Origin: a virus
Reading direction: 5' to 3' (one strand)
Virus record (IMG/VR): IMGVR_UViG_3300037346_000180
Location: 1-34,246 of that record
Length of the DNA: 34,246 nucleotides
A program made the translations under genes and the position numbers. This document shows positions 1 through 34,246 of the stretch, piece by piece. Position 1 is the stretch's first letter, and every line of letters begins with the position of its first letter. A model generated the notes under the pieces. It made no database searches. It saw only the letters and a program-made list of their open reading frames with translations, and was not told the origin of the DNA.

Positions 1-185
1 TCAAGTCCAAGACTTATTGGGTGGCGCTCATCGGCGCTCTGCTGACGGTGGTTGAAGTTAACTCAGGTTTCTTGAGCACGCTCCTGCCTGTGCAGTATCG
101 CCAGTACACCATCATGCTTTGGCCGGTAATTATGCTGGCGCTGCGTGAGGTGACAACCGTTGCGCTGGCGGACAAGACGGCGTAA
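1..185 (+). CDS. Holin-like small membrane protein, 3' part only
   Basis: The gene enters from outside the window; its reading frame runs from base 3 to the TAA at 183-185, so only about 60 C-terminal residues are visible. They begin KSKTYWVALIGALLTVVEV and form two hydrophobic stretches separated by a short polar turn (around QYRQY), ending in a charged tail (ALADKTA). This fits small phage membrane proteins annotated as holins, which act in the inner membrane to time lysis. It lies first in a run with a second small membrane protein, a 3TM holin and an M15 endolysin, which supports a lysis role. Family assignment is inferred from topology and context, and the missing start prevents a length comparison. 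Confidence 0.6.
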   Translation, partial: KSKTYWVALIGALLTVVEVNSGFLSTLLPVQYRQYTIMLWPVIMLALREVTTVALADKTA

Positions 186-197
186 AGCGAAGCACGT

Positions 198-299
198 ATG
201 TTCCCACTAACCACCCTTCTTGGCATTGGCTCTAGGCTACTTGGGCAGAGCCTCTCCTTGACCCTTACGATCCTTCTGGAGACCATATATGAGCACTAA
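198..299 (+). pseudogene. Probable 5' remnant of a 3TM-holin gene
   Basis: An open frame of 33 codons begins ATG at 198 (MFPLTTLLGIGSRLLGQ) and ends TAA at 297-299, overlapping the start of the next gene. Its first 12 residues match the plan of the intact holin at 1082 (MFPIAQLLNIGSQII): M-F-P, then LL-x-IGS. After that the similarity is lost in this frame, although the +1 frame reads LLDPYD, reminiscent of the holin's LIPDPAA. No strong Shine-Dalgarno precedes it. The best reading is a truncated, frameshifted leftover of a holin 5' end; a genuine 33-residue peptide cannot be excluded. Confidence 0.4.
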
Positions 300-325
300 T
301 GACTCCAACAGCGCCATATATGAGC
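283..325 (+). repeat. Direct repeat of a 12-bp start-region word
   Basis: The 12-mer CCATATATGAGC occurs at 283-294 and again at 314-325. Both copies contain an ATG; the first is the start of the gene at 289, the second lies 31 nt downstream and out of frame with it. It may be a local duplication made during rearrangement of the lysis cassette. Confidence 0.6.
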
Positions 326-513
326 GATTAGTTGTTTTGGAAATTAAGGTGGATAAGGTTGCTAAAGACACAGTTGATGTTATAGCTGCCTTCCGTGCAG
401 CGCAGGGAGCCTTCACCGTGCTTGAGTGGGTTGCAAAAGCTGCAAAGCCTATTATCTGGGTTTGTGGAATAATTGCTGCTCTCTCTCTACTTGCTCAAGA
501 TTTTAGGAAATAA
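289..513 (+). CDS. Small tail-anchored membrane protein, lysis cassette
   Basis: 74 residues. The N-terminal half is polar and probably helical (ERLVVLEIKVDKVAKD), and residues about 50-68 (AKPIIWVCGIIAALSLLA) form one transmembrane segment followed by a short basic tail. The start ATG has a usable CTGGAG site 7 nt upstream. A short coiled coil plus one C-terminal membrane helix recalls XhlA-like or accessory holin/antiholin proteins, and the position between a holin-like gene and a 3TM holin fits that. The sequence is not diagnostic, so the lysis role is inferred from topology and neighbours. Confidence 0.6.
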   Translation: MSTNDSNSAIYERLVVLEIKVDKVAKDTVDVIAAFRAAQGAFTVLEWVAKAAKPIIWVCGIIAALSLLAQDFRK

Positions 514-524
514 TAAGGAATTAT

Positions 525-1079
525 ATGTTACTAGACGGTTTACTGAGTATTGGAAGCAATAAAATGATAGGCTTCGACTCTGGAGTTTTTTATAAAGAGT
601 GTCAAGTATGTAATGAATCTAAACAAACTAGCAAGTTTCGTTTACGTACAGAATCAAAAGTACACTCACGTAGACCGTTTTGCTTGTCCTGTGAAAAAGC
701 TAGTAGAAAAGTTAACTACTTAAAAAATAAAAAAGAGCGGGTTAAAAACACTGATAAATATCGTCTTCAAAACTGGCGTATGAAAATGTTGTGGCAGGCA
801 AAATCTTCTGCTGCAATAAAAAATATACCCTTTAATTTAGAAGAGTGTGATATTATTATTCCTACACGTTGCAAATATCTTGATGTTCCTCTTACAAGGT
901 TGCTTGGTGAAGGGGTGGTTTGGAGTAATACATCATTAGATCGTATTGATTCAAGTTTAGGATATGTTAAAGGTAATGTTGAAGTAATATCTCGTAAAGC
1001 AAATTCAATGAAAAACATGGCAACAGTTGAAGAACTAAAGATTTTTGCAAAAAACATATTGACTATTTACGGAGAATAA
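525..1079 (+). CDS. Free-standing HNH homing-type endonuclease
   Basis: 184 residues from the ATG at 525, which has AAGGAA just upstream; an internal ATG at 564 is the alternative start. Residues 26-56 carry two CxxC pairs (C26/C29, C53/C56), a zinc finger common in phage HNH enzymes. A basic helical segment follows, then an HNH-like core with SLDRIDSSLGY (about 137-147), GN at 150-151 and a conserved Asn near 160. Such enzymes nick or cut DNA to spread their own gene. The gene is visibly more AT-rich than the lysis genes around it, consistent with recent arrival. Its first residues (MLLDGLLSIGSNK) resemble a 3TM-holin N-terminus, which suggests it inserted at the start of the holin gene that follows 2 nt downstream. 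Confidence 0.8.
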   Translation: MLLDGLLSIGSNKMIGFDSGVFYKECQVCNESKQTSKFRLRTESKVHSRRPFCLSCEKASRKVNYLKNKKERVKNTDKYRLQNWRMKMLWQAKSSAAIKNIPFNLEECDIIIPTRCKYLDVPLTRLLGEGVVWSNTSLDRIDSSLGYVKGNVEVISRKANSMKNMATVEELKIFAKNILTIYGE

Positions 1080-1081
1080 TT

Positions 1082-1486
1082 ATGTTCCCTATCGCACAAC
1101 TTTTAAATATAGGCTCACAAATAATTGACAAGCTCATCCCTGATCCGGCTGCAAAGGCTCAGGCGCAGCTTGATCTGGCCTCACTAGCTCAGTCCGGCGA
1201 GCTGGCTAAGATGGCTAATGAGACAGATCTGTATAAAGCAGAGCAGGGCAATGTCACCTCTCGATGGAAGGCTGATACAGCTACAGACAGCTGGCTTGCT
1301 ATGAATATCCGGCCAATGTCCTTAGTTGCCATCTTTGCCGGATACTTCTTGTTTGCTTTAATGAGTGCTTTCGGGTATAATGCTAATGAGAGTTATGTAC
1401 AGCTCTTGGGCCAGTGGGGTATGCTTATTATGTCTGCATACTTTGGTGGCCGTACCCTTGAAAAGATAATTGCTCTAAGGAAATAA
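1082..1486 (+). CDS. 3TM-type holin (GTA_holin_3TM-like)
   Basis: 134 residues. The N-terminal pattern LLNIGSQIIDKLIPDPAAKAQAQ is typical of the GTA holin 3TM family. A long amphipathic helix follows, then a conserved segment around the WLAMNIRPM motif, then hydrophobic spans at about 83-100 and 112-123. These proteins permeabilise the inner membrane so that the endolysin reaches the cell wall. The stop overlaps the ATG of the endolysin gene (TAATG), so the two are translationally coupled. The immediately upstream HNH gene and the remnant at 198 both show start sequences like this one. Confidence 0.8.
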   Translation: MFPIAQLLNIGSQIIDKLIPDPAAKAQAQLDLASLAQSGELAKMANETDLYKAEQGNVTSRWKADTATDSWLAMNIRPMSLVAIFAGYFLFALMSAFGYNANESYVQLLGQWGMLIMSAYFGGRTLEKIIALRK

Positions 1487-1941
1487 TGCAACTCTCCACC
1501 AACTTCTCCCTTGATGAGCTTACACGGTCTATGACGGCCACGCGGCTGTGTATTGATAACATCCCCTCATTGCGGGTTATTGATAGCCTACAATCTCTTG
1601 TAGACAACATCTTGCAGCCAGTGCGTGACCGTCTAGGCCCTGTGGTTGTGTCTAGTGGCTACCGAAGCCCTGAGCTTAACAAAGCCATTGGAGGCTCGGC
1701 CACCAGTGACCATTGCTTTGGTTATGCAGCAGATATCCAAGTTAATGGCTTTGATAACAAAGAACTTGCTCGGTGGATTAAGGATGGCGACCCCTTCACA
1801 CAACTAATCTTGGAGTTCTATGAAGACGGCAAGCCTAGCAGCGGCTGGGTTCATATTAGCTACAACCCTGATAATCTGAAAAATGAATGCCTGCGGGCTG
1901 TTAAAAAAGCAGGTAAAACTGTCTACCTTAGAGGACTTTAA
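1486..1941 (+). CDS. Endolysin, M15-family zinc peptidase
   Basis: 151 residues, matching the Peptidase_M15_3-type domain. The zinc-binding motif SDHCFGYAADI places His76 and Asp83, and WVHIS supplies His123; the SSGYRSPELN motif at about 56-65 is also family-typical. Enzymes of this type cleave D-Ala-containing or L-Ala-D-Glu bonds in peptidoglycan stem peptides, so this is the wall-degrading enzyme of lysis. There is no signal peptide, as expected for an endolysin released by the adjacent holin. It starts at the holin stop codon (TAATG overlap), and the tail genes begin 3 nt after its end. Confidence 0.88.
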   Translation: MQLSTNFSLDELTRSMTATRLCIDNIPSLRVIDSLQSLVDNILQPVRDRLGPVVVSSGYRSPELNKAIGGSATSDHCFGYAADIQVNGFDNKELARWIKDGDPFTQLILEFYEDGKPSSGWVHISYNPDNLKNECLRAVKKAGKTVYLRGL

Positions 1942-1943
1942 TA

Positions 1944-2603
1944 ATGGCTCTCCCCTCCTACCTTTCTCTTGTAAACGATGTGTTGGTTCGCTTGCGTGAG
2001 CCAGCCGTTACAACTATTAACGAGAATGTTCTTTCTAAACTTGTAAGCAAGTTTGTTAATGATGCTAAACGACAAGTAGAAGATGCTTATAACTGGAACG
2101 CCCTAACCTCAACCCTCACAGCAGAAACCACTGACGGTGTGTTTAATTATGTGCTACAGGGATCAGGTGCTCGGTTTAAAGTTATCGAGGTGTTTAATGC
2201 CTCTGCCCGCCACTTCTTAGTTAACAAAAGCTACCGTCAGATGACTCAGCACTTTGTTGGTTCTCAAGTTCCTCAGATTGGAATCCCTATCTTTTACAAC
2301 TTCAACGGCATCAACAACAATGGCGACACCCAGGTTGATCTGTTTCCTGTTCCAGACAAGCTATATACAATCTTCTTTAACTTGTTTATTCCACAAGAAG
2401 AACTGGTAGAAGATGCTGACCAAATGTTTGTTCCTAAAGAGCCGGTTGTCCTTCTTGCGTTAGCTCGTTCGTTGGTGGAACGTGGTGAAGATGGGGGACT
2501 ATCCACTTCTGAAGCCTACGGCTTGTACAGAAATGTTCTTAGCGATTACATCGCAATTGAGGCTTCACGTTATATTGAAGAAGAAATCTGGATTGGTGTG
2601 TAA
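1944..2603 (+). CDS. Tail tubular protein A / head-tail adaptor-like
   Basis: 219 residues. The N-terminal section (LVNDVLVRLREPAV; FVNDAKRQVEDAYNWNAL) is the helical pattern of short-tail adaptor proteins of the T7 gp11 kind, which form the ring below the portal. A beta-rich middle and a helical C-terminus follow (PVVLLALARSLVERGED). Its stop overlaps the start of the tail hub gene (TAATG), which matches the gp11-gp12 order of T7-like tails. The family call is from pattern and gene order; overall similarity to T7 itself is low. Confidence 0.6.
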   Translation: MALPSYLSLVNDVLVRLREPAVTTINENVLSKLVSKFVNDAKRQVEDAYNWNALTSTLTAETTDGVFNYVLQGSGARFKVIEVFNASARHFLVNKSYRQMTQHFVGSQVPQIGIPIFYNFNGINNNGDTQVDLFPVPDKLYTIFFNLFIPQEELVEDADQMFVPKEPVVLLALARSLVERGEDGGLSTSEAYGLYRNVLSDYIAIEASRYIEEEIWIGV

Positions 2604-4144
2604 TGGCTCAACCAATTCAAACCTTTAGTATTTCTGCTCCTGGCTTCTTTGGCCTCAACACGCAAGACTCTTCGCTAAACCTTGCTCAGGGCTATGCCTT
2701 GGTTGCCAACAATGCCGTGATTGATAAGTTTGGTCGTATTGGAGCACGTAAAGGCTGGTCACCACAAAACACAGCTTCAGAAGCTCTTAGCACAGCCCCC
2801 ATCGAAGCAATCAAGGAATTGGTTGTTGATGATGGAACTGAGTATGTTGTATGTGCTGGCAATAATAAACTGTTCCTGCTTGTATCAGGAGCTTTAATCC
2901 AGCTTACTTACGGAGGCGGCGGCACAGCTCCTACAATCTCCGCTAACAACTGGCAGATTGTCTCGTTAAATCAAGCCCTCTACTTCTTCCAAGAAGGCTA
3001 CGATCCGCTGGTCTTTGACCCACTGGTGTCGTCCTCAACCTATCGACGCATTACAGAGAAGACAGGCTATTCTGGGACTGTCCCCTTAGCTGATATTGCT
3101 TTGAGCGCCTATGGTCGTTTGTGGGTTGCCTCCACCACAACTAATAAGACAGTGGTGTCTTTCTCTGATCTGTTGGCTGGTCATAAGTGGACAGCAGGTA
3201 CAGCGGGTACGTTAGACATCTCAACTGTGTGGCCCGCTGGTGCCGACACTATTACAGGGCTTGCTGCTCATAACAACTTCTTGTTTATCTTTGGTAGAGA
3301 AACAATTCTTGTCTACGCTAATGCCTCTGTGCCAGCTGATATTGCTTTGTCCGATACTATAACAGGAATTGGCTGCATTGCTAGGGATACCATTCAAAAC
3401 ACAGGCAGTGATGTTATCTTCTTGTCTGCTACTGGTGTGCGTAGTGTACTTAGAACAGTGCAAGAGAAGAGTGCTCCTTTAAGAGACATCAGTAAGAATG
3501 TCCGTGATGACTTGATGAGCGCTGTACAAGGAGAAGTTCTTAAAACCATTAAGAGTGTTTATAATCCTTTTGAAAGTTTCTACCTCATTACATTTCCCGT
3601 TCTTCAACAGGTTTATTGTTTTGATACGAGAGCATCTTTAGAAGATGGGGCAGCAAGGATTACTACTTGGGACAACATACGTCCTTCTTCATTTTGTTTC
3701 CTTCGTAACCGAACAATGCTTATTGGCAAGGAAGGCTTTGTAGGAGCTTACAAAAACTACTCTGATAACGGTGAGAGTTATAGGTTTCAATACTTTACAA
3801 ACCACGCCGACTTAGGAGACCCAGGAGCCACCTCGGTGCTTAAAAGGCTACAGGTTGTAGTGATTGGTGGGAGTTTTCAGTATGTGACAATTAAGTGGGG
3901 CTATGACTTCTCTGGAAACTACTTAGCACAGAACGTACTTATCCCTTCCCAAGGAGTTGACTTTTATGGAGAGGCAGAGTATAATGTAGCTGTATACAGT
4001 CCGGGAACTTCATTGCAAACACTTACAGCATACCCAACTGGCAGCGGTAAGGTTGTTCAAACAGGGTATGAGTCTGAGATTAACGGTTCTCCTTTGAGTA
4101 TCCAGAGAATAGAAATCCAAGCTAAGAATGGGAAACTAGTATGA
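2603..4144 (+). CDS. Tail hub / stabilisation protein (tail tubular B or P22 gp10-like)
   Basis: 513 residues, almost entirely beta-type sequence. The N-terminus PGFFGLNTQDSSLNLAQGY, then ALVANNAVIDKFGRIGARKG, is characteristic of podovirus tail hub proteins: the phage surface is asked to bind a nozzle below the adaptor and close the tail. Repeated blade-like segments (YVVCAGNNKLFLL, LYFFQEGYDPLVFD, NNFLFIFGRETILVY) suggest a propeller. It follows the adaptor and overlaps the fibre gene by an ATGA, supporting a tail role. Whether it equates to T7 gp12 or P22 gp10 cannot be settled by eye. Confidence 0.6.
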   Translation: MAQPIQTFSISAPGFFGLNTQDSSLNLAQGYALVANNAVIDKFGRIGARKGWSPQNTASEALSTAPIEAIKELVVDDGTEYVVCAGNNKLFLLVSGALIQLTYGGGGTAPTISANNWQIVSLNQALYFFQEGYDPLVFDPLVSSSTYRRITEKTGYSGTVPLADIALSAYGRLWVASTTTNKTVVSFSDLLAGHKWTAGTAGTLDISTVWPAGADTITGLAAHNNFLFIFGRETILVYANASVPADIALSDTITGIGCIARDTIQNTGSDVIFLSATGVRSVLRTVQEKSAPLRDISKNVRDDLMSAVQGEVLKTIKSVYNPFESFYLITFPVLQQVYCFDTRASLEDGAARITTWDNIRPSSFCFLRNRTMLIGKEGFVGAYKNYSDNGESYRFQYFTNHADLGDPGATSVLKRLQVVVIGGSFQYVTIKWGYDFSGNYLAQNVLIPSQGVDFYGEAEYNVAVYSPGTSLQTLTAYPTGSGKVVQTGYESEINGSPLSIQRIEIQAKNGKLV

Positions 4145-4872
4145 CACAATATGTAAAGAGTACGTCGTTTGCTTCAAAGGATGCGTTGCCCCAAGGCAAT
4201 CCTTTGAAGATTGTTAAGGGCACTGAGATTGATACGGAGTTTAACAACATTGCCATAGCGGTGGAAACTAAGGCTGATCTGCTAAACCCTGTGTTTACAG
4301 GTGTCCCAAAGGCTGCAACAGCGACAGCAGGTACGTCCACCACTCAACTAGCAACTACAGCCTTTGCTGTGTCGGCAGGAACTCCCACTGCATCTCTGCT
4401 TATGTGGCCCACAGCAACGGCCCCCACAGGCTTCTTGCTTTGTAACGGGCAAGCAGTGAGCAGGGCTACATATGCTGCTTTGTTTGCCATTGTCGGTGTG
4501 GTGTTTGGTACTGGGGATGGCTCAACAACTTTCACCCTTCCTAACTACATAGATAGGATGCCTGTTGGAGCTGGTTCACTATATGTTGCTAATAGTCAAG
4601 GAGGCTCTAAAGATGCGGTTCTTGTTAGCCACACGCACACAGCCACGGTTACTGACCCAAGTCACGTTCATGGAAGCGCGACTGGGTCTGGGTTTATTTC
4701 TAACGGGGGAGGTGAGAGTTTGGCGGGTGGGGGTGATCTTCCTTTTGGCCGGCCAATTACTACAGCCACTGCGGTTACAGGCATCACAGTAGCCAACAGC
4801 ACAGAAGGCGTAAGCGGCACAAACGCCAACTTGCCCCCCTACCTGGGCATCTTCTTTATTATTAAAACTTAA
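4141..4872 (+). CDS. Tail fibre protein with collar domain
   Basis: 243 residues. Residues about 45-75 hold a fibre shaft repeat (ADLLNPVFTGVPKAATAT, then QLATTAFA), and residues about 83-142 are a Phage_collar-type domain (LMWPTATAPTGFLLCNGQAV, then FTLPNYIDRMPVGAG). The C-terminus is Gly/Ser/Thr-rich and ends NLPPYLGIFFIIKT, a classic collar-fibre ending. The protein is short, so it is probably a small receptor-binding or decorating fibre, and a larger spike may lie outside the window. It overlaps the hub gene by ATGA and the next gene by TAATG. Confidence 0.8.
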   Translation: MTQYVKSTSFASKDALPQGNPLKIVKGTEIDTEFNNIAIAVETKADLLNPVFTGVPKAATATAGTSTTQLATTAFAVSAGTPTASLLMWPTATAPTGFLLCNGQAVSRATYAALFAIVGVVFGTGDGSTTFTLPNYIDRMPVGAGSLYVANSQGGSKDAVLVSHTHTATVTDPSHVHGSATGSGFISNGGGESLAGGGDLPFGRPITTATAVTGITVANSTEGVSGTNANLPPYLGIFFIIKT

Positions 4873-5159
4873 TGAAGACACCTGTTATCTACGGAGACGG
4901 CTACATTGTATATTTGCAATACTATTCAGATCTTTCATTTATACATTGTGACTGTTTTCGTTGGAACAAAACTGTAAAGACTGCTCTATTAGCAGATCTT
5001 GATGCACTAGTTGAGATACACCGAAGACCTCTTCTTGCTGTGCATGAAATAGAAGACAAGAAACATTTAAAGTTTCTAACATTGGTTGGGTTCACTTACC
5101 ACAGCAAACTTAAAGGCTTAGACAATATCATGCGTCATTTATACACAAGGGGTTCATAA
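4872..5159 (+). CDS. Small gp13-like (GNAT-related) virion-associated protein
   Basis: 95 residues. No catalytic motif is certain. The C-terminal section HEIEDKKHLKFLTLVGFTYH has the layout of the last part of a GNAT acyltransferase fold, and resembles T7 gp13, where a similar HIRFLKTIGAVFHEE stretch occurs. T7 gp13 is needed for assembly of internal virion proteins, and here too the gene lies directly before the internal or ejection protein genes. Similarity is short, so the equivalence is tentative. Both ends overlap neighbours by TAATG. Confidence 0.45.
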   Translation: MKTPVIYGDGYIVYLQYYSDLSFIHCDCFRWNKTVKTALLADLDALVEIHRRPLLAVHEIEDKKHLKFLTLVGFTYHSKLKGLDNIMRHLYTRGS

Positions 5160-6175
5160 TGGGTTCACTAGTTTCAGCAGGTCTTGGACTTGCAGGCTCA
5201 TTGATTGGAGGCAATTCAGCCAAGAAAGCGGCCCAAGCACAAGCAGACGCGCAGATTAAAGCTGCACAGATTGCAGCAGACGCTCAACGGTTTAAGCCCG
5301 TAGGCATCACCACTGCCTTTGGTTCTAGTAACTTTGGGTTTGGCTCTGACGGTAATCTGTCTTCAGCTGGTTACACCCTGTCCCCTGAGCTAGCTGCTCA
5401 ACGGGATGCTTTTCTGTCACAGGCACAGAACCAGGGCATGGGCTTTGCTGACCAGTCACAGCAGGCCGGACAAGGCTTGTTTAACTTGGGACAAGGCTAC
5501 CTGGCTCAAAGCCCTGAGCAGGCCGCCCAGCAATACCTAACTGCTCAGCAGGCTATGTTGGCTCCCGGGCAGGAGCAACAGCTTGCCGCTATCCGTAACA
5601 ACCAACAACAACGAGGCACTGCTGGCCTTGCAGTTGGAGCCACAGACGCTGGCGGTATGGGGGCTTCTAACCCAGAGCTTCAAGCCTATTACAACAGCCT
5701 TCAAAACACCAACCTAAACCTTGCTTCACGAGCACAGGAGCAGGGACGTGCTCAGACAACCTTTGGGACGGGCTTGCTCAGTGCAGGTGGTGATCAAATG
5801 GTGGCTGGCTACAACCCATACAAAGCTCAGTTTGGTTTGGGACAGAGCTTGGAAGCAGCAGGTCAAGGGGCTTTTGATCTTAGCAGTGCTTTGGGTGGCC
5901 GTTCAGCCGCAGCAGGCGCTAATGTAGGACAGTCCCTATTCACTGGTGGGACAAATGCAGCCAACTCCATGCTTGGGGCTAACTCATACAGCCCGTTGGG
6001 GGATACGCTCTCTGGGTTGTCTCAGAACAAAGACTTCACATCTAGTATTGCTGGCTTGTTTAATAATACCAATAGCAATGGCAACCAAGTGTACAACAAC
6101 AGAAGTAACCCCTTTACTGATTATGGTAATGGGGCTGGAAGTTATTTAAGTGGTAACCAAGGATCGGGAGGTTAA
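5159..6175 (+). CDS. Internal virion / DNA ejection-type protein A
   Basis: 338 residues. It starts with a Gly/Ala-rich hydrophobic segment (SLVSAGLGLAGSLIGGNSAK), then an alanine/glutamine-rich helical region, and ends in an Asn/Gly/Ser-rich low-complexity tail. Membrane-active small ejection proteins of podoviruses often have this make-up. It is the first of three consecutive genes encoding Ala/Gln-rich proteins between the fibre and the end of the structural operon, the position of internal core or ejection proteins in T7- and P22-like phages. No enzymatic motif is seen. Confidence 0.5.
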   Translation: MGSLVSAGLGLAGSLIGGNSAKKAAQAQADAQIKAAQIAADAQRFKPVGITTAFGSSNFGFGSDGNLSSAGYTLSPELAAQRDAFLSQAQNQGMGFADQSQQAGQGLFNLGQGYLAQSPEQAAQQYLTAQQAMLAPGQEQQLAAIRNNQQQRGTAGLAVGATDAGGMGASNPELQAYYNSLQNTNLNLASRAQEQGRAQTTFGTGLLSAGGDQMVAGYNPYKAQFGLGQSLEAAGQGAFDLSSALGGRSAAAGANVGQSLFTGGTNAANSMLGANSYSPLGDTLSGLSQNKDFTSSIAGLFNNTNSNGNQVYNNRSNPFTDYGNGAGSYLSGNQGSGG

Positions 6176-6177
6176 AC

Positions 6178-7428
6178 ATGGCAACAGCACCAAGTCTCTT
6201 CGGAGCAACTCCTGAGAGCATTCAACAAGCCCGCGTCGCGGCCCTTAATCAAGAAGCTAATGCTTATGCACAGCTAGATCCCTTTCAACGGGCTTCTGCT
6301 GGCCTCTACAGAGGAGGCAACCAGCTAGGTGGAGCTATTGGCCGTATGCTTGGCGGGCAAGACCCTGAGATGATGCGTATGCAGCAGCGACAACAGATTG
6401 TACAAGGTATTAACCTAAACGATCCAAATGCTCTTAGGCAAGCAGCTCAGCAGTTTTCACAGATGGGGGACTTCCAAGCAGCCCAAGAGCTGTCAGCAAG
6501 AGCACAAACAGCGCAGCTCCAATCAGCTCAGATTAACAAAGCAGAAGAAGAAGCAACACGCCTCACTACAAGCAATCAAAAAGAAGACAGACTAAGCGCC
6601 GCCTTGTCTTCTCTTCCCCCAGATGCCACAGACCAACAAGTGGAAGCTGTTGTGCGTCAGTTTGGTAAGCCGGAAGCTGTGTTGGCTTCTGTGGTTCGTC
6701 GTCAAGCGGCTTCAGCTGCTCAAGAGGCTCGTGATAGTTTAGCAGCAGAAAAAGCAGCTGCAAAAGTAGAGGCCGCAGATCGTGCAGACCAACGAGCAAA
6801 GGAAAACATTGCCCTACGTGCTCAAATTGCAGGGCCTAGTAATTCTTTACAGAATCTGATTCTTCAGGAACGACTCGATGCTTTAAACGACAAAAAAGAA
6901 CAAGCAAGAGAGAAAGCAGCGGCCTCTAAAGATGTTGCTCTAAGGCACGCAACTAAAGTTATTACAGACGTTGACGAGGCTCTTGCTGCTGTTGGGCCGC
7001 TAACTAGCGGCATCCTGGGTTCCGGTATTGCTGTAATTAAAGGAACACCTGCCTACGACCTTCAGCAACTAACTTCAACAATTAAAGCCAATCTTGGTTT
7101 TGACCGCCTTCAACAAATGAGGGATAACAGCCCAACAGGTGGCGCTCTGGGTCAAGTTGCGGTACAGGAATTGGAAGCATTGCAGCGGTCTGTAGCTTCT
7201 TTGGAGATTGGACAGAGTGGGCCTCGGCTTACTGAAAACCTTGGCAAAATTAAAAAGCACTACGAGGCTTGGAAGAACGCTACAGAGGGGAGAACCTCTG
7301 TTCCTAAACTTGGAAACCAACCTAATGATAAAGCTAGGGTGTTTGCTTCAGAGGCTGAAGCCACAGCTGCAAACCTACCAGTGGGTACAGAAATCACAAT
7401 TAACGGCAGACGTGCCTTAGTGGAGTAA
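6178..7428 (+). CDS. Internal virion / DNA ejection-type protein B
   Basis: 416 residues, Ala/Gln-rich and predominantly helical. Residues about 130-270 are strongly charged and probably coiled-coil (EARDSLAAEKAAAKVEAADR; RLDALNDKKEQAREKAAASK). The C-terminal part is a compact helical domain ending in a beta hairpin (VGTEITINGRRALVE). A good GGAGG site lies upstream of the ATG. Position between two other large Ala-rich proteins suggests an internal core or ejected protein; no fold is recognised with certainty. Confidence 0.5.
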   Translation: MATAPSLFGATPESIQQARVAALNQEANAYAQLDPFQRASAGLYRGGNQLGGAIGRMLGGQDPEMMRMQQRQQIVQGINLNDPNALRQAAQQFSQMGDFQAAQELSARAQTAQLQSAQINKAEEEATRLTTSNQKEDRLSAALSSLPPDATDQQVEAVVRQFGKPEAVLASVVRRQAASAAQEARDSLAAEKAAAKVEAADRADQRAKENIALRAQIAGPSNSLQNLILQERLDALNDKKEQAREKAAASKDVALRHATKVITDVDEALAAVGPLTSGILGSGIAVIKGTPAYDLQQLTSTIKANLGFDRLQQMRDNSPTGGALGQVAVQELEALQRSVASLEIGQSGPRLTENLGKIKKHYEAWKNATEGRTSVPKLGNQPNDKARVFASEAEATAANLPVGTEITINGRRALVE

Positions 7429-7429
7429 T

Positions 7430-9736
7430 ATGGCATTTAAATACTTAGACGAAATTCCCGCAGCGTCCTCGTCCTCGGGTTTTAGATATATAGAAATTCC
7501 CGCAGCTGCTGCCCCTATGTCTCCTCAAGAAAGTGTTAATCAAATTCCTACGGATCGAGGAGCTAACCTAACACCTACTAAGCCTGTTGAGCAAAGTTTT
7601 GCAGATCAGTATGTACGTGGGCCTATTGAAGCAGGGCTGGGTCTTGCCACGGGTGCAGTGGCTGGAATCGTTGCCCCTCCTATTGGCATTGTTCAAAGTA
7701 TGTTTGGCGGTAAGTATGGAACACAAGCAGGTATACAACAAGCTTCTAACACCGCAGATAGAATCCAACAAGCCATGACACGAGCTCCTCGCGGGGCTGC
7801 CGGTCAGGAGATTCTTGGTAATGTAGGGGATGCTCTCGGGTCATTACCGGCTGTACCGCTACCAATGCTGGATTCTATGCAGAGATATGCAGGCGCTGCG
7901 GCTCGTAATCCACGGGCAATGGCTGGTGCTGCCTTGGCTCCTGCTCAAGAGGCGTTGGCTGCTCGTTCTGCCCAGAGGGCTAAGGTTGCTTCTAATTTAG
8001 ATTATCAAAATGCCCCTCGTATTGATGCTGCTCAAAAGGCTCAAGCACTCCCTTACCCAATTAGTCTCCTTCCTTCGGAGTCAAACCCAACACTATCTAA
8101 CAGAGCGGTAACAGCCGTTACAGGTAGGGGTTCAATTATTAAACAAGCAGAAGCTGCTAATAAGAACTCATGGGCTAATAACGCTAAGTCTGAACTTGGT
8201 ATTGATGTTAAAAAGGTTTTGAACAAAGAGACATTTGATGAGTTTATTGGTACTAAAACTGATTCTTATGAGAAGGTAGCTAAGCTAGGAATACTCACTC
8301 CTACAGAGAATACCATCTCAGCTATTCAAAATATAAAGATACCAGACCTCATCTCAACTCCGGGCGCAACAAAAGCTGTTCAAGGAATGGTAAACTCAAC
8401 AATCCGTAAGATAGGAAATGGATTGAACGGCTCTTCGGCTCTTCAACACATCAAAGACTTACGTGCTGAGGCAAGAGTAACTCTTAATGCAAAAAGTCTG
8501 GGAACAGATGTGTCCCCCGCAGGACTTGCACGTGCCCAAGCAAAGAGAGCGATTGCAGACATGCTTGAAGGCTTAGTTGACGACAATGTAGCTACAACTC
8601 AGCCGGGCTTGATTGACCAACTAAGAAACGACAGAACACAGATAGCGAAGGCTCGGGACTATGAAAAGGCTACTAACCTAGAGACAGGGTTGTTAGACCC
8701 CACAAAGATTCCCGAAACTATGACAGGTGTTGGTGCAGATATGAGAAATATCGCTGCTAACTTTCCAGAGGTGTCGTCAGTCACCCCTACGCTAGGTGGG
8801 GTAGCACAGACGAGGCTCTCTCGATCAGGCGTGGGAGCATCCCTAGGTATTGGTGCAGGAATCTTAACAGGTGTTGGGCCTTTTGCAGGAGCAGCTTTGG
8901 GAGCAGGTGTTGGAGAGATTCTAGGAGGCTTGAAGTCTCGTAAGATTGCCACCCCTGCTTACCAAGCCCGTAACGCTTTACCAGTAGATCGGCGTATTAG
9001 AGATGTAGCACCTGTAGAGCCAGTAACTTACAGCCCTAACTTTCAGTTTGGTGATCAAACCCCGATGCCGGACGCGCCTAGGCCGGGGATGTTTGCTCGT
9101 CTCCCTGCTCCTAGCGATGAAGGAACCCGTCAAATGGTGCTTAATGAGCAGAATCGTCAGGGGTCTATGTCTCGTACGATGGGGCAGCAAGCAGAGGCCA
9201 CACAAGCTGCTGCGGAGGCTGCTGCAAGCTACGGACAGCGTAGGGCATACCAAGCCCCTGGAGCAACTGTTGGACAATCTCTACCTTTAGAGTCTTCTAT
9301 TTCAACAGCCGCTTCTAAGGTTGCAGCTGGGAAGTTGTTTGACATGACGGCTGCTGAGAAGGTGGCTTGGAATAAAACAAAGGTTGATCTTCAATCGGTT
9401 TCTCCTGCTTTGAGGTCTTTAGATGCCAGAGAAATTGCTACAAAACTAGCTGACAGGATGTGGGTACAGGAAACTATTACTAAAGCTAAAGAAAAGGCAA
9501 GGGGCTTTGCGGAGATAGAAACCAGAGCTGCTAATAGGGATGCACAAACAGCAGCCCGTATTGAACGAGAGAAAATGGAGGATGTTATTCAACAGCTTCA
9601 AGACACTTTACAGGCCCGCCCTACCTCCAGAGGTGGCCAAGGCCCAGTAACACAGCAGTTCCGAGGGGCTAACCCGACCAACACGCTGGATGTCTCGTTT
9701 GGATTTACAGACGCTGAAATGCGTCGTCGTCAATAG
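7430..9736 (+). CDS. Large internal virion / DNA ejection-type protein C
   Basis: 768 residues, the largest protein in the window. It has a proline/alanine-rich N-terminus, a hydrophobic Gly/Ala segment near 65-90 (AGLGLATGAVAGIVAPPIGI), a central helical region, and a second Gly-rich hydrophobic stretch near 475-500 (SLGIGAGILTGVGPFAGAAL). A charged helical C-terminal region follows. Membrane-insertable Gly-rich segments in a giant helical protein at the end of the tail module fit an ejected protein such as T7 gp16 or P22 gp16/gp20. No lytic transglycosylase motif is visible, so a wall-cutting activity is not supported. Confidence 0.5.
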   Translation: MAFKYLDEIPAASSSSGFRYIEIPAAAAPMSPQESVNQIPTDRGANLTPTKPVEQSFADQYVRGPIEAGLGLATGAVAGIVAPPIGIVQSMFGGKYGTQAGIQQASNTADRIQQAMTRAPRGAAGQEILGNVGDALGSLPAVPLPMLDSMQRYAGAAARNPRAMAGAALAPAQEALAARSAQRAKVASNLDYQNAPRIDAAQKAQALPYPISLLPSESNPTLSNRAVTAVTGRGSIIKQAEAANKNSWANNAKSELGIDVKKVLNKETFDEFIGTKTDSYEKVAKLGILTPTENTISAIQNIKIPDLISTPGATKAVQGMVNSTIRKIGNGLNGSSALQHIKDLRAEARVTLNAKSLGTDVSPAGLARAQAKRAIADMLEGLVDDNVATTQPGLIDQLRNDRTQIAKARDYEKATNLETGLLDPTKIPETMTGVGADMRNIAANFPEVSSVTPTLGGVAQTRLSRSGVGASLGIGAGILTGVGPFAGAALGAGVGEILGGLKSRKIATPAYQARNALPVDRRIRDVAPVEPVTYSPNFQFGDQTPMPDAPRPGMFARLPAPSDEGTRQMVLNEQNRQGSMSRTMGQQAEATQAAAEAAASYGQRRAYQAPGATVGQSLPLESSISTAASKVAAGKLFDMTAAEKVAWNKTKVDLQSVSPALRSLDAREIATKLADRMWVQETITKAKEKARGFAEIETRAANRDAQTAARIEREKMEDVIQQLQDTLQARPTSRGGQGPVTQQFRGANPTNTLDVSFGFTDAEMRRRQ

Positions 9737-9761
9737 ACAACTAAGAAAGGAAGAAGTATCT

Positions 9762-9851
9762 ATGAAGAAACCGAAAGCGCCCCCTAAGAAACGTATGCCC
9801 CTCCCTAAGCGCGGTAGTCGAACTACCAAGCACATGGCCTCTAAACTGTAA
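9762..9851 (+). CDS. Lys/Pro-rich 29-residue peptide
   Basis: A 29-codon frame with a strong AAGGAAG site upstream, ending just before the terminator. The peptide starts MKKPKAPPKKRMPLPKRG and is very basic, with no hydrophobic segment. It is the last gene of the rightward tail operon. Similar short basic peptides occur at 28635 and 28784 around the packaging genes, so small basic proteins are a theme of this phage. A nucleic-acid or protein-binding role is a guess; function is unknown. Confidence 0.55.
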   Translation: MKKPKAPPKKRMPLPKRGSRTTKHMASKL

Positions 9852-9853
9852 CA

Positions 9854-9893
9854 AAAAAGCCCCCACTAGAGAAATCCGGTGGGGGCTTTTTCA
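9854..9893. terminator. Bidirectional intrinsic terminator
   Basis: A perfect 9-bp stem (AGCCCCCAC at 9858-9866 with GTGGGGGCT at 9879-9887, 12-nt loop) is flanked by an A-run on the left and a T-run on the right. It can therefore stop transcription on both strands. It lies exactly where the rightward tail operon and the leftward replication operon converge. Confidence 0.92.
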
Positions 9894-9896
9894 CGT

Positions 9897-10058
9897 CTAT
9901 GCTAGTATCATGTTGATAGCAATAATTCCCAAGTAGAGAGTTATCACAGTTGCAGAGGAAGAGCTTTCATCCAAGTCTTCTCCTTCCTCCACCATAATGA
10001 TTTCATCTGTATCTATACCAAAGACCAAACCCGCTTTCCATTCAAAGTCTACAATCAT
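9897..10058 (-). CDS. Small acidic protein with C-terminal membrane segment
   Basis: 53 residues from the ATG at 10058, chosen because AAAGGAG lies just upstream at the RNR stop codon; longer frames would run into the RNR. The first 35 residues are acidic (EEGEDLDESSSS), and the last 18 (VITLYLGIIAINMILA) form a single membrane helix. It is the last gene of the leftward operon, right before the terminator. No family is recognised; it could be a small membrane or antiholin-like protein. Confidence 0.65.
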   Translation of the reverse strand: MIVDFEWKAGLVFGIDTDEIIMVEEGEDLDESSSSATVITLYLGIIAINMILA

Positions 10059-10068
10059 ATATTCTCCT

Positions 10069-12033
10069 TTAACGAATAGGGCACGCCCCACCAGCACAAT
10101 CATCTTCCAACACATCAGACACAGTGGTTTCATCGAGTTCAAAGTCAACAATGTTGGCAATGTATTTGTCAAACACCTCCTTCGTCACAACCTCTTGAGG
10201 CAGATATGGATAACCAAGGTCAGCAGCGGTCTTTGTAGGATCGTTACGGAACAGGAAGCTCACACCAACATAGTTGTCCCAATTGTCTAGCAACCAATCA
10301 ATGATAACAGGCACTTCTCCTTCATCGTAGGAAATAGTTGCTGAGACATTCTGCTGACACCAATTGGTCATCAACATCTTGTAACGCTCCAACTGACCTA
10401 CAGCACTCTCAAGATTAACCTCCATGCCGTTGTGCTTATCAAACTCAACAGTGTCCCACTTGACGGGCAGGGCAACCAACACACTCTCTTTATCAAACGG
10501 ATGGTCAAACACTTTGTAACCAGCACCCCGTAGCTTTGGAACAACCAAATCAAACTTACTAAACACAACGTTATTAATGATGTATTTACCTAACGGCTTA
10601 TGCACCCCTTCGGTGGTGTCCATAATCTTACTCAATGTACCACTTGGCTTCACAGTGGTAATGTTCTTAGGACGTGGAGTACCCAGTTCATCTGCCATTG
10701 CATAAGCCGCTGACGTTGCTGTCCTCTGAAGCTCTGCGTAGTCATATGCCTGCAAGTCTGGTCGAGTGGCAATACCAGTCAAACCAACACCACACAAGCG
10801 AAGAAACTCATTGTTCATGTGCCACGCCTCTTGCAAGATACCGTCACGCAAGTTAACACAGGTTTGGCGGTAGTTAGCTCGTGCAGCAATCTCAACAGCA
10901 CGCCGCAAACCAGCACTATCCCCATGAAACTTATTCAAGTCCACCTCAGTTAGATTACAAAAGCTCTTATTACCAAGCAAGATTTCTACGCAAGGATTAC
11001 TTCCCTTAAACCAAGGAGCACGTTTTGTAGCAGCTTGGCCATTGATGAAGCCTGGCTCGCTTCCACCACTAGCAACCATCAAAGCAAAGATCTTCTCCAT
11101 CTCTGAGCGCAAAGGCTTTGTGTTAAACACAAGTGAGTTGTTAGATTGTGCTCGTTGCTCGTTAGCAATCCAGAAGTCTTTCTTAGCAACTGCAAACTGT
11201 TCCCATTCATCTTCACCAAACGTAAACAAAGCAATCTCAGCAGACCGTCGGCTTGAAAGCACTGTGCCCATCCAATTCACCAGATCAAGAATGTTCATAC
11301 GTGTGAGCAAAGAGCCTGCACGACGATTCAACAGCTTGTGGATGGCGGTGTAGGCTTTGCACAAGGAAGCGTCTCCTGAGCTAATCCATCCGTATCCTGC
11401 AAGACGTTCTCCTGCCGGACGAATCTCGGAGAAATCAAGTACAAGTTCACTGGCGGGAAACTTATGAGCGACCAGCTTACCGATGCTTTTAGCCCAAGAT
11501 TCTGCACTATCTCCAACCTTGATTGTCCACACTCCGGTTGCTGCATCAAATGTCTCCACGTTATGGGCAACGCCACCCTTCTCAGTGCGGGTGCTTCGTT
11601 TAATTGTCAGTGTTGGGATGGGCTTCTGATAGCCTGTCAACTGACCGACAATAGGACGAAAGCCCACACCACAGCCTTGAAGCAACAACCAAAGAGCATC
11701 AACGCAGTCCATAACTGTTTCAACATTTGTGAAGCTACAATTAAATTGCGAGGCTTCACGCTTCTTAGCAACCTCAGTGCCACCTAACCACAGGGTACGG
11801 CCACTAGTAAGCACCTTTCGATCAAGCATTAGCTGGCGAAGCTCTTTTAGCTCTGCGTCTGCACCAACGCCAGTGGCGTTTACATCAGCACGGTTCCACA
11901 GCCATGATTGATGGCCAATAACACGTTCAACGGTTTGCTCCCAGCTTTCAAAGCCACCTTCAGGCAAAGCTCTATTATAGGTACGACGTGTAATTACTTG
12001 GGCGCGGAGGCTTGGAAGGCTATTCATTATCAT
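10069..12033 (-). CDS. nrdJ: Class II adenosylcobalamin-dependent ribonucleotide reductase
   Basis: About 654 residues, monomeric class II type (Lactobacillus leichmannii RTPR-like). It reduces ribonucleotides to deoxyribonucleotides using B12-generated thiyl radical chemistry. Visible residues: Cys99 in SQFNCSF, the active-site NPCVEI with Cys348/Glu350, Cys359 in SFCNL, and the C-terminal redox pair Cys646/Cys651 in CAGGACPIR. The 348-350-359 spacing equals that of RTPR Cys408-Glu410-Cys419, and the C-terminal pair has the same spacing of five. Start is uncertain: ATGs at 12033 and 12027 both overlap the upstream gene's end; 12033 is preceded by AAAGAA. Oxygen-independent function and reliance on host B12 are expected. 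Together with ThyX it supplies dNTPs. Confidence 0.92.
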   Translation of the reverse strand: MIMNSLPSLRAQVITRRTYNRALPEGGFESWEQTVERVIGHQSWLWNRADVNATGVGADAELKELRQLMLDRKVLTSGRTLWLGGTEVAKKREASQFNCSFTNVETVMDCVDALWLLLQGCGVGFRPIVGQLTGYQKPIPTLTIKRSTRTEKGGVAHNVETFDAATGVWTIKVGDSAESWAKSIGKLVAHKFPASELVLDFSEIRPAGERLAGYGWISSGDASLCKAYTAIHKLLNRRAGSLLTRMNILDLVNWMGTVLSSRRSAEIALFTFGEDEWEQFAVAKKDFWIANEQRAQSNNSLVFNTKPLRSEMEKIFALMVASGGSEPGFINGQAATKRAPWFKGSNPCVEILLGNKSFCNLTEVDLNKFHGDSAGLRRAVEIAARANYRQTCVNLRDGILQEAWHMNNEFLRLCGVGLTGIATRPDLQAYDYAELQRTATSAAYAMADELGTPRPKNITTVKPSGTLSKIMDTTEGVHKPLGKYIINNVVFSKFDLVVPKLRGAGYKVFDHPFDKESVLVALPVKWDTVEFDKHNGMEVNLESAVGQLERYKMLMTNWCQQNVSATISYDEGEVPVIIDWLLDNWDNYVGVSFLFRNDPTKTAADLGYPYLPQEVVTKEVFDKYIANIVDFELDETTVSDVLEDDCAGGACPIR

Positions 12034-12178
12034 TAGTTCTTTCTTGTTCATAAACATATAACTGATCAAACTTCTTAAACTGTTGCACAAAAGCAACAGC
12101 ACTCAGGAAGTCGTCAACGGTTTGTTGTCGAAAACCCCCTGAGGCATAGCTACTAGGAATCACCCTAGTGTAGATCAT
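12020..12178 (-). CDS. Small hypothetical protein upstream of RNR
   Basis: 52 residues from the ATG at 12178, chosen because GAGGAA lies 6 nt upstream; an earlier ATG at 12184 would abut that site. The sequence (MIYTRVIPSSYASGGFRQQT, then a helical half) has no recognised motif. It overlaps the hydrolase gene upstream and the RNR start downstream, so it is translated as part of the nucleotide-metabolism block. Confidence 0.6.
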   Translation of the reverse strand: MIYTRVIPSSYASGGFRQQTVDDFLSAVAFVQQFKKFDQLYVYEQERTNDNE

Positions 12179-12668
12179 TTTCATTTCCTCGGTCTTCTTG
12201 TTCAAACCAGAGGAGAAACAACAAACAGCAAATAGCATGAGCTAAGTGGCTCTTCCCTGTCTCTCCGTCTAAGCGTTCCTTCAAGTGCCAGTCAGTTAGG
12301 TGTCGAAAGGCTGCATCAACATACCTAGTACGCGCTTCTGGAACATGCTTCCAGTTATCAGCCGCATACTTCTTAGCACCAAAGCCCAACACACTCACAA
12401 CCTCTTGCAAAGCTCGGAAGGGCAGCAGAGACCATTGTAGCTTATCTTGGTCATACTTAACGCCCTGAGAGGGCTTGCTTTGTAGAAGCTGCTCAGTCAT
12501 TTGGCTCATAACCCCTTCTCCTTCAACACTGGCTGTGTCGTCTGGTACGTTCTTTAAGAAGTCTGCTGCCACCCAATTAGCATATCCTCTTGTATTTAAA
12601 CAAGGTACACATGGGTGTCCCCATGCAGTGCTTTTCTCGTAGAAGCAAGTGTTACACCCTTTTTCCAT
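12165..12668 (-). CDS. Zinc-finger plus DUF5664 (dATP/dGTP diphosphohydrolase-like) protein
   Basis: 167 residues. Residues 5-23 carry CxxC pairs (GCNTCFYE, HPCVPCL), a small zinc-binding motif. Residues about 70-155 fit DUF5664 (PF18909), named as a dATP/dGTP diphosphohydrolase N-terminal domain: KYDQDKLQWSLLPFRALQEV, FGAKKYAADNWK, RYVDAAFRHLTDW and SHLAHAICCLLFLLW. This all-alpha fold hydrolyses dNTPs to monophosphates; phage relatives called MazZ serve 2-aminoadenine (Z) genomes. It overlaps the phosphoesterase gene and lies beside RNR and ThyX, supporting a nucleotide-pool role. No PurZ is seen in the window, so a Z genome is not implied. Confidence 0.75.
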   Translation of the reverse strand: MEKGCNTCFYEKSTAWGHPCVPCLNTRGYANWVAADFLKNVPDDTASVEGEGVMSQMTEQLLQSKPSQGVKYDQDKLQWSLLPFRALQEVVSVLGFGAKKYAADNWKHVPEARTRYVDAAFRHLTDWHLKERLDGETGKSHLAHAICCLLFLLWFEQEDRGNENDLH

Positions 12669-13422
12669 ACTTCCTCCCTAAATAACCAATACTCAAGAAT
12701 AGCTCATCAAAGTGGCCGTCATTAACTTCATTTAATACGACTAGGCCACGCCAATGCTTGTTACTAAGCTGATCCATGTAGTCTTCATCATGCTGATAGA
12801 AGCTCCCTGCAATGATAGCACAGATGCTTTGTCCGTCTGCTCTCTTTCCGTAGGCTACTGCTTTGCCTTGTTGGTGTCCAGCAATGCAAGACATATGCAG
12901 CTTAGAGATAATAGCTGCGGGAGAAGCGGCAGGACGGCCCATAGCGCCAACAGGCCAATAGTGATTAAACCCAACCCCGTTGATAAAGACAGGATGAAGA
13001 AATTCATGTACTTCCCAATCGTTTTCATAACCCAAGTCCTTTACTGATATAAGCCCATCAAGCATGGGATTGTTGTTAATTGCTCGGTTGATGCGGTTGC
13101 AGTGGTTGCCCAAAGTTAGCACCATACGAGGCTTATAAACCTTGTGCTTTGCTTCCTTCTGCTTCTCTTGCAAGTCTTTCAAAGGCTTGAGCAACATCTC
13201 CATAGCAGTTTTAACTATCTCCATATCAATGTTGTATCGAAGCCCCTCAAAGTACTTACTTCCCTTGGTGTCGTGGGTGGAGAGAGAAGGCATATCTGCA
13301 AAGTCTCCAATGTTCACAACAACATCAGGCCGGTAATCGCAGATTGCCTCTCCTGCCCATGTCAGATGGTCTAAGGGAATCCCTGCTTTAACCTGACAGT
13401 CTGGAATTACTAAGATTCTCAT
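12652..13422 (-). CDS. Calcineurin-like metallophosphoesterase
   Basis: 256 residues. The metal-binding motifs are in order: Asp8 (IPDCQ), Gly39-Asp40 (NIGDF), Gly105-Asn106-His107 (TLGNHCNR) and His183 (AGHQ). The first motif is D-x-Q, where many family members have D-x-H. Such phage enzymes hydrolyse phosphoesters; the substrate (nucleotide, cyclic nucleotide or nucleic-acid end) cannot be told from sequence. It starts with an ATGA overlap to the upstream gene and its 3' end carries the ribosome site of the DUF5664 gene. Confidence 0.85.
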   Translation of the reverse strand: MRILVIPDCQVKAGIPLDHLTWAGEAICDYRPDVVVNIGDFADMPSLSTHDTKGSKYFEGLRYNIDMEIVKTAMEMLLKPLKDLQEKQKEAKHKVYKPRMVLTLGNHCNRINRAINNNPMLDGLISVKDLGYENDWEVHEFLHPVFINGVGFNHYWPVGAMGRPAASPAAIISKLHMSCIAGHQQGKAVAYGKRADGQSICAIIAGSFYQHDEDYMDQLSNKHWRGLVVLNEVNDGHFDELFLSIGYLGRKYGKRV

Positions 13423-13688
13423 TTAAAGGCTTTCTTGAATTCAGGAGAGGCTCGATATTCAGTCATTTGGTTTTCTAGATTCATCAACTCTTGGATAATT
13501 GTATTTAGCTTTGCTTGTCGTTCACCAAACACCTTAGCGCTATGGCTACTAAAATCAATAGTTACTTGCTTACCACAATCACTCAATACAAAGGAGCTAT
13601 CAACATAATTTGGTGATGCTTCGAAAGTTAGCTGCATAGCAGCCATCCCTACTTTCTTGTTTAAAAATACACGGGATGAATAGGTCAC
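13419..13688 (-). CDS. Hypothetical protein, GTG start
   Basis: 89 residues. The GTG start at 13688 overlaps the upstream stop (GTGA) and has GAGGA 6 nt before it; an internal ATG at codon 14 or 17 is a less favoured alternative. Predicted beta-rich N-terminal half (QLTFEASPNYVDSSFVLSDC) followed by a coiled-coil-like helix (QAKLNTIIQELMNLENQMTE). No family recognised. Tightly packed between small genes in the middle operon. Confidence 0.65.
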   Translation of the reverse strand: MTYSSRVFLNKKVGMAAMQLTFEASPNYVDSSFVLSDCGKQVTIDFSSHSAKVFGERQAKLNTIIQELMNLENQMTEYRASPEFKKAFK

Positions 13689-13918
13689 AGGATGTCCTCT
13701 TGGTTAAACACAGGCCCACTCCAGCCGTTTTCATATAGGGCAAATGGGTTTTCCTTAATAGCTATTTTATCACGTACGTCGTACCCATATATGTTACCCA
13801 AGAAGCTAACAAACTGCTCCAATACCTCATGCCATGTGTCTCCAGGTGTAAAGGAGACAGTTATGTCTCTATCGCCAGCGGTGTACTGAAACGTATAGTT
13901 TTCTTCAGAATTATGCAT
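13685..13918 (-). CDS. Hypothetical acidic protein
   Basis: 77 residues, acidic, mixed alpha/beta: a beta-hairpin-like start (YTFQYTAGDRDITVSFTPGD) then a helix (TWHEVLEQFVSFLG). The layout resembles small phage proteins that pair with the next gene, but no domain is recognised. It overlaps the upstream gene by 8 nt and the next gene by GTGA. Confidence 0.65.
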   Translation of the reverse strand: MHNSEENYTFQYTAGDRDITVSFTPGDTWHEVLEQFVSFLGNIYGYDVRDKIAIKENPFALYENGWSGPVFNQEDIL

Positions 13919-14204
13919 GATTGTTTCCTTCTTCTACAACAAATTTAAGAGACAAATACTTGGTTAAACTACCAACTTCCATGCTGCGGGTTGCTTCAAA
14001 GCCACCACATCCAATAGTGATACTGGGGCTGTCTTGGTAACGATAAGCGTCTTCAAGCAAGCCTCTTGCCTGTCTACGAAGCTCAGCAATTGATGGTATG
14101 CCTTCCTCAGCATCTGACCACTGCCAATCGAGTGCTTCCATAGCCTTCTGCACCCTCTGGAAGTCAAAGCTATCCAAGATGTCTTCAATTGATTCAAGAC
14201 GCAT
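13911..14204 (-). CDS. Conserved-looking phage hypothetical protein
   Basis: 97 residues. The pattern is a helical N-terminus (FDFQRVQKAMEALDWQW), a helix with Arg/Leu (IAELRRQARGLLEDAY), and a beta segment with a CGGFEA element. This organisation is familiar in phage genomes, but I know no established function. It overlaps ThyX by 11 nt and the next gene by 8 nt, so it is co-translated with the dNTP block. Confidence 0.7.
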   Translation of the reverse strand: MRLESIEDILDSFDFQRVQKAMEALDWQWSDAEEGIPSIAELRRQARGLLEDAYRYQDSPSITIGCGGFEATRSMEVGSLTKYLSLKFVVEEGNNHA

Positions 14205-14829
14205 TTAACACCTCCAACATGCTAGGGAACGCCTTAGCGATCTCCTGTTTACACAATAGAGCAACCTCTCGGTGCTCCTTCTGAGTTGCTTCGTCGCAGC
14301 GGATGTCTACGTAATGTAGCCAACTGCGGAGCGTACCATTCATATACATCCGGCTCTTAGTCAGTCCTTCAGGCAACAGCTTTCGAGCAACTTCTTTAGC
14401 AATCCCCTTATCCAAGGCTTGCTGGTACAGCCCCTCGGTGTAGAGGACAACTTTGTGCTGTGAGGTAGTCCACCAGTCTTTAAGCGCTACATCATTGCTT
14501 TCAAGGCTGTTCTGTCGGTTCTTACTGTCTTGCAATCGAGCCTCGCTGTATTCAAAGCCGTCTTGAGGAACTTCCGCATATCTCTGTGAGAATTCCTGAA
14601 AGCTAAAGCTTCGATGGCGGAGAATCTGTCGGGCTATATCACGGGTGGTCTCAATCTCCATACAAATATTAACCATTTCAAAAGGACTAAAATGCTTATG
14701 CTGAAGCAAGTACTTTATGAGCTTAGGTGCGGTTTTCTCATTGTCCTGATTAGTAGGATTAGAAACACGCGCCATATAAGCTACTAGCTTTTCGCCTTCA
14801 GGTGTTGCCCACACTGTAGATACCTTCAT
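14194..14829 (-). CDS. thyX: Flavin-dependent thymidylate synthase ThyX
   Basis: 211 residues from the ATG at 14829. That start overlaps the HNH stop (ATGA) and has AAGGAAG upstream; a longer frame would lie inside the HNH gene. The ThyX signature appears as RHRSFSFQEFSQRY at 71-84, with Gln where the usual consensus has Asn (RHRxxSxNExSxRY). The enzyme makes dTMP from dUMP using FAD, NADPH and methylene-tetrahydrofolate. It supplies thymidine together with the B12-dependent RNR encoded 2 kb downstream. Later conserved features include LPEGLTKSRMYMNGTLRSWL. Confidence 0.95.
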   Translation of the reverse strand: MKVSTVWATPEGEKLVAYMARVSNPTNQDNEKTAPKLIKYLLQHKHFSPFEMVNICMEIETTRDIARQILRHRSFSFQEFSQRYAEVPQDGFEYSEARLQDSKNRQNSLESNDVALKDWWTTSQHKVVLYTEGLYQQALDKGIAKEVARKLLPEGLTKSRMYMNGTLRSWLHYVDIRCDEATQKEHREVALLCKQEIAKAFPSMLEVLNAS

Positions 14830-15230
14830 TTCTTCTTCCTTAGTTTCTTCTCTTCGGCTGTCTTCTCTGCATGACAAGGCTTACAAAGAACTTGTAAGTT
14901 GCTTGATTCGCAATAGAGCCTGTCGACATAAACATCCCAGCTTACAAACCCCTTAGCAGGGTCTACAGCTGGTTTCTTATGATCAACCTGCACATCACCA
15001 CTGACAAACTCAGAAGAGCAGCCAGCACAGCGGTAGTGCATTGCCAGCTTGCCTGTCTTGCTGTTAACCTGACGGCCTGTGAAAGCTTCCTTCAGAGCCT
15101 TGTACTTAGGAGGCCAGCGGCGTGTAGCCGTGCGTAGCGCACCAGTGACAAAACTTCTGAATCTAGCTGCTGTCCATTCACCGTCATTGAAGGAGCTACG
15201 CTTCACAGGGAAACTCCCAGCGCTGTCCAT
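14826..15230 (-). CDS. HNH endonuclease (CxxC-DH-N-CxxCH type)
   Basis: 134 residues from the ATG at 15230; a GTG at 15272 would lengthen it to 148. Either way it overlaps the end of the exonuclease gene. The C-terminal half is a classic HNH: HYRCAGCSSEF, QVDHKKPAV, SSNLQVLCKPCHAEKT, with paired zinc cysteines and a DH catalytic pair. The N-terminal part (RFRSFVTGALRTATRRWPPK) is basic. Its stop overlaps the ThyX start, so it is embedded in the replication operon. It could act in DNA degradation or recombination, or be a domesticated homing enzyme. Confidence 0.8.
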   Translation of the reverse strand: MDSAGSFPVKRSSFNDGEWTAARFRSFVTGALRTATRRWPPKYKALKEAFTGRQVNSKTGKLAMHYRCAGCSSEFVSGDVQVDHKKPAVDPAKGFVSWDVYVDRLYCESSNLQVLCKPCHAEKTAEEKKLRKKK

Positions 15231-15894
15231 GGTAGCGGCTAAGCCACAAGAGCTGTCCGTTCTCCAAGACACGTTCTATCGGTTCATTAGCAGCCTTGTA
15301 AGCAGCTACCACGGCTTTGAAGAGACTTTGCTCTTCTTTGCAGTCTTTAAGAAGCTTAGCAGCTTTGACAGGGCCGACCCCATAAAGTCCCACAATGTTA
15401 TCAATTCTATCTCCTGTTAATAGTTGAGTGTAGAAAGCTCGTAGCCCTTCTTCTTCTGTCACGTAGTATTCTTCTCCTTTAGTGGGATTGTAATGCCACC
15501 CAGGCAGCTGGTTTAGGTCTTTATCGACATGTACAATCCATCCGTTATACTGTGTCGAAGCAATTGCCACATCGTCGTCAGCTTCTTGGTTCTCACTAAC
15601 TGTTGCCCCTAGTGCAATAAGTTTTTCACGTAAGGCTTTGTAGTGGGTTGGCTTCTCTAACGACTTTCTATTACCTTTATACGGGTGGGTGACTGCTGTT
15701 TCATATCTAAAGTTTGTCTTTCCTGTGATGAATGTGTCGTAGTCGTCACATTTTAGCACGATGTAGACAAGATTTAGCAGGTTTTCCTCAATGCGACTAC
15801 AGGCCACCGCTTCAGTGTCATCTTTACTAGAGAAACCAACGCGATAAACCATGTAGTCAGCATCAATGAACGCCTCTTTAGGGCGTTCCGTCAT
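15196..15894 (-). CDS. 5'-3' exonuclease (T7 gp6 / FEN-like)
   Basis: 232 residues from the ATG at 15894, which shares one base with the SSB stop; a TTG just upstream is unlikely. PIN/FEN-type acidic residues are visible: AFIDADYMVYRVG, QEADDDVAIAS and VDKDLNQLPG. A helix-three-turn-helix DNA-binding motif follows (GDRIDNIVGLYGVGPVKAAK). The enzyme removes RNA primers and flaps and can degrade host DNA. It sits between SSB and HNH/ThyX, as in T7-like replication clusters. Confidence 0.88.
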   Translation of the reverse strand: MTERPKEAFIDADYMVYRVGFSSKDDTEAVACSRIEENLLNLVYIVLKCDDYDTFITGKTNFRYETAVTHPYKGNRKSLEKPTHYKALREKLIALGATVSENQEADDDVAIASTQYNGWIVHVDKDLNQLPGWHYNPTKGEEYYVTEEEGLRAFYTQLLTGDRIDNIVGLYGVGPVKAAKLLKDCKEEQSLFKAVVAAYKAANEPIERVLENGQLLWLSRYHGQRWEFPCEA

Positions 15895-16319
15895 CAAAGA
15901 ACGTATTCGTCCAGTTCCTCAGAAAGCTCTTTTCCGGGATTGTAGGTTACAAGATCCGTAATAATCAGCTTCTTGATTGAAGGGGCATTGCCATGCTGCT
16001 TGCTCATCTTGTGAGTGTAGAAACTCATGATTGCTGCAACCTTCGTACCCTTACCAATAGTGGCTGGATCAATGTCAAGACCGTCCTCGTCAACTGCCTT
16101 GTGAACATAATTGCTCTTGCAAACAATGAAGTTGCCTTGGCCATCCTTGTTCTTAATCTTGATGCCCATAGCCTTCAATGATTCGCAATCCTTGTCGGAC
16201 AAATCACCAATGGTGCACTCGTATTTAATGCTGTCCTCGTTGAACGCCTTGTTGACCTTAGTCATCCACTGTGTCCAATAGAGGTTGCCGGTAATACGCA
16301 CTGGTTTGATATCGCTCAT
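15894..16319 (-). CDS. Single-stranded DNA-binding protein (T7 gp2.5-like role)
   Basis: 141 residues from the ATG at 16319, chosen because AAAGGAAC lies 4 nt upstream; the longer frame to 16412 overlaps the preceding gene. The beta-rich body (VRITGNLYWTQWMTKVNKAF; GKGTKVAAIMSFYTHKM; IKKLIITDLVTY) fits an OB-type fold, and the C-terminus is acidic (SEELDEYVL), as in phage SSBs that recruit polymerase and helicase. Placed between polymerase and exonuclease. The assignment rests on tail, size and position; similarity to T7 itself is faint. Confidence 0.7.
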   Translation of the reverse strand: MSDIKPVRITGNLYWTQWMTKVNKAFNEDSIKYECTIGDLSDKDCESLKAMGIKIKNKDGQGNFIVCKSNYVHKAVDEDGLDIDPATIGKGTKVAAIMSFYTHKMSKQHGNAPSIKKLIITDLVTYNPGKELSEELDEYVL

Positions 16320-16398
16320 AATAGTTCCTTTAAAAGGGCATTTGCCGTTTTCTAACACATATTCGCAGGAAGTCCCTACTTGCCGTCTTTCCGGCCTG

Positions 16399-16584
16399 TC
16401 AGTGAACCACACGATCTTCGGTTTCTTCCAAAGCTCCTGTCAGCTTCTCAAGCGTCGCGGTGAACAAATCAATGATGTCCTCGGTGCTTAGGTTGGCTGT
16501 GTGTTCAACAGAGAAGCAATCATTATACACCGTAATTTGCAACCTGCCCACAACTTCATTAAGATTTTCTTCAGTTTCTTCCAT
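16399..16584 (-). CDS. Small acidic hypothetical protein
   Basis: 61 residues with an AAGGAA site 7 nt before the ATG. Acidic at both ends (MEETEENLNEVVGRL; ALEETEDRVVH) with a central beta then helix (QITVYNDCFSVEHTA; EDIIDLFTATLEKL). It lies between polymerase and SSB. No family recognised. Confidence 0.65.
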   Translation of the reverse strand: MEETEENLNEVVGRLQITVYNDCFSVEHTANLSTEDIIDLFTATLEKLTGALEETEDRVVH

Positions 16585-16599
16585 ATTTAAATTCCTTGT

Positions 16600-18354
16600 T
16601 TAGTGAACATCTGCCCATGTCTTTCCTATGTGACCTTCAGCGCCAACAGGGCATCGAAACTTTAGAAGCGCCCCCGCCTCTGCTGCTGATTCTACCACAA
16701 TTTTAACAACTTCTTCTGCGTCTTTCTCAAAAGCCTCAATACAAACCTCGTCATGCACAAAGGCAACAAGTTTGTAATCAATCTTTCTATTTGTCAGGTT
16801 CCTTGTTAAACAAACAATCCACTGCTTAGCAATGATTGCCCCTGCTGATTGTAGCAAGCTATTCAATGCTGCGTGCTCACTCCTCACTAAAATCCTACGG
16901 CCATCTAAGCCCGGCACTGAACCACTAGAAGAAATACTGTCAACAACCCCTTTTAGCTTCTTCAGAGAAGGAGTGTTGTTCATGAAGTTTTCACTTAGCT
17001 CAGCGCCTGCTTTCTTTGACTTGCCTACAATGCCTCCCAGCTTACCCGCACCAGCACCATAAAGAGTTGCGTATGTCAGTGTTTTTGATACATTACGCGC
17101 ATCCTTATGCTCTTTGGTGTCTTCCTTCACAGTACCCATTGGCACAAGACCAAAAGCCTGTGTGTTTTTCCAATGAACATCTCCCTCCAATAGCTCCCTC
17201 TGCCATTCCTCATCTTGCATGTAATGGGACAAACACCGAAGCTCAATACCTGACAAATCAACACCCACAAGCACCCTATCATCTTCTACAGTCCAGCACT
17301 GCCTACAGTCCACCCCATAAGGAGAAGAGCTATTAGGAATCTGTGCCAGGTTGGGAGACGAATGTGTTGCCCTCCCTGTCACAGCCCCATTAGTGGTGAC
17401 TCGTCCATGCACCCTTCCGTCATCCCCTAAAGCCTCCAACCAGCTTTCAATCTGAGCAATCCTCTTCTGAAGCATTAAATACTCACTGATTAGCTTTGCT
17501 TCTTGGAGGTTACATCCGTCCAGGCTTCCCTCATCAACAATTGGCTGCCCTGTAGGTGTAAAAGTGGCAGGCTTCCAGCCAAGCTCGATGAGCTTTTCTC
17601 CAATTTGCTGTCTGCTTCCGGGGTTGAAGATGATTCTTGCTGGTTTAAGAGGCTTACCGGTTTTCTCGCTGATCCGTTCAACATCATAAGGGGGCCACCG
17701 TTCTTGCATAGCCTCATATATTCCATCCAGTTTTCCTCTGAGCAAAGTAAGAAGGCTAATTGCATGTGGTGTGTCCAGTTTAAATCCGTTACGTTCTTGC
17801 TTAGAAATGCAGACTGCTACAGAGTGCTCTAGCTTCACGCTTTTTTGTGAGAACTTTTGAGCCGCTGTCTCAGCAATCAAATACTCATATAAAAGAGCAG
17901 TGACATCAATATCACGCTCACAATATACAGAAAGCAAGCCGTCAATAGGTTTGTCATAGCACTCCCCCTTGTATTCTTCCCTTCGCCCCATCATCCATTC
18001 CCAAGTTGCCTTGTAGTCAATCTTCTGCGTGTTTAACGTGCTGCCCCAAGCGGCGAGGCTGTGGCCCCCGTCTCGGCTTGGGTTGAGCAGTCGAGAAACC
18101 AGAAGAGTGTCGTAGCACTTGTTCAAAACTATCCGTGTCTTCCATAAGCTGTTCAATAGGTAGGCATCGAAACTGATTAGGTTGTGTCCGATCAATAATG
18201 TAGCGTCCTCGATATAGTCCTGAAATGCTTTTGCCTGATACCATGTGTGTTTCTCCCCGGTGTCGATGTCTTTAGTGCAGCAGAGCCAGATTGTTTTATG
18301 ATCTAACGTGGTCTCAATGTCCACAACAATTCGTTTATCCGCAATCCTCTTCAT
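16600..18354 (-). CDS. Family A DNA polymerase with 3'-5' exonuclease
   Basis: 584 residues, shorter than T7 gp5. Exonuclease motifs: D12/E14 (VVDIETT), D63 (ISFDAYLL) and Y144/D148 (SVYCERDIDVT), a DEDDy proofreading domain. Polymerase motifs: A at D366-E371 (VGVDLSGIELRCL), B with R420, K424 and Y428 (RNVSKTLTYATLYGAG), and C at H534-D535-E536 (AFVHDEV). Tyr at 428, equal to T7 Tyr526, is the residue that permits dideoxynucleotide use. This is the replicative polymerase, probably aided by host thioredoxin or unaided. Its start overlaps the small gene upstream. Confidence 0.95.
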   Translation of the reverse strand: MKRIADKRIVVDIETTLDHKTIWLCCTKDIDTGEKHTWYQAKAFQDYIEDATLLIGHNLISFDAYLLNSLWKTRIVLNKCYDTLLVSRLLNPSRDGGHSLAAWGSTLNTQKIDYKATWEWMMGRREEYKGECYDKPIDGLLSVYCERDIDVTALLYEYLIAETAAQKFSQKSVKLEHSVAVCISKQERNGFKLDTPHAISLLTLLRGKLDGIYEAMQERWPPYDVERISEKTGKPLKPARIIFNPGSRQQIGEKLIELGWKPATFTPTGQPIVDEGSLDGCNLQEAKLISEYLMLQKRIAQIESWLEALGDDGRVHGRVTTNGAVTGRATHSSPNLAQIPNSSSPYGVDCRQCWTVEDDRVLVGVDLSGIELRCLSHYMQDEEWQRELLEGDVHWKNTQAFGLVPMGTVKEDTKEHKDARNVSKTLTYATLYGAGAGKLGGIVGKSKKAGAELSENFMNNTPSLKKLKGVVDSISSSGSVPGLDGRRILVRSEHAALNSLLQSAGAIIAKQWIVCLTRNLTNRKIDYKLVAFVHDEVCIEAFEKDAEEVVKIVVESAAEAGALLKFRCPVGAEGHIGKTWADVH

Positions 18355-18475
18355 GGCGTGCCTTTAGTTTAAGCTCTTCGTGCTCATGGATAAGTTCCTG
18401 ATATTTAGTTTGTAGCTCATAATAACTGGTTTCTAGCTCCATCATACGGGCAATTACAGTTTCAAGGGTTATCAT
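18335..18475 (-). CDS. 46-residue coiled-coil-like protein
   Basis: The frame runs from the ATG at 18475 to a TAA at 18335-18337. It overlaps the preceding gene's end by 14 nt and the polymerase start by 20 nt. The product starts MITLETVIARMMELETSYYE, is highly charged and looks like one long helix. It carries the TAAAGG ribosome site of the polymerase gene, so its translation may couple to polymerase expression. No family recognised. Confidence 0.6.
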   Translation of the reverse strand: MITLETVIARMMELETSYYELQTKYQELIHEHEELKLKARHEEDCG

Positions 18476-18710
18476 GTTTTCTTTCTGCTACATCAGCACC
18501 AGATAGTTCTCTCATTTTATCTAGTAGCTTGTTTAAAGGTTCTACCATAAGCGAGCGACAACATGAAATTGTTACTGGATGAAATTCTCTACCCTCGTCA
18601 CTCTCTTCAACTTTATTAAGATAGGCATTAAAGAGTTCTTTAACAAGGCTTTGTAGCTCTAAAGCCTTTTCTTCATTCTGCATTTCAGCAGCTAGTTCTT
18701 CAAAGCTCAT
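18462..18710 (-). CDS. Small helical hypothetical protein
   Basis: 82 residues from the ATG at 18710 (MSFEELAAEMQNEEKALELQ); a longer frame to 18740 has no better ribosome site. Largely helical and acidic, with a CC pair in the middle (TISCCRSLM). Unknown function; lies upstream of the polymerase in the leftward operon. Confidence 0.6.
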   Translation of the reverse strand: MSFEELAAEMQNEEKALELQSLVKELFNAYLNKVEESDEGREFHPVTISCCRSLMVEPLNKLLDKMRELSGADVAERKHDNP

Positions 18711-18795
18711 TTTCAATCTTCTTTCTTTGTAATAAAACACACATCTATGTAGCTAGTTAGGCAGATATGATAACATAGAAGTTAGCTATTGTCAG

Positions 18796-19089
18796 TCATG
18801 TGTTCTTCTCCTTCAGTTTGTATAAATCACTTTTTAGCCGTTTGTGAAAAGAATCCTCTCCATCGTCTCCGCTGACAAGCCAGTCGATTCTTTGTGCGTA
18901 AACGTAAGCTTGTTGGATTAGCTTCATTGCAACTGTGAACTCGGTAATGGTTGCGGACGTAAAGTGACGACCTTCTACATCACCGTACTCGTTCTTATCG
19001 GCTGAGTTGTTGTATAGGATCAGATCCTCGATCTGCTCTGCAATCATCTGAACTTTGTATTGAGCATACTCAAAGTGTCCGCCGCTCAT
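18796..19089 (-). CDS. Conserved phage hypothetical (MSGGHFEYAQY type)
   Basis: 97 residues. The N-terminus MSGGHFEYAQYKVQMIAEQI is a pattern recurring in unrelated phages; function unknown. Helical with a C-terminal Lys/Glu tail ending KLKEKNT. The same ending, and the same underlying 17 bp, closes the next upstream gene. Downstream of its stop lies an ATGACTGACAA word that matches the start of the gene at 19086, hinting at a local duplication. Confidence 0.75.
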   Translation of the reverse strand: MSGGHFEYAQYKVQMIAEQIEDLILYNNSADKNEYGDVEGRHFTSATITEFTVAMKLIQQAYVYAQRIDWLVSGDDGEDSFHKRLKSDLYKLKEKNT

Positions 19090-19358
19090 GTGTTCTTCTC
19101 CTTTAATTTGGCTTCAATGGCGTGTGTAAATTCTACATATTGCATTGAGTCCACTTGCTTGTAAACACTCCATATCTCATCATCCGTCAGACCCTGCCAT
19201 GCGGCTGGCTGCTCTATCCGTGAGCGCAGGACGGTGATGGCTTCCAGATGTTCTTTGAATGCCTGCTCACAATAGTCGTCGTCCCCCACCCTTTGGCCCG
19301 GCGTAGATTGTTTCAACGCATCCAGCGCTTGCTGCATGATTTCTTTGTCAGTCATCAT
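19086..19358 (-). CDS. Hypothetical protein downstream of primase-helicase
   Basis: 90 residues. The ATG at 19358 overlaps the primase-helicase stop (ATGA); a second ATG follows at once. The product is helical and acidic (TDKEIMQQALDALKQ; EPSA-like middle QPAAWQGLTDDEIWSVY). GLTDDEIWSVY recurs in many phage small proteins of unknown role. It ends KLKEKNT, the coding version of the ribosome site AAGGAGAAG used by the next gene. Confidence 0.7.
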   Translation of the reverse strand: MMTDKEIMQQALDALKQSTPGQRVGDDDYCEQAFKEHLEAITVLRSRIEQPAAWQGLTDDEIWSVYKQVDSMQYVEFTHAIEAKLKEKNT

Positions 19359-20944
19359 AGCCCCGTTTCATCAATAAGAGAACATTCGTTTAAATACCCC
19401 GTCCTCCTGTCATAATGCAAGCCAAACTTCTCACCGGTGGCGCTACCTGCAAACCTGTCTTTCAACACTCGGAAGGTGGTAGTTTGCCTCTTCACAGGAT
19501 CAGCAGCTTGCTTGTCTCGCTCTAAACCAAACATGTAATGAGACCAACGAGCAATAGCCCGACTACCAGTAAAATGTTTCTCAAGAACCCTTCCCCCCTC
19601 TTCGTGAGCCTTACCCTCAGGTGTTGTGAGATGGCTGACAAAATGAATAATGAGGCCGTCAGATTGAGCGAGGCTAGCCATATCTGCCATGATTCCATCA
19701 AGTGCTCTCCTTTCATCTTGTTCGTTGGCCGCTAATGCCGTTAGGTGGTCTAAATAAATCATCTTAATGTCATAAGCCTTTGCAAAGTAGCGAATAATTC
19801 CCTTCACTGCTGCCCAATCCATCGCTCCGAAGTGCTCCATCATATACAACTGGTTGCGCTTGTCAAGCCTTTCAACACTGTTTTCGTATTGTTCACGTGT
19901 CCAACCTGCATCAGGAATGTGATAGAGCTTCTTGTCCAGCTTACCAATAACCCGCTGCGCAGTTTCTACGACATTCTGCTCAAGGTAGATAACCCCCACT
20001 TTCTCCCCCAACACATCAATGTCATAGCTAATCTGTTGTGTAAATACATCAGTTTTACCAACACCGACGCCCGCACCAAAGCCATAAATCTCCCCCTTGC
20101 GTCGCCCATATGTGAGGCGTGTGAGTGTTGGGAAGCACCACGGAAGACCAGCCACTGGAGGCGTTAGCATCCGCTCCTTGATGTCACTAACTGTCACAAT
20201 GTTCTCAGGCTTGAACTCCTCCGCCTTCCACCAAACGCTTACAAAATCCTTCTCTTGCCCTGCTGCCAAGTAATCACAGGCATCCTTGAAGCCTGCCAAG
20301 TGCTTAACAATCTTGCTCTTGCCCCCAAACAACGCAGCAACTTCTTTGGCTGCTTTTATGCCCGGCTCGTCTGCATCGAAGCAGATAACAACTGAGTCGA
20401 AGCTGTCAAGCCACTCAAAGGCTGCTTTACAGTCCTCCAGAGCCGCTTGTGCCCCGGTTCTGATGCTCACCGTAGGGTAGAGGCTTCCTTGCATCTGAAA
20501 GGCTGCTAGAGCGTCCAGCTCACCTTCGCAAATGGTGACAGCCTTTCCCCCAGAACTGAATAGGGACTGACCAAACAACCCAGCGCTTTCAAAGTTTCCT
20601 TGGATAAAGAAAGATTTATCTGCAACGTTTCTGACCTTTGTAGCAACAACAGTTCCGCTTACGTCAGTGTAAGGGTAGTAATGTCTGAATTCATCTTGTC
20701 TCACCTGATATTTGGTGCAGGTTGAGCGTGTAATTCCTCGATCAGGGATACTTTTAATCTGCTGTTTAATATCCTCTACTGTTTCCATAGGTGCGTTAAT
20801 TAATTGTTTCCTTAATGGTGCCTCACTTCCGTTCATTGCTGTAGTTTTACATACAAAGCAATGGGTGTGCCCATCGTCATAAAGGGCACCGCCGTCGCTG
20901 CTGCCACATGCAGAGCACTCAACATGCTTTAAAAACTTGCTCAT
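19355..20944 (-). CDS. DNA primase-helicase (T7 gp4-like)
   Basis: 529 residues, a fused primase and replicative helicase. A zinc ribbon at C10/C13/C29/C32 reads template DNA; a TOPRIM domain shows E140 (CEGELDAL) and D190/D192 (CFDADEPG). The RecA-type helicase domain has Walker A GAGVGVGKT at 290-298, a YLDHLTAL Walker B-like segment near 400, and HFVSHLT further on. The family normally forms a hexamer and makes primers for the polymerase encoded downstream. Starts with ATG after TTTTAGGAAAACAAG. Its stop overlaps the next gene. Confidence 0.93.
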   Translation of the reverse strand: MSKFLKHVECSACGSSDGGALYDDGHTHCFVCKTTAMNGSEAPLRKQLINAPMETVEDIKQQIKSIPDRGITRSTCTKYQVRQDEFRHYYPYTDVSGTVVATKVRNVADKSFFIQGNFESAGLFGQSLFSSGGKAVTICEGELDALAAFQMQGSLYPTVSIRTGAQAALEDCKAAFEWLDSFDSVVICFDADEPGIKAAKEVAALFGGKSKIVKHLAGFKDACDYLAAGQEKDFVSVWWKAEEFKPENIVTVSDIKERMLTPPVAGLPWCFPTLTRLTYGRRKGEIYGFGAGVGVGKTDVFTQQISYDIDVLGEKVGVIYLEQNVVETAQRVIGKLDKKLYHIPDAGWTREQYENSVERLDKRNQLYMMEHFGAMDWAAVKGIIRYFAKAYDIKMIYLDHLTALAANEQDERRALDGIMADMASLAQSDGLIIHFVSHLTTPEGKAHEEGGRVLEKHFTGSRAIARWSHYMFGLERDKQAADPVKRQTTTFRVLKDRFAGSATGEKFGLHYDRRTGYLNECSLIDETGL

Positions 20945-20953
20945 CTTGTTTTC

Positions 20954-21043
20954 CTAAAATAATGCGTCTTCTCTTACCGGTATTGGTTTTGGCGGAATGA
21001 TGATAGCACCGTTTTCATCCCTTTTAGGAAAAGGCCACGTCAT
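20954..21043 (-). CDS. 29-residue Pro-rich peptide
   Basis: Starts at 21043 in a TAATG overlap with the preceding gene and ends TAG at 20954-20956, just before the primase-helicase. Peptide MTWPFPKRDENGAIII then a PPKPIPV stretch. Similar short MTWPFP peptides are familiar next to phage helicase genes; role unknown. Overlap and position argue that it is translated. Confidence 0.6.
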   Translation of the reverse strand: MTWPFPKRDENGAIIIPPKPIPVREDALF

Positions 21044-21219
21044 TAGGGATCCCCTTGGAAATCGGGGTGCAGCGCCTTTGCCTCAGCGATGCCAGCTTCG
21101 ATGGCCTTCATGATACCAAAGCGCAACAATGCATCCTTCATGTCTTCTGAGAGGTCAAAGGAATAAACCGCACTACCGTCGGCGTTCTCTTTAAGCAAAG
21201 ACACATTTATCATAGTCAT
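21043..21219 (-). CDS. 58-residue hypothetical protein
   Basis: Starts at 21219 in an ATGA overlap with the upstream micro-gene; GGGTGA precedes the ATG. The product begins MTMINVSLLKENADGSAVYS, then a helix with alternating Ala/Ile (RFGIMKAIEAGIAEAK). ATGA and TAATG overlaps at both ends make it a solid small gene. Function unknown. Confidence 0.7.
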   Translation of the reverse strand: MTMINVSLLKENADGSAVYSFDLSEDMKDALLRFGIMKAIEAGIAEAKALHPDFQGDP

Positions 21220-21275
21220 AAATCACCCATTAAGTTAATAACAAACACAGTTACTGTAATTAAGACAATAATCAT
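21216..21275 (-). CDS. 19-residue membrane micropeptide
   Basis: Frame from ATG 21275 to TGA 21216-21218, overlapping both neighbours by ATGA. The peptide MIIVLITVTVFVINLMGDL is a single short hydrophobic helix. AGGGAAACC lies before the start. Such small hydrophobic peptides are easily missed; it may be translated only as a coupling device or be a real membrane micropeptide. Confidence 0.45.
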   Translation of the reverse strand: MIIVLITVTVFVINLMGDL

Positions 21276-21445
21276 TGGTTTCCCTTCTCTTCCATCATGT
21301 TTGTAATTGTTTTTAACACACTATAAAGACCTTTGGTTTCTATAATAGCAACGACATCATGGAACACCTGCCATTCATGAAACTCCTGTTCCATTAAGTC
21401 CCAGTCTGGGCTATTGTCTTCGGGTATGTAAAAGTCATTGGCCAT
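21272..21445 (-). CDS. 57-residue hypothetical protein
   Basis: Starts ATG at 21445 with a run of AAGAAAG upstream; stop overlaps the next micro-gene by ATGA. Product begins MANDFYIPEDNSPDWDLMEQ and is acidic, with a helical C-terminal half (YSVLKTITNMMEEKGNQ). Unknown function. Confidence 0.65.
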   Translation of the reverse strand: MANDFYIPEDNSPDWDLMEQEFHEWQVFHDVVAIIETKGLYSVLKTITNMMEEKGNQ

Positions 21446-21510
21446 TGGTTTCTTTCTTTCTTAAAAGGAACTGTAGTACTAAAGGTTGTATTAATTGTTG
21501 GTTGTCTATA

Positions 21511-21554
21511 ACTTCTAAGAACTTAGAAGAACTTAGAAGAACTTAGAAGAACTT
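21511..21554 (-). repeat. Three exact 10-bp tandem repeats with flanking inverted repeat
   Basis: The unit acttagaaga occurs in exact tandem at 21521-21530, 21531-21540 and 21541-21550, with related sequence on both sides. Together with the flank, CTTCTAAG (21512-21519) and CTTAGAAG (21522-21529) form a perfect inverted repeat. The period equals one DNA turn. It sits between the stop of the zinc-finger gene and the next gene; an iteron or protein-binding array is possible. Confidence 0.7.
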
Positions 21555-21778
21555 CATAGTTCTTTAAAGGTAGGGTAACAGAAAGAATCGTCGTTGTCAA
21601 CATCTTCTTCAATAACCCCACCTTTCATAAGGTCTTTACGGTCAATAGTAGGTAAATCAACACTCATAGTCACCGAATAGTGGCATTTATTGCATAAATC
21701 TAGGAATTCATGGGTTGTGGCGTGCCTCCGTGTACTCTCGAAGTCGTTAAGGGTTTTGTCGCAGCATAGGCATTTCAT
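21554..21778 (-). CDS. Small zinc-finger protein (MKCLCCDKTL type)
   Basis: 74 residues. Two Cys pairs (MKCLCCDKTL; CNKCHYS) form a zinc ribbon-like site, followed by an acidic C-terminal tail. This N-terminal pattern is frequent in phage early regions, without known function. No convincing ribosome site is visible on this strand upstream of the ATG, which is unusual here. Stop lies in the 10-bp repeat block. Confidence 0.7.
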   Translation of the reverse strand: MKCLCCDKTLNDFESTRRHATTHEFLDLCNKCHYSVTMSVDLPTIDRKDLMKGGVIEEDVDNDDSFCYPTFKEL

Positions 21779-21835
21779 AGGAGGATCTCAGGTGGGTTAT
21801 AAGGGGTGAAGGCTACTCAGCCACCACCATGGTTT

Positions 21836-22150
21836 TTAAACAGCGCCTAGGGGCTTCTGAGGCTCTTTAAACGTACATGCCTTCAGCTTTCCAGTGTCGC
21901 CGTCAAAGACAAGTACACAATTACATTCCAACAGGCTAGCAGCATAGAGCAAAGGTCCGGCGCTTAGGCTATTGACCAACAACACTTCACGCACCACGTC
22001 GGGCGTGGGAGTGGGTTTAATCCTATATTCTGCACTATCAAACCAACTAGGAGACGATAAGGTGTACCAAATTTGTTTATCACTTAGATAAACCTCAATA
22101 GTTTCACCATTAGCCCATGCCATGATTATGTCGTAATGTTTGTTTTTCAT
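21836..22150 (-). CDS. Hypothetical protein with YRIKP-type N-terminal module
   Basis: 104 residues. The first half (AWANGETIEVYLSDKQIWYT, then AEYRIKPTPT) matches a common phage module in which a wwN/SAEYRIKP element occurs; function unknown. The second half is less typical. Starts with an ATGA overlap to the upstream gene. Early-region context suggests a host-directed small protein, without proof. Confidence 0.65.
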   Translation of the reverse strand: MKNKHYDIIMAWANGETIEVYLSDKQIWYTLSSPSWFDSAEYRIKPTPTPDVVREVLLVNSLSAGPLLYAASLLECNCVLVFDGDTGKLKACTFKEPQKPLGAV

Positions 22151-22362
22151 TTTGTTTCCCTAATTGATAGATAGTTATACCATGTTGAACTTATGCTAGG
22201 CTGGCTTTCACTATTGAACAAAGCCTTAGCTTTGCTGCTAGCCTCTTCAATTGATTTAGCTACAATACCCTGAATAGCTTTTGATCTTATCGTAGGCTTG
22301 CCGTCTTTTCTAACTGCAATCCATTCCACGTAGGCAGTGTAAATCGTATCCTTTGTTTTCAT
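22147..22362 (-). CDS. Small basic hypothetical protein
   Basis: 71 residues with mixed beta and alpha pattern (YTAYVEWIAVRKDGKPTIRS; KSIEEASSKAKALF). It overlaps both neighbours by ATGA-type junctions. No family recognised. Confidence 0.65.
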   Translation of the reverse strand: MKTKDTIYTAYVEWIAVRKDGKPTIRSKAIQGIVAKSIEEASSKAKALFNSESQPSISSTWYNYLSIRETK

Positions 22363-22613
22363 TTAATATCTTTTTCTACTATACTATATTTAATAATACG
22401 CTTATTATATATCTGTTGCTTAAAACAAATATACCCAGCGCCATCCGTGGAAACATGCGCAGACCAGCTTTTGCTAGGCATGCAAAGCCCCTCAATTCTT
22501 GCAGCCCGTAGATCGTCCTCTATGCCTTTGGCTGTATAACCAAGGGCTAGGCCAAGGCCAAGGGCTGTAAAGCCTGCCAAGGGCCATAGAAGCCCCTTAA
22601 ACACGGTGATCAT
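22359..22613 (-). CDS. Small N-terminally anchored membrane protein
   Basis: 84 residues. Residues 3-25 are one hydrophobic helix (TVFKGLLWPLAGFTALGLGL), followed by a soluble part with two cysteines. No lipobox is visible. It overlaps the upstream gene's end by 17 nt and the next gene by ATGA. Early location and membrane anchor would suit a superinfection or host-membrane role, but nothing proves it. Confidence 0.65.
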   Translation of the reverse strand: MITVFKGLLWPLAGFTALGLGLALGYTAKGIEDDLRAARIEGLCMPSKSWSAHVSTDGAGYICFKQQIYNKRIIKYSIVEKDIK

Positions 22614-22815
22614 TATATTTCCAATCCAATAGAAGCCTTTCTTCTATTTGGTGCACCACTCGAGGGTCAATCACCAGCATGAGGTCTGGTCCCTTGTCGA
22701 TCATTATTGTACACAATGAGAATATAGGGGAATAACCATCGTCATCGTCTTCTAGCTCATAAGTTCCGTTAAATTCAACGTCATCCACTGTCTCATTGAA
22801 TAAATGTTTAGACAT
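22597..22815 (-). CDS. Acidic hypothetical protein
   Basis: 72 residues. An acidic run (YELEDDDDGYSP) precedes a hydrophobic beta region (FSLCTIMIDKGPDLMLVIDP), then a helix. AAGGGA before the ATG lies in the 3' end of the small gene upstream. Function unknown. Confidence 0.65.
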   Translation of the reverse strand: MSKHLFNETVDDVEFNGTYELEDDDDGYSPIFSLCTIMIDKGPDLMLVIDPRVVHQIEERLLLDWKYNDHRV

Positions 22816-22817
22816 AA

Positions 22818-22955
22818 TTATCCCTTAATTAGTTTATAAATCTCAGCATACTCATTAAGTAATTGATTATTGTCTGCTATCCAATCTAATGCATACTGTC
22901 GATCATTAAAGGTTACAGCGACAATGCCTGATGATATGTGAACTACTTTATACAT
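22818..22955 (-). CDS. 45-residue hypothetical protein
   Basis: Frame from ATG 22955 to TAA 22818-22820, with a GGGGA ribosome site. Product begins MYKVVHISSGIVAVTFNDRQ and ends in a helix (QLLNEYAEIYKLIKG). A beta-hairpin plus helix pattern is seen in many phage small proteins. The stop lies 3 bases ahead of the next start. Confidence 0.6.
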   Translation of the reverse strand: MYKVVHISSGIVAVTFNDRQYALDWIADNNQLLNEYAEIYKLIKG

Positions 22956-22969
22956 GGCTTCCCCTATAG

Positions 22970-23086
22970 TTAAGACAAATAAACAAGCAAGCCGAATGCA
23001 ATGGCCACACCTAAGGCTAGAACAAGTAGCCAGTCAAACAGCTTCTCATAGATTGATGGACGGGTGGTGATGATGTATTGTTTCAT
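22970..23086 (-). CDS. 38-residue single-span membrane protein
   Basis: From ATG 23086, with AAGGGAAAC upstream and an ATGA overlap with the 33-residue gene. The cytoplasmic start MKQYIITTRPSIYEK is followed by one membrane helix (LLVLALGVAIAFGLLVYL). The YIITTRPSIY segment recurs in a 22-residue peptide at 23657, suggesting duplication. No known family. Confidence 0.6.
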   Translation of the reverse strand: MKQYIITTRPSIYEKLFDWLLVLALGVAIAFGLLVYLS

Positions 23087-23184
23087 ACTGTTTCCCTTAG
23101 TAGTTTTGCTGCTGCTGCTGACGACGTGCCACAAGTATCTGAGATTAGTTCCGCGTCGGTCATGCGCGGTTTCAACCGGATCAT
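23083..23184 (-). CDS. 33-residue hypothetical protein
   Basis: The ATG at 23184 overlaps the upstream stop (ATGA), and its TGA overlaps the next start (ATGA). Product begins MIRLKPRMTDAELISDTCGT and ends with an Ala-rich helix. An unbroken chain of overlaps on both sides supports translation. Function unknown. Confidence 0.55.
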   Translation of the reverse strand: MIRLKPRMTDAELISDTCGTSSAAAAKLLRETV

Positions 23185-23660
23185 TTAAGAGCTTCCAATA
23201 ACGCTGCCAGTCGCTTATCTGGCCCGGCGCCGTGTGTGGCAGCGTAGTGTTCAAGATCAGGCAAGCAAGCCAGTACAGCATCCCGTAGAGCGTTTGACCG
23301 CTTTGTCTTGGCCACTGGTGCAACAAACACATAATCCGGGTCTGGCTCTTCTAAGACCTCTTCAATGGTTGCATCAAGAATGGGCGCGGCTCTGTCTGCG
23401 AATGTAAATTCTAATTTTAACAATTTTTTGCGCTCATTGAATGCGTGATAGTTGGCAATGTAGTCGGCCGTTGTCACGCCAGCATAGAACGCTGGATAGT
23501 CGCGTTTATTGCTGTCATATGCTGGGTTTCCTTTTTCCCTTACCCGCTTGGCGCCCTTCTGGCCGTCTGTCTTATCAATTAGCGCGAGGAGTGTTCGAGC
23601 ACCCTCCACTTTTTCAGGTTTGAGGGTAAGCCGAGCGCGATCGTGGGAGATAGTAATCAT
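23181..23660 (-). CDS. Hypothetical early protein
   Basis: 159 residues, basic. An N-terminal helical region precedes a YDSNKRDYPAFYAGVTTADY stretch, an acidic middle (ATIEEVLEEPDPDYVFVAPV) and a C-terminal helix with Leu repeats. AGGGGAAC lies before the ATG. Among the larger proteins in the early block; no domain recognised. Confidence 0.65.
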   Translation of the reverse strand: MITISHDRARLTLKPEKVEGARTLLALIDKTDGQKGAKRVREKGNPAYDSNKRDYPAFYAGVTTADYIANYHAFNERKKLLKLEFTFADRAAPILDATIEEVLEEPDPDYVFVAPVAKTKRSNALRDAVLACLPDLEHYAATHGAGPDKRLAALLEALK

Positions 23661-23725
23661 GATGTTCCCCTAGAATTGTAAATAGACGGACGGGTTGTGA
23701 TGATGTAGGGATTTAGTGTCTTCAT
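23657..23725 (-). CDS. 22-residue leader-type peptide
   Basis: Frame from ATG 23725 to TGA 23657-23659, overlapping the start of the 159-residue gene by ATGA. Product begins MKTLNPYIITTRPSIYNSRG and shares YIITTRPSIY with the 38-residue membrane protein at 22970. It may be a truncated duplicate that now couples translation to the next gene. Confidence 0.4.
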   Translation of the reverse strand: MKTLNPYIITTRPSIYNSRGTS

Positions 23726-23733
23726 GGATTCTT

Positions 23734-23970
23734 TCAGTTTAAAAGGGCTTTACAAATGGCGTCAGATTCGGCGCTATCAATGGCGGTTTCTAGCGCTTCC
23801 ACGTAATCAGTAAATTGTGAATGGTCTCTGGCCAGTAGGCGCCCGGTTCCCGTGCGATGCGACTGAACCACTAAGCCGGGCTTGACAAGGCATGCATTAT
23901 AGAGGCTTGAGTTGTGGAGCTCTCGTGAAGCTGTGACGATGTAAGAGCTTCGGGTAGGTGCTAGTGTCAT
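23734..23970 (-). CDS. Hypothetical early protein
   Basis: 78 residues. Beta-type first half (SSYIVTASRELHNSSLYNA; KPGLVVQSHRTGTG), then a helix with acidic face (YVEALETAIDSAESDAICKA). The ATG has only a weak ribosome site. No family recognised. Confidence 0.6.
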   Translation of the reverse strand: MTLAPTRSSYIVTASRELHNSSLYNACLVKPGLVVQSHRTGTGRLLARDHSQFTDYVEALETAIDSAESDAICKALLN

Positions 23971-23988
23971 TTGTAGGCTTTCAAGCGG

Positions 23989-24309
23989 TTAAAATTGTAA
24001 ATAAACAAAGCCGTTAGGTGTTTCGCCGACCAAGATTGTATAATTGTGCAAATACTCCCGCACCGCGTCGACTTCGTCGCATCCTTCGTCAATCTCAATT
24101 GAATAGTAGTCGATGACTTCGGCGGTACTGCTCTCTGAGTAGTCGCAGCAAATAGCAACGACGTCCAGTTCTATCTCTTCGCCGGTGTCTTGCTCGATCT
24201 GCTCAAAGTACTCCAAAAGTAGCCCAAGCGCCATGCGGCTGAATTGACTGGCACGGCCCGCACGGGTGAAGGCGTCAATGAATGATGATTGTGTGAGGGT
24301 GGTTTTCAT
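23989..24309 (-). CDS. Conserved phage early protein of unknown role
   Basis: 106 residues, strongly acidic. The centre LLEYFEQIEQDTGEEIELDV, with AICCDYSE, is a pattern met in many phages and plasmids without known function. The N-terminus (MKTTLTQSSFIDAFTRAGRA) is also typical. It has its own sigma70-type promoter upstream (24337-24364), which suggests very early expression. Confidence 0.75.
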   Translation of the reverse strand: MKTTLTQSSFIDAFTRAGRASQFSRMALGLLLEYFEQIEQDTGEEIELDVVAICCDYSESSTAEVIDYYSIEIDEGCDEVDAVREYLHNYTILVGETPNGFVYLQF

Positions 24310-24336
24310 GGGTTGCTTTCTGTGGTTGATGCGTGT

Positions 24337-24364
24337 AGTTTACAAGGGATGGGAAGGATGTCAA
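24337..24364 (-). promoter_or_regulatory. Leftward sigma70-type promoter for the 23989 gene
   Basis: On the minus strand, TTGACA (24364-24359) is followed by a 16-bp spacer and TAAACT (24342-24337). The -35 box is consensus, the -10 box matches at four positions. A palindrome lies 10 bp upstream of the -35 box, as in the two sister promoters at 24657 and 24948. Confidence 0.75.
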
Positions 24365-24374
24365 TGATTATTTT

Positions 24375-24391
24375 CTAGGGGTTTTCCCTAG
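24375..24391. promoter_or_regulatory. Palindrome upstream of early promoter (candidate operator)
   Basis: CTAGGG (24375-24380) and CCCTAG (24386-24391) form a perfect 6-bp inverted repeat around GTTTT. No T-run follows, so a terminator is unlikely. It sits exactly 10 bp upstream of the -35 box at 24359-24364, the same distance as in the neighbouring copy. Confidence 0.65.
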
Positions 24392-24414
24392 GATTGTGAA
24401 ACTGCTGGCCCCTC

Positions 24415-24627
24415 CTAATTTTGGAACCATTCACGAAGCCAGCCCCGCGCTTGCTGAAGGGATTTCGTGTTAAAGCGTGTCACTTCTTCGCCGTGTTCAT
24501 TTGTTACCCTATAAATCCACTCACTTGTGAACGTCAGCGTGTATACATGGCCGTGCAGCTTCAGCGTGCCATCCTTAGCCTGAGATGCAAGCGCTGCGGA
24601 TTGACGTTCTAGGGTTCCGTAATTCAT
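24415..24627 (-). CDS. Hypothetical very early protein
   Basis: 70 residues. The N-terminal helix (LERQSAALASQAKDGTLK) is followed by a beta region (VYTLTFTSEWIYRVTNEHGE) and a helix with Trp/Arg (QARGWLREWFQN). AGAAGGAC lies before the ATG. It has its own strong promoter, so it is likely among the first proteins made. Function unknown. Confidence 0.65.
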   Translation of the reverse strand: MNYGTLERQSAALASQAKDGTLKLHGHVYTLTFTSEWIYRVTNEHGEEVTRFNTKSLQQARGWLREWFQN

Positions 24628-24656
24628 TCAGTTGTCCTTCTGTTGTTGATGGTTCA

Positions 24657-24684
24657 AGTATAGGGCATTAGCGACGCCCGTCAA
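24657..24684 (-). promoter_or_regulatory. Strong leftward sigma70-type promoter
   Basis: Minus-strand TTGACG (24684-24679), 16-bp spacer and TATACT (24662-24657). Both boxes match 5 of 6 consensus positions. The sequence around the -10 box and the downstream leader (CATCAACAACA) repeats at 24948, showing a duplicated promoter cassette. Confidence 0.85.
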
Positions 24685-24694
24685 GAACTGTTTG

Positions 24695-24713
24695 CTAGGG
24701 GTTTTCCCCCTAG
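24695..24713. promoter_or_regulatory. Palindrome upstream of early promoter (candidate operator)
   Basis: CTAGGGG (24695-24701) and CCCCTAG (24707-24713) form a perfect 7-bp inverted repeat. It lies 10 bp upstream of the -35 box at 24679-24684 and 5 nt past the stop of the preceding gene. With no following U-run in the leftward transcript it looks more like a binding site than a terminator. Confidence 0.7.
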
Positions 24714-24718
24714 TGTGC

Positions 24719-24919
24719 TTAGTAGGTGAACATTCTCAGGGTGCGCAGGGCTTCACCTTTCGTCTCTGCGATCATTCCATTGAACAAAGGGCCATCGCCG
24801 TACACCAGAGACACAGTCCATCCGCCCGGTGCCTGCTTCACCTCATATTGAACTAGTACATGGTCACGTGTGTGGCAAGTGATTGTGTAGTTGCCAGCGC
24901 TTGTGCGTGTTGACTTCAT
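24719..24919 (-). CDS. First leftward early protein
   Basis: 66 residues from the ATG at 24919; a longer frame to 25066 would span the promoter and is rejected. Begins MKSTRTSAGNYTITCHTRDH, beta-rich, with a GGWTVSLVYGDGPLF centre and a helix near the end (TKGEALRTLRMF). Closest gene to the leftward control region, so probably the earliest leftward product. No known family; a host-takeover role is a guess from position. Confidence 0.65.
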   Translation of the reverse strand: MKSTRTSAGNYTITCHTRDHVLVQYEVKQAPGGWTVSLVYGDGPLFNGMIAETKGEALRTLRMFTY

Positions 24920-24947
24920 CGATGATCCCCGTGTTGTTGATGGTTTA

Positions 24948-24975
24948 AGTATAGGGCATTCAAGCCATGCGTCAA
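24948..24975 (-). promoter_or_regulatory. Strong leftward sigma70-type promoter, first of the early set
   Basis: Minus-strand TTGACG (24975-24970), 16-bp spacer and TATACT (24953-24948). Nearly identical to the promoter at 24657, including the ATGCCC just before the -10 box. A weaker AGGG/CCCT inverted repeat (24988-24991 and 24997-25000) lies upstream. Confidence 0.85.
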
Positions 24976-25000
24976 GAACTATTTCATAGGGACAAACCCT

Positions 25001-25645
25001 TGTGTCTTGGAAACAACACGCAGGGCTTGAGAGCCTCTCAATATGCTTCAGAGGGTGCCACGTCACCTCACTTATTGCTCAAAAGCACTAATGACTCGCT
25101 GGTCAGTAACTCACCAGGCTACAAAGCCCCTACTACTTCCATGGTTATTATTACTGGTCAGTCACAATATAGGCACTGAGCCTACGGAGTGACTAGGTAG
25201 TTGCTTATATAAGGGAACGCTTATGTATCATTGTAGTGCATAGACAATCCCTATCGATGTTGGTTGCTCGATAGCTTTAGGCTATGAAGCTCTGGTCTGC
25301 TGCTTCATTGATGGGGGGGGAGGGGGCTGGCTAGTCTGTAAACATTGTAGGAGCCTCTAAAGCTCACAAAAAGGAAATAATGGAAAAAGGGGCTTAGAAG
25401 GAAGGCTTCAAAGCCCTTATAAAGCAATTAAATAGGGACAGATCAAAGCCTCTAAAGCACATGTAAGCTGTTGATATTGTTAAATATAGTAGTAATTAAC
25501 TAACAATAGACATAAAAGCTATAAAGGAATCTGCGCTAACGTAGTTCCCTTTAAAGAACTCCTAAGCAAAGACACCCTATAAAGTGTAAAGAAGTGTAAA
25601 GATTAGGGCTTTATTGATGTTTATTGCTGTTTTAGTAAATAAAGC
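25001..25645. other. Divergent non-coding control region
   Basis: No convincing gene is seen. Visible elements are: the word TGGTCAGT near 25099 and 25156; a hairpin ATAGC-TTTAG-GCTAT (25271-25285); a run of eight G then A then five G (25313-25326); the 11-mer GCCTCTAAAGC at 25353-25363 and 25448-25458; a GGGCTT/AAGCCC inverted pair (25390-25395, 25411-25416); and a tandem 10-mer at 25582-25601. It becomes AT-rich toward the right. Sitting between divergent promoters, it may hold a replication origin or regulatory RNA; neither is shown. Confidence 0.5.
25582..25601 (+). repeat. Perfect tandem 10-bp repeat
   Basis: AAGTGTAAAG occurs twice head-to-tail (25582-25591, 25592-25601) in the AT-rich part of the control region, 45 bp before the first rightward promoter. 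Its period is one DNA turn, as for the repeats at 21521. It could be a protein-binding or origin element. Confidence 0.7.
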
Positions 25646-25674
25646 TTGACATAACAGGATCAATAGTGTAGAAT
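25646..25674 (+). promoter_or_regulatory. Strong rightward sigma70-type promoter
   Basis: TTGACA (25646-25651), a 17-bp spacer and TAGAAT (25669-25674): a perfect -35 and 5 of 6 at -10. It faces the terminase-portal-capsid operon and would start transcripts near 25681. Confidence 0.88.
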
Positions 25675-25741
25675 ATCTCTATAGACATAAAAGTCTATCA
25701 GTAACTCAAATGAACTGTGATGCAGGGCCCATCATAGCAAC

Positions 25742-25770
25742 TTGACAGAATCTGGACATGAGCCTATGAC
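25742..25770 (+). promoter_or_regulatory. Second rightward sigma70-type promoter
   Basis: TTGACA (25742-25747), a 17-bp spacer and TATGAC (25765-25770), with four matches at -10. It lies 96 bp downstream of the first rightward promoter; between them the imperfect palindrome TGATG-CAGGGCC-CATCA could be an operator. The leader that follows to 25880 holds no gene. Confidence 0.65.
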
Positions 25771-25880
25771 ATCTTCTTAGAAGTGTTTAGTTCATTTAGA
25801 TTACTGTCTTAATATGTAATTAATAGGGAAACTTAGAAGACTAAGTTCTCCAGAGTCTTTAAAGCCTTTAAGGGGCTCCT

Positions 25881-26294
25881 ATGTCTCCTGAAAGGATAAA
25901 GACAATGACAACCAAACAACAAGACAAAGAGGCTAAGCAGCCTTTGGTACGCAAGGGGCGTCCTCCAAAGGCTGTCCTAGCTGCTAAGAAGCCAGGAGGA
26001 AGAGTTCTACTAGGTAGACCCCCTGGAGAGGCTTCAAGGATTCAGGAGTTTAAAGCAAGGCTGTTGGGAACAACAGGAGAGAAGATCATTGCTACGCTCA
26101 TTCGTAAAGCTATGGATGATGAAGACAAGGATCAGTTTGCTGCTCTGAAGTTCTGTGCTGAACGAATTCTTCCTATGAGTGCCTTTGATGCTGCTAAGAA
26201 CAGCAACAGCACCCCCACCGTAACAATTAACATAAGCTCCTTGGCGGATACAAAGCAAGTGGTTCAAGTTGATGATGGGATTATTGATGTTTAA
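25881..26294 (+). CDS. Putative terminase small subunit
   Basis: 137 residues from the ATG at 25881 (AAGGGG upstream); an in-frame ATG at 25905 with AAAGGA is an alternative. The first 50 residues are very basic with two AT-hook-like stretches (RKGRPPKAV; LLGRPPGEAS), suiting DNA binding. A helical body follows (KIIATLIRKAMDDEDKDQ; AALKFCAERILPMSAFD) of the kind seen in small terminases, then a short beta/acidic tail. It lies upstream of the large terminase and starts the rightward operon, the usual place. Recognition of packaging sites is inferred. Confidence 0.65.
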   Translation: MSPERIKTMTTKQQDKEAKQPLVRKGRPPKAVLAAKKPGGRVLLGRPPGEASRIQEFKARLLGTTGEKIIATLIRKAMDDEDKDQFAALKFCAERILPMSAFDAAKNSNSTPTVTINISSLADTKQVVQVDDGIIDV

Positions 26295-26529
26295 ACAACT
26301 ACTGGTTATTGTCTCTCTTAGCTTTCCCTTGATTGCTTCAGGGGAGTTTGTTATTGCTACTTCTGTTGAAGAGGCACAGAAGCAGGCAGAAGTTAAATGT
26401 GTACAAGGCTGCTTGGTGTTGTCTCCTGCTGAGATGGAGAGCATTAACATCATTATTAGTAAAACAATCAAAGAGGCTTATGAAGCAGGGCTTCGGGGCT
26501 GGAGCAAGGCTGCTAGTAAAAATGATTAA
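26287..26529 (+). CDS. Small exported protein (signal peptide)
   Basis: 80 residues from the ATG at 26287, which overlaps the previous stop and has GGGA 6-7 nt upstream; upstream in-frame ATGs at 26272 and 26275 are possible. Residues 1-18 (MFKQLLVIVSLSFPLIAS) make a clear signal peptide, likely cut at ASG-EF. The mature part is helical with two cysteines (KCVQGCLVLSP). An exported protein between the terminase subunits is unusual. It may act in the periplasm, for example against superinfection; nothing in the sequence proves it. Confidence 0.65.
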   Translation: MFKQLLVIVSLSFPLIASGEFVIATSVEEAQKQAEVKCVQGCLVLSPAEMESINIIISKTIKEAYEAGLRGWSKAASKND

Positions 26530-26530
26530 G

Positions 26531-26574
26531 GACACCGAGTAATCGGCTTTCAGCACGTTGACGGTGCGTGTGTC
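26531..26574 (+). promoter_or_regulatory. Possible three-way RNA structure before HNH/terminase
   Basis: GACA (26531-26534) can pair with TGTC (26571-26574), enclosing hairpins CCGA/TCGG (26535-26538 with 26543-26546) and GCAC/GTGC (26553-26556 with 26564-26567). It lies between the exported protein and the HNH ribosome site. Stems are short and other folds exist (GACG with CGTC further on), so this is only a candidate leader. Confidence 0.35.
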
Positions 26575-26609
26575 TAAACGCCGTCACTCTCTTGAAAGGA
26601 GAATTACAA

Positions 26610-27107
26610 GTGGAAATTAAGAAATGTAATAAGTGCTTAGAAATTAAAAATATTGGTGAATTCCGCATCCATTGCAGCACAAAGGACAAGCTAACAACTT
26701 ATTGTAAAGCGTGCCTCTATGTTCTCACACGAAAATCAGTATTACAGAATAAAGAACAGATAAACAAAAACTCTATTATCTACAGAAAAAAGAATAGAGA
26801 GCAGATTCGATTAAATTCTAAGAGGTGGAGAGAAACTCATAAAGGAAAGAAGAATGCAGACACAGCTAAGCGATATGCGGCTAAGATGCAAAGAATTCCT
26901 AAGTGGTTAACTAAGGATGAAAAAGAACGGATGTCTTGCTATTATCAGTTGGCGTCTATGCGTACACAGGAAAGCGGCAATGCTTGGCATGTTGACCACA
27001 TTGTCCCCATGCGCGGTAAAGATGTAAGTGGACTACATGTCCCTTGGAATTTGAGAGTAATTTCCGCACAAGAAAACATGAACAAGGGAAATAGATATGG
27101 AAATTAG
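26610..27107 (+). CDS. Free-standing HNH endonuclease, GTG start
   Basis: 165 residues. The GTG at 26610 is chosen because AAAGGAGA lies 7 nt upstream; the frame extends further up to 26568. Two CxxC pairs (C6/C9, C32/C35) form a zinc finger, as in the HNH at 525. A long basic helical region follows, then the HNH core: AWHVDHIVPMRG with D129/H130, a PWNLRVIS with N147 and ENMNKGNR at the end. AT-rich compared with the terminase, pointing to transfer. Its 3' end overlaps the large terminase start by 11 nt. Both genes begin with codons for M-E-I, and the 9-mer TGGAAATTA is repeated at both starts. Confidence 0.85.
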   Translation: MEIKKCNKCLEIKNIGEFRIHCSTKDKLTTYCKACLYVLTRKSVLQNKEQINKNSIIYRKKNREQIRLNSKRWRETHKGKKNADTAKRYAAKMQRIPKWLTKDEKERMSCYYQLASMRTQESGNAWHVDHIVPMRGKDVSGLHVPWNLRVISAQENMNKGNRYGN

Positions 27108-28353
27108 CTGGACGTTGCTTCCTTGGCAGGTTGCTTGCTGGAATGACCCAGCCCGTTTTAAAATCATTGCTGCTGGCCGCCGCTGCGGGAAGTCTAACCT
27201 AGCTATTAAACTCCTTCTTGCAAAGGCTTTAGAGGCTCCTGAAGGCTCCGCAGTTGTATACTGTGCTCCTACATTAGGACAAGCCCGGCAAATTTGCTGG
27301 GACGCCTTGCTAGAGCAGGGAAAAGAGCTTATCAAGTCTGCGCACGTAAACAATATGGATATTGTTCTAACAACAGGTCGGAAGATTCATGTCCGATCTG
27401 GAGAGAACAAAGATGCTCTTCGTGGATTAAAACTATACTTTGCTGTGATTGATGAGGCAGCATATGTTCCAGAGGATGTTTTTACTAAGATTATTAGACC
27501 AGCCCTTGCTGACTTGAAAGGAGAAGCAGTCATAATATCAACTCCAGATGGAAGAAATCATTTCTATGAGTGGTTTAAGCTAGGACAGGGAGGCTCTAAC
27601 CCCGAGTGGAAATCTTGGCATTTAACAACAAGAGATAATCCAACCATCCCTCCTGAAGAAATTGAAGAGGCTAAGAAAACTCTTAGTTCTTTTGTTTTCA
27701 AACAAGAATTTGAAGCAAACTTTTCTAACTCAGGTCAAGAGATATTTAAAGAAGAGTGGCTTAAAAAGGGACCAGAGCCAAAACAAGGCGAATATGTAAT
27801 TGCCATTGACTTAGCTGGTTTTGAAGAAGTTGGAAAAGACCCTAGTGCTAGTAAGTCGCGCCTTGACGAGTCAGCTATTGCAATTGTTAAAGTAACAGAT
27901 ACAGGTGATTGGTGGGTAAAAGATATTGTTCACGGTCGTTGGGATATCCGAGCAACTGCTTCTAAAATTCTTCTTTCTGTAAGAGATCATAAACCGATAT
28001 CTGTGGGTATTGAGAAAGGGGCATTAAAAAATGCCGTTCTTCCTTACTTGACCGACCTTATGCGTAAAAACTCTGTTTACACACATATCCATGACCTCAC
28101 GCACGGAAATCGTAAGAAGCAGGACAGGATCGCGTGGTCTTTACAGGGACGTCTAGAACACGGTAGAATATCTTTCAACGAAGATAAAGAGTGGAAAGAA
28201 GCTTTTGACCAAATTTCAATGTTCCCTACAGCAGGGGTGCATGATGACTTAGTTGACGCTTTGTCATACATAGACCAACTGGCTATTAGCACTTATCAGC
28301 AAGAATACGAGGATGACGAATACGACGTTCTCGATGTAACCATAGGATTTTAA
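27097..28353 (+). CDS. Terminase large subunit
   Basis: 418 residues. Walker A is AGRRCGKS at 26-33, Walker B FAVIDEAA with D120/E121, followed by a coupling motif region (VIISTPDGR). The C-terminal nuclease shows D239 (AIDLAG), an acidic centre (VGIEKGAL) and HDDLVDALSY near 393. It packages DNA into proheads by ATP hydrolysis and cuts it to length. AAGGGAAATAG precedes the ATG. Its start overlaps the HNH gene, and the packaging/portal genes follow. Confidence 0.95.
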   Translation: MEISWTLLPWQVACWNDPARFKIIAAGRRCGKSNLAIKLLLAKALEAPEGSAVVYCAPTLGQARQICWDALLEQGKELIKSAHVNNMDIVLTTGRKIHVRSGENKDALRGLKLYFAVIDEAAYVPEDVFTKIIRPALADLKGEAVIISTPDGRNHFYEWFKLGQGGSNPEWKSWHLTTRDNPTIPPEEIEEAKKTLSSFVFKQEFEANFSNSGQEIFKEEWLKKGPEPKQGEYVIAIDLAGFEEVGKDPSASKSRLDESAIAIVKVTDTGDWWVKDIVHGRWDIRATASKILLSVRDHKPISVGIEKGALKNAVLPYLTDLMRKNSVYTHIHDLTHGNRKKQDRIAWSLQGRLEHGRISFNEDKEWKEAFDQISMFPTAGVHDDLVDALSYIDQLAISTYQQEYEDDEYDVLDVTIGF

Positions 28354-28354
28354 C

Positions 28355-28618
28355 ATGGCTACCAAGAATCCAAAACTTGAAAAAGCAGGCGTAACGGGTT
28401 TCAATTCCCCTAAACGAACTCCTTCTCACCCAACTAAAAGCCACGTTGTTGTTGCCAAGGAAGGCGACGAGGTTAAAACAATTAGGTTTGGACAGCAGGG
28501 GGTAAGTGGTAGTCCTGATGGTTCTGACCGCAATGAAGCCTTTAAGTCCCGTCATGCCAAGAACATAGCCAAAGGCAAAATGTCAGCTGCTTATTGGGCT
28601 AACAAAGTTAAATGGTAA
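28355..28618 (+). CDS. Small basic phage protein (YWANKVKW ending)
   Basis: 87 residues, basic. The C-terminal half (VKTIRFGQQGVSG; FKSRHAKNIAKGKMSAAYWA) is a recurring phage pattern beside terminase genes, with unknown function. It begins 2 nt after the terminase stop. DNA binding in packaging is possible but unproven. Confidence 0.75.
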   Translation: MATKNPKLEKAGVTGFNSPKRTPSHPTKSHVVVAKEGDEVKTIRFGQQGVSGSPDGSDRNEAFKSRHAKNIAKGKMSAAYWANKVKW

Positions 28619-28634
28619 TACAAGGAGTTTTGAA

Positions 28635-28784
28635 ATGAACAAGCCCGGCCTATACGCAAACATTAACGCCAAGCAGAAACGCATTACTGGTGGTTCTGGT
28701 GAAAAGATGAACAAGGTTGGCTCCAAAGCTGCCCCTTCTAAAGCCGACTTCGTTAAGTCTGCAAAAACCGCTAAAAGGAAATAA
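28635..28784 (+). CDS. 49-residue basic protein
   Basis: ATG at 28635 has AAGGAG 8 nt upstream; the TAA overlaps the next start (TAATG). Product begins MNKPGLYANINAKQKRITGG and is lysine-rich. The NKPGLYANI(H/N)AKRxRI pattern is common near phage portal and terminase genes. Role unknown. Confidence 0.75.
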   Translation: MNKPGLYANINAKQKRITGGSGEKMNKVGSKAAPSKADFVKSAKTAKRK

Positions 28785-28927
28785 TGGCTAAAGGAAAACC
28801 CCACTATCTGCCCAGCGGTAAGCTACACACAGGGGCCACCCACAAAGAAGCGGGTGTGCTGATGACAGGTGAAAAGCACACAGCGGCTAGTAAAACATTG
28901 TCCCACACACCACCAAAGAAGAAATAA
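28784..28927 (+). CDS. 47-residue basic protein
   Basis: Starts in a TAATG overlap, ends 3 nt before the portal gene. Product begins MAKGKPHYLPSGKLHTGATH and is rich in Lys/His; a TPPKKK tail closes it. Similar peptides occur in this place in other phages. Function unknown. Confidence 0.7.
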   Translation: MAKGKPHYLPSGKLHTGATHKEAGVLMTGEKHTAASKTLSHTPPKKK

Positions 28928-28930
28928 CAC

Positions 28931-30955
28931 ATGGCTAAAGAAACACGAGAAGACTTCGAAGAAAGCACATCAGAAGAGAAAGATCTAGTCTCTTGGGTTG
29001 TTGATCACACAGAGCGGTGGCGTGACTATCGAGACAGTAACTTCATGGAGCTTTGGGAGGAGTACGAGCGCATCTTCCGTGGTCAATGGGCCTCTGAAGA
29101 CAAAACCCGTGACAGTGAACGAAGTCGCATCATTAGCCCAGCAACGCAGCAGGCTGTGGAAACACGCCACGCTGAAATCATTGAAGCCATCTTTGGTCAA
29201 GGAGAGTTCTTTGACATTCAGGATGACCTAAAGGACGTAGACGGCAACCCAATGGATGTTGAAGCCATTAAAGCCATGCTGATGGAAGACTTCAAGCGGG
29301 ACAAGATTAAGAAGAGCATTGACCACATTGAGTTGATGGCTGAAATCTACGGCACCGGCATCGGTGAAGTTATTATTGGCACTAGCACTGAATATAAACC
29401 AGCAACTCAGACAATGCCTGGTTCACAGGGTGTCGCAGCTATTGGTGTGCAAGAAAGCGAACGCTTCTTTGTAAAGATTAAACCAATCAACCCAAAGAAC
29501 TTCCTTATTGACCCCAACGCCGACAGCATTGAAGAGGCCATGGGCTGCGCTGTAGAGAAGTATGTCTCCATCCACCGTGTTGTGGCTAATATGGAGAAGG
29601 GTGTTTACATGAAGCGTAACATCATTATTTCTCCAACAGATGAGACGCTGGAAGCCACCCAAGAGCTTCGTAACTACGATGACGACAAGGTTAAGCTACT
29701 AACCTATTACGGCCTCATCCCCCGTGAATATCTAAATGCTTTGAACGATGAAGAATCAGAAAGCGAAATTAATCTGTTTCCTGAAGACAGTTTGGCAGAC
29801 GACTACAGCGACATGGTTGAGGCCATCATTGTAATTGCCAATGAGAACATCTTGTTGAAGGCTGAAGAAAGCCCCTACATGATGAAAGATCGTCCTATTG
29901 TTGCCTACCAAGACGACACGGTTCCAGGCCGCTTCTATGGCCGTGGGACGGTTGAGAAGGCATACAACATGCAGAAGGCCATTGACGGCCAGCTACGTGC
30001 TCATATGGACTCTCTAGCCCTTACAACAGCTCCTATGATTGCTATGGATGCAACTCGTATCCCTCGCGGTGGTAAGTTTGAGGTTAAGCCAGGTAAGGCA
30101 ATCCTGACCAACGGCCCACCTTCAGAAGTGATCTTCCCGTTCCATTTCGGTCAATCCAACGTGGATGCCCCCGCAGCAGCTCAGAACTTTGAGCGGATGT
30201 TGTTACAGGCAACGGGCACAGTTGACTCAGCAGGGCTTCCTTCGGCTACGCAGCGCGACGCTAGTGGACAAGGTATGTCTATGGCTATGGCAGGAATTAT
30301 TAAGAAGTATAAACGCACCCTTGTGAACTTCCAAGAAGATTTCATGATCCCGTTTATCAATAAAGCTGCCTACCGCTACATGCAGTTTGACCCAGAGCGC
30401 TATCCATCAGTGGATATGACCTTCTTGCCTACAGCAACCCTGGGAATCTTGGCCCGTGAGTTTGAACAACAGCAAATGATTGGCTTGTTGCAAACCCTTG
30501 GCCCCAACACACCTGTATTGCCTATCATTTTGAAGGGTATTTTGTCTAATAGCAGCTTGAGTAATCGTGCTGAGTTGATGGTTGCTCTTGAGAAGATGAG
30601 CCAACCAGACCCAGAAGCAGAGCAACAGAAGCAACAGGCTGAACAAATGGCTCAGCAGGCTCAAATGGCTCTTATTCAGGCTCAGGTTCAAGATTTGCAA
30701 GCAGCAGCACAGAAGAAAGCTGCTGAATCGCAGCAAATTCAGGTTGAAACTCAATTGGCTCCTCAGTTGGCACAGGCAAAGCTCACAGCGGCGCTTGCTA
30801 CCAACCTAGATGATGACAACGAGAGCAAAGACTTTGAACGACGTGCACGGATGACAGAACTTATGCTTAAAGAGCGTGACCTCAACATCAAAGAGGATGA
30901 CAACATGCGAAATGAGCGTATTACAGCCATGCAAATGCAGAAAAACAACCAATAG
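28931..30955 (+). CDS. Portal protein (P22-like, long C-terminal coiled coil)
   Basis: 674 residues. The N-terminal wing region (LWEEYERIFRGQWASEDKTR; RSRIISPATQQAVETRHAEI) is typical of podovirus portals. The centre has RFYGRGTVEKAYNMQKAIDG, and residues from about 560 form a long Gln/Ala-rich coiled coil (PEAEQQKQQAEQMAQQAQMA), the barrel-like extension of P22-like portals. It forms the dodecameric DNA gate at one capsid vertex and binds terminase, scaffold and tail adaptor. Located between packaging and capsid genes. Confidence 0.9.
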   Translation: MAKETREDFEESTSEEKDLVSWVVDHTERWRDYRDSNFMELWEEYERIFRGQWASEDKTRDSERSRIISPATQQAVETRHAEIIEAIFGQGEFFDIQDDLKDVDGNPMDVEAIKAMLMEDFKRDKIKKSIDHIELMAEIYGTGIGEVIIGTSTEYKPATQTMPGSQGVAAIGVQESERFFVKIKPINPKNFLIDPNADSIEEAMGCAVEKYVSIHRVVANMEKGVYMKRNIIISPTDETLEATQELRNYDDDKVKLLTYYGLIPREYLNALNDEESESEINLFPEDSLADDYSDMVEAIIVIANENILLKAEESPYMMKDRPIVAYQDDTVPGRFYGRGTVEKAYNMQKAIDGQLRAHMDSLALTTAPMIAMDATRIPRGGKFEVKPGKAILTNGPPSEVIFPFHFGQSNVDAPAAAQNFERMLLQATGTVDSAGLPSATQRDASGQGMSMAMAGIIKKYKRTLVNFQEDFMIPFINKAAYRYMQFDPERYPSVDMTFLPTATLGILAREFEQQQMIGLLQTLGPNTPVLPIILKGILSNSSLSNRAELMVALEKMSQPDPEAEQQKQQAEQMAQQAQMALIQAQVQDLQAAAQKKAAESQQIQVETQLAPQLAQAKLTAALATNLDDDNESKDFERRARMTELMLKERDLNIKEDDNMRNERITAMQMQKNNQ

Positions 30956-30984
30956 TTGACAAAACGTTGTAAATATGCTACAAT
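30956..30984 (+). promoter_or_regulatory. Strong internal rightward promoter before scaffold/capsid genes
   Basis: TTGACA (30956-30961) begins right after the portal stop; 17-bp spacer and TACAAT (30979-30984), 11 of 12 consensus matches. A start near 30991 would give extra capsid and scaffold transcript. Confidence 0.85.
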
Positions 30985-31016
30985 GGTTGCATTAAAACAA
31001 CAGAAGGATAAAGCCA

Positions 31017-31256
31017 ATGGCTCCTGATTTACAGCACTTTTATGATGAAACATTCTCCATGATGGCAACCAAAGGTTGGGCCATGATGATGGAGGATTTC
31101 ACAAAGATTAAAAACACGGTTAATGAATTGTCAACAGTCCAAGATGCACACTCCTTATTCCATCGACAAGGACAACTAGACATTCTTAACCTGCTTTTAT
31201 CCCGCAAAGAAGCCTGCGAAACAGCATATGAGAGCTTACAAGAGGCTTCAGAATGA
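31017..31256 (+). CDS. Small conserved phage protein
   Basis: 79 residues with AGAAGGA upstream. N-terminus FYDETFSMMATKGWAMMMED is a recurring pattern upstream of scaffold genes in podoviruses, role unknown. The rest is helical (VQDAHSLFHRQGQLDILNLL). It overlaps the next gene by ATGA. Confidence 0.75.
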   Translation: MAPDLQHFYDETFSMMATKGWAMMMEDFTKIKNTVNELSTVQDAHSLFHRQGQLDILNLLLSRKEACETAYESLQEASE

Positions 31257-31489
31257 AGCGCATGTATGAATTCATGTGTGCTGAAGGGCATGTGACAGAG
31301 CAATTGATTGATGAGGGCATTAGAACCACAGTTTGTAAAGAATGTGGCAATAATTCCATCAGAATCTTATCCACCCCGCGTATCAAGTTGGAGGGCATCA
31401 CTGGTGCTTTCCCCGGAGCCGCAGACAAGTGGGTAAAGAACCGGGCTGAAAAGCTCAAACAAGAACAGAAGAAAGCCTCGCAAGAGTAA
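31253..31489 (+). CDS. Small zinc-ribbon protein (FmdB-like)
   Basis: 78 residues. Zinc ligands are likely Cys9, His13, Cys28 and Cys31 (MCAEGH; VCKECGNNS), an FmdB-like ribbon. LEGITGAFPGAADKWVKNRA then a basic helix follows, a pattern shared by phage proteins in this position. No function known. Overlaps the preceding gene by ATGA. Confidence 0.75.
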   Translation: MKRMYEFMCAEGHVTEQLIDEGIRTTVCKECGNNSIRILSTPRIKLEGITGAFPGAADKWVKNRAEKLKQEQKKASQE

Positions 31490-31548
31490 CCTTTTGGAGT
31501 TCATTTTTAAATATCCTAAAACCCTCACGGGCAGGATGAAAGGACGGT

Positions 31549-32325
31549 ATGGCATTATTTGATGAAGAAGACCTGACTAATAGTGAGTTTGATGCAGTGG
31601 AGAACATGGAGCGCAAGGAAACTGTAGCGGCTCCAGAAGCGGTTCCTGAGCGTCCAAAGATTCCTTCTAAATATGAAGGCAAGAGTCTGGAAGACATCAT
31701 GAACATGCACCAAGAGGCTGAGAAGCTGATTGGTCGCCAAGCCCAAGAGGTAGGTGAAGTTCGTAAACTGGCAGATGAGCTACTTAAACAACAACTCTCT
31801 AAAACAAATACACCTACTACAGTTGAAGATGAAATTGATTTCTTTGAAGACCCAAAGAATGCAGTTCGCAACGCAGTGGATAAACACCCGGACGTCTTAG
31901 CAGCTAAACAGGCTGCGGAACAATTTAAACAAATGCAATCTCAAGGTGCTCTCCAAAAGAAGCATCCCGATTTTTCAGAAGTTGTACAAGACCCGGAGTT
32001 TATTGATTGGGTTAAGGGAAGCAAGCTACGTATGCAGATGTATGCAGCAGCTGACACCTCCTTTGATTTTGAATCAGCTGATGAATTGCTTTCTACATTT
32101 AAACAGATTCGTGGTGTTAAAACAACGCAAGCGCGCTCCGACGGGGCTGAGGTTCTTAAGCAGAACATGAAAGCTGCAATGGTTGACACTAGCGGAACTG
32201 GAGAGTCTTCAAGGAAGGTCTATCGTCGTGCCGACCTTATCCGGCTTAGAATGACAGACCCCTCACGATATGAAGCGCTTGAGCCTGAAATTCGTCAGGC
32301 TTATGCGGAGGGGCGGGTTAAGTAA
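31549..32325 (+). CDS. Capsid scaffolding protein
   Basis: 258 residues, charged and helical. Acidic N-terminus (FDEEDLTNSEFDAVENMERK), a coiled-coil segment (AEKLIGRQAQEVGEVRKLAD), and a basic C-terminus (KVYRRADLIRLRMTDPSRYE) that in scaffolds contacts the coat. It guides assembly of the prohead. Directly upstream of the major capsid gene, as usual. Has AAAGGAC before the ATG. Confidence 0.85.
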   Translation: MALFDEEDLTNSEFDAVENMERKETVAAPEAVPERPKIPSKYEGKSLEDIMNMHQEAEKLIGRQAQEVGEVRKLADELLKQQLSKTNTPTTVEDEIDFFEDPKNAVRNAVDKHPDVLAAKQAAEQFKQMQSQGALQKKHPDFSEVVQDPEFIDWVKGSKLRMQMYAAADTSFDFESADELLSTFKQIRGVKTTQARSDGAEVLKQNMKAAMVDTSGTGESSRKVYRRADLIRLRMTDPSRYEALEPEIRQAYAEGRVK

Positions 32326-32356
32326 TATGCGCTAATGCGCTAAAGGAAATTTAAAA

Positions 32357-34197
32357 ATGGCTCTCGGTACTAATCACATCACCACCACTACTGGTGCAAC
32401 GTTTATCCCAGAAATTTGGTTAGCATAAGGCCAAGTAACGATTACTGAATAACGTGGAAGGGCTTGTCCCCAACACGAGAGAAGCGAATGCCCATAAACA
32501 AATGAAGGGTACTAAATGACAGAACACGTAAATGAAACAGAAGTAAAGTATTTGGCAGGTTTGCTAGATGCTGATGGGCACATTGGTTTTGAATATACTA
32601 ATAAAAGAGTTTATTTAACAATCAGCCTTACAGCATCAGATTCCATTGACAGACAAGGCTACGTAGCTTCTCTTCCAATAACTACAGGCATGGGTACAGT
32701 TTGTAGGAAAGAGCAAAGAGGAGATTGGTCTCCCATCTCAGTTTGGAAAATAAGCAAGGCATCTCATCTAGAAATGATCGCCCCCCGTCTTGTAAAGCAC
32801 ATGGTTATCAAAGGAAAGCACCTGCAAAACATGTTTGATATGTGGAAGAAATTCCGCTCTCAAGTGTTAACAGATACAGAAATAGAGCAGTTAAAGGTTT
32901 TTACAAGGGCTTCGCGTGAAGACTCAGGCCCATTGAAAGCTAAGAAGCATCCAACCTGGGCTTGGGTTGCTGGGTATTTAGACGGGGACGGTAGTTACAT
33001 ATTTAAACAACCACCTAGTCAGAACACACCCAGAGCCTTAGTACAGGCAACGGCACACATCAAAGATCGTGTAGCCCTTGATCTGCTCTTCAAAGCCTTC
33101 GGAGGAACCTTAAACAACCGGGGAGCGAGCCATCCACACATCATGGACTGGAAGCACTCTCTTGGAGCCTCTAATGTCTCATTTGCACAACACTTTTTAA
33201 GTAAGGTGTTACGACACAGTAAGCTCAAAAAACACAAAATTGAGCAACTACTAGCGTTCTGTCATACGCACTCGCACAGGCCAAGTGTAATCAACTCTAC
33301 GGAGTAAGCTATGGTCGAAGGTTTTGCAATGTCCCCGCTGATGAAATCATTGCAACTTACAAGAAGAGTCTTGTATTGGCTAATCTAGTTAAGAAGATGA
33401 GCTTCAAGGGCAAGAAAGGTGATTCGCTTCACATTCCTGCTCCTGTTCGCGGCAGTGCTTCGGTTAAAGCGTCTTCCACCCAAGTCACCCTGGTTGCAGG
33501 CACTGCCACTGAAGTTGTTGTCACCATCGACCAGCACTATGAGTATAGCCGCTTGATTGAAGATATTGTTGAAGCACAGGCTTTGGCCTCGCTTCGCAAC
33601 TTCTACACTGAAGATGCTGGCTACGCCCTGGCCCGTCAAGTTGACACTGCCCTTATTGAATTGGGTCGTGGCGTTCAAGGCGGCAGCGGTACGGCTGCAT
33701 ATTCGGGTGCCAAGTCAGGTGCTGACGGTACAACCGCTTATGTTGCTGGTGCAAACGCCGGCATTGGCGCTTTGTCGGACGCCGCTATCCGTCGCTCCAT
33801 TCAGCGTTTGGATGACAACGACGTTCCAATGGACGGCCGCTTCTTGATGGTTCCACCTTCCAGCCGTAACACGCTGATGGGTATTGCCCGCTTTACTGAG
33901 CAAGCCTTTGTGGGTGAAGTTGGTTCGTCCAACACCATCCGTAACGGTGAGATTGGTAATGTTTATGGCATCCCAGTGTTTGTCACCAACAACGCCGATA
34001 CGACCAGTGGTTCTACTGCCACTCGTATTGCACTGATGGGTCATAAAGACTTCGCAGTGTTTGTTGAGCAAATGGGTGTTCGTTCGCAAACTCAGTACAA
34101 ACAGGAATACCTCGGTACCTTGTTCACTGCTGACACTCTGTACGGTGTTAAAGAACTGCGTGACGGCTCTGCTGTTGCTCTGGCAGTTCCAGCCTAA
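32357..34197 (+). CDS. Major capsid protein, split by a group I intron (join 32357-32420, 33338-34197)
   Basis: Exon 1 encodes MALGTNHITTTTGATFIPEI plus W and the first base of the next codon. Exon 2 continues with DEIIATYKKSLVLANLVKKM. Joined, they give one 307-residue frame with Ser22 (T|CT) at the junction. Without splicing the frame stops after 23 codons (TAA 32426-32428). The PEIW-x-DEI N-terminus, VDTALIELGRG and a C-terminal IALMGHKDFAVFVEQ resemble N4-gp56/P22-type coat proteins. It builds the icosahedral shell with the scaffold. AAAGGAAA lies before the ATG; a terminator follows the stop. Codon use in exon 2 is cleaner and richer in GC than in the intron. Confidence 0.92.
32421..33337 (+). 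ncRNA. Group I intron in the major capsid gene
   Basis: 917 nt. P1: exon ATTTGGT (32414-32420) pairs with GCCAAGT (32430-32436), ending in the U-G wobble at the 5' splice site. P10: intron CATAAG (32424-32429) pairs with the start of exon 2 (CTGATG, 33338-33343) at five of six positions. P3: GATTAC (32440-32445) with GTAATC (33287-33292). P7: GGCCA (33279-33283) with TGGTC (33312-33316), where AAGCTATGGTC resembles the S element. P8: ACTC/GAGT (33294-33297, 33302-33305). The intron ends with G33337. GGGC/GCCC (32460-32463, 32490-32493) may be P4/P5. P2 appears absent. P6 presumably hosts the endonuclease gene. Confidence 0.9.
32516..33307 (+). CDS. LAGLIDADG homing endonuclease, two motifs, intron-borne
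   Basis: 263 residues. Motif 1 is LAGLLDADGHIG (13-24) and motif 2 VAGYLDGDGSYIF (151-163); the catalytic-type acids are Asp20 and Asp158. Both motifs in one chain mean a monomeric meganuclease, which would cut an intron-less capsid gene near the intron site so that repair copies the intron. Some such proteins also act as splicing maturases. GAAGGG lies 6 nt before the ATG. Its last codons include the P7/P3/P8 strands of the intron, and the TAA sits at P8. The family is less usual in phages than HNH or GIY-YIG enzymes. Confidence 0.92.
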   Translation: MTEHVNETEVKYLAGLLDADGHIGFEYTNKRVYLTISLTASDSIDRQGYVASLPITTGMGTVCRKEQRGDWSPISVWKISKASHLEMIAPRLVKHMVIKGKHLQNMFDMWKKFRSQVLTDTEIEQLKVFTRASREDSGPLKAKKHPTWAWVAGYLDGDGSYIFKQPPSQNTPRALVQATAHIKDRVALDLLFKAFGGTLNNRGASHPHIMDWKHSLGASNVSFAQHFLSKVLRHSKLKKHKIEQLLAFCHTHSHRPSVINSTE

Positions 34198-34209
34198 CCT
34201 GGCTTAAAC

Positions 34210-34234
34210 GGGAGCCCTTCGGGGCTTCCTTTTT
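34210..34234 (+). terminator. UUCG-tetraloop intrinsic terminator after capsid gene
   Basis: Stem GGGAGCCC (34210-34217), loop TTCG and GGGCTTCC (34222-34229), 8 bp with one G-U, followed by five T. Placed 12 nt after the capsid stop; it would end or attenuate the capsid transcript. Confidence 0.92.
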
Positions 34235-34246
34235 AGAGGGCTTCTC

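Follow-up and report, generated by a model that had tools for sequence, protein, structure and literature searches.

Each of the three leftward, sigma-70-type promoters in the viral sequence studied here is preceded by the inverted repeat AGGG-N5-CCCT(A), and in other phages this palindrome stands at three classes of distance from the -35 box, which differ by one helical turn. On the basis of the sequence, we judge this to be a new promoter architecture of the helically phased activator-site type (class I/class II like), in which AGGG-N5-CCCTA is likely to be the site of a symmetric, i.e., dimeric, DNA-binding protein raising sigma-70 promoter activity.

The window, i.e., the whole stretch of DNA that was analysed, is a virus record of 34,246 bases and represents a tailed phage by its gene content, which includes DNA polymerase, primase-helicase, ribonucleotide reductase, thymidylate synthase, terminase, portal and head genes. 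DNA comparison of 22 kb of the window with 50,697 named phage records gave no match, and protein relatives of the phage are present in IMG/VR. Two endonuclease-like genes (endonuclease VII-like, HNH) are inserted in the packaging/head region, at 26568-27107 and 32516-33307. The leftward promoters all have a 16-bp spacer and a small open reading frame (ORF) directly downstream:

23989-24309, minus strand: 106-aa ORF downstream of promoter 1, matching phrog_9974 (unknown function), with relatives in 28 IMG/VR loci
24321-24341: leader word copy at promoter 1, CATCAACCACA
24337-24364, minus strand: promoter 1, TTGACA-16-TAAACT, upstream of the 106-aa ORF
24365-24375, minus strand: A-rich block GAAAATAATCA separating CCCTA from the -35 box of promoter 1
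24375-24391, minus strand: palindrome of promoter 1, CTAGGGGTTTTCCCTAG (minus strand CTAGGGAAAACCCCTAG), kept in the relative L033
24415-24627, minus strand: 70-aa ORF downstream of promoter 2, no significant family match
24641-24661: leader word copy at promoter 2
24657-24684, minus strand: promoter 2, TTGACG-16-TATACT, upstream of the 70-aa ORF
24695-24713, minus strand: palindrome of promoter 2, CTAGGGGTTTTCCCCCTAG (minus strand CTAGGGGGAAAACCCCTAG), one mismatch to AGGGN5CCCT
24719-24919, minus strand: 66-aa ORF downstream of promoter 3, weak match to phrog_8558 (E 0.016)
24932-24952: leader word copy at promoter 3
24948-24975, minus strand: promoter 3, TTGACG-16-TATACT, upstream of the 66-aa ORF
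24976-24986, minus strand: A-rich block TGAAATAGTTC between the palindrome and the -35 box of promoter 3
24987-25000, minus strand: palindrome of promoter 3, in the family-consensus form AGGGTTTGTCCCTA; 24988-25000 reads AGGGTTTGTCCCT on the minus strand

The positions of the promoters, their spacers and the combination of TTGACG/TATACT with the leader word CATCAACAACA at promoters 2 and 3 were found just as the original prediction had described them. It had also placed the palindromes 10 bp from the -35 box, counted from CCCTAG, which is the same as the exact 11 bp that separate CCCTA from TTGAC at all three promoters. The third palindrome, previously regarded as a weaker version, is actually the family consensus AGGGTTTGTCCCTATGAAATAGTTCTTGAC and the commonest form in other phages; the deviant copy in the window is that of promoter 2 (GGGG for AGGG). 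Other phages, e.g., L126, L134, L183 and L234, likewise have the leader word after palindrome-bearing promoters. Judging by their position, the three promoters probably fire early. They are separated from a rightward operon by about 880 bases lacking a convincing gene (25000-25880), and strong rightward promoter-like sites, one within this gap (25646) and one at 30956, are both devoid of the palindrome.

Allowing up to two mismatches, AGGGN5CCCTAN11TTGAC matches three times in the window against 0.18 expected, a count reached by one of 100 shuffles. Over 60 nt, promoters 2 and 3 share 82% identity and are duplicates, so the copies in the window are not independent and selection on the spacing cannot be demonstrated from the window by itself. 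The evidence for the element consequently rests mainly on other phages.

The search for the motif in relatives, proposed along with the original prediction, found the palindrome in L033 (IMGVR_UViG_3300041662_000011), in L034 (IMGVR_UViG_3300035034_000862), which has two of the promoters with the palindrome core at both, and in the more distant primase relatives L037, L038 and L041. Relatives that keep the boxes and lack the palindrome had been named as speaking against the idea; this situation was seen at promoter 2 of L033 only (TTGACGGGCGTCACTAATGCCCTATACT), where the -35 and -10 boxes are kept and the upstream sequence is unrelated, while promoters 1 and 3 of the same relative retain the palindrome. 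At promoter 3, arms and flanks are identical in the window, L034 and L033, but the loop reads TTTGT in the first two and AAAAC in L033. Four of the five loop bases thus differ between 24987-25000 of the window and about 6606-6619 of L033, perhaps through recombination between tandem promoters.

Beyond these relatives, the palindrome plus -35 box (AGGGNNNNNCCCTANNAAATANNNNTNGAC) occurs in at least about 118 IMG/VR contigs, with about one expected by rough estimate, and the element is carried by contigs of 33 to 124 kb. Many of the element-bearing loci belong to one loosely connected phage group. Among 42 loci picked by terminase similarity only and having enough upstream DNA, the core palindrome was present in 11, two of which show the gap-11 arrangement; the element is widespread but not universal. 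In L357, at about 4600-4670 and 1.3 kb upstream of the terminase, the neighbouring palindromes AGGGTATATCCCT and CTAGGGGTTTGATTGCCCCTAG were seen with no clear -35 box at the usual gaps. DSL-LC05 and MW202483, whose terminase is shared with element-bearing contigs, were rejected as carriers as the element is absent. Searches of plasmids and Rfam, and of the literature for the motif words, returned nothing relevant.

The spacing was analysed by a scan in which the distance from CCCTA to TTGAC was left free between 0 and 30 bp and a TTTNT loop was required. It yielded 118 distinct sites, all but three of them at gaps of 0-2, 10-12 or 20-22 bp. Sites were grouped into lineages by similarity of the flanking DNA, counted as lineage-by-gap pairs and compared with an even spread, whereby 37 of 40 pairs were in phase and three out of phase (p about 5e-17). 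Since earlier searches had enriched the 10-12 class, a second count left it out and still gave 18 pairs in phase versus three (p about 6e-10). A second loop class, AAANY, showed nearly the same peaks, with 38 of 46 pairs in phase and eight out (p about 7e-14), or 26 versus eight when the 10-12 class was omitted (p about 1e-11); its far peak is broader and includes a group of six related sites with a 23-bp gap. Both loop classes hence place the palindrome at whole-turn steps from the -35 box. Two lineages hold members of different phase, and contig G377 carries two tandem elements with gaps of 11 and 1. All these searches required TTGAC and would have missed weak -35 boxes.

With a 17-bp spacer, the palindrome centres lie near -44, -54 and -64, and one base nearer with the 16-bp spacer of the window, whose arrangement belongs to the one-turn class (centre about -54). 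Next to the palindrome, the 10-12 and 20-22 classes have the A-tract AAAATA (GAAAATA), although those scans did not require it; the 20-22 class has a second A-rich stretch beside the -35 box, and an A-tract is lacking in the 0-2 class. If sites are spaced by whole turns, they must be presented to polymerase on a single side of the helix, and this one-face placement is our reason for regarding the palindrome as the site of a dimeric, polymerase-contacting protein. The suggestion that a fixed distance argues for such a regulator is thus supported by a scan giving almost exclusively phased gaps, and three phased distances are stronger evidence for polymerase contact than one fixed distance.

In the mechanism we propose, a putative dimer at AGGG-N5-CCCTA would touch RNA polymerase from one helix face. 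Where the site abuts the -35 box (centre about -44), the dimer could contact sigma; one or two turns further upstream (about -54 and -64), it could contact the alpha C-terminal domain positioned on the A-tract. The alpha C-terminal domain would dock between the protein and sigma, with none, one or two dockings in the three classes.

The same phasing could also reflect the direction of a bend, if the palindrome and A-tract acted without any protein, as bent or UP-element-like DNA aiding polymerase. In favour of this, phased bends are able to stimulate promoters, an A-tract borders the palindrome in the two farther classes, and the 20-22 class has its further A-rich stretch by the -35 box. With regard to an UP element, an A/T-rich tract upstream of the -35 box, the AAAATA block is present in two of the three phase classes, but the palindrome arms AGGG/CCCT are G+C-rich. 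These arms are kept while the A/T-rich loop varies, the reverse of what a bend or an UP element would require; together with the 0-2 class, which does without an A-tract, this makes a protein-free explanation unlikely. An operator serving a phage or host repressor that turns the promoters off at a later stage of infection appears very unlikely. Palindromes near promoters are often operators and the 0-2 class abuts the -35 box, but at -54 and -64 the palindrome is clear of the core promoter, and repression by exclusion would not need whole helical turns. We assign next to no probability to the view that the inverted repeats terminate transcription of the upstream genes, or that they are chance repeats which were duplicated together with the promoters: the first two repeats do lie between an ORF end and the next promoter, and promoters 2 and 3 are duplicates, yet no T-run follows the stem on either strand, a terminator scan does not list the repeats, and the phased spacing is seen across dozens of lineages and in both loop classes. 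As a full explanation, a terminator or a single duplicated promoter is ruled out by these spacing data.

Returning to a polymerase-contacting protein, the original prediction had left open whether this would be a phage protein or a host factor used to time early genes. The host alternative fits better, as no shared gene was found, while the early timing continues to depend on position. Comparison of 18 element-bearing genomes (the window, 16 long IMG/VR contigs and the cultured phage Lumi) revealed no protein family in more than ten of them, and none of the families found in at least five includes Lumi; several of the contigs are fragments, and a small, fast-evolving phage protein could be missed in such a comparison. 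As no protein family is common to the element-bearing genomes, and as contigs ranging from 33 to 124 kb bear the element, a host factor is more likely than a phage factor, and on sequence grounds we lean moderately towards a host protein as the binding factor. Unrelated phages, among them probably some that infect Comamonadaceae, would make use of it.

Alternatively, the same activator site could be read in all these phages by a phage-encoded DNA-binding protein that is too diverged or too small to find and is either virion-borne or made first, which we consider rather doubtful. Such a factor would agree with the frequent occurrence of the element in viral contigs and its near-absence from bacterial genomes, with many element-bearing loci lying in one loosely connected group, and with the existence of phage activators acting at about -55, such as P2 Ogr. 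It is at odds with the lack of a protein family common to the element-bearing contigs and Lumi; moreover, those small proteins of the window that were scanned gave no credible match to a DNA-binding family, and a protein made after infection cannot act on the first-used promoters.

The near-absence from bacterial genomes, on the other hand, counts against a host factor. Among 84,980 bacterial and archaeal species genomes, the palindrome-plus--35 pattern has three matches. Two look like chance and were discarded, as was the third (L232), the only promoter-like one, which appears to be mis-assembled phage sequence at a contig end. At positions 1-540 of L232, a phage-like small gene runs into an apparent C-terminal piece of a GAPDH gene, a probable mis-assembly. 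In 369 sampled bacterial genomes, a sample that may lack the right hosts, e.g., Comamonadaceae, the palindrome alone was no commoner than its reversed control. Since a host factor should have sites in its own genome, this is the chief objection to a host regulator with numerous such sites. The extended element was found in none of 368 other host genomes, and a 16S probe for freshwater Comamonadaceae detected none among 114 genomes.

Among cultured phages, the arrangement was detected only in Lumi, a phage from a Finnish lake that was isolated with Xylophilus sp. as its host (PMC9959647). Both of its terminal copies have a gap of 21; the -35 box is TTGACT (480-485) and the -10 box is poor. BLAST of the element against named phages gave mostly chance matches and two leads in Comamonadaceae phages, Lumi and the Limnohabitans phage DC31, the latter not being counted as a carrier because its element is damaged and has no -35 box. 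The element is absent from the cultured Polaromonas phage Tiera. The record of another Limnohabitans phage, DC33 (L477, PQ492659; 39 kb, including a lysin gene and another gene longer than 7.7 kb), has an Inoviridae label that looks wrong.

The window promoters match ten of 12 consensus bases, so that their -35 and -10 boxes are already good and they may not need an activator; a weak -35 box, which is usual but not universal in activator-dependent promoters, is not present there. Promoter 2 of L033 without the palindrome, the two of 42 terminase loci at gap 11, Tiera without the element and the poor -10 box of Lumi count against our reading as well. The full account, in which unrelated phages converged on a near-perfect site of an undescribed host activator that is rare or weaker in host genomes and is helix-phased at three distances, is put forward only tentatively.

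If the proposed activator-site reading is true, a recognisable DNA word would mark the promoters that are probably used first in a large number of uncultured phages. The word would also give a handle on the hosts of these phages, and the regulator could be fished out directly with the sequence. Moreover, natural spacing variation alone would expose a face-of-the-helix contact with polymerase, which is usually shown only by mutagenesis.

Several known systems share features with this arrangement. The rrn P1 promoters combine a strong core, an UP element and helically placed Fis sites, and likewise a strong core, an A-rich block and helically placed upstream sites are found here; in contrast to the degenerate Fis sites, there is one conserved palindrome with G+C-rich arms, and it occurs in phages and not in host promoters. 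P2 Ogr and P4 delta act at a TGT-N12-ACA dyad in late phage promoters lacking a -35 box. The likeness lies in phage promoters with a dyad centred near -55, but the conserved dyad here is AGGG-N5-CCCT, -35 boxes are present and no Ogr-like protein was found.

The recognition consensus of CtrA, TTAA-N7-TTAA, differs from the conserved bases AGGGN5CCCTA. Unrelated phages of Alphaproteobacteria carry strong host CtrA sites in their promoter regions, for which binding was demonstrated (PMC9437464). Similarly, unrelated phages would here independently hold sites for one, in this case putative, host regulator, although motif, host class and fixed spacing differ and our factor is deduced from sequence. 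The class I and class II promoters of Escherichia coli CRP have TGTGAN6TCACA sites centred at -41.5 and -61.5. As in CRP promoters, the palindrome is placed at one-turn steps upstream of a sigma-70 promoter, with an abutting class and upstream classes; unlike there, the site is AGGGN5CCCT, the centres lie near -44, -54 and -64, the -35 boxes are good and the protein is a putative one.
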